Shown piece after piece: positions 1 through 64,000 of a DNA stretch of 64,000 nt (positions are counted from its first letter, which is position 1; every line of letters starts with the position of its first letter). The notes beneath the pieces were generated by a model that did not search any database, had not been told where the DNA came from, and saw nothing but the letters and a program-made list of their open reading frames with translations. The DNA comes from Onthophagus taurus (lineage: Eukaryota; Arthropoda; Insecta; Coleoptera; Scarabaeidae): the NCBI RefSeq assembly GCF_036711975.1, contig NC_091976.1, positions 10,106,001-10,170,000 on the forward strand, written 5' to 3'. The translations under genes were made by a program, and so were the position numbers.

Positions 1-2278
1 TGTAAACAGCAGGCTACAATAATTAAATCATCTGTTGTTTCTGGTTTTATAGCGATAGGGCTATAAAATATACGAAAGACTTGGCTTAACAAACCAAATG
101 CATTTTCAGACACTCTACGAGCTCTTGAAAGCCGGTAATTAAAGATTGCTTTTTGATTGTCTGTGCTTGCAACTGGTCGAGAAAATGGTTTCATCATATT
201 TGAGTGTAGTCGAAATGCCTCATCGCCTACAAAGACATGAGGCAAAACAATGTCCGAATTTGGTAGTTTACATGGAGGGGGAAACATGTTACCAGTCCGA
301 AATTGTTTCCCAATATTACTTTTATCAAAAATTCCACTATCGCCTTCTTTTCCATAAGACCCGACGTCAATAAATATAAATTTATAATTTGCGTCAACAA
401 CAGCAAGTAAAACTATGGAATAAAAATGTTTATAATTGAAGTACAATGAACCACTATGTGAGGGAGCAAAGATTCGTACATGTTTCCCATCGATAGCTCC
501 AACACAATTGGGAAATTGCCACTTTTCTGTAAATTCCTTGGATTTTATCTTGAGTTCGTCTGGTGATAGTGGAGGTAAAAAAATAGGTAATAATTTTTTC
601 CGTAAAACTGATAGAACATTTTTCACAATTCGGCTGATGTAGCTAGGAGATATTCTAAAGGCAAAACCCAATGATTTAAATGATTCGCCGGTTGCTATAT
701 ATCTGAAAACAAAAAACATAAACCATATATCGTTGGTGTTGTGGCAAAGTCGCTAAGTGTAAACGGTAGTTTTAAGTAAATCAGTAGAACATATCGATTT
801 AGCATATTAGAAGTTTGGCGCCATTTTCTAAACATTGCAACATAAGAGTTTAGTAGATTTTGCTAGAACGTCGATTAAATGAGCTTTTTACTCACTAACT
901 TCTATTGCAGTAAAGGATTGTAAATACAGATGGCGAAACATCAAAGACACATATCAAAAAAGACTTAAAAAGGGAAAAGGAACTGGATCGTCTGCAACGT
1001 CCAAAGGTAAGAAGTGGCCCTTAGCAGACATGTTGACATTTCTAAATAAAGTGGATCACAAACGAGAGTAAGTTATTCTATGATAAAGCATCCACTAGTT
1101 GAAAATTTAAATCTATTTCGTAGAAGCATATCAAACCTTCAATGTGATAACACAGTTATTGAAGACGATAACGCCAGCACTGGGGACGAATGCTTAGAAA
1201 CAGGTACATGTAATGCTGGAGATGATTCTTCAATCGGTAATCCGATCGAACATTCTCTCCAACCTTTGCTCAAACGGCCGAGAAAAAGAGACAAAATTGT
1301 TGAGTTAATGGAAGCAAGACGGAATGAACGTGAACAAATTATTAAAACATTAACTCAGAACAAAGAGCATGAGATTGACGTCTTCTTCAGAAGCATTGCA
1401 ATGTCCGTTAAAAAGTTGAAACCGGAACTTATTAATGAAGCAAAAATGCGATCATTACAGTTGATTTTTGAATTGGAACAACGCAATGAATACCTCATAA
1501 ATTCTCAGATACCTTCCACATCAACTATTTATTCTTCATCGACACCGACGCCGACGCTGTCAAGTTTGGGTGGAGATTCAGTCGATTACAATTTATTATA
1601 AAAAAAGAAAACAGAAATAAATTTGTTCTAGCAACAATAATTTCAGACTAGTTGTAAATACTGTAAATACTGGTTGTAAATAACGTAAAAGAGTCATGCT
1701 ATGGTGCATCTTGGCACCATAGCATCACTCTTTTGACGGATTTCAGGCCGTTCCCAACCGGTCAAAATACTTGTTAAAACAAAGAAATAGTTGTAATAAA
1801 GAGTGATATATTATTTTTGTATACCTATTTTGTACACTGTATTTACTGGAATATTTTGTTATTCCCGTTACTTTCCCTTTTTTATTTATTTTAAAAGAAA
1901 TAATACATATCTTTTTTGTTATATCAACAGTGCAGTTTTATTCTACAGTCAATATACTTACCTTAGAGTTACGGCAAGTTTTTCGTCGGGAGTTATAGGG
2001 TACATATATTTGTTTGACGAATTCTTTTTTATATCTTCTTTAATTAAGTCCAAAACATAATTAAATTGAAGAATGTTTAGTCTAAAAAACGCCCGGAATT
2101 TCTGATCATCTACCAACAGATGCCGATTTACAAGTGTTGTAAAGAATCCTTCCTCGCGTCTTCTTTTAAAAATGGGATGTGTGCCCGTATTTTTAGAGTC
2201 TGCTAACTGTTGCAGAAGAATTTCTTCGTCTTCATTTTCTTCTAACATTAAATGTAACAACAAATTTTGTTCAGACAT
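1..2278 (-). CDS. HARBI1-like (DDE_Tnp_4) transposase, two exons, C-terminus off window
   Basis: Exon 1 runs from the ATG at 2278 to 1962 and ends at a strong GTAAGT donor. Exon 2 starts at 702 after a TTTTCAG acceptor and runs off the left edge. Joining them is in phase and gives the helical N-terminal region followed by the nuclease domain. The catalytic DDE residues sit in the motifs AIDGKHV, VGDEAF and SENAFG. The family cuts and pastes PIF elements together with a Myb/MADF partner protein. The 1259-bp intron (1961-703) contains the partner gene on the opposite strand. No stop or frameshift is visible in the two exons, so the copy may be young. The true C-terminus is not in the window. 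Confidence 0.85.
911..1601 (+). CDS. MADF-BESS DNA-binding protein of the Harbinger element (5' exon not found)
   Basis: An exon at 911-1067 follows a TATTGCAG acceptor and encodes the second half of a MADF domain (CKYRWRNIKDTYQKRLKK). It ends at GTAAGT; the next exon, 1124-1601, follows a TTTCGTAG acceptor and the join is in phase. The C-terminal exon carries a BESS-like motif (residues around DVFFRSIAMSVKKL) after a basic stretch, then a Ser/Thr/Pro tail. In PIF/Harbinger elements such proteins bind the element and help the transposase reach DNA. The first exon with the N-terminal MADF helices should lie before 900, but I could not place it. The whole gene lies inside the transposase intron in antisense orientation. 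Confidence 0.75.
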
Positions 2279-2439
2279 TGCAAACAACGTGTGCTTCGTT
2301 TCCGTTGATCGCGCGCGACTGAACGCATCATAGAAATTAACAACTATGCGTCAATCGCAAACAGTTTAACGCACTGCGATCGCCGCTTGCGTCAGACGCA
2401 CCATAGGAATCCCACCTTATAACTGACAATGTTTATATA

Positions 2440-3308
2440 CTAAACCATACATAAAGAACAATCCTTTCTTGCCGATGGTGGACCATCAATATGCGTTTCC
2501 CAATGAGGCAAATTATAATGTTCAAAACAGGGCAGCTTGCTTTGTAATCGCTCATCGTTTCTATACTTCAACGGTAATTTAAACCAAACCGCCGCCAAAT
2601 CTAATGGCTTTACTTTATTGATATAATAATCGATTGGTAAATAACATAATTCGTAGTTTTTAATATTCGCAAAAGATAAATCAGATTCGTATCTTTCCAT
2701 AATATCCCACACTTTATTAATTATAAAAGTTGAAAGTCCCAATCTGGTAACTAACCGCCAAAGACGTTCCATCTTGAACTGCTCTACCGCTACTACCCGT
2801 CTGCCTTTCTCAATTCGTTTACATATAGTTATAGATGTCTGAATACGTATGAAAATAAATAAAAAACATTCGATAAAGAGCACATACTTGGTCTCTTTTT
2901 ATGATAGGGACACATCGGCGCACCAACCTCCAATTTGCATTCATTTTCCGGCAATTCTTTTACCGGTATTGTTAAAATTCTTCTTAAAAATGTAGCTTTC
3001 TCACGTCCTTTTACGTACGCTACTTTTGTCGAACGACACAAATAACAAACGATCTCATCGAAACGAGACGCAGGAACAAACCCGTCGTTCCAATCAATAC
3101 AATGATGACGACTCATTAACCAATTCGCCGTATTGCGAAATTTGGTAGATAGTGAAGAAAAGCTTCGACTAGGTTGAAACACGTAATGACTTATACAATG
3201 ATTACTGTCGTAAGAAGCCAGTTCCTTTGGGATAAATTCTTCATCGTTTATCGTGAAACCTTGAATGTCCAAAATAATAAAATCCCTTTGAAAAACCATA
3301 ATATCCAT
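2440..3308 (-). CDS. Conserved Polinton-associated protein, possible nuclease, two exons
   Basis: The first exon (from 3308) encodes a domain opening with FIILDIQGF, followed by HHCIDWNDGF, a VKGREK motif and a Cys/His C-terminal part ending near CPYHKKRP. A GTATGT donor lies at about 2891. The second exon (to 2440) encodes a 110-residue tail ending HIDGPPSARKDCSLC. Two in-phase acceptors are possible, at roughly 2815-2822. Remnants of the same family occur at 36770-37163 and, nearly identical, at 59280-60067. The spaced acidic residue after a hydrophobic strand suggests an RNase H-like exonuclease fold, but I cannot confirm catalytic residues, so function is unassigned. It follows the major capsid gene by 77 bp. 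Confidence 0.6.
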
Positions 3309-3385
3309 AATACCTATATCACTATATGCAAACGTTTCCTTCGATGTTTAGAGATACACTAAATGACGTTGCTTCAACAGTACCA

Positions 3386-4352
3386 CTATATTAATTGCTT
3401 AACCATTTTCGTAAGAGGCGAATACACAAATGCTCTGTCATGCAGAATTAATGCGTAAGCTGTCGTACCCTCCGGAATTGGATTTTTCGTTGAATACTCG
3501 ATTTTTATTTCTACTCCGCTTTTATGTATTGCTTCCTGTTGATACGTGCAATCGATTCCAATTAACGGCGCGTAAGTTTTAAATTCTTCCGGTGAAAACA
3601 AAGGTTCGCTTTCTTGATAGTAGTATGCTTGTTGAAATCTTGAATACATATCATACAAAATCGCATAGTGATTGTTATCAAAATCCACATTCAAATTATC
3701 GTACGGAAAACGTTCTCCATTCAAGAAAACGGTTACGTTCGTTAAGTTTATATTATCAAATAATGCCATGTTTCCTTTAAATATACCCTTTCGATTTGTT
3801 TGAAATCCGATGATTATAAATTTAGGCGTTTCCAATTGTGGAGCAGTTTTGACGGCCCAAGATTGCTTCGTAGTTTGAGGTAATTGAGGGTACTCGTGTA
3901 TTTCCCAGGATCGAAAAGGAACGTGAATGTCTACGTTTCTTTCTGATAGTTTTGTTAATGCCAACTGTTCGTGTAATCCCACCGCCACGTGAGGAACTCT
4001 CCATATAATTTTATTAATGATCAATTTCAATTTTTCAACAATTTTCAACATGTACTCCGTTAATAAGATATCGAATATCGCTAAACATAAATGCAACGGG
4101 ATTGTTAACCAATTGCCCCGTTGCGCTGGCATCTTTTGTTATACTTCCGTCCGCGGCTAACTTACGAACGCTACCCTCGACGTATAGATAACTCTCGCTC
4201 GGTAAAGTATAATTATCTATTTCCGGTATTGAAATTCTAATTTCGTCATTGTTATCGAACGTGGTCGATCCAAACGGTTGATGCGAATGGAATTCATAAC
4301 TTACGATAGAGTGATCTGTTTTTATCTTATCCGTTACTTTTAAAATGTCCAT
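3386..4352 (-). pseudogene. Double-jelly-roll major capsid protein (hexon-like), internally deleted
   Basis: The N-terminal 105 codons (4352-4038) correspond to the start of the Polinton B capsid gene at 48340. The C-terminal part (from about 4060 to 3386) corresponds to its second half, beginning at the shared NKIIWKVPHV-like strand. Against copy B about 120 codons are missing at roughly 4045-4060, and the join is out of frame, so no full capsid protein can be made from this copy. The family builds the pseudo-hexameric capsomers of Polinton and adenovirus-type virions. The start codon overlaps the stop of the preceding small ORF (TAATG), a tight arrangement shared with copy B. Confidence 0.75.
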
Positions 4353-4543
4353 TACTTTAACACTTCGTATCCTAACTGAACTAAATACCTTCGATTGACT
4401 GGTGATAATCGATGAATGGATCGTCTTCTACTGCCGCTACGTTGACTGATGACGCGCGCTTTATAGTTTTCTCCATTAAACAATTTTCTCGCTCTGTCTC
4501 TTCTTGACCACCGCATTCTTTTGTTTTGATATAACACTGTCAT
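4352..4543 (-). CDS. Conserved small Polinton ORF between penton and capsid genes
   Basis: The first ATG at 4543 gives about 63 residues, rich in Arg, ending LSPVNRRYLVQLGYEVLK. A 44-aa ORF at the same place in Polinton B (48482-48348) ends LTPQNKQFLESLGLQLIK. The shared pattern is L[ST]PxN[RK]xx[LF]xxLG. The ORF overlaps the preceding penton-like gene and its stop overlaps the capsid ATG. Conservation of position and of C-terminal pattern in two divergent elements argues that it is a real gene. I know no function; a small capsid-associated or cement role is a guess. Confidence 0.55.
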   Translation of the reverse strand: MTVLYQNKRMRWSRRDRARKLFNGENYKARVISQRSGSRRRSIHRLSPVNRRYLVQLGYEVLK

Positions 4544-4566
4544 AACGTTAGTCAAATTTAAATAAT

Positions 4567-5298
4567 TCAATTTATCGATCTCTGGTGAACTCTCACTGTT
4601 ATTTCTTCTTCTCTGAAGTCTACCAAGTTTCCGTCCTGATCAAGTATACGTACTGTTAAGCTACTAATCACTTTCGTTAAAACCGGTAAATAAATAGGCA
4701 GTTGTGGTGATTCGATTATTTTAAAACCTGCCGGAACGTTTGGGAAAAAATGATATAAAACATGCACGGGAACTCCGTTATTATACGATCCCGTCACTAA
4801 ATTACAATAAATTTGTAAGGCGTTCGTTTTACTTATGTTTACTACGAAATCGGATTCCACTTCCGTATCTCTAGGTAATATTTGAGGCTTGAAGCCAAGT
4901 AACGGCCCTATAGAATTATCGCATGCAAAATTAATTCGCCGCGTACTTTTTATTAAAGAATGTTGTGTGTTATTATTCCCCTTAATCCTTATTACGACTC
5001 CTTTAGCGTGTCTTTTGTCTAGCTGTTCATTCACGAACTTGGCAATATCATCAATATCGTACGTTCCAACAGGTACTATTATATTGTTTTTAAAATGTCC
5101 TGTCTTATCTTCGTATTGGATTACGTTGTTGTTTTTATTAACGTTTGCTAAACTATTAAACGTTTCGAAATTCAAAAGAGCCAACTCGTAACTACCAAAT
5201 TCGTTCAAATAGATCGGAGGATTAAAATTACAAGTCAATTCAGATGACTTTCCAGTCAACGTAAATGTATATGTCGTGTGTATTGCTTCTTTCTCCAT
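4567..5298 (-). CDS. Penton-like minor capsid protein (single jelly roll)
   Basis: The 243-aa product begins at the ATG at 5298 (MEKEAIHTTYTFTLTGKSS) and is beta-rich throughout. It aligns by eye over most of its length with the B copy at 49204-48472: shared features are an early LTGKSS/LVGKTS motif, YELAL, SLANVN/SIPNID, and a C-terminal VDFREE/VNFREE strand. Polinton minor capsid proteins of this size and position form the pentameric vertices. It sits 31 bp after the protease gene. The frame is intact. The assignment rests on gene order and size more than on diagnostic residues. Confidence 0.65.
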   Translation of the reverse strand: MEKEAIHTTYTFTLTGKSSELTCNFNPPIYLNEFGSYELALLNFETFNSLANVNKNNNVIQYEDKTGHFKNNIIVPVGTYDIDDIAKFVNEQLDKRHAKGVVIRIKGNNNTQHSLIKSTRRINFACDNSIGPLLGFKPQILPRDTEVESDFVVNISKTNALQIYCNLVTGSYNNGVPVHVLYHFFPNVPAGFKIIESPQLPIYLPVLTKVISSLTVRILDQDGNLVDFREEEITVRVHQRSIN

Positions 5299-5328
5299 TA
5301 CTTCTGAACGTCTAAACGTCTCTAGACT

Positions 5329-5709
5329 CTAATAGATCCTTTTATTACTTAGAAACTTCAGACACAACTGTCCGCAATTTTGATCTATTTCTCTTTGATA
5401 TCGACAGTAATTATACTTTACTTGACCACCCCTACCGTCTGACAGCAAATATTGTTCAATTTCTAATGGCGGTCTTAAATCACCGTAACTGTCGAAATAG
5501 TATATGTCCTTGTCGTCTTTCTTATAGGCGACCCAATGCGTCCCTCGTCCTTTCAAGTTGTCCAAGTTAACAATATCTCTTTCCTTCTTTTTAATCTTAC
5601 TCGGGAGATTGTCTCTCATAAATATACCCCGGAAATGTGGAATTTTTAGTACTTTCGCAAACTTTTCCAACTCGACGTTAGTTAACGCACGACGAGGTAT
5701 TCGAACTAG
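5329..5709 (-). CDS. Adenain-like maturation cysteine protease (peptidase C5), in the -1 frame after pX
   Basis: The core has the His motif GRGTHWVAYK, the acidic FDSYGDL segment and the catalytic Cys region NCGQLCLKFL, in the order and spacing of adenovirus-type proteases, at about 113-130 residues. In adenovirus this enzyme cleaves virion precursors. No AUG is available at the 5' end: the frame opens just after a stop at the end of the pX gene, and the conserved motif ALTNVE precedes any Met. The frame is exactly -1 relative to pX, and a canonical A AAA AAC heptamer lies at the overlap. I infer expression as a pX-protease fusion; a spliced start is the alternative. Confidence 0.8.
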   Translation of the reverse strand, partial: LVRIPRRALTNVELEKFAKVLKIPHFRGIFMRDNLPSKIKKKERDIVNLDNLKGRGTHWVAYKKDDKDIYYFDSYGDLRPPLEIEQYLLSDGRGGQVKYNYCRYQREIDQNCGQLCLKFLSNKRIY

Positions 5710-6548
5710 TTTTTTGAACTAGTGGTTATACCGCAACCTTTCTTATATGGTTTTATATAAAATCCGCTACCTACGGCCTTTGCTTCCATAGCCTTGTTAT
5801 GTCTTCGTTCTTCATCTAATTGCTCTCTAGCTGTTTTCGCGTTGTTTATAGTTCTTGCAATAGCGGCAGCACCACCGCCGATACTACCTAGGGCACCTAA
5901 AGCTGCGAACAGGGGAATTAAAGGTAAAAATCCTCCCGTTTTCGGAATTCGAATAACTCGACCTCTAGGTCCGGAAATTCTTTTTCTTATCTTTTTCAAA
6001 GCTCCGTACGCCGCTTTAACGTTTGTCAACAAATTCTTAGCACCTGATCTCGATATTGCGTTGCGAGCGAATCGAAGTGCATCTACAAAAGATATAGCTC
6101 CACCACGCTTTACACGCGTTCGGACTTTTTTTAAAGGTCGTCGACCCGTACGATTTCTTTTTCTACCTACGCCCATACCGACCGCTACTTTTGCTTTCAT
6201 TAAGGCGGCAACTGCGGACGATGCCACTTTTTCTCCAAGAGTAGACTCTTTATTTCGTATTCGTTCTTTCGCTGCTTTATATAATGCTCTGTCTGCGTCG
6301 TGTCTAAATTTTAAATTTGAACTGACCGTATATGCTATATCGTGTTTCTTACACGCTTCGTCTAATGGATTCACGCCTCGATCTCCTCTCGATAATCTCT
6401 TTTCCAACTTGGTACCCGGTCCACAAAAATTATATCCTGGCAAATGAAGTTCTATCGGAAGTTTATCTATCAACTTGTTAAAAAATCCTCGACCAATTCG
6501 TTTGCCTGTCAAACGATAACTGTTACGATTAGGTTCTAACAAATTCAT
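5706..6548 (-). CDS. PLA2-like (parvovirus VP1-type) plus pX-like virion protein, fused
   Basis: This is a 280-aa basic protein from the ATG at 6548. Residues 31-70 carry a phospholipase A2-like core: LPGYNFCGPGT is the calcium-loop pattern and DEACKKHDIAY holds the His-Asp pair. A very basic linker follows, then a pX-like module with a hydrophobic GGFLPLIPLFAALGALGS segment and the closing motif GSGFYIKPYKKGCG. PLA2 domains of this type breach endosomal membranes in parvoviruses; a similar role here is inference. In Polinton B the two modules are separate genes on opposite strands (49571-50014 and 50951-51295), so A1 shows a fusion or B a split. The frame is intact. Confidence 0.75.
   Translation of the reverse strand: MNLLEPNRNSYRLTGKRIGRGFFNKLIDKLPIELHLPGYNFCGPGTKLEKRLSRGDRGVNPLDEACKKHDIAYTVSSNLKFRHDADRALYKAAKERIRNKESTLGEKVASSAVAALMKAKVAVGMGVGRKRNRTGRRPLKKVRTRVKRGGAISFVDALRFARNAISRSGAKNLLTNVKAAYGALKKIRKRISGPRGRVIRIPKTGGFLPLIPLFAALGALGSIGGGAAAIARTINNAKTAREQLDEERRHNKAMEAKAVGSGFYIKPYKKGCGITTSSKN
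5709..5715 (-). promoter_or_regulatory. Predicted -1 programmed ribosomal frameshift site (A AAA AAC)
   Basis: In the pX reading frame the last codons are TCA AAA AAC TAG, so the slippery heptamer has the required X XXY YYZ phase and the stop follows directly. Slipping back one base continues in the adenain frame without a stop. A hairpin with eight-base arms and one mismatch can form about 12 bases downstream (5665-5696); this spacer is longer than the usual 5-9. The B element has T TTT TTA at the equivalent place. Confidence 0.6.
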
Positions 6549-6778
6549 TTTTTAATTTCACTCCTTCTTCCTTTTCTTCACAGTTAAAAACTAGAAATGA
6601 AGCTCTGCTGTTGTGCTTTAAGCTTTTATTCCTTTTAAATATTTTACAAAAACAGTTTTGCTCTTAATTTATACTTAAATCTATTAATATTATTAATATT
6701 ATTATTATTATTATTCAGCTACACTTAAATCTACTAATATCCTAAAAATTAATTGTTACTCAGTTAAAAACATTTCGA
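6549..6778 (-). other. AT-rich spacer of Polinton A1 with polyadenylation-type signal
   Basis: There is no ORF. The stretch holds ATT microsatellite-like runs near 6690-6715 and, on the minus strand, an AATAAA within GGAATAAAAGC near 6635. That signal could end transcripts of the two upstream small genes before the PLA2/pX gene begins. Confidence 0.35.
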
Positions 6779-7003
6779 TTACTCTACAATGCTAAAACGT
6801 TCTTGATATATATTTAATCTATAATCTACATCTAAATATTTTTCTAATAACTTATTTACGTTTCTTATCCTAGTCTTAAATCTAATTCCGTCCAACATCT
6901 TTTCTTCCCAGTCACTTATCCTTGATTGTCTGTAAGCAAACGTCCAAGTGTGCATTCGGTACACTCTATTTTTCGATTCGCAAAACGTCACTTTTTTTTC
7001 CAT
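6779..7003 (-). CDS. Small Polinton A1 ORF of unknown function
   Basis: The product is about 74 residues from the ATG at 7003, eleven bases after the stop of the 299-aa gene. It is charged and helical in appearance, with an RxxRNVNKLLEKYLDVDYRL stretch. I do not recognise a family. The close spacing suggests it shares a transcript with the upstream ORF or is reached by its own splice. No counterpart is visible in Polinton B. Confidence 0.4.
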   Translation of the reverse strand: MEKKVTFCESKNRVYRMHTWTFAYRQSRISDWEEKMLDGIRFKTRIRNVNKLLEKYLDVDYRLNIYQERFSIVE

Positions 7004-7013
7004 TTTATTCACT

Positions 7014-7978
7014 TCACATCTTCATTAATGCGTGCAAATCTAAATCCAGTAATACCTTATCCATACCGTATACGAGCAGTTCTTTAGTTACGCACAAATG
7101 TTCACTTGGTGCACCGTTTGAAGCAACCAATATATTCGATTTTATATCACCTTGCATTGTTGATACCACATCGATCACGCTATCGTAATAATTTTTATAT
7201 TCCATACACTTTAATACTTCTACCCTACTCGAAACTAAATCGCTAAGTTTCCACAATTCGTGTAACGAGTCGTAAGCCAGGTAAAATATTTCTGACCCCC
7301 TTTCCATTTTCAACACTTTTCGTACATTTTCTATCCATTGGCTGCTGCAGGTCACGCCGCTTACAACGAAATGTGGTGGTGTCGATAAATCACCAACAAA
7401 ACTATTCATAATCAATTGTCTGCTATTAATCACATTTTTCCATTCGTCTTCGGTAAAAGTTATGCATTGCCCTTTTCCCATTAATCTTATAACCGGATCA
7501 AAATGTAGATTGGCAGACATGCCAACCGATATCCATTTCGTTCGACTTTTATTTAAATAATATGTACTCTCGGAGAATAATGGCGCTTGATTACCTTTTT
7601 GGAGATTATTTTTCACTGCTTCATTTAATACTACGTTACTTGTGAAAGGTAACTTTCCACAATTTTCTACATAATGTTGTTGATTGCTAGGAAATACGAA
7701 CTCCGCTAAGTCGGAAGCCAACAAATTAATTCCATCGAATACCACATCCTTTTTTCTTTGATTATCACTTCCTAGCGACACATTTGTTGCAGTTGTCTCA
7801 TTACAATTACCCTCCATTTTGATGTTTCGGGCAGGTTTTTTATTTTCACCCTTTTCAAATGAATTTACAGCAGCTCTCTTAGTTGGACATTTGGGGTTCG
7901 GTCCGGTTGCCACTAAACATCAATATTATTGTTTACATTAGTACATTATCTACTTGTATTACATTTGAATTACTTACT
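7014..7978 (-). CDS. First ORF of Polinton A1, 299 aa, unknown function, start codon made by splicing
   Basis: The long ORF opens at 7912 without an ATG. A 65-bp intron (7977-7913) with a GTAAGT donor and a TTTAG acceptor joins a final A of the leader exon (7978) to TG of the coding exon, creating ATG GCA ACC at the junction. The leader exon has no ATG, whereas the intron has several. The protein has a basic N-terminus (PTKRAAV...KKPAR, a possible nuclear localisation signal) and a mixed alpha/beta body with conserved-looking Cys and Trp residues. I do not recognise it. Being first after the terminal repeat and having its own TATA promoter, it could be an early gene. Confidence 0.6.
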
Positions 7979-8075
7979 CGTTACGTTAAAAATCCTCTGC
8001 ACTAAATGCACCAAAAATCTACACGATATTTTTAATATGTACTAAATACACAAAAACCTTACTCTGAAGCACAAC

Positions 8076-8113
8076 ACTCTGCGGTACAACTTCGACCAAC
8101 GTTTGTATTTATA
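8076..8113 (-). promoter_or_regulatory. TATA promoter of the first Polinton A1 ORF
   Basis: TATAAATA lies at 8113-8106 on the minus strand, with a start expected about 30 bases downstream. It drives into the AUG-free leader exon ending at 7978. It is placed just inside the terminal region, as expected for an element-borne promoter. Confidence 0.55.
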
Positions 8114-8496
8114 GCAATACATAAGGTTGCTGGTGGGGGGAGTAATATTTCACATCATTACCGAATATATCTATTATACATGTTCTAACACGTCATTATA
8201 TCGTGAGACGTCAGACAAAACGCATGACAAATTTATTAAGAAGCTCTTAAAAAATATCTCGCAGGTGGATCATGACTCATCTACTACTAACAAGTTAGTT
8301 GACCTCCTCCTCAAACCTGTCCTCCCAAAAAATTTGCCGATTCAAGAACCTCCTCGCATATTCTTAAATACCCGTACACCTTTACATAATAAAATAAAAA
8401 ATATCTCGCAGGTAAGTTATGACTCACTTATTTGTATACCTACATGTCTCAAAACCGTATACCTTTGTGTATAATAATAAATTAAGAGATATATCG
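8114..8496. other. Polinton A1 subterminal region without a supported gene
   Basis: It contains two imperfect copies of a segment beginning AAAATATCTCGCAGGT (near 8255 and 8397) and degenerate versions of the terminal CCTCC-rich repeat near 8300-8360. A 115-codon plus-strand ORF here (8127-8474) has no start context or family resemblance and I do not call it. Confidence 0.4.
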
Positions 8497-8850
8497 AAAA
8501 CATTAACAGTTCATTGAGAAGCGTCGAAGGATAAACATAGTAATTGTTTTCATCTAGGTAAACAGGTTACATATAAAGATAAATTTTTAATAACATAACC
8601 TAAATAAAGATACATTTTTAATAAAGATAAATTTTTAATAATTTCGTCAAAATAACATGACCTTCTCAAGTTAATTGACCTCCTCCTCTCTTCATCGAAT
8701 CTCCTCCGACCCTCAGAAGAATCGCCGATTCAAGAACCTCCTCTCCTCATCGAACCTCCTCTGACCCCCAAAAATTTTGCCGATTCAAGAATCTCCTCCT
8801 AGAACGCAGGTTCGAGGAGGAGGTTCTTGAATCGGCGAATCTATACTACT
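8497..8850 (-). repeat. Terminal region of Polinton A1 with long palindrome
   Basis: The last 354 bp are almost identical, inverted, to 58931-59280 of copy A2. They contain a palindrome at 8780-8835 with arms of about 21 bases (GATTCAAGAACCTCCTC core) and two further partial copies of the arm. Such a terminal hairpin could serve as a transposase or integrase recognition site or a replication end structure; that role is inference. Confidence 0.75.
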
Positions 8851-9670
8851 ATTATGGCTTGATCCAAGAACTTCATCAGAACCTCTTAATGGAAGACCAC
8901 GACTTGTTAATTTTTTTACGATAACGACAATGCGACGTAAAACTTCAGTCCAATAGTGTTTCTCTTGATCAATCTCTGCATTTTGCATATTATTTCAATT
9001 TTTATTCGAAGTCCTTGCCCTGAGAGCAAGCACAGAATTTTTGTGATTTATAGATCGTTCGTGCGATTCGACGCAGTGTTTAAGGTTTTTCCATTCATTG
9101 AATCCTTTATTTGCGCAAAAGGATGTGGCTACTTTGGATAATAAACGACAAGGCCCACAGTAAATACTACCATTATTTTCAGAGTATATTATCCATTGTC
9201 GATTTGAAACTTCACCATTTTGAAGCTCTCTTTTAAAAATTGATGAACTCATAAGACGTGTTTGGTCATTGTAGACTCTTTTAGAATTTTGATAATCAGA
9301 CTCTGCATTTTGAGAATAGCCATTACGTGCAACAAAGTCTATGAGTTCATCATTAATAATCCACTTTGCAGGATCTTTCTCAAATTGAAAAGTTGGAGGC
9401 AGAAATAGCGGTTGATCCTTCTTCTCCTGTCGTTCATCACTGTTTTCTGGAACATCTTCATCTGCAGACGAGGTCAACAGAACACTAGTCTCCTTTGATG
9501 CACAAGGTACATTATCTGCGAATGTTTCAATTGGTGGTTCCGGAATACTCTTGCTGTAGAAAGAATCAATTTTTGTAGTTCTTTTCAAGATTTCGGTTTG
9601 TTTTTTTTTGTTTCTCCTCTACCCTTTTTTTGTATTCCCATCCGCCTAAACGCTCTCTACCATCTGCCAT
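8851..9670 (-). pseudogene. ZMYM1-like hAT-type transposase, 5' part, broken
   Basis: From the ATG at 9670 the frame encodes a basic start (MADGRERLGGWEYKKR), a one-base slip in an A-run near 9606, then a TTF-type zinc-finger region (IYCGPCRLLS, GFNEWKNLKHCVESHE) and the opening of the hAT domain. A further break follows near 8990, where the frame changes to one containing KLTSRGLPLRGSDEVLGS. Polinton A1 interrupts it at 8850. The rest of the gene should lie beyond the other Polinton end, left of the window. Confidence 0.7.
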
Positions 9671-10940
9671 TTGGACGTAATCTATAACACTATTGTTATT
9701 TAAAATAAAAATGCGTTAAATTTTAATATACTTACAAGTGCGATCTCAAAAAATCAATAAAATAAAAGGCCTGTAGTAATCGAGACTATTCTATTATTTG
9801 TAATATGGTTTACTAACTTTAAAGATCACTTTAAATAGCTCAATTATGCATTAAATTATTTTAAATTAACTTTTATATAAAAATCTGCAGAATAAAGTCG
9901 CTAAGTGTATCATGTATGATCCTGCTTTGCGATAAAACAAGGATTGAAGGAGAAGCAATATTATATCGTTGATTTTTAAGAGAAAAATAACCGGCCGACG
10001 CGGCTCTTCGTCGTCACATTCTGCTACAAAGCCGACGCATCGTATTGTAGCGCCATGAAATGGTTTGCTGACAAAAAAATTAAAAAAAAAAATAAAAATT
10101 ATAAATTGCAAAAATTCTGAGTAGAAAAGTATATTAGAGTCCTGATTAATCAAATTTAGTTTAACCGAATATGTTGACTGTCTAAAAGTAAAATTTTACT
10201 GGCCGCGTAAAAATTTTCGCATTCGAAAATTTGCCGACGTAGACTACAGCCTACCTAGCCTATTTAGAAATCCGCCCCTCCTCGTGACGTCTACTATAGT
10301 TTGTTTTTCTAATTCGTTTTCGGAATACCTAAATTTTAATTGAAATTTATCACATTTGCCTGCCACAAGTATCCAATTTTGGCCTATGGAATGATAAGTT
10401 AAATTCTTCAACAAAAATTTTTCTGTGTTCACATTCTTTTCGTACTATGAAGTTATTTGTTTGGCAGTATTCAACATAAAGACGACACATTTCGGAAATT
10501 GATAAATCTGAAGACAAATACTTTTTCCCTGTGTGTTCTCGTGCATAATGACTTCCTGAATATGTAGGTTAAGTGGCGGTAAATTTAACATTACCGCCAT
10601 TTACCACCACGATGTTGTTAACTATCGACTCCTTAGTAATTACTTGCTATATTTTGTGTTTGATTAAATTAAAAAATAATATTTTTGAAAGACAACTTTA
10701 ATGTACGTCTATCTTGATGGGGTTACAATTAATGAATGATGATTGAAGAAAAATAACAATGTTCTTTTTTAAATTTTGGCAAGGCAACAAAACAAATGAA
10801 AACATGGCTACTAAAAATGTTGTAATTTTTGGAAGGTGAATGTTTGTAGTAACGCTACAAATACTCCCCTCTCCAAAAGATACAAAGACCACTCAAAATT
10901 AGTAGCCAATCAAGGATATGAATGCAAATGCAATTTAAGT
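9671..10940. other. Non-genic AT-rich stretch with a dispersed repeat
   Basis: No ORF here has recognisable content. The segment at about 10735-10870 is similar, inverted, to about 46340-46450 inside the fold-back element of Polinton B (both contain TACAAACATTCACC and flanking A/T-rich blocks), which marks it as part of a dispersed repeat family. Confidence 0.4.
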
Positions 10941-11267
10941 TTAAAAACAGAAACGAACTCGCAAATGTTTTTTATAACTGTTAATAATTTGCGATGAATT
11001 GGTGTTATTGTTAGAAGAATTATGAACTATTGATAAAGAATTGTCAAAAACTGACAAAGAATTGTTAGTCAAAAATGCCGGTACTGGACGATCTATATTG
11101 ACCAACAATTCTTTGTTATTTTTATTAATAACATAATTTTTCTTAAAACGCTGCAACACTTTGTAAGGTCCTTCAAATCTTGAAGATAAAGAAGATTTGA
11201 AGTTTTGTAATTTAAAAAAACGAATATAGTTGTCAGTAGTAGTTCTGGAGCGGCAGTGATCCTTCAA
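10941..11267 (-). pseudogene. Ty3/gypsy integrase C-terminal remnant
   Basis: The ORF reads KLSS-type RFEGPYKVLQRFKKNYVI then VNIDRPVPAFL, the small beta-barrel that ends Ty3/gypsy integrases, followed by a low-complexity Asn/Ser tail. No reverse transcriptase or LTR is adjacent. At the 5' side (about 11240) the sequence enters an unrelated GTTCTGGAGCGG repeat that recurs near 25245, so the remnant is truncated. Confidence 0.65.
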
Positions 11268-11768
11268 ATCGTAGGATCGACCGACGCATGCGCTGTTCCA
11301 GCCGTGACGTCAAAAGAAGAATTCTACACGAGGCCATTGTTAAAATTTACCCGATGAACGATAATCGTAATTGGGACGTCCTTTCCTGGTTCGGTCCTAG
11401 GAAAGTGGCCTTGATGTCCTTTTATATGTTCGGGATGTTAACGGTCTCGGGCGCCAACTTATGTTTAGAGAGTTAAGGAACTCTTTCGCCTTCAAGTAGC
11501 TTTTGGGGGTTACAGTCGGAGATTCAGGAGGATTCAATTTCGGAGAGGGTGAAAAATAAAAACATGCGGTTCATAAATTAAGAAATAAAATCAAAATTTA
11601 TTAATAAAATAAATAATAAAAAAAAAAACAATCAACATACGGAGGAAGGTATATAAAAAAAACTTTATTCAAATATATAATCGGTAAATGTCCGGTCTAG
11701 TGCAATCTTGTGGGACTCATATTTCGGATGTAATTGAAATAATTATTCATAAGGGAATAATTGGTACG
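11268..11768. other. Non-genic segment between gypsy remnant and minisatellite
   Basis: No supported gene. It begins with the dispersed GTTCTGGAGCGG / GACCGACGCATGCGC repeat and passes into A-rich sequence with AATAAA-type signals on both strands near 11580-11620. Confidence 0.35.
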
Positions 11769-12082
11769 GATGAAGTGCTACGGAAAACTCGCGATAACAT
11801 CAGGTCGGGAAGATGTTGCGGAAAACTCGCGATAGCACCAGGTCGGGAAGATGTTGCGGAAAACTCGCAGCAACACCAGGTCGGGGAAAGTATTGCGGAA
11901 AACTCGCAGCAATACCAGGTCGGGGAAAGTATTGCGGAAAACTCGCAGCAATACCAGGTCGGGAGAGTGTTGCGGAAAACTCGCAGCAACACCAGGTCGG
12001 GAGAGTGTTGCGGAAAACTCGCAGCAACACCAGGTCGTGAAAAGTATTGCGGAAAACTTGCAGCAATACCAGGTCGGGAGAT
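11769..12082 (+). repeat. 39-bp minisatellite, about eight units
   Basis: The unit contains GCGGAAAACTCGCAGCAA followed by TACCAGGTCGGG and recurs every 39 bases with few changes. Because 39 is divisible by three, several frames on both strands stay open (13-residue repeats such as ESIAENSQQYQVG); these ORFs are a by-product. On the minus strand the array lies just downstream of a TATA/initiator pair, so it could be part of the transcribed leader of an LTR-type element. Confidence 0.85.
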
Positions 12083-12272
12083 TGGATGAAAATTTATTTC
12101 ACAAAATAAAATCAAAGTCCCACAATTGCAAGACCAAAAACAAATTTACGATGAAATTCGGTTATTTCCAAAACTCGGAGACTTTTCGGTGAAGTCTGGC
12201 GAGCTCTTGAAGACTCTTGAAGACTGTCGAAGACTAATCCAGAACGGTCGAAGACTGATCAAGACAGTTGAA

Positions 12273-12309
12273 GACTGATCGAAAATGAAATTTTGACCGG
12301 CTATTTATA
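12273..12309 (-). promoter_or_regulatory. TATA box and initiator, minus strand
   Basis: TATAAATAG lies at 12309-12301 and TCAGTC at 12278-12273, 33 bases apart, matching the arthropod TATA plus TCAGT initiator layout. Degenerate 18-20 bp repeats containing GAAGACTGATC cover 12200-12290, so TCAGTC occurs more than once. This may be an LTR promoter; no second LTR copy is visible. Confidence 0.5.
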
Positions 12310-13450
12310 CTTGTTCGGGGTGAAAACTTGATTTTTCCGAGTGGAGGATCGGATTAAAACAAGTTATCAAAACTAAATTATAATGTGCGGGGCTAATTAA
12401 TGAAAATAGCGAAATTCTAACGGCGCTATCGGATGCGGGGTACAAAATTAACTAAATCCCTTGTTTTGAGCGAATAAAATTGATTAAGAAATAGCGGAGT
12501 AATTAACAATTAATTAAAAATAATTATCTGAAAAATTTATAACATAATTTAAAAGATACCCTTATTTATGTGGAAAATTACAAAAATATAATTAACAAAA
12601 TCGGTTAGCGTTTACGGCACGTTTTCGACCGCGTGTTTCAGGTTAACTTCAATTACTCGGTATTAATTAACGCGCACTTCAACACAAAGTAACTTCAGCA
12701 GTTGGGCGGTGTTCGGGGCAATCCTATACGGGTAGTATTTTCCATGGATGACCATCAGGAATGAAGTAAATTAATTAATTAAGATGCGGGATGATTTTGG
12801 TTAATAATCATGTTAATCATAATCGGATCATCTTTAGAATCATTCAACGGTTGTTTCATGATATTAGTAACTGTCTAGTAATCGGTTTGATCGTTCTACC
12901 ATTTCTAATTCCGCATCATAAAAAATAGTCGCTGTACGGTAGCTGAACGGTAGCTCGCTGGCTGCTGAAACTCACTCGGGACGGTCGGCCTTGTTTACAG
13001 TACACACTGATTACCGATACTTCTTTGTATTTTATTTCGTTGCGGTGTTATTTAATTATTATAAATAATAATTTTCAGAAATCATGTCCTTTCGGTAATT
13101 AAATCGTTCGCCGATTTCCACTAATTGCTTTTATTTATTTGAAACTCGGTCAGGAAACGTTTTCGGGAAAAGGTTTAACGATTTTAAATGAATGATTATG
13201 AAAATTGGAAGTTTTAATTACGGAAATAAGGAAATTAAGGAAAATGTAAATGAAGTTGCATAAGCAACATAAGCCCGCTGGGCAGTGATAAAGTGTCGAT
13301 TTTTGAATTTTTATAAGTCGGGCGGAAACTGTAGAACGTTGGGGTAATGTGGGAAGTATATTCGGATGTAATTAATTTTTCGGAATTAAAAAAAAAAATC
13401 CTATGTAATAAAAACATTACACGAAAGTCAAATATATAGACGATATACAA
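12310..13450. other. Non-genic AT-rich stretch
   Basis: I find no coding or RNA feature. The 13435-13450 end is the left target-site flank of the hAT MITE. Confidence 0.4.
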
Positions 13451-13746
13451 TAGTGATGTAACGGATATTCGCATCCGCATCCGCAACTCCGGATAATCCG
13501 CATTGTTTTGAGGATCCGCATCTGCATCCGCTCTATTTTAACGGAGCTCCATTACAATAAATAATTCTAATTACCAATTAATAATTTATTAATTACAATA
13601 GAAATATTATTTTCATGAAAATTTTAGTACGTAACTTTTTTCAATAACTCCGCATCCGTTAAATCCGCTTACGCATCCGCATCCGCAAAATTAGAATTAA
13701 AAAATCCAATTCCGCATCCGCTAAACTCACATTCGTAACATCACTA
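13451..13746. mobile_element. Non-autonomous hAT element (MITE), 296 bp
   Basis: Terminal inverted repeats read TAGTGATGTAACG on the left and the complement of TAGTGATGTTACG on the right. They are flanked by a perfect 8-bp duplication, ATATACAA (13443-13450 and 13747-13754), which is diagnostic of hAT insertion. The interior is built from clusters of GCATCC motifs near both ends. It sits in the last exon region of the Myb/SANT gene. Confidence 0.88.
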
Positions 13747-13754
13747 ATATACAA

Positions 13755-14520
13755 TACATTGAAATACATATTTATTAGTTTCAAATCATGTTGTTGTGAT
13801 TCATTTTGTTTTGATGCCTCTAGTTTGGCTAGCCTACAGTTAAGCTCTTTTTGGAGGGTTGTGATTCTGGTAAACTTAGGTGTTTCCTCGTTGTCTGTAA
13901 ATTACAAAATAATTACTTACAAGGCATTCTAACTATCGTCTAACAAGATCTCAAACGTCCTTAACAAAACTTACAAGTCGCCGCTTCTGTTTCTAATTCA
14001 ATATCGTGATGTTCTACATGTTTTGTTGGTATCAGAGTGTCATCTCTCAATTCGTAATTTTCACTATTTCCCATAGCAGCAAGCGCAACAGTATCGCTAT
14101 CTATAGTGTCCCTAATTTCTATGTTAACATTTTCTAAAACGTCATCTATTACATCTTCTGTTGGAGCTTTATAGGGTCCACCACCAGTGGACATCCTTTC
14201 TCGTTTTTCCCTGGCCAATTCTTCTTTTCTTTTACTTTTTTGATTTATCCAGCACTTTTTGAGCTTATCAACAGTCCTCTAAATAAAAACAATTAAGAAA
14301 TGTTGATTGACTTGAACAGAAAACAATACTTACGGGTACACCTTTTGTGCGTGCATTAAATTCTTTAGTTAAAGCTTCCCAGGTTCTTTTTTTTTTGTAA
14401 AAAATTGACAGCATCGGTTTGTTTGTTTTCTATGACGTCTTTGTATTGATTGACTAGCTCTTTTAATAACGATATTTCGTCAGTACTCATATACCGGCTG
14501 GCTGGCGTACTACTAGACAT
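13755..14520 (-). pseudogene. Myb/SANT-like DNA-binding protein, three exons, frameshifted
   Basis: The start is the ATG at 14520 (MSSSTPASRYMSTDEIS). A Myb/SANT domain follows, with RTWEALTKEFNAR, but a one-base difference in an A-run at about 14394 shifts the frame. A perfect intron (GTAAGT donor near 14332, TTTATTTAG acceptor near 14284) joins to RTVDKLKKCWINQKSK. A second intron (about 13966-13896) leads to a coiled-coil exon (LQKELNCRLAKLEASK). The structure matches Myb/SANT (MSANTD/FSBP-like) proteins, which occur both as host genes and as the second gene of Harbinger elements. The frameshift, and the hAT insertion downstream, suggest decay. Confidence 0.6.
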
Positions 14521-15611
14521 TTTTAATAAATTAACACACACTACTAACAAATAACTACTAATAATAGATCAAAACGTAAATATAATTAAAAAAAAAATTA
14601 AAACCAAACGCAACCAAATAAATTTATAAATACCTGCACCATAAAAAATTATTAAAAGTAATACTAAACACAAAAGAAATCCCAATATAATAAAATAATA
14701 AAAAATAACACCTACAGTAACTACTATAATATATAATAAAATAAAATAAAAAAGTACAGTACTAAACACTAAAAATTAATAAAAATAATACTAAACACTA
14801 AAAATTAATAAAATAAAAAATAACAATACCTACTCTACAAATAGAAAAAATAACGCTAATGAACACTTATTACAACAAAACCAGAAACACTATCGAAAGA
14901 CTACAGAAATAAACACCACAAATGACGGCCAGAGTTCGGAGACGAATAAAGAAATGTAAAGGAACGAAAAAGCAAACTAACGCATTGTTTACACAAACCA
15001 CGAAGTTGCGACGTAATTTTAGGAACATCCGGTTTCATTTTTTTTGCCTTTGATATATTTTTCTCCAACTTTTTCTTAATAATATTTTTGTGGTGTCTTT
15101 TATGTTTGAGTACTTACCTGCAATGTTGAGGAGTATTTTTGTATCAATAATATTAATACCCGATATACAGAATTAAAACAAATATATAAATAAATAAATT
15201 GTGAAGGATAGAATCTTCGGTTTCTTATCTGTTTTATTAAATATGTGTTCCTATATATTATTCTAATACCCATGGAGTGTTAAATTTTAAACAAAATGTA
15301 TAATAAAAATAAAAATATTCTGCCGTTAATATTAGTAACATAATAAAAAAATATGGTTTTAAAAGTAAAACAATTTTTTTTAATTATAATTTTTATTTCA
15401 ATTATATTTTTTTTCTCATTACGAAAAATAATCGAAACATACGAACGCTTTCTTAAAGTGCGATAGATTCATTGCTATAGGCTTAGCGTGAGTCGAGACG
15501 ACGTCGATCGCCCCGATGCCGAGCTCGTCCGAACAGATACTCGGTCTACAATTGTAGAATCTACATGATGTAGAATCGTCTCTGAATGCGGCCCTTAAAT
15601 TCAGTTCTACA
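14521..15611. other. Non-genic AT-rich stretch
   Basis: There is nothing coding. Short palindromes CTACAATTGTAG and CTACATGATGTAG occur at about 15547-15573, just before the next ORF. Confidence 0.4.
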
Positions 15612-15800
15612 TTGGAAATGGATATCGAGAGGGTGAACGACGTCTGTGAAGAGACGGGCTTGGATTATTGGAATTCAGTCGGTACGCAGTGGAAACGATA
15701 TCTTGAATTGATAAAAAAGGAGACTAAATTTATCGGGGAAACGCAATTTTCAAGCGAATCTTTCAACATTAAAGTTGGAATTAGCGTCGCTAGAGGGTAA
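15612..15800 (+). CDS. Unrecognised short ORF upstream of the zinc-finger/PolB-like gene
   Basis: This 62-aa ORF has an ATG. It is acidic and helical (IERVNDVCEETGLDYW), ending FNIKVGISVARG. It may be the first part of the protein continued at 15837, but no GT-AG intron I tried joins the two frames in phase. Function unknown. Confidence 0.35.
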   Translation: MEMDIERVNDVCEETGLDYWNSVGTQWKRYLELIKKETKFIGETQFSSESFNIKVGISVARG

Positions 15801-15839
15801 ACCTGTGTAAAGTTCGTAGTAAGAACATGTAAAGGTTTG

Positions 15840-16298
15840 GAATCTCAGTCGCATCAAATTACATTTTTACGTCAAGATTGGGAGCACCTAATTTCTACCC
15901 TTACACTGATACGTTTCAATGTAGAGGTTTCCTCACAGACACTACCATTGGCCGAGGGTAATCTAAAGGTTGAATTTGACGATGAAGATTACCTGTATCT
16001 AACGTATGTGATTGAGGATTCTGAAAGTGGCGTATTCATACCGATTTTACTTCATTCAACGGATGTCGATAAGATTTTGGCAATGGAGAAGCTAATTACC
16101 TATAAAATGAACCTTTTGGATGGATTAAATTTTTGGGAATACATTAAATCCCTACAGCTAGTTGACGACGACGACGATGATGATGATATCCATAACACGA
16201 CGTCCATTGAAGAATTCTGTTTAAATAATTTATCGGAAATTAATATTTATGTGATGGAATACTTGGAAATAATAAACTCTACAACAGCTTCTATTTGA
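15840..16298 (+). CDS. Unrecognised ORF, probable continuation of the preceding one
   Basis: About 150 residues are open with no usable upstream ATG, starting near SHQITFLRQDWEHL and ending with an Asp-rich tract (LVDDDDDDDD) and an acidic helical tail. The body resembles proteins of unknown function often found beside transposon genes in insects, but I cannot name a family. It is followed after 120 bp by the zinc-finger ORF in the same direction. Confidence 0.35.
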   Translation, partial: ESQSHQITFLRQDWEHLISTLTLIRFNVEVSSQTLPLAEGNLKVEFDDEDYLYLTYVIEDSESGVFIPILLHSTDVDKILAMEKLITYKMNLLDGLNFWEYIKSLQLVDDDDDDDDIHNTTSIEEFCLNNLSEINIYVMEYLEIINSTTASI

Positions 16299-16417
16299 TC
16301 ACGTGATCACCGCGTGATATTGACGACTGACCATAACTCTAATCACACGTCTAGCTTATCAGTTCAACGTTAGCGGTTGTCGCGCACATTTATACTGGAA
16401 ATCAATTTTGCAATAAG

Positions 16418-16750
16418 ATGTTTCTTTGCGAAGCGTGTAACGGTGCGTTTACCTTAAAGCACAATCTTACCCGTCATATACGCGGAAAACACGGTGATGT
16501 GCGGGAATCGAACTTTAAATGCCATATCTGTGAAAAAGGTTTTTCAAGATCTGATAAATTAAAACATCATCTAAGAAGCGTCCATGGATTAAATGTTCAA
16601 CGTTGTGTTGCGCCACCACCACCACCTTTACAAAGCACATCAGCCGGTCCGGTTCAACTTGCGCCATCATCACATCCACCACCTAAACAGCGGCCCTCCA
16701 AACCTTTAAAAAGTACGTCAGCGGGTTCTGTTCAGCATACGTCATCATCC

Positions 16751-16789
<39 letters not shown>

Positions 16790-17656
16790 CGTCCTCCACC
16801 TAAACAGCAACCCTCCAATTTATGTCCAATTTGCGGTGTTGACTTTATATCTACCACTCACCTTCGGACTCATCTAAGATTGGAACATGCAACCCCGGTG
16901 GAAGGTGAAAATAACATCGATAGATTGGAATCCTGTTTTAAAGGTACAGTTTGTACCTACAGAGTCGCAGGCGTGTTACCCGATGATGATATACCATCGT
17001 TCCTAACGAGATCAGAAGGAGCTGTTAAATGGATAATTGAGGTTAGTTTAGATCGATGTGGCCCCTCTATAAAGGTTCAGATTGAGTTTTTTGCGAATTA
17101 TGTTAAAGCCGCGTATGATGAGAATGGGGATGAAGACGTATTAATGTCCGAGAAAAATTTTAATTGTAAATTTCAAGTTGTTTCGGTGGGTACGGATTTG
17201 CATGAGGTGTATGTTGGGATGTGTAGAGAAATTTTAGCTCAAAGCGAAGAATTTCAAGAACGCGACTCTGGGTGGGCCTTCTTCTCCGTATCTCACCTCC
17301 TGCTTAATATTAATAAATTTGAACCTATACCCGGGTCATCATATATACGTTTACCTCAGGTAATTGCTGAAAAACATGCGTGCGTAAATATTAAAAATTA
17401 TGAGGACGATGCTTGTTTAGCGTGGTGTTTTACGGTGGCTCTTCATCCTACCAACCTCCATCAAGATCGTACTACAAGCTACCCTCATTATAGTCAAGTA
17501 CTTAATTTGCGCGGGATTACATTTCCAATAACTTTAAAAGATATCATTAATGTAGAAAAATTAAATAATTTAAGTATTAATGTTTACGAATTGATAAGTA
17601 GTAGTAGTAGTAGTGGTAAATACACGGTGGAAGGACCAATTTCAATAGGGCACTAA
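16418..17656 (+). CDS. C2H2 zinc-finger protein with N-terminal region typical of Polinton-type DNA polymerase B proteins; truncated
   Basis: The 412-aa ORF starts at the ATG at 16418. Residues 2-26 and 34-57 form two C2H2 fingers (FLCEACNGAFTLKHNLTRHI..., FKCHICEKGFSRSDKL...) and a third lies near 137-159 after Pro/Ser-rich linkers including a long Ser run. From about residue 170 it follows a pattern I associate with the region before PolB in insect Polinton-like elements: SGWAFFSVSHLLLNINKF, then SSYIRLP, KHACVNIKNYEDDACLAWC, and GITFPITLKDI. The polymerase domain itself is absent: the frame ends at 17656 as a tandem repeat begins. It may be a truncated polymerase gene or a stand-alone family. 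A TCAGTT initiator lies at about 16357. Confidence 0.55.
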
Positions 17657-17760
17657 GATGGGGTTGGAGGGGTTGAAGGGGGTCAATAGGGCACTAAGAT
17701 GGGGTTGAAGGGATTGAAGGGGGTCATCAATAGGGCACTAAGATGGGGTTGGGGGGGGGC
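17641..17760 (+). repeat. Short tandem array, about three units of 41-45 bp
   Basis: The unit begins TCAATAGGGCACTAAGATGG and ends in G-rich sequence. The first unit overlaps the stop codon of the zinc-finger ORF, so its last residues (ISIGH) are encoded by the repeat. This suggests that expansion or a junction truncated the gene. Confidence 0.8.
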
Positions 17761-18004
17761 AGCAATTTCCGGTCCAACTTAAAAATACGACTTCAGTATG
17801 CTTATAATAAAGATGTAAATAACTTAAATGGCTCCTTAAGGATCGTAAATTGCTCCCCCTGCTCCTTAAGGATCGTTTCCGGCCCAGAACTCCCATTATG
17901 ACAGCGCCATCTATCGATCATCAGGTACATTTTAAAAAAATGGCTGCGTGTGAAATTATTCTTTCTGCTTAGTTCCGCTACCCGCCGCTTTTTTAGTTCC
18001 GCCG

Positions 18005-18246
18005 TCTAGGTGATGTCACCGTCGACCGATCCTTAAGGATGCACCGCTAGGTGGCGCCACCGTCGACCGATCCTTAAGGATGCACCGCTAGGTGGCGCCA
18101 CCGTCGACCGATCCCTAAGGATGCACCGCTAGGTGGCGCCACCGTCGACCGATCTTTAAGGATGCACCGCTAGGTGGCGCCACCGTCGACCGATCCTTAA
18201 GGATGCACCGCTAGGTGGCGCCACCGTCGACCGATCCTTAAGGATG
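18005..18246 (+). repeat. 41-bp satellite with two palindromes per unit
   Basis: Five to six copies at an exact 41-bp period. Each unit carries ATCCTTAAGGAT and GGTGGCGCCACC, both perfect 12-bp palindromes, plus GTCGAC. Flanks at 17830-17880 and 18246-18310 carry degenerate forms (CTCCTTAAGGATCG, CCGGTCCAGAACC). Units differ by single bases only. Confidence 0.88.
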
Positions 18247-18327
18247 CCGTGACGTGACATCCGACGCGCATGCGCAGGATCAGAGGGAGCAGGGGAGCAC
18301 TTCCGGTCCAGAACCGGCATATATTAT

Positions 18328-19168
18328 CTACTGGAGTTCAATAGGGTTTAATAAATATGAATACGGTGCTAAACGTATTATTTGAACATCCTCTTGGGGT
18401 TGCAAAACACTTTCCAAGTTTGAGTGCACAGGTGCGTTGTCGATAATAAAACTCGGGTGCAAAAATCCTAAATTTCTACATGTTGCAATTAAACCTTTAA
18501 ACCACACTTTGCATTCTGCACCTTTATACGAACCTCTTATGCTCAAAAGATACAATTTGTGTGGAACACATCGCGCCAATGCAATGCAAATTATTTCCTT
18601 TACTTGCCGGAACAACCACATGAGCTCTATGGCCAATTTTTGATCTACCCTCATTTCGACGGCAATATAAATTAAAATTGCACTCATCAATCCAAATGAG
18701 GTATCTACCGTTACCCCGGCTTTCTAAAAGTTTTTCAACATACTCCCTTCGTTTGACTTTATTTTCGTACGTATTGATGTTTGCAACATGTGGTCGAATT
18801 TTTTTAAGCGAAAATAATATAAATACCGTAATAATAATACCGTCCAGCCAGTTCTTTATCGTATTAATTGAAACACGAAGTTCAAATTCATTATGCACGC
18901 GATTAGATAGATCTTTAAGCGTTAATGGACTATCTTTTTCGATCCACCTTACTAACGCTTCGTCAATTGCAAGAGTTTTTTTAGACTTGGAACCTCCTTT
19001 AGGTTTCGGATCTTCTTGATCATTTTTTAACCATTCGTACGCAATGCGAACGTTGACACCCAAGTCTTGAGCAGTTTGCCTCTAATTTTTATCATCTTCG
19101 TAAGCTTTCATTATTCTTCTTCTATCAGCAGCACTAACCTTATTGTATTTACCGCGAGGCATTTTCAT
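18328..19168 (-). pseudogene. IS630/Tc1-like transposase with DDE_3 domain, broken
   Basis: From the ATG at 19168 (MPRGKYNK context) the frame has a helix-turn-helix region, a TAG stop near 19083, then a second HTH/linker (IKNWLDG) and the first catalytic Asp in LIWIDECNFNLY. A frameshift near 18540-18640 moves to the frame with FIIDNAPVHSN and LAPYSYLLNPIE, the second Asp and the Glu. It stops at 18328 directly after the last motif. The order of the catalytic motifs is right, but at least two lesions make it inactive. Confidence 0.75.
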
Positions 19169-19864
19169 GGAGTTACGAAAGTTTGACGTTTATTAAAACA
19201 AATACCAAGCATACATGACTTATTCTTCGCAATTAATTGTCTTTAGGTGAGATTCCAAGTGTAAGTATGCTAGATTTTTTTTAAATTGATTTTCATAAAT
19301 TTAAAATTAATTTTGACGTGTAATTTGACGAATTTCATAACTGCGGAATTGATCTGGAAATGGTATAGAGAGAGACTGCAATCTGTACGAAAACCACTGA
19401 CATTTAAACGTCAAAAATATTTCTGACAAAGATTGCAAAGCCTACTAAGATTTTTTCATTAAAAATTCATTCCAACATTTGATTAACAACCCTACAGCTT
19501 AACAGTTAGTGTTTGCTTAATTACTTTTTTTCTAAGAAATTATTAAATTTTCGAAGAACATCAGAGAGACAAAAAAGTTTTAAAATAGTTTTATCTATCT
19601 AACTGAAATTTTTCCAATGTATTTATCATCTTCATAAAAAAAAATCTAGGCATAAATTGAACGGGGGTGGTTACGTTTAGTGGTTTAGAAGGGTAGGATG
19701 AAAGTACAAATAGGGTCAAAACGTGCCCTATTATTAGTTAAACATTCCCCAAATTTCATTTTCCTAACGTTTATGGTTTTTGAGAAAAGCAAATTTAACC
19801 AAAATTTTCCGCCATTTTTGGAGGGGTGTAGCTCCTTAGGGGAGCCCCTTGAAGTTTGTTGCTG
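19169..19864. other. Non-genic stretch
   Basis: There is no supported gene. A plus-strand ORF at 19698-20018 is the opposite strand of the Penelope fragment plus flank. Confidence 0.4.
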
Positions 19865-20170
19865 TCATTCAAATACATTCTGTATAAGCATATGTCTGCC
19901 AAAGTTGGCGTCTTGGTTCATTTTATGCTCCTTAATTCTTTGTTTTATAGATCTACCTGTCTCTCCAATATATATTGCACCACATGTGTCACATTCTAAT
20001 CTATGTACTCCATTTTGATCTAATTTGTGTAATTTGTCCTTTGCGTTAAATAAAATTTTTCCCAAGGCATTTTTGTTTCTAAATGAGAGATTTATATTAT
20101 AGTTATGAAATAATTTATGGATAGAATAACTGACATTTCCAGGATAATTTATTAAATTAATTTTTTTAAA
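19865..20170 (-). pseudogene. Penelope-like element fragment, GIY-YIG endonuclease
   Basis: The frame reads from about 20170 and includes GVHRLECDTCGAIYIGETGR followed by SIKQRIKEH, the linker Cys pair, YIG core and Arg of the GIY-YIG nuclease at the C-terminus of Penelope-like reverse transcriptases. The reverse transcriptase domain is absent, so this is a 3' fragment. Confidence 0.75.
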
Positions 20171-21136
20171 TTTGATTACTTAGTCGTCTTCGGTGTCTCA
20201 TTTTATATCTTTTATATCCTCAATATATTGTTACGTTCGGGGGTTGTTTCTTATGCAGTAGGGGTTACTCGCTTGATCTTTTGTTCTTTGTGAGAGGTAT
20301 CGCGTAGATATTAAATAATTAAAATCTTACTTACCCTTTTATTTATCGTCGTCACCCTCCGTCAAGGCTATGAGTTAGGATGGATTGTTGCGGGGTTGAA
20401 CAATTAAACTTCACTTATTTCCCAAAATTATGTTTAATCGAATACTACTTTCTACAAAAATGACTCTTCACTCTACGGTGGCCGGTTCGCGATTTTTTCA
20501 TTGTCCCTCCATGTCCGCCGATCATCGGTCGCGGTAGCGTTAAACCCTTAGTTAGCATTTTTCATACGACCGATGTTCGGGGCATTGCCTTAAATCATGG
20601 CCGTTCGCGGCATTTCCCTCCCCTCTGACAAATATGCTCCAGCATATTTGTAAGAAAGGTTAACAATGGTGGGCATGATTTTACATTTTACATTATTCGA
20701 ACTTAAGTTACCTTACTAAAATTTTTTTTTTTTCAAGGTTATTCATAAGTTTACTCATACAAAGTTTATTCTCATCAGTCGATCGGTCCCTCTTGTTTCC
20801 TCCCATTATTGTAGGTAGTCTTGTGTTGAGTTGACTAGGTGAAGTAGCCGAAGTGTTCTTTGCTTCTCCTCGATGTAGACACAGCTGAGGATGTGATATA
20901 GTTACGAGATCTGGTACCATTGTCCCTCCATATTATCCTCAAGCTGGGGTTTTCAACGTTACGGAGTGATTTTCACTTCAGACTACCATCCAATGTAGGA
21001 GGTTTTGAGAGTTCCCTCACGACCGATGCGGTGTACATGAAACAATAAAACAACATGACGGCAGCAACTTAACTATTACAACTAACTGTCATTTACTTGG
21101 TAGGACATAACTACAACATTAAGAGCTAAAGATTAG
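20171..21136. other. Non-genic stretch downstream of orphan env
   Basis: It holds two copies of TTGTCCCTCCAT (about 20500 and 20921), which on the minus strand are purine-rich tracts of polypurine-tract type (GGAGGGACAATG). One of these could mark the 3' LTR start of the env-bearing element. I could not match a 5' LTR. Confidence 0.35.
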
Positions 21137-23030
21137 TTACACATTGTTGGGTTCGGTCGCTCGTTTTAAATTTACTTTGCAGGATCTACCATCGGGCAAT
21201 ACAAATACTCCTTCTTCGTAAGTTCCCAGTTTTACATTGCCTTTACTATATCGAACTTTTAGAGTATTTTCTACTTTTTTACATTTTTTAATGTACTTTA
21301 TTATTACCCATCCGATGGCTATCATTACTGCTACAGTTACACAGTATAATAAACTGCTTTCAACGTTTTGGTGAACCCTTACAGTTTTTTTTTTCTATTT
21401 TGTTCATTTATTTCTATTAACATCTGATCTAATCTCTTAGCATCCTGAGTTATAGCTTTACTGTCATTCAAGTATGATTGTAATTTCTGGTGATCAGTTG
21501 TGGTTAAATCGCTAACAATAAATTTTTTACTACTATTGAATTGTGGGAATGTTTGAAGACTAAACAAGTCGGTAAATATTGAATGCAGTTTGGATTGCTT
21601 AGTTGCTACGGGTGTTAAAGTAACTAATTCAGAATTAGCGGTACAATTTGGGGACAATGAGATACGGCCAGTACCTAACAGTTTTATATTAATTGGTTGC
21701 TTAGATCTACAATTGATTGTTACAATTTCTGTTCGTGACGCTACAAATATCCACGTGTTCTCCTCTCCCTCCTCCACAAAATAAGTAGTATTTACTACAG
21801 TTATAATTCTTTTACACATACGAGGTAAGGAGTGAGTTGGTCTTAATAATGTAACTTCGCAATTTTGGCTAAAGGTGGATAATAAAGGTGTCTTTGTATC
21901 TAACATGAATTGTTTTTCTTCAATTTTAATCAGGTTTTTGTACATCTCGTCACTTATTTTAATAAAGATTTTATGAGCTGTGTTTATTGCTACATAAGAC
22001 ATTTCATTCATGATTTTAATAAACGTATTATCATGTAATCTGATCGGCACAGACGTTATTTTAAGTAAATTAAACGACTCCATTTGTACAAATGGGATTT
22101 CAATAACAGCAATCAATTTTAAATCTTTAATAAAAATTGTCAACTTAATGATATTTTGAATGTTTGACAACGTTAAATGGTGTATATTAATAGGCAATTT
22201 TAGATTTTGGGGGAGTTTTGTTAAAATGTTTGTAATTTCTTTAATTATTTCTTCGGGAGAAATCAATAAGGGATGTAAAATTCCTTGTTTTGCGGACATT
22301 AATAAATTTATTAGGTTCATGGTTTCTACCTGATATTCGTCCACTAACTCACTTACTAAAAATATTTGGTAATTAAAATTATATATTTGTTGTGTGGAAA
22401 CCAGTTTTTGGAGGGTGTCATTGTACATAGTTTTCAGCGTTTGTATGTTTGATGTTATTATTTTTTCGTTATATTCTATATGACCCAGTGTCTTATTCAT
22501 GGTTTCGACAGTCGATTTAATTATAGATGTTTGTTTAGATAGTAATTTTTCGCTGTTGCTTTGACGACGGAAAGTTGTAACATAAGATTCTCGAAATGTT
22601 CTGCATCTTCCGTTGTTAAAGTGCCAAATAACGTTTTAGATAACTTTCCTACACCGTCAAAATATCCGCGTTTAGTCCGTATATGGCCGATTAAGGTAGG
22701 GATCAATGATTTCTCCCACTTAATTTTATTTATTGTGCGTTTTAATGCCATAATATGACCTTTACATGAAAGTCTTATGTTAGTGTGCTCACCAATAGTA
22801 CCCATTTTAATTATTTCTTCGAAATTATTTTCAATTAATACAAATTTCTTATCGTATACCCGAAAATCAATTTGTGTCAAGATTTTCCAATGTAATTTGA
22901 TTAAGTTTAAACTACCTAAATTGTTATAAATTAATCCTGGTGAGTTGTCTAATGGTTCTAGTAAGTAAGGATCATTTTCATCTTGTGTCAGTGCGCTAAC
23001 AAGCCAAATCAAAGTTAATATTGTTTTCAT
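21137..23030 (-). pseudogene. Retroviral-type (errantivirus/baculovirus F-like) envelope glycoprotein, two frameshifts
   Basis: It starts at the ATG at 23030 with a signal peptide. The ectodomain carries a furin-type site followed by a Gly-rich fusion-peptide-like segment near 22690-22660, then a long helical region. A frameshift lies near 22555, another in an A-run near 21390, after which a transmembrane segment and basic cytoplasmic tail run to 21137. The order matches the intact env at 25948-27618. A splice acceptor (TTTGTTTCAG) lies about 25 bases before the start, as expected for a subgenomic env mRNA. No pol is attached. Confidence 0.7.
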
Positions 23031-23113
23031 AGCTGCCTGCTTTTTTCTTTTTTCTGAAACAAAATATATTTGAAATTTTTTTTACGCTGAGAGTTATGGT
23101 TCCCATGGCTTGC

Positions 23114-23350
23114 TTAAACTTGCTGCTGACTGAGGTGTCGACGTAATCTTTTTTCCATCATCTTTTCTCGTCTTCGGACAACATATACCAACCCGACGCA
23201 GCAACAACAAATGAAGAAAAGAGGTACTCCGGCAAATCCAATTACCCCTAGGATAGCAGCAGTGGATACTTCGTTGGTTTGTCCTCCACTATTTCCAGCT
23301 TGAGCAATTATGATTTCTTCGTTCACTTCTTTAGATATCTGCTTCCCCAT
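23114..23350 (-). CDS. Small membrane protein upstream of env, possible N-myristoylation
   Basis: This is a 78-aa ORF from the ATG at 23350. The N-terminus MGKQISKE fits a myristoylation signal; a hydrophobic segment with a Cys cluster (VPLFFICCCCVGLVYVV) is followed by a basic RRREKMMEKRLRRHL tail. It lies 84 bp before the env start in the same direction, so it is probably an accessory ORF of the same retroelement. I do not recognise a family. Confidence 0.45.
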   Translation of the reverse strand: MGKQISKEVNEEIIIAQAGNSGGQTNEVSTAAILGVIGFAGVPLFFICCCCVGLVYVVRRREKMMEKRLRRHLSQQQV

Positions 23351-23677
23351 ATTTTCTTCAAATTAGTCGTACTGGCAGTCGCGCTGGCAGGGCCGCCATG
23401 TAATAACCTTCGTTATTGGTGGGTTTTGGTTAATGGTTACATTTAAAAGAACTTTCAATTAATTAACGTAAATGTTTATTGTAACGATATGACGACGTTG
23501 CAGTGTCATATCGTAGTCTCCTATTACAATTAATTACTCTGTTCTTATAGTAAACTTATTGCTAACGTAGCACAAGAAACTTGTCATGTTTGTTGTGCTA
23601 ACTTTATTAAATAGCCTTATTACTCCTAACCTACTTAATATTAATAACATTTATTTAACTTAACACTTAGTCATACC
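23351..23677. other. Non-genic stretch
   Basis: No ORF. An inverted pair CGATATGACGACG / GTGTCATATCG at about 23485-23515 can form a small hairpin. Confidence 0.3.
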
Positions 23678-23995
23678 TTACACGGTTGTAAACCGGTTCC
23701 ATGCGGGAACGCACCGCCTCCGAAGATTCTTCCTACAAGTCGCTGCTCGCCTTCCTTTTCCCTGCGGATTTGGATGGGCCGACGCTACATCGACGTCCAT
23801 TTCTTCGGTTGGGACGGAAGTCAGCGCCTCAGCGAAGGACCTCGGTTGGGTGGTGGTCGCCGCCTCCACGAGGGAGGCGTTACGGTCTGCCGCGCTGGTT
23901 GCCATCTCCATCGGGGAGGCGGAACTTACCGAGCGTGGAGGTTTCGTCGCCGCCTCCAGCGGGGAAGGCGGACGGCTGGAAAGAACAGGAACCAA
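23678..23995 (-). other. Pro/Ala/Ser-rich open frame, possible retroelement gag/ORF1 fragment
   Basis: The minus-strand frame contains PRSFAEALTSVPTEEMDVDV, a composition often seen near the N-terminus of non-LTR ORF1 proteins, and ends in a basic tract. Local GC is far above its surroundings, and plus-strand frames here are open as a consequence. No zinc knuckle is visible. I cannot choose between an ORF1 fragment and spurious coding. Confidence 0.25.
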
Positions 23996-24134
23996 CTTCC
24001 CGTTCTTGTCGACAATGTGTGTTTGCTAACAAGCTAAAGTCTTCACACGATACGGATGTGGCTTTTCCAAATTTAAAAGGTATTTCTGCCGATTGAAATA
24101 TGAGGCAACAACTCACTTTCCCTTGCAGGAACAA

Positions 24135-24501
24135 ACCCTAAAAAGGGCGCTCTTAGTTTCGAAAGAAACTTACCTACTCCGGATTACGTTTTGACGAGGT
24201 CACCCAAGTAGAACGTGAACCTTCCCCCTTCCTTCGCTTTCCCAGCATGTCGGACGAATTCTTCAACTTCTCTCCAGGCGATGTTGCTATAGGGTCGATT
24301 ACACGGAGATAGTTTACACACCACTAGCGCACTTTTTTACTAGCTGCTAGTAAAGTAGTTTTGTGTAATTATGGTGGCGTGTAAACTATCCAGATAGTTA
24401 GCTAGCAAATATGTATGCGAGTAAAGTTGGAGACCGGTCAACTTTACTAGCTACTAGCTCACTTTTTTACTATCTAGATAGTAAAAAAGTATCGTGTAGT
24501 T
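24135..24501. other. Hairpin-rich non-genic stretch
   Basis: It contains several short inverted repeats built from TACTAGCTAGTA-like and CTATCTAGATAG blocks (24300-24490), abutting the fold-back element. These look like MITE termini but no boundaries can be fixed. Confidence 0.35.
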
Positions 24502-25210
24502 ATATCGGCGAGCAAAGTAGGTACAGAGTAGAAGAGATTTTATAATACTGACGGTTGTAATGTCAAGGTTGGTTCAGTTATACAGGATGATTTGTAACAT
24601 ACGGGGCAGACTAAAAGGGTAGGTACTAGGAGACAAATTGAAGATAGTTTCTTAATAATGTTTTGATCACAACTTAATAATCACAAAGATATAGAACGTT
24701 AAAGTTGAATTAATGGCAATGGTAATGGTATTACACTACGTTTAAATTCAAACTGCGAATATTTCGAGGTTACTTACACAATGCAAAATTAATAAAAAGA
24801 ATAAAACCTTTATAATATAGCAGTTACCGCTAATTAAAAATTTGTTAAAACACTCAAATGGTGGTGTTTGTTTATTGAGAACCGCTGATACCATGTTTTT
24901 ATTGCTGCCAATCCAGTTGATTTGGTTACTTAGCAGCGGACAAGTATTTTAATTATTTTTTACTGAATATCAGCGGTTCTCAAAAATGGACGTTAAATTA
25001 TTCAAAACATTAACATGCGATATCTATATAACTATTAAATTTTTAACAAAACATTATTAAGAAAATCTCTTCAGTTTTACCTCTAGTACCTACCCTATTA
25101 GTCTGCTCCGTATTTTATAAATCAGCCTGTATAACTGAACCAACCTTGACATTATAACCGTCAGTATTATAAAATCTCTTCTACTCTGTACCTACTTTGC
25201 TCGCCGATAT
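24502..25210. mobile_element. Fold-back element with about 160-bp inverted arms
   Basis: The left arm starting ATATCGGCGAGCAAAG is matched, nearly identical and inverted, by the right arm ending at 25210 through AAGAAAATCTCTTC. A second inverted pair (GAGAACCGCTGATA at about 24881 and its complement at about 24968) sits near the centre, suggesting an element nested in the loop. No ORF. Confidence 0.75.
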
Positions 25211-25229
25211 GACACCTAAAAGTAGTATA

Positions 25230-25706
25230 AAAATGAGAGTTCTGGAGCGGAAGTTAATCCCCCAATTCCCCTGTGACGTCTGCGCATGCGCGCGCAGGAA
25301 GTGACGTCACAGCGCGGGAAATTTGAAATGCATGTGGCGCCATCTGGTGGTGTGTAGTGAAACTAAAAGCATGTCATGTTGGTTGCCTGGCTCGTGGGGC
25401 GCCACCTAGCGGCGGATAGCGGAACTTACCTAGCGGTGGCCTGATGGGCGATAGATGGCGCGCGTATAAATTTAAAAAAATTCATGTGACGTTATAGAAT
25501 TCAGATACAATTATTTTGGTAGTATTAAAATACATATAGCTTTAAATTTTTTTTTAGCGATAAATGGCGCGCGTATAGCTATGGGCATTCTAAATCAAAA
25601 TCCCATAAGATTTAACGTAGGGGGGTCCAAAAGTACTTTTTATCCCCACCACTACCTTCTTCTGACCACGCACTCATTTTAAATTCATCTGATGAGCGAT
25701 AGATGG
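25230..25706 (+). repeat. Dispersed repeat family (CGATAGATGGCGC type), left flank of errantivirus
   Basis: CCTGATGGGCGATAGATGGC occurs at about 25440 and again at 36450. A related form (GATCGATAGATGGCGC) occurs inverted near 17910, and GAGCGATAGATGGCGCG abuts the LTR at 25694-25710. The errantivirus is inserted inside one such unit. The flanks also contain GTGACGTCAC and GCGCATGCGC palindromes. Confidence 0.65.
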
Positions 25707-25710
25707 CGCG

Positions 25711-25920
25711 AATTATAAACAATAAGATTCGGATACCGTTTTTAAAAAGTTTTTATTTCTTGTTGTTTTAACTACAATAGTTTCGTACAGACTGAATTAA
25801 AAAATGAACAAACGTAAATTGAAATAAACAAAGAAAAATCTAACTAAGCATATAAAAATAATAGTAATCTTAATTCTAGGAATCGTCGAGTGTCTGTCAT
25901 TCCGGGAACAATATATAACT
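25711..25920 (-). repeat. Errantivirus 3' LTR
   Basis: 210 bp, near-identical to 36075-36284. It is preceded in element sense by a purine-rich tract ending GATGGAGG and followed by the CGCG target duplication. Confidence 0.93.
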
Positions 25921-25947
25921 CCTCCATCGCTGAATCGAGGTATATTT

Positions 25948-27618
25948 TTAAGGGTTGAAAAATGACCGAGGTTGAACCTGGGGTTGCTCCTCTGGTGAAT
26001 TAGTTTTTAACTGACCTTGTTTTCTTTTTATAATCTTGAGAACCAAGTTGCTTATTATTACAATCGCAATTAATGCAATTAATGTGTACGATATTATATG
26101 ATTTGTCATCGATCGGCGATTGGAAGTTAATTGAATATAGTCCAAGGCATGTTGTCCTTTTTGTATTTCATGTATTCTATCCAAGTTGATATCTTCTAAC
26201 TGGATTTCCAATGTCTTTTCTGTCGTAGCTCCTGGTGGAATAATTACTTCTGGCAAAAGCATTGGTTTACCATCAATTATTTCATGTACGTTTATAAAGA
26301 TTGATTCGTTTGTTTGGAAGCTACAACCAGCTGGTAATTCGATTAAATAAGTTCCTTTTAATGTTGTGAAATCAGATCTTTCGCAGGTTGTTTGAATTTT
26401 GGTAGATTGTGGGAAAACTCCAATATAGTTAGCTTCATCGATTTGTTCTATAATTGATTTCATGATTTGCACTGATGTATGGGCACAGTTACTAGGTGTC
26501 GAAGATAATAGTAACAGGTTGAAAATGCAATTTCCTTGTTTATTGCCATGTATTAGATGTTCATCGGGACAGTAGTATTCCGAATGAAGTTTTACACATG
26601 GTGATGATGAATACTGATAATTTTCCTTATTCATGACTAGGTAAGTATTAGGAGGAACGAGAATAGTATTGTTTTCAGTGGGTATTGAATAAAGGCGGTA
26701 ATGGATGAAAGTTTCCGGATGCATGATAGGAAAGTGAATGACAAAAACAACTTTGCTATTTGAATAATAAGCTTCGATGTTTAAGATATCGTAATAATTA
26801 TGTAGATCATGAGATAAATTTGGAAACATCAACTCATTAATAGAATAATATTTCAAAGCTGTATTTAATATAGATTCTACCTCATTGATTTTCAATATAC
26901 TACTATGATAAATATTTAATCTTGCGAAAGTAACCGAATTTTCAATATCTGACAGTAGTTGCAATATTAGATTCAAAGTTAAATTTAGTTGATCTAGTAT
27001 ATTTCTAATTTTTAAATAGTCAGCGAAATCAGACAAGATATTTTGCATTTGAGAGTTTAATTTATCGATACTTGAAGCAATCACTCTTTGATTATGTTGT
27101 ATTCCAGTTATACTAATATTGAAATTGTCAATGATTTGGGTTGTTATAGAAATTTGTTTATTTAGTTTTTGAACAACTTCAATATTGTTGTTTCCTAATT
27201 CCTTAATGGCTTGGTCATAATGCTGTGCATCGTTTGCATCTAAGTTACCAGTTATGCTTTTGATTATAGAGCCTAAGCCATCGATCAGTCCTCTTTTTAC
27301 TCTGATATTTGGCATTAGAGAATTAAATTTCTGTTCAACAGCGTTAAGTTGAAACCATACAGCTCTGTCAAAATTATCTAATTCCTCTATTTGAGTGTTC
27401 GACAATTTAGATTGAATCATTTCCGTAACATTTTTATATTCTTCTTTTAGTACATTTATTTCGTTTCGAATGGGTTCTAAATCAAAATAATGGATAAAAG
27501 TATGGGTCTTAGTTTTAATTCGCGCCGGGCCTAATTTATAAGGTAAAATTCCGGGATTTTTATTAAGATTCGTTATTTGTATTTCTTGGCTGTTCACCTT
27601 CGCGAGAAGTACCAGCAT
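25948..27618 (-). CDS. Errantivirus envelope glycoprotein, intact frame
   Basis: The 556-aa ORF runs from the ATG at 27618. A furin-type RVKR site near residue 107 is followed by a Gly-rich fusion-peptide-like segment (GLIDGLGSIIKS). A long helical region with N-glycosylation sequons follows, then a transmembrane segment near residues 510-532 and a basic tail. It belongs to the insect retrovirus Env group related to baculovirus F proteins. The start overlaps the integrase end in another frame. No classic signal peptide is seen at this ATG, so the native N-terminus may come from a spliced upstream exon. It is the only fully open large gene of this element. Confidence 0.85.
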   Translation of the reverse strand: MLVLLAKVNSQEIQITNLNKNPGILPYKLGPARIKTKTHTFIHYFDLEPIRNEINVLKEEYKNVTEMIQSKLSNTQIEELDNFDRAVWFQLNAVEQKFNSLMPNIRVKRGLIDGLGSIIKSITGNLDANDAQHYDQAIKELGNNNIEVVQKLNKQISITTQIIDNFNISITGIQHNQRVIASSIDKLNSQMQNILSDFADYLKIRNILDQLNLTLNLILQLLSDIENSVTFARLNIYHSSILKINEVESILNTALKYYSINELMFPNLSHDLHNYYDILNIEAYYSNSKVVFVIHFPIMHPETFIHYRLYSIPTENNTILVPPNTYLVMNKENYQYSSSPCVKLHSEYYCPDEHLIHGNKQGNCIFNLLLLSSTPSNCAHTSVQIMKSIIEQIDEANYIGVFPQSTKIQTTCERSDFTTLKGTYLIELPAGCSFQTNESIFINVHEIIDGKPMLLPEVIIPPGATTEKTLEIQLEDINLDRIHEIQKGQHALDYIQLTSNRRSMTNHIISYTLIALIAIVIISNLVLKIIKRKQGQLKTNSPEEQPQVQPRSFFNP

Positions 27619-30600
27619 TGTCGTGGCTAGATGGTACCTGTAACAATTGGGGTTTATTAACCTTTGGTCTTTTTAGATTTTGTTTATGTAATTTACCGGA
27701 TGGGGTTTCAATTGTATTACCTTTATCTGCAGTTACCTTTCCCTTACTAAATTTCTTTGTTAACTTGTTTCTATTACCAGATTTTATTTTGCGATATACC
27801 ACTGTTTCTGGTTCATAGTTTAAGGGTTCTTGTCTATCTTGATTATGATATTCAATTACACGTTCCTTTCTTTGTATTAATGATTCATTTAATTTTTTAT
27901 ATATTTCTTTAGTAGTGTCGCGGTGTTCTTGGATATAATTATTGAGAATTTTTTCATTTATATCGTTATTGAAAGGGTCGTTATTGTCTAAGTGACCATT
28001 TATTATATCAATTGGTTTTTGTTTTGTCACTGAATGGATGGAATTATTATAACCAAGTATTGCATAAGGCATATGACCTAAAGTATTTATTTTTCCTTTA
28101 TTTATTTCTTTAATTACCCTTGGGTGTTCTAATATGGTGGAATGGAACCGTTCTATAGGACCGTTAGATTGAGGAGAATTTACCGTGATATAATGCGTAT
28201 TTACTTTATGTGTTTTAAAAAATTCTTGGACTACCGTATTTTTTAGTTCTGTGCCATTATCCATAATTACTAAAGATGGTAAGCCGTGGTGAGACATAAA
28301 GGTTACAAAAGCTTTGACAACTTCTATACCGGATTGATTATTCAAAGCATAAGCTTGGGCATATTTTGAAAATGTGTCTATAATTGTTAAAAACTTTTGT
28401 CCGTGTACTTGAAATATATCGATGTGAACGATTTCAAAAGGTTTAGAAGGAGTGGGTGTTATCGTTAACTTTTGTTTTGGAGGGTTTCTATCATATTTGT
28501 TTGTTTGACAAGTGTCACAAACATTGATAAGGCTGGTTACATCCTTCTTTATTCCTGGCCAATAGTACTATCTTCTTATCCTGGCTTCTGTTTCCAAAAT
28601 ACCTCTATGATTGGTCTTTCTTTCATGATGATTTAAGATAATATTAGTCTGTTCATCTTCGTCCGTTACGTCCGTTAGAACCGTATTACATTTTACTAAA
28701 TTGAAAGCAGAATTTTTAAAAGTGGTTCTTAGTATTTCACAGATTGTAGATACATGTGACTCGTCTTTAAAATGAATCGCATAAGTGATCTTTGGCTTAA
28801 CATAATTCTTGAAAAAGTCGATAACATCATTTTCTAAATTGTCAATTGAAAATTGTACATTTAACCGTTCTTTATTGGGAAATATTTGTTTTCTTTTGGG
28901 TTGAGCAGGTGAATGTAAAACAAAGTCCATTATAATTTGGTGGTCGTAAACATTTAGACATCTTTCCGAAATTTTGATTGTAAATACTGGGTCTTCGTTA
29001 CTGGTATGGACAGTATCATTTATTACGTAAGGATTTTCTTCTTCATCATTCGATTCGTGATCCATTATGTCGTCTACTCTACTGGGTTCTCCTACATTTG
29101 CGACAATCGATGCATTGTCGTCAACAATCTGATTCTTTTCAAATTGTTTATTGAAATCTTCCATATAGTCAAAAAATTCTTTGGTGTGTATTTCGATTCG
29201 GGATAGTGCGTCGGCATTGGTGTTACTTTTTCCTTTTTTATATATGATCTCATACTCATATTCTTCTAGCTTAAGTCTCCATCTGACTAACCGCGAATTG
29301 CCTAAATTTTTGTGTAGCCCAGACAATCGCTAGCAGTTCCTTTTCAATGGTGCTGTAATTGATTTCGGAATCGTTAAGAGTACGTGAGGCATATGTAACG
29401 GGTTTGTCATTGCTAACAGAGCCCTGTGATAAAATTGCGCCTAAAGCGTAATTGCTTGCGTCAGTTGTCAATATAAAATCTTTAGAAAAGTCGGGGTACT
29501 GAAGAATCGGATCATTAGTTAACAGGTGTTTACAGTGTTCGAAGCATTTAATAAATTCGGGAGTATGAACAATCTTAGAGTCCTTCTTCAAACAAATTGT
29601 TAATGGTTTTGTGATACGAGCAAAGTCTTTTATGAACTTTCTATAATAACCAAGTAATCCCATAAAGCTCTTAATTTCTTTCCTGGTATTGGGAAGTGGG
29701 TAATTTTTAATAGCGGATATTTTGTCGTGGTTTGGTTTAACGCCTTGAGGTGTGATTATATGTCCTAAATAAGCGACGTCCCTCTTTAAAAACTCTGACT
29801 TGTCCAATTGTATTTTAAAATTAGTCTCTCGAAGTCGTTGGAAAACTTTATTTAAATTTACTATATGCTCCTGCAAGGAAGTTGAATAGATAATTATATC
29901 ATCAAGATACACCAAGCAAATTTCGTTTTGTAGTCCTCGTAATATATTATCCATAACGCGTTGGAACGTAGCCGGGGCATTTCGTAACCCGAAGGGCATT
30001 CGAACGTATTCGTAATGTCCGTTTTCGACGTTAAAAGCGGTCTTTGGTATATCTTCAGGATTCATTTCTATCTGATGGAAGCCGTTTGCCAAATCAAGGG
30101 TTGTAAAGTAGTTACAACGGCCTAACTTATCTAATACGTCCGCGATGTTGGGTAACGGATAACGGTCTTCGATAGTCTTTTCATTAAGTTTTCGATAATC
30201 TACAACAATTCTCCATTTTTCCTCCCGGAGACATCTGCTTTTTTTGGGACTATCCAAATAGGGGATGACCAAGGGGATGTACTTGGACGAATTATTCCTT
30301 GATCTAACATTGATTCAACTTGTCGTTCGACTTCTGGTTTATGAATAAACGGATATCTATAGGATTTTGTGTAAACCGGAATTTCGTCTTTGGTTTTTAT
30401 ACAGTGTTTGATTTGGTTGGTGAACGTTAAGGGTTGGTTATCGGTATGAAAGATATCAGAATATTTTTTGCATAATTTTAATATATGGTGTTTTTCTTCA
30501 GAATTCATGTGAGAAGTGCGAATTAATTCTTCCATATTTAGATCCTGTTTAGCGTTTGATCGGTTAACGTCTATGTGATATAATTCGAAATCGGTGTTAT

Positions 30601-31235
30601 TAAATGCAATGGTTTCAATGGGGTTAATTAAAAGTAAATTAATTTCTTTGCCAGTTTTATTAGATATTTCTACGGAAGCAAAGCCATTCTGAGCAACAGT
30701 AAGTGTTTCGGGTATTTCACAATTTTGAATAGTTTGTTGGGGTACCATAACTTCTCCATTTCCTATGTTTACAGGAACTTTAGCTACAATACGAGTGTGT
30801 GGTTCTAATTTTAATTTAAAGATAATTTTTGGGACAGATTTTTGATATTTAATAGGCAGTACACAGTAAGGAGTATAAAGTTTAGCATTTTTGAAATCTA
30901 ATTGGATATTTAACAGTTTTATGACATCTAAACCTATTAATCCATCATAGGAATCATGAAATTTAAACAGATAAAATTTTAGAGAATCGTTTTGATTGAA
31001 CTCCTTGAAAATAGGGATATCTGCACAATAATTATGTCGAGATGTTTGATAAATTGAAGAAACTTCGAATGGCTCGTAAAATATTCGATTTTGAAAATAT
31101 TTGGATGCGATATGCGGATTTATAACAGATCTTGTGGAAGCTGAATCTATTAAAAGTTTCATAGGGGGATCTGATATTTCAATATACGGAAGTTCTTTTT
31201 CTTTTGCTGATAGAGTATAGGATTCCACTAACCCG
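27563..31235 (-). pseudogene. Errantivirus pol (protease, RT, RNase H, integrase), broken in at least three places
   Basis: The protease motif LLIDSASTRS lies near 31165. RT begins near 30450 and has [25 protein letters not shown] and the catalytic [11 protein letters not shown] small deletion at about 30235 shifts the frame at the start of RT. RNase H has [10 protein letters not shown] and [13 protein letters not shown], but a deletion of roughly 80-90 bp near 29290 removes its middle with a frame change. A TAG stop lies at about 28569, just before YYWPGIKKDV. Integrase then has the HHCC-type zinc region, TIIDTFSKYA, MDNGTEL and SPQSNGPIERFH. The protease frame is -1 relative to gag. Confidence 0.88.
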
Positions 31236-31347
31236 GACCGATTTGATCGGGGCCTGAATGAAAATTTGTCTGCTCGTCAATACGTTCTTCAGAGGTATCG
31301 TGATATTCCTCTTCAGGTACTGTTGCTTGAGAATACGGATATTGTTC

Positions 31348-32544
31348 TTAGCAACAATAATTATCAAAATCTTGATCGAACTGATTAAACTCTTGAGCAG
31401 GGTAGGAACAAGAAAGTGTGTTCTCGAAAAGCTCTGTATTATGCATTTGGAAGGGCCGTGAACTTACTCCACTCATAGGTGTAGGTTTAGACAAATATCT
31501 CTGGGCGTTTGGATTAGGTTTCCAGACGTTTTGTGGTTTTCCGAACACATGTGAATTTGTTAAGAATTTTTGCTGTTGTTGGTTTGGATATTTTTGGATG
31601 TTTATTGGGCCACGTGGAAATTGATTCGTCATCTGATTTGAAAAATAAGGTGATGGTTTAAATTTGTGTTGATGAAAATTATTCTGATTGTTAAAACCTG
31701 TTGGTGAACGATTATATTGCTGATTGTTAGAAGGAACATTGGGTGAATTGTTAAACATGTGAGTATTTGGTTTTTTAGCGACAATAGGAGCTGTAAACGT
31801 TTGGGATCTTTGGTAATACCTAATGTTGTCTTCTTCAGTGATATACTGTAAAGCTTGTGCAAGGTTATCTGGTCTCATGGCTCTTATAGTAGACCCTAGA
31901 GGTTCTCGTAGACCTGCTGAAAATGTTTTTAATGCTTGCTTTTTGAAAAAGTCGCGTTTACTGTCTCTTTGTTCAGCGTCACATTTTAAGTCAATGTAAT
32001 TACAGATCGTATTAAGTAAATGAGTTACTCGTTCGTGAAATTGAGAAGGTGTTTCGTTAGGTTTTTGTCTCAAATTAACCAAATCTTGATTCAAACAATT
32101 TTCATCGCGTTGGTCTCCAAACTTTTGAATAGGGGTGCTTTTAATATTATTCCAACTGGAAGAACCGCCATTAATAGCTACTACTTCTTCTGCTCTACCT
32201 TCTAATTTATTTAATACGCCATTAAGCAATAGAACATTCTGAAAATTACCTGCATTTGCTGTATCAAAATAATGTGTTAATATTGCTTCTGAAGCCTCGA
32301 TAAATCTATGCAATTTATTCGGATTCCCGTCAAAATTAGGAATTATACTAAGATTTTTTATATCTAATGCTGGAGGTGCCATTTCCAAATTTTCTCCTAA
32401 TTCTACTAGTTGTGTCTCGTTTTGAGTTTCTAACTTTAATTTATTAAATCTTTCAATTAAATCTAAATCTAACTCTAAATTTTGCCCTAAATCTACGTTG
32501 TTTTCGTCAAATGAATCAACAGGAGAGATAGAGGAGCCTGACAT
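31348..32544 (-). CDS. Errantivirus Gag
   Basis: 398 residues from the ATG at 32544 (MSGSSISPVDSFDENN). A helical capsid-like region (KLHRFIEASEAILTHYF, then QFHERVTHLLNTICNYIDLK) is followed by an Asn/Gln/Pro-rich tail without a zinc knuckle, as in insect errantivirus Gag. The frame ends at TAA 31348, but the same frame stays open for about 40 more codons, so this stop could be a recent nonsense change. Pol follows in the -1 frame. Confidence 0.8.
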   Translation of the reverse strand: MSGSSISPVDSFDENNVDLGQNLELDLDLIERFNKLKLETQNETQLVELGENLEMAPPALDIKNLSIIPNFDGNPNKLHRFIEASEAILTHYFDTANAGNFQNVLLLNGVLNKLEGRAEEVVAINGGSSSWNNIKSTPIQKFGDQRDENCLNQDLVNLRQKPNETPSQFHERVTHLLNTICNYIDLKCDAEQRDSKRDFFKKQALKTFSAGLREPLGSTIRAMRPDNLAQALQYITEEDNIRYYQRSQTFTAPIVAKKPNTHMFNNSPNVPSNNQQYNRSPTGFNNQNNFHQHKFKPSPYFSNQMTNQFPRGPINIQKYPNQQQQKFLTNSHVFGKPQNVWKPNPNAQRYLSKPTPMSGVSSRPFQMHNTELFENTLSCSYPAQEFNQFDQDFDNYCC

Positions 32545-32891
32545 CAACAAGAAAAATTACTCACAGTATCACCAGTGTAAATTCCATTGGTGCGACGACC
32601 TGCCTGGTTTTCCTCGATGGATCCTGGATACGCCCTGGTACTTCAGCACTGGATTTTTTGCTCGGGATATTTCGTTAAAGAGTTAACCCGACGGTAGTCG
32701 CGCGTTAGTTATACGAAAATGTGGTCGCGCTGGGTCTAGTAGACCCAATACTCGTATTTACAGAATTTTAAAAGTAGGATATCTTTTTATGGTTTGAATA
32801 TTGTTGAATAATGCAGCTATAAATAATTATACACATAAATAAAAAATTTATTGATTACAAATAATTTTTATATAAAAAACTTGATAATAAA

Positions 32892-35587
32892 TTAATCTGT
32901 ATCATAATCAGAGTTTTTATTGTCAGCGACAGTATTTTTGTTGGTACAGGTGTTGCAACGAATGCATGTGTGTTTGAGGCATAAATACTTGAAACATTCG
33001 CTACAAAAGTAGCTTGTTTTACTATCGGAACCAACACACTCCTCACAGCGTTTCCGTTTTCCGCTTACGGGGCATTCACGTCGATCTTGTTGAATTCCAG
33101 TAGCATCTTGTCGGTATTGTGGAACAGCACGGGCCAAATTTTTCAATGTCGCCCTGTATTTTTGATGTTCACTGGTAAGGTCGCGTGCTAGATGTAGCAA
33201 ATATTTTCGGCTGATCAAATCTACAGCAGGATTATTTGCACAGAATATTATGTGGGAGTTTATACCTGCTGTATTCAAAAGTGAGTACAACACAACCATT
33301 GGCCATCGCTTTGTGTTTCGAGCGCAGTTGTAATTGGCAGACAGTTCGTCAACTTTGTCAACACCGGATTTTGTTTTATTATAAAACGAAATAATTGCCG
33401 GCTTATTTTTTGTCCCTGTATCGCTATCTATGTCATCGTCATAATGCATGCTAGAAATGAGGTTGACATTTTTTTCGTTTACGTGGAATGTAAGACACGA
33501 TTGTCTTATTTTTTTGAAAAGCAAACATGCTAGAGAATGCTGGACGTTCTTTTGTGTTCACAAAATCAAGAGGTAGTTCTTTTTTGTTTTTCCTTATGGT
33601 ACCCACAAGTGTTAGATTGTGATTTTGCCACAAGTCCTCAACTAACGGATAACTGGTGAACCAATTATCGGTTGTAACATTCCTGCCTGTTTTAGAAATT
33701 TTTGGGACAGATTTTTGATATTTAATAGGCAGTACACAGTAAGGAGTATAAAGTTTAGCATTTTTGAAATCTAATTGGATATTTAACAGTTTTATGACAT
33801 CTAAACCTATTAATCCATCATAGGAATCATGAAATTTAAACAGATAAAATTTTAGAGAATCGTTTTGATTGAACTCCTTGAAAATAGGGATATCTGCACA
33901 ATAATTATGTCGAGATGTTTGATAAATTGAAGAAACTTCGAATGGCTCGTAAAATATTCGATTTTGAAAATATTTGGATGCGATATGCGGATTTATAACA
34001 GATCTTGTGGAAGCTGAATCTATTAAAAGTTTCATAGGGGGATCTGATATTTCAATATACGGAAGTTCTTTTTCTTTTGCTGATAGAGTATAGGATTCCA
34101 CTAACCCGTAAAGGTCGCGTGCTAGATGTAGCAAATATTTTCGTCTGATCAAATCTACAGCAGGATTATTTGCACAGAATATTATGTGGGAGTTTATACC
34201 TGCTGTATTCAAAAGTGAGTACAACACAACCATTGGCCATCGCTTTGTGTTTCGAGCGCAGTTGTAATTGGCAGACAGTTCGTCAACTTTGTCAACACCG
34301 GATTTTGTTTTATTATAAAACGAAATAATTGCCGGCTTATTTTTTGTCCCTGTATGGCTATCTATGTCATCGTCATAATGCATGCTAGAAATGAGGTTGA
34401 CATTTTTTTCGTTTACGTGGAATGTAAGACACGATTGTCTTATTTTTTTGAAAAGCAAACATGCTAGAGAATGCTGGACGTTCTTTTGTGTTCACAAAAT
34501 CAAGAGGTAGTTCTTTTTTGTTTTTCCTTATGGTACCCACAAGTGTTAGATTGTGATTTTGCCACAAGTCCTCAACTAACGGATAACTGGTGAACCAATT
34601 ATCGGTTGTAACATTCCTGCCTGTTTTAGAAATTGGTTCAATCAAACGTAATACTACATTTTTTGGGTCATTAGGCACTTGGTAAGGCCCCGGAGGTTGT
34701 TGACCAACATATACTTCTTGGTTGAAAGTATAGTACGTTTTTGCATCTGCTAAAGCGGAAATTTTTATACCATATTTACTTGGCTTCGATGGTATATACT
34801 GTCTAAAGCCACAACGTCCTCTAAATGCTTCCAGCTTTTCATCAACTGTGGTAAATTCGGATATTGTATAGTGTTGTTGACAATTTTTTACAAATGAATC
34901 AAAAATTTCTCGAATAGGAGCCAATTTATCGTACTGTTTACGTTCTTCCCTTGTATTTTTGTCATCGGTTCGAATTACTCGTAAAAGAAACCGAAAACGT
35001 TGCAGTGACATTGTCATCCAAAACATGTCGATTCCTGTTCCATCTCGATTCCATAAGTCTTCTGTATTCATTCTACTGCTTTTATGAATACCTGCTAAGT
35101 ATATCAATCCTATCAGAGCTTTCATTTCAACTAAGTTAGTGTACTTGGCATCTCTAGATCTTCCGTAATTATTGGATATGGACTCTATAGATTTATTAGT
35201 ATTTTCTACAATACTGGTTAGCATAGAATCATCAAAAAACAGTTGCCAACATTGAAATGGTGTTAGTGCAGATTTTGCAACTCCTTTTACTCCAGGTAGT
35301 TCACGTAAAATATTTGATTTTGATTTACGTACCCTTTGGGCGTAAGGTTGCTTATTCCATTTCGTAACGCCATCTTTCCCCATAAAAAACGGTTGTAGGC
35401 TTGATTCTCCATCTACATGTTCGTCGTTACTATCGCCCTCTTCTTCGCTATTGGAGTCGCCCCTTTCTTCAACAACATCTTCTTCGTTGTCTTCTTCGTC
35501 ATCGTCGGGTAGTTCAGTCTTTTCATCTTCAATGTCTTCTGCCCAGAGACGCAACAGCCGTTCTTGCTCCTTCTCGTATGTATTCAT
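32892..35587 (-). pseudogene. piggyBac transposase, frameshifted and carrying a chimeric duplication
   Basis: The start is the ATG at 35587 (MNTYEKEQERLLRLW); an acidic N-terminal region precedes the DDE_Tnp_1_7 domain (TTVDEKLEAFRGRCGF, first Asp; TTDNWFTSYPL, second Asp; KSGVDKVDELSANY, later Asp). The C-terminus has a Cys-rich finger (CEECVG...CSECFKYLCLKH). A one-base gain in an A-run shifts the frame after IPRKRK, in both duplicated copies (near 34408 and 33474). A 524-bp block (33177-33700) is repeated at 34111-34634 with 412 bp of errantivirus pol between the copies. Production of a functional transposase is not expected. Confidence 0.85.
33697..34108 (-). repeat. Captured errantivirus protease segment inside piggyBac duplication
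   Basis: This 412-bp block equals 30824-31235 of the host errantivirus essentially base for base. With the duplicated 524-bp piggyBac block it forms a tandem period of 934 bp. The junctions show short microhomologies (AATTTTT on one side, CCCG/GTAA-like on the other). The resulting 335-codon ORF (33451-34458) is a chimera, not a gene. Confidence 0.9.
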
Positions 35588-36057
35588 ACCTATAAAATGG
35601 GCCCTGTGCTTTTCGTTATGTATTGTAACATATTGGTACTTACCTGGTTGTTTATTTAGCGCGTTCAGAACGTTAGAATGCCATGCACACAAATTTAGTT
35701 AAATAATGCATTGATAACACTGAAACTGGTAAACTAAAACTTGTTAGGCGCAAAATATTACTGCGCGCGCACGGATGAACAACTTTCAATAGTTTCATAA
35801 GGACGATCAAGTTTGGTCGCGCCGGGTCTGACGTTAAATATTTATCGTAGGTCGAAATTACTTGTGAATTATTCAGCAACTACTAGTTTATCATTAAGCT
35901 TGGAATAATAAAAGAAGATAACCGAGGATACAAAACAGTTGAATCATTTATAGGCTTGTAACAGCTTTATAAAGCTTCACTGGGTCTAGTAGACCCGGCG
36001 CGACTACTGACGGGTTAACACTCACGGATTGTCCGAAAAGGATATTCCGACGAAAAT

Positions 36058-36075
36058 ATCCTACTGACTGCGCCA
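36058..36075 (-). promoter_or_regulatory. Errantivirus primer-binding site
   Basis: Directly beside the 5' LTR the minus strand reads TGGCGCAGTCAGTAGGAT. This resembles the tRNA-Ser-type primer site of the 17.6/297 group of errantiviruses, differing at one position from the form I remember. Confidence 0.75.
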
Positions 36076-36284
36076 ATTATAAACAATAAGATTCGGATAC
36101 CGTTTTTAAAAAAATTTTATTTCTTGTTGTTTTAACTACAATAGTTTCGTACAGACTGAATTAAAAAATGAACAAACGTAAATTGAAACAAACAAAGAAA
36201 AATCTAACTAAGCATATAAAAATAATAGTAATCTTAATTCTAGGAATCGTCGGGTGTCTGTCATTCCGGGAACAATATATAACT
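36075..36284 (-). repeat. Errantivirus 5' LTR
   Basis: 210 bp, paired with 25711-25920. The CGCG duplication follows at 36285-36288, and removing the element restores a continuous GATAGATGGCGCGCGTATAG repeat unit. Confidence 0.93.
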
Positions 36285-36288
36285 CGCG

Positions 36289-36769
36289 CGTATAGCTATA
36301 GGCGTTCTGGACCAAAACCCTCTTTTTGGCGGGAAATTTGAATGAGCTATCTGGATCGACGGGCCTTATCACGATGACGTCATCGTCGATACATGCGGAC
36401 ACAAAGCGTTGAGCGATAAATGACGCGCGCGCTAGGTGGGGGGGTGTTGCCTGATGGGCGATAGATGGCGCGCGTAAATTTAAAATTCATGTGACGCCAT
36501 CTGGTGGTGGTGGAAAAAGAGAATAAAGATACAATTATTTTGATAGTATTAAAATACATATTTTTTAACAAAAATAAATATTAATTTATTGATTAAAACA
36601 TAAATTTAATAATACAATAGGAATATTTCTAATAATAATTCAGGCAACTTAAATACAAGTAACTTTATTTTTTGTTTACATAAAAATTTTTTTAAAATTA
36701 AAACATTGTTCTGTGAACATACCGCTGGACAACAGCCGACGTGGAACCAACATTAATTGGAGGTTGAAT
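36289..36769. repeat. Continuation of the CGATAGATGGCGC repeat, then non-genic flank
   Basis: 36289-36560 resembles 25480-25600 (GTATAGCTAT, GCGATAGATGGCGCGCG, AGATACAATTATTTT..ATAGTATTAAAATACAT blocks). 36560-36769 is AT-rich with nothing coding and leads into the Polinton B remnant. Confidence 0.55.
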
Positions 36770-37163
36770 TTAATTTAGTTTCATCCTCTTCCGCAAATTC
36801 TAACGCAATATCTGTTATTATTGAATTATTATTATGGTTACGTGTTTCCAAAAACTGCTTCTTTTGATTTCCCTTAACAAATATTTGATCGTAGGAGGAA
36901 ATTAAACCATCAACTACATTTAGACCTTCCGATTGATTTATCCACCCATCGTTATACTATATCAACCTGTGATGGTTGCGTTCTAAATATCTTACTGACC
37001 TCTGATCTTCAACTTTTAATCGTTGGAATGGTACGCTCGGCTTTAGGTGTAAATGTATAATGTAGCCGGTGGCGGTAATATCCAGAAAAGTAAATTCTTT
37101 AACATCGAATTTAGAGTTGACGTAAAACCCTTGAACGTCTACAACCGCACATCTGAACTTCAT
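36770..37163 (-). pseudogene. Nuclease-like Polinton B protein, N-terminal remnant
   Basis: From the ATG at 37163 (MKFRCAVVDVQGFYVNSKF) it parallels the A1 gene at 3308: DVQGF versus DIQGF, ERNHHRL versus SRHHCID, then after an in-frame break near 36960, YNDGWINQSEG versus WNDGFVPASR, and FVKGNQKKQFLE versus YVKGREKATFLR. It is truncated soon after and lacks the Cys/His tail. Confidence 0.6.
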
Positions 37164-37309
37164 ATTGTAAACTAATATGTGAAATTTAATTTATAACTAT
37201 AGATACCTCCCCACTCAAAGGTTTTTGTAAAATTATTAAAGAATGTACGTAATGATTATAAATAACTTCTGAGTATTTCGAATTCCAAAGTTATTTATGT
37301 TTCAGTAAA

Positions 37310-37440
37310 ATTATGCAGGTATGTGTTATGTTACATTATACTTTTATATAAATTCCTTTAAATATATCTACAATATTTCGAGCGCTGTGTGGGAATTTTA
37401 TTGGATCCAGTACATCTAATTTACTAAAACGTTCTCAGTT
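37310..37440 (-). pseudogene. Displaced penton gene fragment (continues at 45180-45228 across the LINE)
   Basis: The frame reads SKLDVLDPIK then IVDIFK and matches the Polinton B penton gene near 48740-48850. The remaining piece (VNNSIST) is at 45180-45228. The LINE split this fragment, which lies between the capsid end and the nuclease-like gene, where no penton sequence belongs. It is therefore a duplicated or rearranged piece. Confidence 0.6.
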
Positions 37441-37513
37441 CTTGTCATGCACTTGACTGAGTAAGGTCACTCTCACTGCCTCGTGACGATCTGTTAATAA
37501 ATCTTATCAAAAA

Positions 37514-38191
37514 ATGCGTTTTACGGAGGGTAATTTACGTGAGCTTAAAGATTTGTTTAAGGAATCAGTTGATGAACTGATTAGAAATGAATCATTCTTA
37601 TCGAAGATTGTTAATATAATAAAAACGCGATTTACTGCGGATATTGAAGATCTTAAAAGTAAGAACGAACAACTGCGAAGGGAGAACGAGATATTGAATG
37701 AAAAACTTGATGGGCTGGAGCAGTACACGAGGCGCAATAGTGTTCGTGTGTTCGGTGTGCCGGAGGAGGAGCGTGAAAATGTTGATGCGAAAATGGTGTC
37801 GTTATTTAATGACAAATTAGGTGTTCCGGTGTCTGTCAACGATATTGACAGATGCCATCGAGTGGGTGTGTTCTCCAACAAGGATAAACTTAAACAATCC
37901 CGTCCAATTATTGTTAAGTTTGTTAGCTACCGATCGAGAGCTGCTGTCTGTAAGGCGAGGAGTAGATTAAAAGCTACTGGCATAAGTATTCAAGAGGATT
38001 TAACCGCTAGCAAATATAAACTTCTCAAAGGGGCGCGTGAAAAATTTGGTAAAAGGAATTGTTGGACAGCTGATGGTAGGATTCTTGCCAATTATAATGG
38101 TTCAATTAAGGCTATTCGTAATGGTTCTGATATTTCTGGGGGTGAGAAAACGAGAGTTTCGTTGTTGAGCACTGACATTAATGTATCCTAA
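37514..38191 (+). CDS. LINE ORF1 protein, coiled coil plus RNA-binding (FP/L1-like) domain
   Basis: 225 residues from the ATG at 37514. Residues 40-80 form a heptad-rich coiled coil (LKSKNEQLRRENEILNEKLD), followed by RNSVRVFGVPEEE, DIDRCHRVG, PIIVKFVSYRSR and GISIQEDLT, the order seen in ORF1 proteins with an RRM-like domain related to the baculovirus FP family. It probably forms the RNA-binding part of the retrotransposition complex. The frame is intact. Confidence 0.75.
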   Translation: MRFTEGNLRELKDLFKESVDELIRNESFLSKIVNIIKTRFTADIEDLKSKNEQLRRENEILNEKLDGLEQYTRRNSVRVFGVPEEERENVDAKMVSLFNDKLGVPVSVNDIDRCHRVGVFSNKDKLKQSRPIIVKFVSYRSRAAVCKARSRLKATGISIQEDLTASKYKLLKGAREKFGKRNCWTADGRILANYNGSIKAIRNGSDISGGEKTRVSLLSTDINVS

Positions 38192-38653
38192 ATTGCTTTT
38201 TTGATGAAACATTGGTTATTATTTTTCCAAAGTTATCGTCGTTGGCGGTGAAGATGCTTATCGTTTACATTTAAATTGTTTTATACTAGTGGTATACATT
38301 TTTTTCTTTGCTTTTTTTTTTGTTGTATTGCATTTAATTTTTAATTTTTCTTCTTTAAGTACCGGTTTTGTAGTTTCATTTTTTTGTGATAACTTTGCTG
38401 ATCATTAAGTATTGTAGTGTTTAAATACATACCCTGCGAATTAGATTGATTAATAAAATTAGTTGAATTTTTTGGGTGTAGTTTAAAGTGAACTTTTTCA
38501 CTTGGAGTATTTTCTGTTACAATCTTTATTATTTGTTTATTGTATTTATTTGTATTATGTTGACCATATAATTTGTTTTGCATGGCTTTATTATTTTATG
38601 ATATATAAGTATATTCTCTTTTAAATATTATTTTATGATTTTTTCTTAATAGA
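38192..38653 (+). other. LINE inter-ORF spacer
   Basis: T-rich, with no ORF on the element strand; an 80-codon minus-strand frame here is a shadow of low-complexity sequence. Confidence 0.4.
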
Positions 38654-39916
38654 ATGATTGGTTTTCATGTTGAGCACTTAAATGTGAGATCGCTACTGGC
38701 ACATTTCGGTGAATTAAGAGGTTACCTTCTGGGGTCTGCTACTGATTGTTTTGCAATGTCGGAGACCTGGCTGAGTGGTGACGTTGGGGACGATGTGGTT
38801 GGTATACATGGCTTTAACCTCTTTCGAATTGATAGGCCGACTAGGGGAGGAGGTGTTGGAGTTTATGTTAGAAATTGTCATGAATGTTGTATGATAGATG
38901 TACAGAATGGGTCTGGAATTGAGCAGTTATGGGTGAGATTAACTCTTCGTGGTGTTAAAGTTGCGCTTGGTGTTTTTTATAAACCACCTTCTGTGGATTT
39001 AAATCTGTTTCTTGAGGCATCTTGTGATTCGCTGTCCTATGTTTACCCTACCGTTGACCATATTGTTGTTGTGGGCGACTTTAATGTTAATGTTTTAGTT
39101 GACTCGCATGCCAGGTCAGCTCTTATGGCGGCTTTTCAAGCGTTTAACTTGTCTCAGATTGTTGTCCAGCCCTCTAGAGTTTCGGGTGACTCTGAGTCAT
39201 TAATTGATCTGGTTTTTGTGTCGGAGGGTCTTTTGGTGGCTCAGGGTGATACTGATGATCTTGGATTTTCGGATCACTTTTTGGTTAACTGTACACTTAT
39301 GATTGAAAAAAACATTCCTTCTCCTAAAACGATTACCTATCGTGACTTACGTAATATTAATATCGAGGATTTTAATAATGATTTGAACAGGATGAATTGG
39401 GAAGCAGTTTTTGAGTTGATCTCTATTGATGAGAAGGTTCATTATTTTAATGAAACACTATTAGCTTTGTTTGACGTTTATGCTCCTACTGTCACTCGGG
39501 TTGTAAAGAAAAACTCTTTACCTTGGATAACCTGGAATATTAAACAGATGATAAAAGTGAAAAATGCTGCGTTTAAGAAATATAAACGAACACGTGAACA
39601 AGCACACTTTGTTTATTACAAGAATCTTCGCAACTTGGTTACGAATGCCATCCGTACTGAGAAACGTGTTTTTCTTGAACAAAACTGTAACACAAGTGAC
39701 TCTCGTAACTTATGGAAGCGCTTAAAAAGATACAATGTTATTAATTCATCTTCTGCTGTTTTGCCGGGTAGCTTAACTGATCCTGAAATGGTCAATAAAT
39801 TTTTTGTTGATTCTGCTCAAAATGTTCTGGTTCCTCCTAATCAGGATTTGTTGAGTTATTATCGTGACAATAGGATGGGTAGTGTGAATGGTGACTTGAC
39901 GTTTGAGCCTGTCTCA

Positions 39917-42900
39917 CAAGGGAAGTGTCACAACTGTGTCTCACCGATTTCGATGCAATTTGGTACAGTCATAGAATGGGCCAAAATAAGGTTCGTACAT
40001 TTTTTTATACGTGCGGTAAAAGCCCCTGGGGCGAGTTATAGGGGTTGAAAGTTTGGAGAAAAAGTACGTTTTCACTTATATTTAAAAAATGAAAAGTGCT
40101 ATCAAAATTTGGTAAATTGTAACTGATATTCATTTTAAAAGAGCTTTCTTTTGATGTATCACACATATACCAGAGGGTTAAGAAGGGCGAACTACCCCTA
40201 TTTTTTTGGAATTATTTAAAAACCACCCTATCGATTTTGGCGGCATTAAGTATACTTCCAGCACGTTCAAAAATATTAGTTAAGGGTTTTTTCCCATTCG
40301 CTCTAGATCATCCCCAGCGAAGTTACGGGGGTTAACATGTAACCACTTTTCGTAAGAATGATGTGATAAAATTGTCAGGTATTTTGAAAATACTTTAACA
40401 AAACCGTAAATTAGTCGCACAATAAAATGTTTAATGTAAAATAAGGCATAATACACCATTTAGGGGTGGTTGGGGTTAACCACCCCCTTAAAAATTAATT
40501 CTATCCCGGGCATTACTTGTTGATTACGGCGAAATTTGGTACTGTGTTTGTTTTATATAGTTTATTAGTTTATTTTTATTCTACATAATGTTGCCAAAAA
40601 TACACCTACCAAAAAAATTTTGGCACAATATTTGTTTTTTTAGTGCCGCTTGCTAAAGGTCATTTCTCAAAATAGTTTTTTCTAGTATAAAAGAACGTGT
40701 GCCCAGTGGGTAGATTTTAGTTTCAGAGCAACTGACAGAAGCAATGGTTACAATAAACCCAATAAACGTTTTAAATTTGCTAATGACAGTTTTTACTGTT
40801 ATGAATATTCCCCAGACTCCTGTAAATGAAGCAGAAGTTAGTTTAAAAGAAAATATACAGCGTATTTTAATGGAAAGTATGGAAGACTACAATATGCAAA
40901 TTGAAGACGAAACTGTATTAATTTTCGATTCATCCAATGGCATCAATGACGGTCAGCAAATTATTGAAGACCAGGATACAACTGACAGGTTTGTAGAAGA
41001 TACTGATGCTCATTGTCCATTGAAGGATGACATCGACTACGAGTACAAATTAGAGGCGGTAAATTACTGGACAAGTGGGAAGAAAGGTTATTTGAAACTA
41101 GAAACCGTAAAAAACAAATACCGAAAAGTAACGTCAAAGACCCAATTGCACAGATGGTCTAAATATATTGAAGAAAGAGGGACATACAAAGAAAAATTAG
41201 CAGAAATTACCGAATTTGTAATTAATCAAGCGAGAGCCGCCGTAGATAATAAATTGCCACTACATGATATTGATATACGCAGATGGGCTATACAAGCTAG
41301 AAATGAAAAGAATTTATCTCCTCAACTGTTCAAAGCATCTCATAGCTGGGTGCAACGTTTTAAGAAAGCAAATCGGTTAGTAAGCCGAAAAATAACAAAA
41401 TTTCTATCCCAAAAACAAATTGGAAATGTTGATCGAGTAAAAACTTTAGCAAAAGATTTCGTTAAAGAGGCAAAGCTACAAATCCAAATATATGGACCTG
41501 AAAACACCTACAATTCGGATCAGAGCGGTTTTAACTTGGAATTCCATTCGGGAAGAACATTAAGCGATTTAGGAGTTAAAACCGTAGAAAGTGTGGTCCA
41601 GTCGGTGTCATCTACAACGCACAGTTACACAATTCAACCCGTAATATCTGCTGATGGGAAACTTCTTTCTCCACTTTTTATTGTTTTAAAAGAACCCTCT
41701 GGCAGCTTTGGACCGAGGGTAGCAAATACAATGTTTAAAGCAGACAATATATACGTTTTGGCATCAAAATCTGGAAAGTTAACTTCAGAACACATGAAAA
41801 ATTGGCTCCAAAATGTATATTTTCCAAATACTGGTTCTAAATCATTATTATTATTAGATTCTTGGAGTGGCCATTGTCCTGAAGTTATTAGTGAAATAAC
41901 TCCATCAGGTACTAATTTTAAACATTTATCTATACCTGCAGGGACAACAGGTCAAATACAGCCCCTAGATGTATTTGGTTTCAGAATATGGAAAAATTTT
42001 ATTAGAAGATTCTCTGATCAGATTATTCTTTACCAGTATGATGTCAATTTACATCAGAGGGATAACATATTAAAATTGCAATCGTTGACGCATAACCAGT
42101 TGGCTTCCCCTCGGTTTATAAATGTTTTTAAATACGCATGGTTTGCAAGTGGCTATATAGAGGAGAGACCAGACCATTTTGAAAATCCCGTGGAAGTTTG
42201 CTTTTCGAGTGAGAAGCCAACGTGTGATATCTGTGGGGATATAGCGGTCATAACATGTGCATGGTGTAAAAAATCCTTATGTTTAAAACATTTTTTCCAC
42301 GACTTTCATTTTTGCCAACACTACGTAGAATAAAAATAAATTTAATATTGAAAATTAATATAATACATAAAAAACGTCAATTAGTAATGTAGAATAAACT
42401 TCTTTGGTATATTGAACTATTTTTTTTGTCAGTTGCTTTTTAACTCATAAATAAATAAAATATCTTATTTATCTAGTAGTTTTATATTTATTATTTAAAG
42501 AAAATGAGGGTAGTTTACCTCGTGGAACATCGATAGATAGATTTTTAAAAAACAATACCACAGTTACGATGGCAGTTTTCATCTTCGAGGTATAAACAAA
42601 AAACTACCCCTAATTTGTAACCCTTATAACCATTTTCAAAAATTTTTACTTCAAATATAAAACAAACACAGTACCAAATTTCGCCGTAATCGACAAATAA
42701 CGCCCGGGATAGAATTAATTTTTAAGGGGGTGGATAACCCCAACAACCCCTATATGGTGTATTATGCCTTATTTTACACTAAACATTTTATTGTGCGACT
42801 AATTTACGGTTTTGTTTAAAGTATTTTCAAAATACCTGACAATTTTATCACATCATTCTTACGAAAAGTGCTTACATGTTAACCCCCGTAACTTCGCTGG

Positions 42901-43297
42901 GGTTGATCTAGGGCGAATGGGAAAAAACCCTTAACTAATATTTTTGAACGCACTAGAAGTATACTTAATGCCGCCAAAATCGATAGGGTGGTTTTTAAAT
43001 AATTCCAAAAAAATAGGGGTAGTTCGCCCTTTTTAACCCTCTGCTATATGTGTGACACATCAAAAGAAAGCTCTTTTAAAATGAATATCAGTTACAATTT
43101 ACCAAATTTTGATAGCACTTTTCGTTTTCAAAATATAAGTGAAAACGTACTTTTTCTCCAAACTTTCAACCCCTATAACTCGCCCCAGGGGCTTTTACCG
43201 CACGTATAAAAAAATGTGCGAACCTTATTTTGGCCCATTCTATGACTGTACCAAATTGCATCGAAATCGGTGAGACACAGTTGTGACACTTCCCTTG
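39917..43297 (+). mobile_element. DNA transposon with ~640-bp inverted repeats and 3-bp TCA duplication
   Basis: The termini read CAAGGGAAGTGTCACAACTG and its complement, and the inverted arms extend to about 40560 and from 42655. TCA flanks both sides (39914-39916, 43298-43300), and excision restores the LINE frame exactly. A 529-codon transposase lies between the arms. The 3-bp duplication does not fit the TA target of pogo or Tc1; it fits a 3-bp-target group such as Zator, but that naming is tentative. Confidence 0.88.
40744..42333 (+). CDS. DDE_1-like transposase, intact frame
   Basis: 529 residues from the ATG at 40744. An acidic N-terminus precedes a helical DNA-binding region (YEYKLEAVNYWTSGKKGY, SHSWVQRFKKANRL). 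The DDE core has YNSDQSGFNLE (first Asp), LLLLDSWSGHC (second Asp) and GTTGQIQPLDVFGFRIWK (third acidic residue). A C-terminal Cys/His finger (CDICGDIAVITCAWCKKSLC) closes it. The gene is uninterrupted and lies between long inverted repeats, so the element may have been recently active. Confidence 0.85.
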   Translation: MVTINPINVLNLLMTVFTVMNIPQTPVNEAEVSLKENIQRILMESMEDYNMQIEDETVLIFDSSNGINDGQQIIEDQDTTDRFVEDTDAHCPLKDDIDYEYKLEAVNYWTSGKKGYLKLETVKNKYRKVTSKTQLHRWSKYIEERGTYKEKLAEITEFVINQARAAVDNKLPLHDIDIRRWAIQARNEKNLSPQLFKASHSWVQRFKKANRLVSRKITKFLSQKQIGNVDRVKTLAKDFVKEAKLQIQIYGPENTYNSDQSGFNLEFHSGRTLSDLGVKTVESVVQSVSSTTHSYTIQPVISADGKLLSPLFIVLKEPSGSFGPRVANTMFKADNIYVLASKSGKLTSEHMKNWLQNVYFPNTGSKSLLLLDSWSGHCPEVISEITPSGTNFKHLSIPAGTTGQIQPLDVFGFRIWKNFIRRFSDQIILYQYDVNLHQRDNILKLQSLTHNQLASPRFINVFKYAWFASGYIEERPDHFENPVEVCFSSEKPTCDICGDIAVITCAWCKKSLCLKHFFHDFHFCQHYVE

Positions 43298-44839
43298 TCA
43301 GTTAATAAAATTGAGAATTTGTTATCATCCTTAAAATCAGGTGGTATTGGTTCTGATGGGATTTCTTTGGATATGATAAGGTTGTGCTGTCCTCGCATAC
43401 TTGACGTTTTGTGTCACATATTTAATGTCTGTCTCCGGGAGTCTGTATTTCCATCTGCCTGGAAGTATGGTCTTGTAACTCCAGTACCAAAGACAAAATC
43501 TGTAAAGGTTCTGAAGGATTTACGGCCTGTGACAATACTTCCAGCGTTGTCCAAGGTACTTGAGAGAGTGATTGTTGAACAGCTTTGTGGCCACTTGAAT
43601 GAGAATAATATTCTACCTGACAGACAATCGGGTTTTAGAAGACACTATAGCTGTGCTGCTGCGCTGTTGGACCTTACTGATGACGTCTTTAGGTCTCTTG
43701 ATGAGGGAAGGTCGACAATGTTGATTCTTTTGGACTTCACTAAGGCTTTTGACATTTTAAATCATGATCTATTGCTGTCAATCTTACATTACATTGGAAT
43801 TAGTGGTGCGGCTGTTGAGTTGTTTCGGAATTATCTTCAGGATAGGCGGCAGTCAGTTAGGGTGAATGGTATAATCTCGTCTTCTATGGCAATTGCGTCT
43901 GGTGTGCCACAGGGGTCCATCTTGGGTCCCATACTTTTCACAATTTTTACTTGTAATTTGTTTTCTGATTTAAGTGCCCTGTCGTATCATTTGTACGCGG
44001 ATGATGCGCAGCTGTACTGTAGCTTCTTTCCACATGAGCTGCCGGATGTATGCAGTCGAGTAACTGGTGAATTGCAGCAACTGTGTGCTCGCATTGAGCA
44101 ACATTCATTGCTGATTAATCCTAATAAAACGCAAGGTATCTTGTTTACCAAAAGGGGTGCGTTACATGTTGATAGAGTTAACATTAATATTGATATTTTA
44201 AATCAGCCATTAATATTTGAAACTTCTGTTAGAAGCCTGGGTGTGGTGATTGATGAGCAGCTGTCTTTTTGTGGTCATGTGAGTATGCTTTGTGGTAGGG
44301 CATTTGGATCGTTGAAGACGCTTTATGGTAACAGGAATATTCTTTCTTGTGAATTGAAACGACTCTTGTGTGATTCACTAGTTCTTTCCCATTTTAATTA
44401 TTGTAGTGCTGTGTTTAGTCCGTGTTTATCGTATGACAGTGCTCGTAGGGTGCAAGTAGTTCAAAACTCTTGCTTACGTTTTATTTATGGTATCGGGCGT
44501 AGAGAGCATATTTCTGATAAGCTATTGCTCTGTAGGTGGCTGAATATGGGACAGAGATTCACTATTCACTATCTGTGTCTGGTATATTCAGTGTTATTTC
44601 ATGGGAAGCCTCCTTATTTGGTTAATAAAATAAAGTTCAGGACTGATGTTCACCACCTTAATTTGAGGCATCGTTCCTGTGTTACCATTCCTAGGCACAA
44701 ATCTACCAAATTTAAGCAATCGTTTTCGTATCAAGTGGCTAGGATGTGGAACGTGATCCCTGATTCCGTGAGGTGTGCTGGCTCTATCGCGAAATTTAGA
44801 TTTTTAGTGTTGCGAGACAGGTTGTATGGTCGACTATAG

Positions 44840-45165
44840 GTTTTTCGTGCTTGGTTAGTTTTGTTTTAATGATTATGAAATTTGGTACTATGTAAATAAG
44901 TTTCATTATTGCTCAGTTTTTTCTATTTTTTATTTTATATTATGCATTTTTATTTTGTTTGTTTATTCTTTTTTTTTTTTTTTTGTCTCACGGTGGAAGT
45001 TAAACCAGATTTTTATCTGTTCTTTCACCATTTGTGCTAATATATCTAATTGAGTTATTATTGATTAATTTAATTATTTTATAGATTTGTATTTTTTTTA
45101 TTGAATATTATGAATTGTATTTGTTTTTTTTTGGTTTGTTGTATCATGTGTTGGCACAATAAATA

Positions 45166-45180
<15 letters not shown>
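44840..45180 (+). other. LINE 3' untranslated region and triplet tail
   Basis: T-rich, ending in AATAAATAATT then repeated ATT units. It contains an inverted pair, TCTCACGGTGGAAGTTAAACCAGA / TCTGTTCTTTCACCATTTG, of the kind seen as a 3' stem in some LINEs. Confidence 0.5.
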
Positions 45181-45200
<20 letters not shown>

Positions 45201-45231
45201 GTTGTTGAGATAGAGTTGTTTACAAACTGAT

Positions 45232-48200
45232 CTATATTTGATTAATCATACCAGTTAAAGGAACATATTTGAAAACACGATCGTGTAAGATTAAACAGTA
45301 GAGGGAAGTAGCATTAGGTATCTCTTCACTCGTTTCAAATTCAATGCGAATATCAACGGTTCCCACATTTAAAATATCATTTTGCCGTGAACAATCAATT
45401 ACAATAATCGGTGTATGTGCTAAAAATGTATCTCTGTTAAACATTGGTTCTGCAAGTTCTCGATCGTAATAGGTCTTTGCGAAATTACAATACATTTCAT
45501 ATAAAACTGCAATTTGACCTGTCTTAAAATTTAAATTTAAAGCTTCCTAGGGATATTTCTCACTATTTAAAAACACTTTCATATTTGTTAAATTACAGTG
45601 GTCAAATTGTGATGCAGAACGTAACGGATTATCTTTTCTATTGATTTGAAACCCTAATATAAAGTATCTGGGCTTTTATAATTGAGTAGATGTTTTAATT
45701 GTCCATGTGTGTTGTCTATTTTTTGGTAATGATGGGTATTCATGTAAATCAAATGATCTAAATCCCATGTCTAATTCAATTCCTTGTTCAATGTACAGGG
45801 TGGGCAAATTTGGGTGTTATTATAGGCTATCTCAGAAACTATAAGAGATACAAAAAAAGTAGGTGCCATATCCCGGTCTCTTTTTCCGAGACTAATCCAA
45901 TCCCGTAAAGACCAAATCTCCATCTTCTTTTGTTTTAAGTTATAGCCAAAAAGTCAAATTTTAGTGATTTCAACAAATGCTCATATTTCATTTATTTTTG
46001 AAATTAGAGAAATGGGGTTAATACATTCTTAAGACACTTTTTTGAGTAGAATATACTGCCGTTGAAAAATTTGTAACATAGCTGATAATTTTTGAGATAT
46101 AACATAAAGTTGTATTTTTTTAAATACAAACTATACTTTATTATGATGTTACTGAAAAGAGCATATTTTTAGCTTTCCAATGATGTATCGCACGCATGAT
46201 GTTTATGCGGAAAATAAGCGTTATTTTTCAATTTTTAAAATATTAAAGATTAAAATTAAAATTTTTACTTATAGTAGGCAAGGAAAATGCTAAATACTAC
46301 TTAGTTACTATAGCAACGTGAGTTTACTTGTCATTTCATTTGTAGCGTCGCTACAAACATTCACCGTCCAAAAATTACAAAATTTTTAGTAACCCTCTTT
46401 TCATTTTCTTTGTTTCCGTGGGAAATTTTATTAAAAAAATAAATGTTATTTTTAGTTTTTCAACCAGTCTTGTCTGATTGTAACTACGTGTAAGACGTAT
46501 ATTAAAATTGTGTTCTAAAAAGAATATTTTTTTTTAATTTTTAAAAATATAGCAAGTGGCTATTTGAATATAATCATTCTATTAAAACAAACTATATCAT
46601 TCTTGAATTTTGCGAAACGAGTTTCCCGTTTAAGAAGTTCCGCATTATCTTTAAATAAAACGATAAAATTAAATGTAGAATATATTGAATTCCGCTTTGA
46701 AGATGATACATAAGTCTTCATATCCCCATTAAAACGGTGTTTCAATGGAAAGTCCGCTCCCAGTTTATGATCCCTAATTTTCCTCTATCTCACCCAATTT
46801 CAAAAGAAAAGATTGCTGATATCAAAAAACTTCTACATCTTATGTTTGGGGGAAACTGGGAAAATACTACCGAAGATTTCATTCATTGGTACCGAACTGT
46901 TCTAATCTTACAACCAGTAAGTTGAGTAGAAGAAGAGGACAGTTTATGACTGTTTAGTTCCTGAAGTTGTCCATATTTAATTATTCATTAATTAATACAT
47001 TTCTTGTATTTTTAATAAACAAACTTTACTTGCTAATCATTTTTTATTGGTGAACAAAGTCAGGGATAAGATGCTGAGAAATTTACATTAACTATTCAAA
47101 GTTTTTATTCGTTGGTACAAAACCAACTTATCCTGAATAATGGTACAAAACCAACTTTATTCTGTCATATTCGTGCAAAACCATATATTATAGCCTCTAC
47201 GTAGTGTTTACTGTCCACACCCGCCTACTATAATCAAAATTTTGAATATTAGCGCTTACTATTTTCGAATTAACGCTTATTTTCTGCAAATACACCATAC
47301 ATGCGATACATCATTGGAAAGCTAAAAATATGCTCTTTTCTTTAACATCATAATCAAGTATAGTTTGTATTTAAAAAAACACAACTTTGTGTAGTATCTC
47401 AAAAATCATCAAGTATATTTAAAACTTTTCAACCGCAGTATATTCCACTTAAAAAAGTGTCTTAAGAACGTATCAACCCCATTCCTATAATTTGAAAAAT
47501 AAACGAAATATGAGCATTTTTTGAAATCACGAAAATTTGACTTTTTGGCTATAACTTAAAAACAAAAGAAGATAGAGGTTAGATGTTTGCGGTATTGAAT
47601 TAGTCTCGAAAAAAGAGACCGGGACATGGCACCTACTTTTTTCGTATCTCTTATAGTTTCTGAGATAGCCTATAATAACATCCAAATTTGCCCACCCTGT
47701 ACTCTAAAAGTTTTAAACGTTCAACATCGGCTACAGAAACATGAGGAACTTTCCATACTATTTTATTAATAGTAATCATCACATTAGGTAAAAGACTTTC
47801 GATAACATTCTTGTCTGAATTACTGCGTACTAAAACTAATTCTTGACGGAGATTTATCAAAATTTTATTATAATCTTCTGCGAACCCAAGAAAATATTTC
47901 AAGGGAACACAAAAGTCAAAATCTCCTGTATTTTCATTTACTTTAATATTTGGATATTCGAAACCTGCGTTAGAGGCATGATAGTATTCCGATCTTGTTA
48001 ATGAGCAAAGATTTTTTAATGTGCTAGCTATTCCTGGATTTCTTACTCTGTCAATTACGTTCCCTCCACATTCAAATCGTACTTCACTAAACATATGAGC
48101 GATCGGATTTGCTGACAATTTTGAATCTTTATCAACGGTTCCGTCATCTTTCAATAGTTTCCCTTGTACGTAAATAAAAGATTGACTTGGTAACGTGTAA

Positions 48201-48340
48201 ACGTCCTGATGTTGAATTGCAATACGAATTTCATCGCTATTGTTAAAAGAATTTGATAAGTATGGTAAATGATTATGATACTGAATCCGTACGAGTGAAT
48301 TATCAAATTGTACTTTATCAGAGACGTTTAAGATACTCAT
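45232..48340 (-). pseudogene. Major capsid protein of Polinton B, split by a fold-back element and two stops
   Basis: The N-terminal 215 codons (48340 to about 47700) are intact and begin MSILNVSDKVQFDNS, with YTLPSQSFIYVQGKLL and the NKIVWKVPHVSV strand. A TA-flanked element (45796-47699) interrupts the gene. The rest (45795-45232) keeps the frame pattern of A1 but has stops near 45675 and 45550, ending CLILHDRVFKYVPLTGM, compared with YALILHDRAFVYSPLTKM in A1. It provides the region deleted in A1 and so shows the usual double-jelly-roll length of roughly 400 residues. Confidence 0.75.
45796..47699. mobile_element. Fold-back element, TA target, CAGGGTGGGC termini, 1.9 kb
   Basis: Both ends carry CAGGGTGGGCAAATTTGG(G/A)TGT with inverted arms of roughly 570 bp, flanked by TA (45794-45795, 47700-47701). 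TA target and terminal sequence suggest a non-autonomous Tc1/mariner-type element. The unique centre includes a plus-strand ORF at 46737-46925 with PISKEKIADIKKLLHLM, possibly a captured gene fragment, and a copy of the 10.8-kb dispersed repeat. Confidence 0.85.
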
Positions 48341-48347
48341 ATTGTTA

Positions 48348-48482
48348 TTATTTTATTAATTGTAAACCTAATGATTCAAGAAATTGTTTGTTTTGAGGTG
48401 TTAACTGTTTCACAGTGTGAAGAGAACTAAAAGTATTGGTTTGATTTTGTGGGTTTATATTACCTTTTACCTTAAGAACCAT
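48348..48482 (-). CDS. Conserved small Polinton B ORF (44 aa)
   Basis: It starts at the ATG at 48482, overlapping the end of the penton gene in another frame, and ends at TAA 48348, eight bases before the capsid ATG. The C-terminal LTPQNKQFLESLGLQLIK matches the pattern of the A1 small ORF (LSPVNRRYLVQLGYEVLK) at the same place. Confidence 0.55.
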   Translation of the reverse strand: MVLKVKGNINPQNQTNTFSSLHTVKQLTPQNKQFLESLGLQLIK

Positions 48483-49204
48483 TATTACTAGAGAGCTTTA
48501 AATGTAGTCTTATCTTGATGACTTCTTCTCTGAAATTGACCAACAATCCGTTTTGATCAACTATTTTAAGGGTAATATTATTAATTATTTGTGTATTCAA
48601 AGGCATATATAGTAAATTGTGGGGAGTTTCTGATATTTTGTAACCTTTAGGTACTGTAGGGAAAAATGAGTAGATAGTGTGCGCAGGTATGTTGTTGTGA
48701 TAAGCTCCTTGTGTTATGTTACATAGTACTTGTATAGAATTTACTTTAAATATATCTACAATATAGCTCTGTCAATATAGCTCTGTCTACAATAGCTCTG
48801 TGCGGGGATTTTATTGGATCCAGTACATCTGATTTATTAAATCCTAATATTGTTGAGATGGAGTTGTTTACATTAAAATCAATAGTTTTGTTACATGTGA
48901 TCACTGCTTGTAGCGTATCTTCATTTGCTTGTAGGCTAAAGTTCACACCATTAATATTCTTTTCTTTAAGTTGTTTATTAATAGCATTCGAAATGTGTAT
49001 TAATTCATAAGATCCTGTTGGTAGTGCTATCAATTCATTATCAATTTTTAAGCAATTATTTGTTTCATCAATATTTGGAATTGAGTTGTATCCATCAAAG
49101 CTTACAAGTGCCAGTTCATATTGATAATTAGGATTCAGTTCTATTGCAGGGTGGTAATTTGCTGTTAGAACAGATGTTTTTCCTACTAAATCAAACGTCC
49201 ACAT
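48472..49204 (-). pseudogene. Penton-like minor capsid protein of Polinton B, frameshifted by a short tandem expansion
   Basis: From the ATG at 49204 (MWTFDLVGKTSVLT) the frame is open to about 48800, where a 14-bp block (ACAGAGCTATATTG type) is repeated; the added 28 bp shift the frame and stop it at about 48746. Beyond it the correct frame resumes (VNSIQVLCNITQGAYHN, then YSFFPTVPKGYKI) to TAA 48472. The undamaged displaced fragment at 37310-37440 has only one copy of the block, which supports the expansion reading. Confidence 0.7.
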
Positions 49205-49220
49205 CCTTTGATTGTTGAAG

Positions 49221-49612
49221 CTATAATGCGTCTGATGATAAGAAATTTAAACATAAATGACCACAATTACTTGTGTTATAGGTTTGATATTGATGGTGAT
49301 TATATTTAATAATTACATTATTTCCAGCACTCTTGAAATAATTGACAATTTCTTTACTTGGTTTTAAATTACCAAAACTATCGAAATAAGTAATTATATT
49401 TCCCTTTTTAATATAGGCTGTCCAATGAGTACCAGGTCCTTTCACACTATCCAAGTTAATAATACCTCTTTCATTATTATTAATACGCACAGGTAATTTA
49501 TCTTGCATGAATTTCCCTCTAAACTCTGGTATCCCTAATATTTTCACATAACGCATCAAGTCAACGTTTGTTAGCGCTTTCTGCTGTTGTATGGTTTTTC
49601 TTGGCGTGTCTT
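49221..49612 (-). CDS. Adenain-like protease of Polinton B, in the -1 frame after pX
   Basis: The core has GPGTHWTAYIKK (His), YFDSFGNL (acidic residue) and NCGHLCLNFLSS (Cys). As in A1 the frame is -1 to the pX gene and stays open from the slippery site (T TTT TTA, 49619-49613) through QQQKALTNVDLMRYVK into the protease. An ATG at about 49535 exists, but it lies after the conserved ALTNVD segment, so it probably is not the true start. It is the best-preserved gene of the B capsid block. Confidence 0.8.
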
Positions 49613-50014
49613 TAAAAAAACACCTAATCCTTTTTTATATGGTTTTAAATACAGACCTTTACCTAAAGCTATTGATTCCATCGTTTGATTATGTCTTTGA
49701 CTTTCCTTGAGTGCCGCTTGTGCTTGCTTCGTTTTATTGACAGCACTTATAACGGAAGCAGTTCCACCTGCTGGAGCTCCTAATGCACTTAAACCAGCAA
49801 AAATTGGAATGAGCGGAAGTATACCACCGCTTTTTGGAATTGTAATAACTCTAGAACGAGGTTTCTTTTTGACAATACCTTTTACGGCACGTAAAGCTAA
49901 CTTTGCAGCAGATTTCAAATCATTAGTGCTTGACTCTTTTAATTTTATTTTAGCATTTTTAACGGCTCTATTAAAAGAAATCACTTTTCCACTTGCTCCT
50001 TTCTTCATGGTCAT
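49571..50014 (-). CDS. pX-like virion protein of Polinton B
   Basis: 147 residues starting near 50014 (ATG at 50008 after MT, depending on start). A basic N-terminal half is followed by a hydrophobic GGILPLIPIFAGLSALG segment and the closing GKGLYLKPYKKGLG motif. It matches the C-terminal module of the A1 PLA2/pX protein (GGFLPLIPLFAALGALGS; GSGFYIKPYKKGCG). No PLA2 domain is present here; that module is the separate plus-strand gene at 50951. The frame is intact. Confidence 0.7.
   Translation of the reverse strand: MTMKKGASGKVISFNRAVKNAKIKLKESSTNDLKSAAKLALRAVKGIVKKKPRSRVITIPKSGGILPLIPIFAGLSALGAPAGGTASVISAVNKTKQAQAALKESQRHNQTMESIALGKGLYLKPYKKGLGVFLKTRQEKPYNSRKR
49613..49619 (-). promoter_or_regulatory. 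Predicted -1 programmed frameshift site (T TTT TTA)
   Basis: Codons GTT TTT TTA in the pX frame present the heptamer in the correct X XXY YYZ phase, 13 codons before the pX stop. After a -1 slip the frame is open into adenain. I see no strong hairpin within ten bases downstream. Confidence 0.55.
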
Positions 50015-50231
50015 CCAATCACTTCAACGGTCAACAGAAACGGTCAACAGAAATATTATATGTTTAAATTCAGACTTATAAAGGAGTCAGTTATACCATA
50101 AATATGAAAGTGATAAAACAACCTTACACATTAAATATTGATGATATTGATAATCACTTCAATGGTCAACAGACAAATGAACATTATATATTCAAAATCA
50201 AACTTATATAATAGTTAGTTATACAATAAAC
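50015..50231. promoter_or_regulatory. Divergent control region with a 128-bp tandem duplication
   Basis: This stretch separates the minus-strand virion block from the plus-strand ATPase block. A unit beginning AATCACTTCAA(C/T)GGTCAACAG and ending with the ATPase start (ATGAAAGTGATAAAACAACC) occurs at about 50025-50120 and again at about 50152-50250, so the promoter and first codons of the ATPase are duplicated. The upstream ATG copy leads only into a short frame. Confidence 0.6.
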
Positions 50232-50927
50232 ATGAAAGTGATAAAACAACCTTACACATTAAATGTTGATGATGTAACAATGCAATTTAATAATAATCAA
50301 TCACCTCAAAACAGAAAGCATAGTTATTTATTTCCAAATAATCTACGTTGCATTATATCCGGACCTTCTAACTCTGGTAAAACAAATCTGATAATTAGCT
50401 TATTACAGGATCCTAATGGACTATCATTTAAAAATGTGTATGTGTATTCAAAGTCATTGTATCAAAACAAATATGAATATTTGAGAAAATTGCTGCAGCC
50501 TATAAAAGGTTAAGGATATTATGAGTATAGCAGTAGTGATGACATAATGCATCCTTCTAAAGCGAATGAACATTCGGTTTTTATATTTGATGATGTAGCA
50601 TGCGATAAACAATCAATTATTCGTGATTATTTTTGTATGGGACGACATAAGGCAATAGATAGTTTTTATTTATGTCAGAGTTACACACATATTCCAAAGC
50701 ATTTAATACGTGATAATGCAAACTTTTTAATACTTTTCAAACAAGATGATCTAAATCTAAAACATATTTATAATGATCATGTAACAACCGATATGAAATT
50801 CAATGTCTTTAAGAAAATGTGTTCAATGTGTTGGAAAGATAGATTTGGATTTTTTGTAATCAGTAAGGAGGACGATATGAACAATGGTAGATATCGTAAT
50901 GGGTTTCATTACTATATAAAACTGTGA
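50232..50927 (+). pseudogene. Packaging ATPase (FtsK/HerA-type) of Polinton B with one nonsense codon
   Basis: The reading frame is continuous from the ATG at 50232 to 50927 except for TAA at 50511-50513, directly after QPIKG. Walker A is GPSNSGKTN near residue 45 and Walker B is VFIFDDVAC; later motifs (GRHKAID, LCQSYTHIPK, LILFKQDD) match the intact A2 copy at 62874. The enzyme powers genome packaging into capsids. Only this stop blocks the gene; readthrough cannot be excluded. Confidence 0.8.
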
Positions 50928-50950
50928 TTGTGTATGTTTCTATATCAGTC

Positions 50951-51295
50951 ATGTTAGTGATACGAACAGGTGGAGAGCTGCATTTACCCGGCTATCAGTT
51001 CTGTGGACCCGGGACAAATCTCATGAAACGCTTAGCACGTGGAGATCCTGGTATTAATGACCTTGATAGAGCATGTAAACGTCACGATTTAGCCTATACA
51101 CAATACACAGATTTACACAATCGACATAAAGCAGATAAAGTATTAGCTGAAGAAGCATGGAAAAGAGTATTGGCGAAAGATTCATCGATTGGTGAAAAAG
51201 CTAACGCATGGTTTGTTACTAATGCGATGAAAATAAAACGAAAGTTAGGTTTCGGTTTGAAGAATCCAAAAAAGTATCGGTGTTACAACCGATAA
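50951..51295 (+). CDS. PLA2-like (parvovirus VP1-type) protein of Polinton B, stand-alone
   Basis: 114 residues from the ATG at 50951. The calcium-loop motif LPGYQFCGPGT and the His-Asp motif DRACKRHDLAYTQY are conserved, followed by a basic helical tail. It corresponds to the N-terminal module of the A1 fusion at 6548-5706, but here it follows the ATPase gene on the opposite strand from pX. A phospholipase role at entry is inferred from the parvovirus family. Confidence 0.75.
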   Translation: MLVIRTGGELHLPGYQFCGPGTNLMKRLARGDPGINDLDRACKRHDLAYTQYTDLHNRHKADKVLAEEAWKRVLAKDSSIGEKANAWFVTNAMKIKRKLGFGLKNPKKYRCYNR

Positions 51296-51395
51296 ATGCG
51301 GTTGGTCGGATAAAACTGATCGGTTAAAACCGGTCGGATAAAACAGATCGGTTAAAACCGATCGGATAAAACGGATCGGTTAAAACCGGCCTGAA
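51296..51395 (+). repeat. About 28-bp tandem repeats with dyad symmetry
   Basis: Three to four imperfect units alternate GATCGGTTAAAACCG and GTCGGATAAAAC. Each contains an inverted pair CGGTTAAAACCG. It lies between the PLA2-like and DUF8207-like genes. Confidence 0.7.
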
Positions 51396-51464
51396 TAGTT
51401 TCAATAAAACTCTACAGTAAGCACATGCATTAGTCAGTAACCGTTCATTCATTGTACAGAAAAC

Positions 51465-52503
51465 GTGGACTCAAAACAATTAACACGAAAGCTTATTAAA
51501 ACAAGAGCAAATGTGAAAAAGAAATTGGATACATTAAAAGCAAGGAGACATAAATCTGGCCATTTGCTTCAACAGCAATATAAAGCAGTAACAACCCCTT
51601 TAGAAAAAATAATTTCTACAATTAAACATCCTATTAAAGTTAAGAAGGAGGAGGGGAGGAGGAGCTTAAATCGGAGGAAGTTAAAGAAGAAGAATTTAAA
51701 ACAGTAATACCTACAAAGAAAAGAAGAGTATCAGAAGCAGTACAAGCATCACGTCTACCAGAACTTCATCGACAACAACAATAACAACAACAAGCGCCTC
51801 AATCACCAACAATATCAATATTAAGCGATGATGATGACGATGTTTTTGCAACATCTCCATCACCACCACCGCAACCAACGCAAACATCACCACCTGCAGC
51901 AGCAGCAGCGACAGCAGCAGATGTATCTCCATTACCAGAAACTATGAATATTCCTGAAGAATATTTTTTCTTATACTTGGAACAATTTGCTCCTCTAACA
52001 AGATCTTACATTGAGAGCTATTTAAGAGATGATAGCAATGAATTCGATTCCAGCAACAAAGAAGTTCATGTTGATATTTTAACTGATAAATATACCATTG
52101 GAAATAGTGAAATATTCTTTAGTAGTAAAACGAATGATATAACCATTGCAAAGAAAACTTATAAGGGTACGAAAGGTCTGTATGAGCTAATCTTACACAA
52201 CAAATTATGGGTGACAAGTCGGACAGGTATCGTCAAATAATTGCACCTGTTTTAAATACAACGGAAGGAGTTGTACGACGGACTAGAGTAAAAAGCGTTC
52301 CTGTTCGTATGAGAACTGGTGAAGGTCTCATGCAGCAGCAGTACAATAATCAACGGTCAAATTTTATTTATTGGGATGATCCTAATGAATTAGTAGATAG
52401 ATTAAAACTTTTAATAGCCTCTCAGCTTGCCGGTAATACGTCACATGGTAATGAAATTAATAGTATTATAGAAGAGTTACGAGAAGCTCATATAATTGTA
52501 TAA
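51465..52503 (+). pseudogene. DUF8207-like Polinton protein, broken
   Basis: A basic coiled-coil start (51465-51707, QLTRKLIKTRANVKKKLDTL) matches the A2 gene beginning at 63630. Pro/Gln/Ala-rich linker sequence with stops follows (51708-51940). Then comes a conserved domain with VDILTDKYTIGNSEIFF and YKGTKGLYELIL, a frameshift at 52207-52240, and the C-terminal signature YWDDPNELVDRLKLLIASQL and HGNEINSIIEELREA. This pairing is common in insect Polintons, where function is unknown. No ATG is present at the start, so either the start codon was lost or it is made by splicing. Confidence 0.65.
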
Positions 52504-52531
52504 ACCTACAATACATTATATCATTTTAGTT

Positions 52532-52897
52532 ATGACTATCCACAAGTTCGGACATCATATTTCTGCTTCTTCTTTCTCCTCCTCAATAGAACATAACTAT
52601 TATTCTTATTTGAATATTACTTTGACTGGTGCGAAAGCTGGACATAGTTATGCGCTGAGTAATTTCAACAGATATTATATTTTTCCTATTGAATCAGGAG
52701 AAATTTACTCTATCACTATTGTGCCATCGGACACCACTCTTATAGTAAACAATAGGATTTATGATAGCTTAAATGGGAAGGCTATCAAATTGAAGAAAGG
52801 TGACAGATTAAAATTCATTCCATCTCCTACTGCGACGATTAATACACTGTTTGTAGAAATCGTACTAACATGTTCTCTGATATTAAAAGAAAATTAG
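52532..52897 (+). CDS. Unknown beta-rich Polinton B protein (121 aa)
   Basis: It starts at the ATG at 52532 (MTIHKFGHHISASSFSSS). The product alternates short hydrophobic strands with turns, without a membrane segment, and ends overlapping the integrase start by 28 bases in another frame. Its size and composition would fit a fibre-like or capsid-associated protein, but I have no motif to support that. Confidence 0.45.
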   Translation: MTIHKFGHHISASSFSSSIEHNYYSYLNITLTGAKAGHSYALSNFNRYYIFPIESGEIYSITIVPSDTTLIVNNRIYDSLNGKAIKLKKGDRLKFIPSPTATINTLFVEIVLTCSLILKEN

Positions 52898-54568
52898 CTG
52901 AAGAACTTCATAAACCTGCTCGAATACATTTTAAAAGAAGACATGTACTTACTAAAGGGATAAATGATTTATACCAGGCTGATTTAGTAGAGATGATACC
53001 TTATGTACGACAAAATAGTGGTTATCGTTATATACTCGTTGTAATTGATGTCTTTAGCAAATATGCATGGGCTGTTCCGGTAAAAACTAAATCAGGTAAA
53101 GATGTTACTAAAGCAATGAAAAGTATTTTAAAGGATGCAAATGTACCAAAAAACCTTCAAACCGATCAAGGAAAAGAGTTTTATAATAAAGATTTTATGT
53201 CACTTATGAGTAAATTAAAAATTAATCATTACTCTACGTTTAGCTCATTAAAGGCATCTATCGTTGAACGTTTAAATAGAACTTTAAAAGGTTTAATGTG
53301 GAAAGAATTTAGTGTTCAGGGATCTTTTAAATGGTTAAATTTATTACCGCAAATTTTATTAATATACAATGCGATCAAGAAAGCCGGTCCGCTAAAAACT
53401 ACTTTCTCAAGCGCTTGATGCCAATACTTACTGCCCTCGTCACAGCGGTCACACCTCCTTCCACTTGTTTTAATAGTGGTGGGGAAATGGGAGGAAACTT
53501 TTAGTTTAATAAACATAACCTTAAAAATTCACACGCACAAAATTAAAAATGTTAATAATTATTCAATGAATTCTTGTAACAAAGCACTTTGACAACTTTT
53601 CTAATGTCATGACATAAGGTAATTCACTACATTTTCCAGGCATGTCTCCCTAAATTCCTCTACACAAAGACTTGTTGAATATTTCCATACCCCATTTTGA
53701 TCTTTTACTCCATTTCGAAGATAAGATTGGAGAAGAAACTTTGAAACTTGTCTTCTTCTAAGGTGAACGGCATGATTTAACCTAAAAATAAATCAACGAA
53801 ATTTATACCAAACTAATTTAAAATAAAATAATTATTTACCTTAGAGAAAAATCACAATCGAATTTTTGTCTTAATAAAGACAGATAATATTAAATAAAAC
53901 CGCAATAAATTCAAAATGAAATATTGAAAACACCAAAAGCCAAAACCAAGAACACGACTCTCTGAGCTCAGCTGATCGAAACCATTGAAACTAAAAATCG
54001 ATATCACCTCGTCGACCAATAAGAACGTTTAAATTAAAAACAAGTAGAGATGGGAGGAGGCTGTGACGAGGGCAGTAAGTATTGATATCAAGCGGTTGGG
54101 AAAGTAGTTTTTAGCGGACCAGCTTTTTTGATCTCTCGGTATAATACCCGCAAGCATTCCACTACAGGTATGAAACCAATAGAGGCGGATGAGGAAAAGC
54201 TATTGCGTACTGTTTATAATAGAAAAACACATTATCAAAGTCAAACATTACACACAAAATTTCATTTGAATGACTTTGTAAAAATATCTAAACATCGTGG
54301 TGTGTTCACCAAAGGGTATACTCCTAACTGGAGCAATGAAGTTTTTAAAATTGTTAAGATTCAATATAGTAATCCAGTGACGTATTTATTACAAGATTTG
54401 AAAGGTGATGACATTAAAGGAGCTTTCTATACTGAAGAATTACGACGGACTCATTATCCTGACATACAGTTGATTGAAAAGATTCTAAAACGGAAAGGAA
54501 ACAGAATGTACGTCAAGTGGTTTGGAATAGATGAAAGAAGTTGGATTAAGAAATCAGATATTGTGTAG
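52870..54568 (+). pseudogene. Retroviral-like integrase with C-terminal chromodomain, interrupted by a MITE
   Basis: The rve core shows QADLVEMIPY (first Asp), NLQTDQGKEFYN (second Asp) and IVERLNRTLKG (Glu). The insertion at about 53381-54126 interrupts the frame after LLIYNAIKK. Coding then resumes with YNTRKHSTTGMKP, an SH3-like barrel (VKISKHRGVFTKGYTPNWS) and a chromodomain (IEKILKRKGNRMYVKWFG). This arrangement is standard for Polinton integrases, which insert the element with 6-bp target duplications. Apart from the MITE the gene looks open. Confidence 0.85.
53381..54126. mobile_element. MITE inserted in the integrase gene, about 745 bp
   Basis: Long terminal inverted repeats start AAAGC(C/T)GGTCCGCTAAAA and extend about 65 bp through TACTGCCCTCGTCACAGC. 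No ORF. A target duplication is not clear; GATC occurs just outside both ends, but its palindromic nature makes this weak evidence. Confidence 0.8.
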
Positions 54569-54702
54569 TAGTAATTAGATTTTTTTAAATAAAACAACTT
54601 TTTTAATATGTTATCTGGCCCTTATTTTAGTAGTATACTTATCTCCTCCGCCTTCAAATCATATATTTTGTTGAGTAGTTTGAAGACTTGGACGGTGATA
54701 AA

Positions 54703-54940
54703 ATGAACGATTCGCAATTTGTACAGTTTTGTGAATTTGACAATAATATATGGAGAGTTTATCGAAAGGGTGATATTCTGTATGTTGGTAGTGATGATGA
54801 CTTTTAAAATCATAAAAAATTTAAAGATTTCTTAAAAGATAATGGATACTTTCCCGATAGCGAATCAGCTAAATTAATTATTGATGGTGATATTAATTTA
54901 ACCGATTTTGAATATATTAATGATTGTTATTACAATTATA
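54703..54940 (+). pseudogene. Short unknown ORF downstream of integrase, one stop
   Basis: The ATG at 54703 gives MNDSQFVQFCEFDNNIWRVY and continues in frame past a single TAA (near 54808) with FKDFLKDNGYFPDSES to about 54940, where unrelated sequence starts. It may be the last gene of Polinton B. No family recognised. Confidence 0.35.
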
Positions 54941-54954
54941 ACTTTGCATTTTAC

Positions 54955-55185
54955 AAAAGATGCAATTGCAGAAAACACAGTAATAAAGTTTATTACTTCA
55001 TAATCGATACTTGAATTTACTTTCGTAGAAATATCAGCAGATGCACTTACTTTTTTTGACGACGTCGATATAGATACGGCAGGAAGTTGTAAATCGTCTT
55101 TTGTAGACGTATACTGGTTACCGTAAAATTTACGTTTGCGAGGTCGTTTTCCACGATTTTTTCCGTCGATACATACACTACTCAT
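54955..55185 (-). pseudogene. Mutator-like transposase N-terminal fragment
   Basis: From the ATG at 55185 the frame shows a basic start with RKRKFYGNQYTSTKDD, a Ser-rich linker and YEVINFITVFSAI followed by VKCK. This resembles the N-terminus of arthropod Mutator-type transposases with a Cys finger. It is cut at about 54955 where Polinton B sequence begins. Confidence 0.5.
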
Positions 55186-55474
55186 TATGTTTATTGATAA
55201 AATAACGCGTTAACGGGGTTAACAATTCCGAGTCAGAACATATCCCGACATTTAAAAATGACGTTTGACGTTAGACAAGTCAAACGCGCACGCGCTGTCG
55301 CGGCGCCGCCGCACAGAAGCGAATTAGTTAAAAATCTTGGCCAAAAAGATATTTTTGTCAATTTTTTACTGCAAAATTGGTGGAAATTAAAAAATATCTA
55401 TACAATTAACAAGGATGAAGTATTTTATGATATATACTGCGATTTTATTTAATTGTATCTACCTATATTTTTAT
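55186..55474. other. Non-genic stretch
   Basis: A 64-codon frame (55258-55452) is present but has no recognisable content; its first third lies in a GC-rich patch with ACGCGCACGCGC. Confidence 0.3.
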
Positions 55475-56177
55475 ATATAGGGTGGTCCGTTACTACCGGG
55501 ACAGAGAGGAACAGTGAATTCCTTACATTAAATTGTTACGATTTAATCCAATTTATGTTAGTCAAATTGTCAATAATAACGAAAATACTGATGATTACAG
55601 TTAATACTTTATTTTCGCTTTTCTTTAAATATTTCGTTTTCTTTTGCATTATGACCATGAAAATTGGTACATTACCATTTTTTAAGACGATAAATAATAA
55701 TTTGGTATTAGTTTTGATTTATCTTTCAGATGGCACTGCCTGCCTTAAAAAACTCCTTTAAAATAGACATATCCTTATCATCGTTAAAATTTTTGCAACT
55801 AACACAACTTGAAACAGTTTCTCAGGCATTTTCTAAAGTTCTCCGTTTCCAAGATAATCACTGTAAGGCACTTTGCAAAATTTAATTATGCTCAGTAAAC
55901 ATTAGTTGGCGTTGAAAATGATTTTATTTCATCAAACACTAGACTAACACCCTCAATTGGCATTAATACTACAGTATTGGCATTAATATTAGAGTATTAA
56001 TGCTAATTGACAGTGAAAATTATTAAAGAAAAATGAAAATAAAGTATAAACTTTACCCATCTGTAACTTCGTTATTATTAACAAGTAGACTAAGATAAAT
56101 TGGGTTAAATCGTAATAATTTAATGTAAGGAATTCACTGTTGCTCTGTGTCCCATTAGTAACGGACCAGCCTGTATA
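55475..56177. mobile_element. Fold-back MITE, about 700 bp
   Basis: The inverted termini read GGTGGTCCGTTACTA and GGCTGGTCCGTTACTA (complement) and extend over 110 bp, including GTGAATTCCTTACATTAAATT. TATA/TA-type flanks are present on both sides. Two short ORFs inside are the two arms read in opposite directions. Confidence 0.8.
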
Positions 56178-57174
56178 AGACGGATGGTTAATAATTTTCA
56201 AGGAAAAAATCTTGCAAATAATAAATTGAATTGACACAATAACAACTTTTAATATTTTACCGAAAATTCAGTGTGTCAATTCAAGTCTTTAATTTCTTTC
56301 TAGAAAATTATTAACTTTAGAACGCTAACATCTCATACTAAAATTAATTAGTGTTTCAGAAAATAAATTGTAAATTTGGTTAGAAACTTTTTTGTGGACA
56401 CCTATATTGTCAATTTAATAGTGAAAAAGTGTCCCTTTAAGTTTATTTTCTAACTGCAAATGCGCTCCCCAAACAAACAGCACATAGCGGAATTATGATT
56501 TTTTTCCGAATTTTATACACACACTATAATAAAAATTTATTTTAAGGTAAAACCGCAAAATACCGCAAGAATTTTTAGTAAAATCTACAATAGTAGGCCT
56601 TATACTATAACACGTATACAATATTACTTTTGAACAATGTTAAACAATTTATTTTTTGCCCATCGAAATATCGTAAAATAAATTATTTTCTCAATTTCCA
56701 CATATGATGTAATCAAACAATATTACAAAAATACTAATAACCGAATTGTTGCTTTCTGTATATTATACAATTCTTCTTACCACCAGCAATAGGTTCTATG
56801 ATAAATTTTCGAAATATATAAAAAAAGTGTAAAGGAAAAATATACCGACGTCTTATCTAGGTGATAACTCTTTACTAAACAATCAATTAACAACTAAAAT
56901 ATTTTGGCGGCGATTGTTATAATAATTATAAATAAGGTGTTTCAAGGCACCTTGGGGTTTACTTAATCAAATAGCAATAATTGCATTTTCAATCTTATTC
57001 CTTAAATTTTTCCAATTTTGGCCGAGATTTTTAAAAAATTCGCCTGTGTGCGCCGGCCGCGCCGCGGACGCGTATTTTGTTTTAATGCGTTGCTATGTAA
57101 TATTGGGTATAACTTTCACATTTTTCAGAATTTTAATGTTTTTTGTTTTTATTTATACAAATAAATGTTAGAGA
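56178..57174. other. Non-genic AT-rich stretch
   Basis: Nothing coding or structured is visible apart from a short GC-rich patch (GGCCGCGCCGCGGACGCG) near 57055. Confidence 0.4.
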
Positions 57175-57810
57175 GACCTCTCTTGGCGGCGACAAGGACT
57201 CCTCCACCATCTCGCTTGGTAGACGCTGTTGATTCTCTGTTACGACGATATACAATATATGAAGGGTTGAGAAGTTCCCCGTCGGACACCGTAGAGTTAA
57301 GAAAGGTCTCGGTAAGACAAATAAAAATAAAATCCGTCGATAGCGCATAAGAATTAACTGAGGTAGTATTCGTTTTGGAACGTAGGCCTCGTACATTTTG
57401 GTACTAAAAGCTAAGGCCCATGAATAGTGAAGTGATACTCCCAAAGAAAACCAATGCGATAAAGAGCCCTGTCTTACAATTTATTCAAGTCTGACAGGGA
57501 TTTGACTACCAAAGCCTTAGCTCTGTCATCGTTTCTTACGTGAATCACACAGTTCTTCGTCCAAACGTACTTATAATTTTTCTCTCGTGCCATTTCCCGC
57601 ACCCTGTTGAAGAGGTTCATGTTATTAGCCATTAGGTGTTCGTTTATATATAAGTTGTCCGAGATATCCGGAACCGATAAACCACGGCCATTGACTCCGC
57701 GACGACGCAATCTAGCCGCACTAAAAATGCGGTCCCGTGTGATTCTGGATACAAATTTAACGATTATTGCCTTAGCATGCGGTTTATCTGCTCTGAGAGA
57801 TGTCCTTTAA
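57175..57810 (-). pseudogene. LINE fragment: end of ORF1 and start of ORF2 endonuclease
   Basis: On the minus strand 57808-57474 encodes the C-terminal part of an FP-domain ORF1 protein (AKAIIVKFVSRITRDRIF, NLYINEHLMANN, YKYVWTKNCVIHVR). After about 45 bp the frame YQNVRGLRSK, FICLTETFLN and SDGELLNPSYIVYRR, then GGGVLVAAKRG opens an EEP endonuclease. The fragment lacks both its 5' part and everything beyond the first 80 residues of ORF2. It is a different family from the LINE at 37.4 kb. Confidence 0.7.
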
Positions 57811-58095
57811 CCCTTACACGTTTATAACTATTCCACGACCGTAAAAATGATTTTGTTTATTTATATCTATTTATTTTGGTCTAATTTAATATAAAAATAA
57901 TGTATAAGTCAGAAGTTGTGTATATTTTAGTGTTTCTGAGAAGGGGACAAGTATGTCCCTATATGTGTTAAGGTATACATTTCTTAATGTATCGCAACAA
58001 AATACTAGAACTCTTATTGCAAAATAAACACAAACTATGGTACAAAAAACAAAATATTTAATGTAGAAAATTATTTATAATACAAAATATAACAT

Positions 58096-58930
58096 TTAAT
58101 GATATTCAACAAAACAATTACGTTCTGAAGTATAACATAAATGGACATTACATGTAGCGCATGTGTTATTTGTGCGATTCTCAACACGACTTTTTGCACA
58201 CTGTACGCATCTTTTTCTATTATCCACTTTTACCATTACATGTGAAGGTGTTCCGCGTTTTTGTGTGAGAGAGATTCGCTTTTTCGTCATAACAACTGAT
58301 GACAAAGCTCTTTGTCGAGACGAAAAACTACCAATAAGTGAACGAGCCACTACCTGTCGAAATTCTAGGCTTGAAATCAGAGTTCCTTCAACACGTTTTG
58401 CTTCGTGCAGCTGCAATAAATTACATACGAATTATTCATCGCGATGTCTAGTAAGTCGAAAAATAATCTAAGGTAGTATTTAATTTTTGCCTTTCGATCT
58501 ATTTCGTAACACACTTTTTTTTTGGTCCATAAGATCGACCCCTCCCATGTTTTTATTGTACTTTACAACAATTTCAGGGCAAGTTACTTGCCTTGAATTG
58601 AAAAAATTATCAAAGTATATTTCACAACCCAATCCAGTTTCAGTGCCACCTTTTTTCTTTCTCTTGTACACATCAAACTGAAATAGATAGCCAGTAGAAG
58701 AGTCTGCCCTGCACCACATTTTGAACCCCCATTTTATTGGTTTGTTTTTGACATATTGTCTCATTATGTTGTGGCCTTTGAACTTTACCATATGTTCATC
58801 TATTGCCTGGGTTTTAGTGTTGTCCATAGCGCTTTGAAAAGCTTGCTTGAAGTTATCTATAATAGGTCGTATTGTAAATACCCTATCATAACAAGGATCT
58901 GTCTTATTCGGTTCATTAGAATTGTCACTA
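58096..58930 (-). pseudogene. piggyBac transposase remnant, target of Polinton A2
   Basis: The frame from 58930 shows YDRVFTIRPIIDNFKQAFQ, DEHMVKFKGHNIMRQYV (first Asp region), CEIYFDNFF (second Asp) and MGGVDLMDQ (later Asp). The following catalytic-domain part is missing, and the C-terminal Cys-rich finger (CVQCAKSRVENRT...CNVHLC) is found at 58416-58096. It is a different family from the piggyBac at 32.7-36.0 kb. Polinton A2 starts at 58931, so its 5' half should lie beyond the right window edge. Confidence 0.75.
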
Positions 58931-59280
58931 AGTAGTATAGATTCGCCGATTCAAGAACCTCCTCCTCGAACCTGCGTTCTAGGAGGAGGTTCTTGAATCG
59001 GCAAATTTTTTGGGGGTCAGAGGAGGTTCGATGAGGAGAGGAGGTTCTTGAATCGGCGATTCTTTTGAGGGTCGGAGGAGATTCGATGAAGAGAGGAGGT
59101 CAATTAACTTGAGAAGGTCATGTTATTTTGACGAAATTATTAAAAATTTATCTTTATTAAAAATGTATCTTTATTTAGGTTATGTTATTAAAAATTTATC
59201 TTTATATGTAACCTGTTTACCTAGATGAAAACAATTACTATGTTTATCCTTCGACGCTTCTCAATGAACTGTTAATGTTT
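58931..59280 (+). repeat. Terminal region of Polinton A2 with perfect palindrome
   Basis: The palindrome at 58946-59001 has 21-base perfect arms around a 14-base loop, with two more partial arm copies downstream, as in A1. Confidence 0.8.
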
Positions 59281-60067
59281 TGGAACTGGCTTCTTACGAC
59301 AGTAATCATTGTATAAGTCATTACGTGTTTCAACCTAGTCGAAGCTTTTCTTCACTATCTACCAAATTTCGCAATACGGCGAATTGGTTAATGAGTCGTC
59401 ATCATTGTATTGATTGGAACGACGGGTTTGTTCCTGCGTCTCGTTTCGATGAGATCGTTTGTTATTTGTGTCGTTCGACAAAAGTAGCGTACGTAAAAGG
59501 ACGTGAGAAAGCTACATTTTTAAGAAGAATTTTAACAATACCGGTAAAAGAATTGCCGGAAAATGAATGCAAATTGGAGGTTGGTGCGCCGATGTGTCCC
59601 TATCATAAAAAGAGACCAAGTATGTGCTCCTTATCGAATGTTTTTTATTTATTTTCATACGTATTCAGACATCTATAACTATATGTAAACGAATTGAGAA
59701 AGGCAGACGGGTAGTAGCGGTAGAGCAGTTCAAGATGGAACGTCTTTGGCGGTTAGTTACCAGATTGGGACTTTCAACTTTTATAATTAATAAAGTGTGG
59801 GATATTATGGAAAGATACGAATCTGATTTATCTTTTGCGAATATTAAAAACTACGAATTATGTTATTTACCAATCGATTATTATATCAATAAAGTAAAGC
59901 CATTAGATTTGGCGGCGGTTTGGTTTAAATTACCGTTGAAGTATAGAAACGATGAGCGATTACAAAGCAAGCTGCCCTGTTTTGAACATTATAATTTACC
60001 TCATTGGGAAACGCATATTGATGGTCCTCCATCGGCAAGAAAGGATTGTTCTTTATGTCAGGTTTAG
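59280..60067 (+). pseudogene. Nuclease-like Polinton A protein, 5' truncated by deletion
   Basis: It is near-identical to 3225-2440 of A1: the exon with HHCIDWNDGF and VKGREK, the same GTATGT donor (about 59619) and the exon ending HIDGPPSARKDCSLC. The first 28 or so codons, including DIQGF, are lost at the deletion junction. The frame is otherwise preserved. Confidence 0.7.
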
Positions 60068-60547
60068 TATATAAACATTGTCAGTTATAGATTGTAAATT
60101 AATAATAATAATAATAAAAGATTGTAAAAAGTGTAAAAAGTTGTTTTAATTTAAAAGAAAAAATAGTTAATCTAAATGAATACATGGTATGTATACATTG
60201 GGTTGGGTTGGTATGACTTGGGTTGTACATTGAAAAAGTATTAAATTGGAAGAAAAAAGGAAGAAAGAAAGGGGAAAAAAGGAAGAAAAAAAAAAAAAAA
60301 AAAAAAAAGAAAAGGAAAAGGGAAAAGGATTGTTGATTGAAACTCCTCCTATGCTCCTCCCATGCTCCTCCTCAGACTCCTCCCAAAGTGGAGATGGAAG
60401 AGTGGGGATGGGAGTGGGGGAAATCTAAAATTCCCCCCCCCCCCCCCCCAGTTGCCAGGAAAGTTGAGCCAGAAAAAAAGTACCCCCACTCTAACTCCGC
60501 CCATTCCCCACTCCTCCCCCTTGTCACGCCCCCCTTCATTACTCTAC
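60068..60547 (+). other. Low-complexity spacer before the leader promoter
   Basis: It holds an A/G-only tract (about 60249-60330), an 18-19 base C run at about 60433-60451 and C-rich repeats. Overlapping ORFs here are by-products of composition. The homopolymers may be unreliable in assembly. Confidence 0.5.
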
Positions 60548-60583
60548 TATAAGAAGGCACCTCCCAGCCTTTGAAAGTCACTT
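60548..60583 (+). promoter_or_regulatory. TATA promoter of the spliced leader
   Basis: TATAAG at 60548-60553 and TCACTT at 60578-60583 are about 31 bases apart, fitting a TATA plus initiator core promoter. The first leader exon would be about 60580-60608. Confidence 0.55.
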
Positions 60584-61329
60584 AAGTGTTTGTGTTCTTC
60601 AGTTTTTGGTAAGTACAACCTTCTTTATTATCATGTTTATATAACGTTTTCTCTCCATCACTACAGCTCTTTCCACAACTTTCTCTTTTTTGGTGAGTAA
60701 AACTATATTTGTTTTGCATGTTTATATAATATTTAAAATTGTTTTTTCCACTCCTAGACATCCTTGCTCAATAAGCTTTCTCTTTTTTTGCTGTGTTTTA
60801 TTTGGTAAGTAACCTTTTTTATTTTGCTTATATAATATGTAAAATATTCTTGTTTTGTTTCATCATAACAGTTCTTTCTACTTTGTTTTTGTGAGTACAA
60901 CTTGTTTATTTGTTTGTTATGTTAAATTGTTATTTTTATTTTTTCAATTCCTACAGGACCTTACTACTGATCACTTCCATTTTGTGTTTGATCAATTCGA
61001 TCAGTTTTGATAACTTCGTTATCTCGGCGACTTTTTTCTGGTAAGCCTTATAGCCTTCTTTTCCTTTGCATATATTGTTGCTAATCTGTTTTTTTTTTTT
61101 TCATTCCTATAGCTCCTTCTATTTTAAATCTTAATTTTTGTTGGTAAGCATAACTTTATTATTCGAACGTTTGTATCATAATATCTACAATAATTTTTTA
61201 TCATTCACATCCTATCATTCAGCACCCACTGCAATTAGATTTTAACGTTCTTTTCATCAAGCGATGTAAGTATACATGATTTTTTATTAAAATAAAATAA
61301 ATTAATGTATGAATCTTTTTTTTATCAAG
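60580..61329 (+). other. Predicted multipartite spliced 5' leader: seven small GT-AG introns
   Basis: Predicted introns: 60609-60666, 60693-60757, 60805-60871, 60891-60956, 61041-61112, 61144-61222, 61266-61329. Donors are GTAAGT, GTGAGT, GTAAGT, GTGAGT, GTAAGC, GTAAGC, GTAAGT, and acceptors are pyrimidine-rich endings such as CTACAG, CTCCTAG and CCTATAG. Predicted leader exons of 29, 26, 47, 19, 84, 31 and 43 bases contain no ATG, while most introns do. The last acceptor directly precedes the ATG at 61330. It recalls the adenovirus tripartite leader, but the pattern alone does not prove use. Confidence 0.65.
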
Positions 61330-62310
61330 ATGTCTCAAGACGGTTTTAGTCAAATTGATTTAACTGCTCCCGGTTTCGCCAGCAGCCAGGAGTCATTCCT
61401 GTTAAACAGTTTTGACATAAACCTGTTGAACATATCGACTGTTGAGAAGGCGCTGGATCCAAACGTGCAACCTAATGAGCAGCCGATGGATCCTAACGTA
61501 AAATCTAATGCGCAGCAAGATCCGTCGCTTCTGAACGTCGCAGGTTCCGCGAATGTCGACGATAAAAATGTGAAACGCCTTTCACTTCGTCGGAATTCGG
61601 GGAACCGTGAACATTGGAAGAAGGCTGCAGGTGTGTGGGTACCGTCAGAAAAGTATAGAGAGGAAAGAAGGGAGGCACGTGCTCGTTCGCGACGTAGCCA
61701 ACGCAAGTATGTGTCAGTTGAACAAGCGACCCCGTCGAAGGTTGAAATGACACAGTCGAAAGTGGTTACCGAGAACGAGTCCGATAAATCCGACGACTCT
61801 CTTGCTTTAATGGCGGTATCACAACACTGTAGTAACCGGAAGTATCTTAAAGCTACTAAGGCTTCTTTTTCTTCTTCTAAAGCTTCATTGGCTCCCGTTA
61901 CTAACTCAAATATCCCTAACACCGAAATTCCTTCGTTAAGCCCGAAAGTACACATCTTAAGGGTTGACAATATTCCTGCTAATATTCCTGCTACTTCAGA
62001 TATTTCCGATGTGTCTGCCAGCCTTTTTTCAAACGCAATGTGTACAGCAGTAGAAACAACCAAAGGGGAGATTTTGGCCGAAATTAATAATTTGTATCAA
62101 AATTTTTATAAAGACCTTCATGCAAAGGTTCTTCAATTGCAGACCTCTTTGAGAGAACTTTCACAGTTTAGAGAAGGGCTGACATCGAGCTGTAACAACC
62201 CTTTAACAATATCGCTCGACATCACCATAGCATCATTAACCTGTGAAATTAAAAAGGCTGAATGTATTTTATCTAGTTTCACTACTAATAGCGTAAACTT
62301 CCCTTCCTAG
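61330..62310 (+). CDS. Polinton A2 protein, 326 aa, unknown
   Basis: The start is the ATG at 61330, immediately after a splice acceptor; an upstream ATG at 61309 lies in the intron. The N-terminal third is acidic and Asn/Pro-rich with two DPNV(Q/K) repeats. A strongly basic middle (KYREERREARARSRRSQRKY) is followed by a Ser-rich linker and a C-terminal helical region with heptads (YKDLHAKVLQLQTSLRELS). It could be a nucleic-acid-binding or scaffold-type protein. I do not recognise a family. The long leader suggests strong or late expression. Confidence 0.6.
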   Translation: MSQDGFSQIDLTAPGFASSQESFLLNSFDINLLNISTVEKALDPNVQPNEQPMDPNVKSNAQQDPSLLNVAGSANVDDKNVKRLSLRRNSGNREHWKKAAGVWVPSEKYREERREARARSRRSQRKYVSVEQATPSKVEMTQSKVVTENESDKSDDSLALMAVSQHCSNRKYLKATKASFSSSKASLAPVTNSNIPNTEIPSLSPKVHILRVDNIPANIPATSDISDVSASLFSNAMCTAVETTKGEILAEINNLYQNFYKDLHAKVLQLQTSLRELSQFREGLTSSCNNPLTISLDITIASLTCEIKKAECILSSFTTNSVNFPS

Positions 62311-62317
62311 CTTAAAG

Positions 62318-62672
62318 ATGACTAATAATATGGATAATATGAGAGTTAATCATATGCTAAGACTATGTGAAGTGGAGCAGAAAGTTGCCTCGTTGGAGGT
62401 AAAATTAGATGCTATATTTAAGTTGGTACGTTATACTTATAATACTTTTTTCCATGTCATTAATTTTATCTTCTCAGCTGCAGAGTGTGTCAGAATCGGC
62501 TGTGGTGAGGGGTGAAGTGCATGTGCAAAACATGCACATTAACCGTTGCACATGTGCTAGTTCACCGACTCCGGCACCGACTCCGGCAACGACTCCGGCA
62601 ACTACTCCGGCACCAGCAGCACCACCACCTCCTTACCAAAGATATCAAGAAGAGGAGGAGGAGGAGTGGTAA
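62318..62672 (+). CDS. Polinton A2 protein with coiled coil and Thr-Pro repeat, one intron
   Basis: Exon 1 (62318-62425) encodes a short coiled coil (LCEVEQKVASLEVKLDAIF). A 52-bp intron (62426-62477, GTACGT donor, TTCTCAG acceptor) joins in phase to exon 2 (62478-62672), with a Cys pair, a repeat of TPAP/TPAT units, a Pro-rich part and the acidic end EEEEEEW. A trimerising coil plus extended repeat would fit a fibre-like spike, but this is inference. It starts eight bases after the stop of the preceding ORF. Confidence 0.5.
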
Positions 62673-62696
62673 CTACTCCTTCTCTTCTTTTATTTA

Positions 62697-62770
62697 TTAA
62701 GTTAATATTAAGTTAATATTAAGTTAATTATTAAGTTAATTATTAAGTTAATTATTAAGTTAATTATTAT
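62697..62770 (+). repeat. TTAAGTTAATATTAAG-type tandem repeat
   Basis: Six or so units of 13 bases (TTATTAAGTTAA variants) lie between the repeat protein and the ATPase. Confidence 0.75.
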
Positions 62771-62873
62771 TTTATACTTCCAATATACTCAATATATCTA
62801 TATAAAGTTACTTTTGCTATATTTTCATTCAGTCTTATCCTGTTAATGTTATAATTGATTTAGTACGAGAATC

Positions 62874-63578
62874 ATGATCGACGAGAAATTAAAATGTCTA
62901 CCGCAACTTCTAACACTGCCTATAGTAAATTTTAGTAATGGTTCGGTCGAAGAACACTTTACAAGACACAGCAATTTATTTGGTGGAAAATGTAAGCGAG
63001 GTTTAATTGTAGGACCCTCTGGTGTCGGAAAAACAAATGCTATGTTATCGCTTTTACTTGCACGTAATGGCCTCCGCTTCCTAAACTTATACTTATGCTC
63101 CAATTCGTTATACCAAAATAAGTACGATTTTTTAAGACGTTTAATTGAACCTATAAAAGATTGCGGTTACTATGAATTTTCTAATATAGACGAGTTCATT
63201 CGACCGGAAGATGCGAAAGAATATTCGGTAGTCGTATTTGACGATGTTTCCTGTACAGGTCAAAATGTCATTAAGGAATTTTTTTCGTATGGTCGACATA
63301 AAAACATTGATTGTTTTCTAATTTGTCAAAGTTATAGTGCAATTCCAAAACAATTAGTTCGCGATAATTGTAACTTTTTGGTGTTATTTAAACAAGACTT
63401 AACAAATTTAAAACACGTATTTGAAGATCACATAATGAGCGATATGGAGTTTCATCGGCTAAAGGAAATTAGCGATGCTTGTTGGGAGAATAGACACGGC
63501 ATCCTAGTTATTGATTTAGATTGTAGTATATCTAAGGGACGTTACCGTAAGGGTTTTGATAAATTCATTGAAGTTTAA
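62874..63578 (+). CDS. Packaging ATPase (FtsK/HerA-type) of Polinton A2, intact
   Basis: 234 residues from the ATG at 62874. Walker A is GPSGVGKTN near residue 45, Walker B is SVVVFDDVSC near residue 118, and the downstream motifs GRHKNID, LICQSYSAIPKQLV and FLVLFKQD follow. Length and motifs match the A32-like/FtsK ATPases that pump genomes into Polinton, adintovirus and NCLDV capsids. The B copy (50232) is the same family but has a stop. It is followed after 51 bp by the DUF8207-like gene, the same order as in B except that B has the PLA2-like gene in between. Confidence 0.88.
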   Translation: MIDEKLKCLPQLLTLPIVNFSNGSVEEHFTRHSNLFGGKCKRGLIVGPSGVGKTNAMLSLLLARNGLRFLNLYLCSNSLYQNKYDFLRRLIEPIKDCGYYEFSNIDEFIRPEDAKEYSVVVFDDVSCTGQNVIKEFFSYGRHKNIDCFLICQSYSAIPKQLVRDNCNFLVLFKQDLTNLKHVFEDHIMSDMEFHRLKEISDACWENRHGILVIDLDCSISKGRYRKGFDKFIEV

Positions 63579-63629
63579 AACTAACGACTTCAGCTGTACA
63601 GTTCGTAGTAACTTCACATACATCATACA

Positions 63630-64000
63630 ATGAACAAGACGATAGCTGCAGAACTTATCGCGGCACGAGAAGTCGTGAGAGACAAAATTCGTTCTTTAAA
63701 AGAAGACTTAGAGGAGTCAAGGATTCGGTCGGAAACCGCATATGCACCCATCGCAAGACCCTTACAGGATATTGTCGCAAAACTTGACACTGCGCCTTTA
63801 CTATCCATTCCAAAACGAAGTTTATCTCCAAAAGAAGAAAAATTGATATCTAAGATACAACGCTACTCGCCGGATATTTCTGACGTACCAGCTAAAACCG
63901 AGACCGAATATTTTATTCGAAAACCGAAAGTTCCATTAAAAGAACAACGACGAAAATTTGCTACATCGACTCCTGAAAAAAGGTTGGTATCTTCTCCCAC
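63630..64000 (+). CDS. DUF8207-like Polinton protein, N-terminal part (runs off window)
   Basis: The ATG at 63630 opens a frame continuing to the window edge (123 codons). A charged coiled coil (AAREVVRDKIRSLKEDLEES) is followed by a proline- and lysine-rich linker. It corresponds to the broken gene at 51465-52503 in Polinton B, where the C-terminal YWDDPNELVDRL domain is visible. The C-terminal domain of this copy should lie just right of the window. Confidence 0.6.
   Translation, partial: MNKTIAAELIAAREVVRDKIRSLKEDLEESRIRSETAYAPIARPLQDIVAKLDTAPLLSIPKRSLSPKEEKLISKIQRYSPDISDVPAKTETEYFIRKPKVPLKEQRRKFATSTPEKRLVSSP

Follow-up and report, generated by a model that had tools for sequence, protein, structure and literature searches.

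How does a Polinton make its protease when the protease reading frame has no AUG ahead of its conserved core? The question is raised by the junction of two genes in Polinton A1, one of two Polintons with a pX/protease gene pair, both on the minus strand, within the window analysed here (a single 64,000-nt stretch of Onthophagus taurus DNA). The A1 pX gene (5706–6548, −), an ATG to TAG open reading frame for a PLA2-like virion protein (PF08398, E 1e-12), ends in its own phase with GGT ATA ACC ACT AGT TCA AAA AAC TAG. An earlier note on this DNA had read this end as a canonical slippery heptamer, and A AAA AAC is indeed located in exact pX phase at 5715–5709 (−), with the pX stop codon TAG (5706–5708, −) immediately 3′ of it. 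The adenain-like protease frame (5329–5718, −) is exactly −1 to pX. Closed upstream by a TAG at 5719–5721 (−), it opens at 5718, 3 nt upstream of the heptamer, overlaps pX by 13 nt and ends at its own stop at 5329 (−). As the same note had stated, this frame opens only at the overlap and has no AUG before the ALTN core, its first Met lying 23 residues past the start of the core. From the pX start to the junction, the pX frame contains three further ATGs and one other frame two, a total of five to which the protease frame contributes none. An AUG overlapping or adjoining the pX stop would be the mark of stop-coupled reinitiation, and A1 has none. From the sequence of this and related junctions, we consider it probable (roughly 0.8) that the pX/protease junction is a site of −1 programmed ribosomal frameshifting that yields pX together with a minority pX-protease fusion.

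The two elements differ in their state and layout. In keeping with Polintons/Mavericks (Eupolintoviridae), a double jelly-roll capsid protein is recognised at 3389–4138 (PF21738, E 1.5e-67) and at 47654–48352 (E 2.9e-36). The A1 copy is defective, since its major capsid gene (3386–4427, −) is broken into two frames and misses an internal portion that the second element retains (about residues 98–186 of the fragment found there); its junction is nonetheless intact. In the second Polinton, of subfamily C, the pX tail gene (49571–50023, −) is an open frame without a PLA2 match, the junction reads ...GGT GTT TTT TTA AAG..., the heptamer T TTT TTA lies in pX phase at 49613–49619 (−), and the protease frame (49221–49634, −) is again −1 to pX. 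An A32-like packaging ATPase (PF04665, 50514–50924) and an rve integrase (PF00665, 52843–53415) are found nearby, and a PLA2-like domain is encoded beside this element by a separate open reading frame (50900–51295, +), on the strand opposite to the pX tail gene. Possible parts of a third Polinton at 58931–63578 (+) comprise an A32-like ATPase (PF04665) and inverted 98–99% matches to 2418–3225 and 8494–8850.

Searching the genome of the host, 290.8 Mb in 33 contigs, for the protease gave at least 150 scored matches from 265 candidates; the true number is higher, because only 150 of the 265 were scored. We took 88 junction stretches for diversity rather than as a set of all copies and, with the two of the window, grouped them into 12 subfamilies. 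Protease identities between subfamilies are 38–77%, except for C and D (93%), and the comparison with J is short because the J protease is broken. In 11 of the 12 subfamilies, AAAAAAC (nine) or TTTTTTA (two) occurs in pX phase within the overlap, with the protease in the −1 frame in each of these 11. Read in pX phase, the junctions are TCA AAA AAC TAG in A, GCA (or ACA) AAA AAC TAA in B, TCA AAA AAC TGA in the one copy of J, AGA AAA AAC TAA in I, CAA AAA AAC TTG TAG in F1, CAA AAA AAC followed by TTG or TTT and TAA in F2, CAA AAA AAC TTA TAG in F3 and CAA AAA AAC TTT TAA in G; in H, TCA AAA AAC has its stop 15 nt on, and in C and D, GTT TTT TTA has it 39 or 45 nt on. The pX stop thus varies (TAG, TAA or TGA, 0 to 45 nt past the heptamer) while the heptamer is constant. 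AAAAAAC and TTTTTTA share the property of slippage, and the presence of two different heptamers with equivalent slippage at the same place supports the frameshift reading. On mammalian ribosomes, A_AAA_AAC is placed among the shiftiest heptamers by PMC5009743.

Representatives of 10 of the 12 subfamilies have no AUG before the protease core, the exceptions being E and J. This count, together with the heptamer and the −1 phase in 11 of the 12, gives comparative support to the predicted joining of pX to an adenain-like protease by a −1 frameshift, as the earlier note proposed. In J, a single decayed copy, an AUG in the protease frame lies 27 nt upstream of the heptamer, inside pX; one B copy (L030) has an AUG just downstream of the heptamer. 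Subfamily E (two copies, L046 and L068, the second also fetched as L091) lacks the heptamer, and its protease-frame ATG overlaps the pX TGA (CA ATG A), making it the sole one among the 12 representatives with an AUG overlapping or next to the pX stop; E has possibly switched naturally to a different means of producing the protease. The existence of relatives that carry their own AUG had been named in advance as evidence against a frameshift, and E is such a relative, whereas the heptamer and phase persist in the 11 others; because E has its own AUG, the frameshift device appears common rather than universal.

Individual copies retain the junction. With the flanks fixed and six bases left free, all 64 A junctions and all 61 B junctions read AAAAAA, a count biased to young copies. 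A local heptamer census covered 89 loci (L009–L096 minus the short L060, plus the two of the window), of which L077 and L079 were dropped for low score, leaving 87 scored. Outside E, the heptamer is retained in 79 of 84 rows, or 77 of 82 distinct copies, L074 and L075 being L025 and L045 fetched again. The five exceptions are L015, in which the flank is deleted so that the row is unscored and the heptamer is still present; L071 and L087, in which the junction is altered or deleted; L072, with one A fewer; and L089, which reads AAGAAAC. This census replaced an automatic one of whole-gene phase, in which many decayed copies showed another phase; we set the latter aside because it was distorted by indels elsewhere in decayed copies and by too narrow a window for H. 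The A1 heptamer is flanked by two direct copies of ACTAGTTC (5701–5730, −), and the loss of the heptamer in L087 was judged by eye to be a deletion between these copies. Five A copies (L009, L010, L013, L023 and L024) have a longer pX tail in which the unit KPYKKGCG is repeated; A1 (5706–5800) has one unit.

The heptamers are concentrated at the junction. In 11 representatives (without J), AAAAAAC or TTTTTTA occupies 10 of 153 pX-phase positions in the overlaps vs 2 of 2304 in pX bodies. Codon permutation of these representatives gave a mean of 0.18 subfamilies with a match (maximum 3 in 2000 trials) and synonymous-codon resampling a mean of 1.54 (maximum 7 in 2000), against 10 observed. Since F1–F3 and G are close to one another, as are C and D, the statistics were redone with eight lineages (A, B, J, C, E, F2, H and I): 7 of the 8 have the heptamer, and 5000 trials of each kind reached at most 2 by codon permutation and 5 by synonymous resampling. 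The two-heptamer set was picked after seeing which heptamers occur, which makes the null figures optimistic; with this post hoc choice and lineages linked by inheritance, they are guides rather than exact probabilities. A broad set (X XXY YYZ, with Y = A or T and Z not G) gives a weaker contrast and is less discriminating, at 12 of 153 overlap positions vs 21 of 2304 in pX bodies and in 10 of 11 subfamilies, for which 2000 trials gave means of 1.6 by permutation (maximum 6) and 5.2 by synonymous resampling (maximum 10). Codon choice points in the same direction as the heptamer statistics: AAT is the commoner Asn codon in these pX frames (74 vs 47 AAC), yet AAC is used at each Lys-Asn junction of the nine subfamilies.

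Whereas the nucleotide evidence comes from one species, Onthophagus taurus, the cross-species evidence is at the level of protein, because neither the protease nor a pX alignment retrieved any relatives when run against viral contigs. Among the best 120 of 961 pX homologues listed, two of them from Onthophagus taurus, 106 end in Lys-Asn followed by 0–2 residues, against an expectation of 0.015 per protein based on the remaining sequence. In these 106, the Asn is followed directly by the stop in 28 and by C, F, Y or S in 66 of the other 78, residues that together make up 11.8% of the rest of those proteins. Because stop, C, F, Y and most S codons start with T, the pattern fits A AAA AAC U and a −1 reading of K-K-L rather than a need of the pX protein, and suggests that AAA AAC codons probably underlie the foreign Lys-Asn ends. 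The 14 homologues of the 120 without such an end include one clearly cut short (P0203) and two that are maybe so (P0092, P0099); in a group that counts the Tribolium protein P0190 among its members, the ends are ...KYR, ...RYR or the like, and this group may rely on a different way.

On the protease side, 22 of 83 foreign proteins reach far enough upstream, and in 13 of these (P0011 and P0021 doubtfully) KK precedes L, P, H, Q or R, which is what a −1 reading of A AAA AAC yields. The called starts of the 83 lie at or before the core in 57 (some MKLP...), close to it in 7 and after it in 19; with many called from an AUG near the core, AUG starts are possible in other species. A search for longer proteins with a protease part returned five, one of them from the ant Trachymyrmex zeteki, and each has pX sequence ahead of the protease. 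These natural fusions indicate that joining the two is tolerated, though they are predicted proteins, in which an annotated model could contain an intron.

Other ways of making the protease have to account for the same junctions. Ribosomes might restart at or near the protease after the pX stop, at an AUG or else at a non-AUG codon, the heptamer being incidental. E, with its AUG overlapping the pX TGA and no heptamer, has the layout that such reinitiation calls for, and in many foreign protease proteins the called start is an AUG just ahead of the core. Reinitiation is nevertheless unlikely given the 10 of 12 representatives without an AUG before the core and the J AUG, which lies inside pX upstream of the heptamer and not at the stop; moreover, it leaves the exact phase of the heptamer unexplained while the distance to the stop ranges over 0 to 45 nt. 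Slippage might instead be transcriptional, the A or T run giving an mRNA one base longer or shorter. This deserves mention, as the sites are mostly runs of six to seven A or seven T and two copies (L015 and L061) have the protease naturally in frame with pX through indels at or near the run. The runs are short, however, and both the X XXY YYZ phase and the terminal C of A AAA AAC are kept when slippage by the polymerase needs neither, which makes this explanation very unlikely.

Splicing within pX could supply the protease with an upstream AUG or bring it into the pX frame, and it would likewise not require a phased heptamer. AG dinucleotides do occur near the junction in several subfamilies; they lie at differing places, in a context that is mostly A-rich and not pyrimidine-rich, with no common acceptor discernible by eye, and we regard splicing as highly improbable. 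Finally, the heptamer could simply be the codons of a Lys-Asn end required by the pX protein itself, an end very common among pX homologues. C and D, however, have Phe-Leu at the heptamer, and resampling that preserves the amino acids never gave more than the 5 of 8 lineages noted above, vs 7 observed, so that a need of the pX protein is scarcely credible as the cause. The −1 programmed frameshift is the reading that we retain.

The assignment of the protease itself relies on a relative. The A1 protease of the window has no Pfam match; catalytic residues were assessed by eye. The predicted model of P0206, one of the natural fusions, has a confident C-terminal domain (blocks at pLDDT 92–98 from residue 271, the last at 86; overall mean 73), and its six best PDB matches are adenovirus protease chains (E 4.5e-7 to 4e-5; 1nln, 4pie and 1avp best). 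In agreement, a profile search retrieved 1avp (E 6.1e-5), and it connected the N-terminal part with capsid chains of AAV VP1 (E 3.4e-4). By way of this relative, the A1 protease probably has the adenain fold.

A −1 programmed frameshift site would be expected to have a stimulatory hairpin or pseudoknot a short way downstream, and the earlier note had placed a candidate hairpin downstream of the A1 heptamer. It can be drawn (5664–5703, −), but its folding energy is at the level of chance (z −0.68 over 40 nt). We folded hairpins in three windows (40–90 nt downstream) and ran a crude home-made pseudoknot scan, with 30 shuffles each, and found no stimulatory structure common to the subfamilies by either approach, a result that counts against the frameshift reading. 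Folding was clearly stronger than in shuffled sequence for H at 40 nt (z −4.9; a hairpin 9 nt past the heptamer) and for B at 90 nt (z −3.8), and modestly so for F3 (z −2.0), whereas A, C, D, F1, F2, G and I were not distinguished from shuffles; the pseudoknot scan was positive for F3 alone. In plant viruses, a stop codon directly 3′ of the heptamer can aid the shift through ribosome pausing, and by analogy the stop directly after the heptamer may assist frameshifting here. Otherwise the shift rate may just be low, which could be enough for an enzyme.

Based on the above data, we propose the following mechanism. Most ribosomes would end pX at the stop located at or shortly past the heptamer. 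A minority, with their two tRNAs paired to the heptamer (A AAA AAC or T TTT TTA), would slip back by one base and read on into the protease, so that the pX-protease fusion is made in a low fixed share, as in retroviral gag-pro. From the heptamer, its phase, the usual absence of an AUG and their conservation over divergent subfamilies, all of which are observed, we infer slippage and its rate. The pX part would presumably bring the fusion into the particle, and the pX tail might help or activate the protease in cis. It is the tail rather than the PLA2 domain that may be the relevant partner of the protease, because PLA2 is a separate open reading frame on the other strand near the C element while the tail stays joined to the protease, even in C and D, where the pX frame before the junction has only about 150 codons. 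In adenovirus, the cofactor peptide of the protease is the tail of pVI. A partner role for the pX tail would match, by analogy only, this peptide of 11 residues (PDB 1nln title). A broader rule is conceivable, and we offer it tentatively: physical coupling of the pX tail to the maturation protease could be general and old in insect Polintons, by frameshift in most beetle lineages, as a single fused protein in others (including an ant) and loosened in a few to a protease that starts at an AUG, with the pX tail acting as a built-in cofactor and packaging tag.

Retroviral gag-pro expression of the MMTV type relies on −1 slippage at A AAA AAC, near the stop of the first gene, to fuse the protease with a virion protein. 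The Polinton junction would work alike, with the same heptamer close to the upstream stop; unlike the retroviral case, it belongs to a dsDNA transposon or virus, with an adenain-type cysteine protease, PLA2/pX as partner and no conserved pseudoknot found. Adenain of adenoviruses is a separate gene, and its fold is probably shared with the Polinton protease (through the relative P0206), which in contrast would come as a fusion. The Spodoptera insect Maverick has the same two gene kinds as here, CAP (PLA2) and PRO, described in PMC5803895 as separate open reading frames, the frameshift mentioned there concerning errantiviruses; the protease is given as its own gene there as well as in PMC8097293 and PMC8363768. 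PMC12567637 does not deal with pX-protease frameshifting. Such retrovirus-like coupling had been expected to be new in the earlier note. With pX as the partner, we did not find such frameshifting in our searches of open-access full texts; the sole related statement found, in a 2024 preprint, is one sentence on potential Hexon-Adenain ('Hexain') frameshift fusions of adintoviruses (PMC11071296). Adenain is there, as here, a predicted −1 fusion to a virion protein in Polinton relatives, but the partner is the major capsid protein, whereas pX takes that place in the present case, which is tested comparatively. A frameshift-fused adenain is consequently not a wholly new idea.

If the frameshift reading is true, a dsDNA virus-like lineage has come to dose a virion protease as retroviruses do, and the fusion suggests a route of the protease into the particle. 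It would also explain why gene callers frequently truncate these Polinton proteases: annotation of PRO from the first AUG drops the N-terminal core in such elements.
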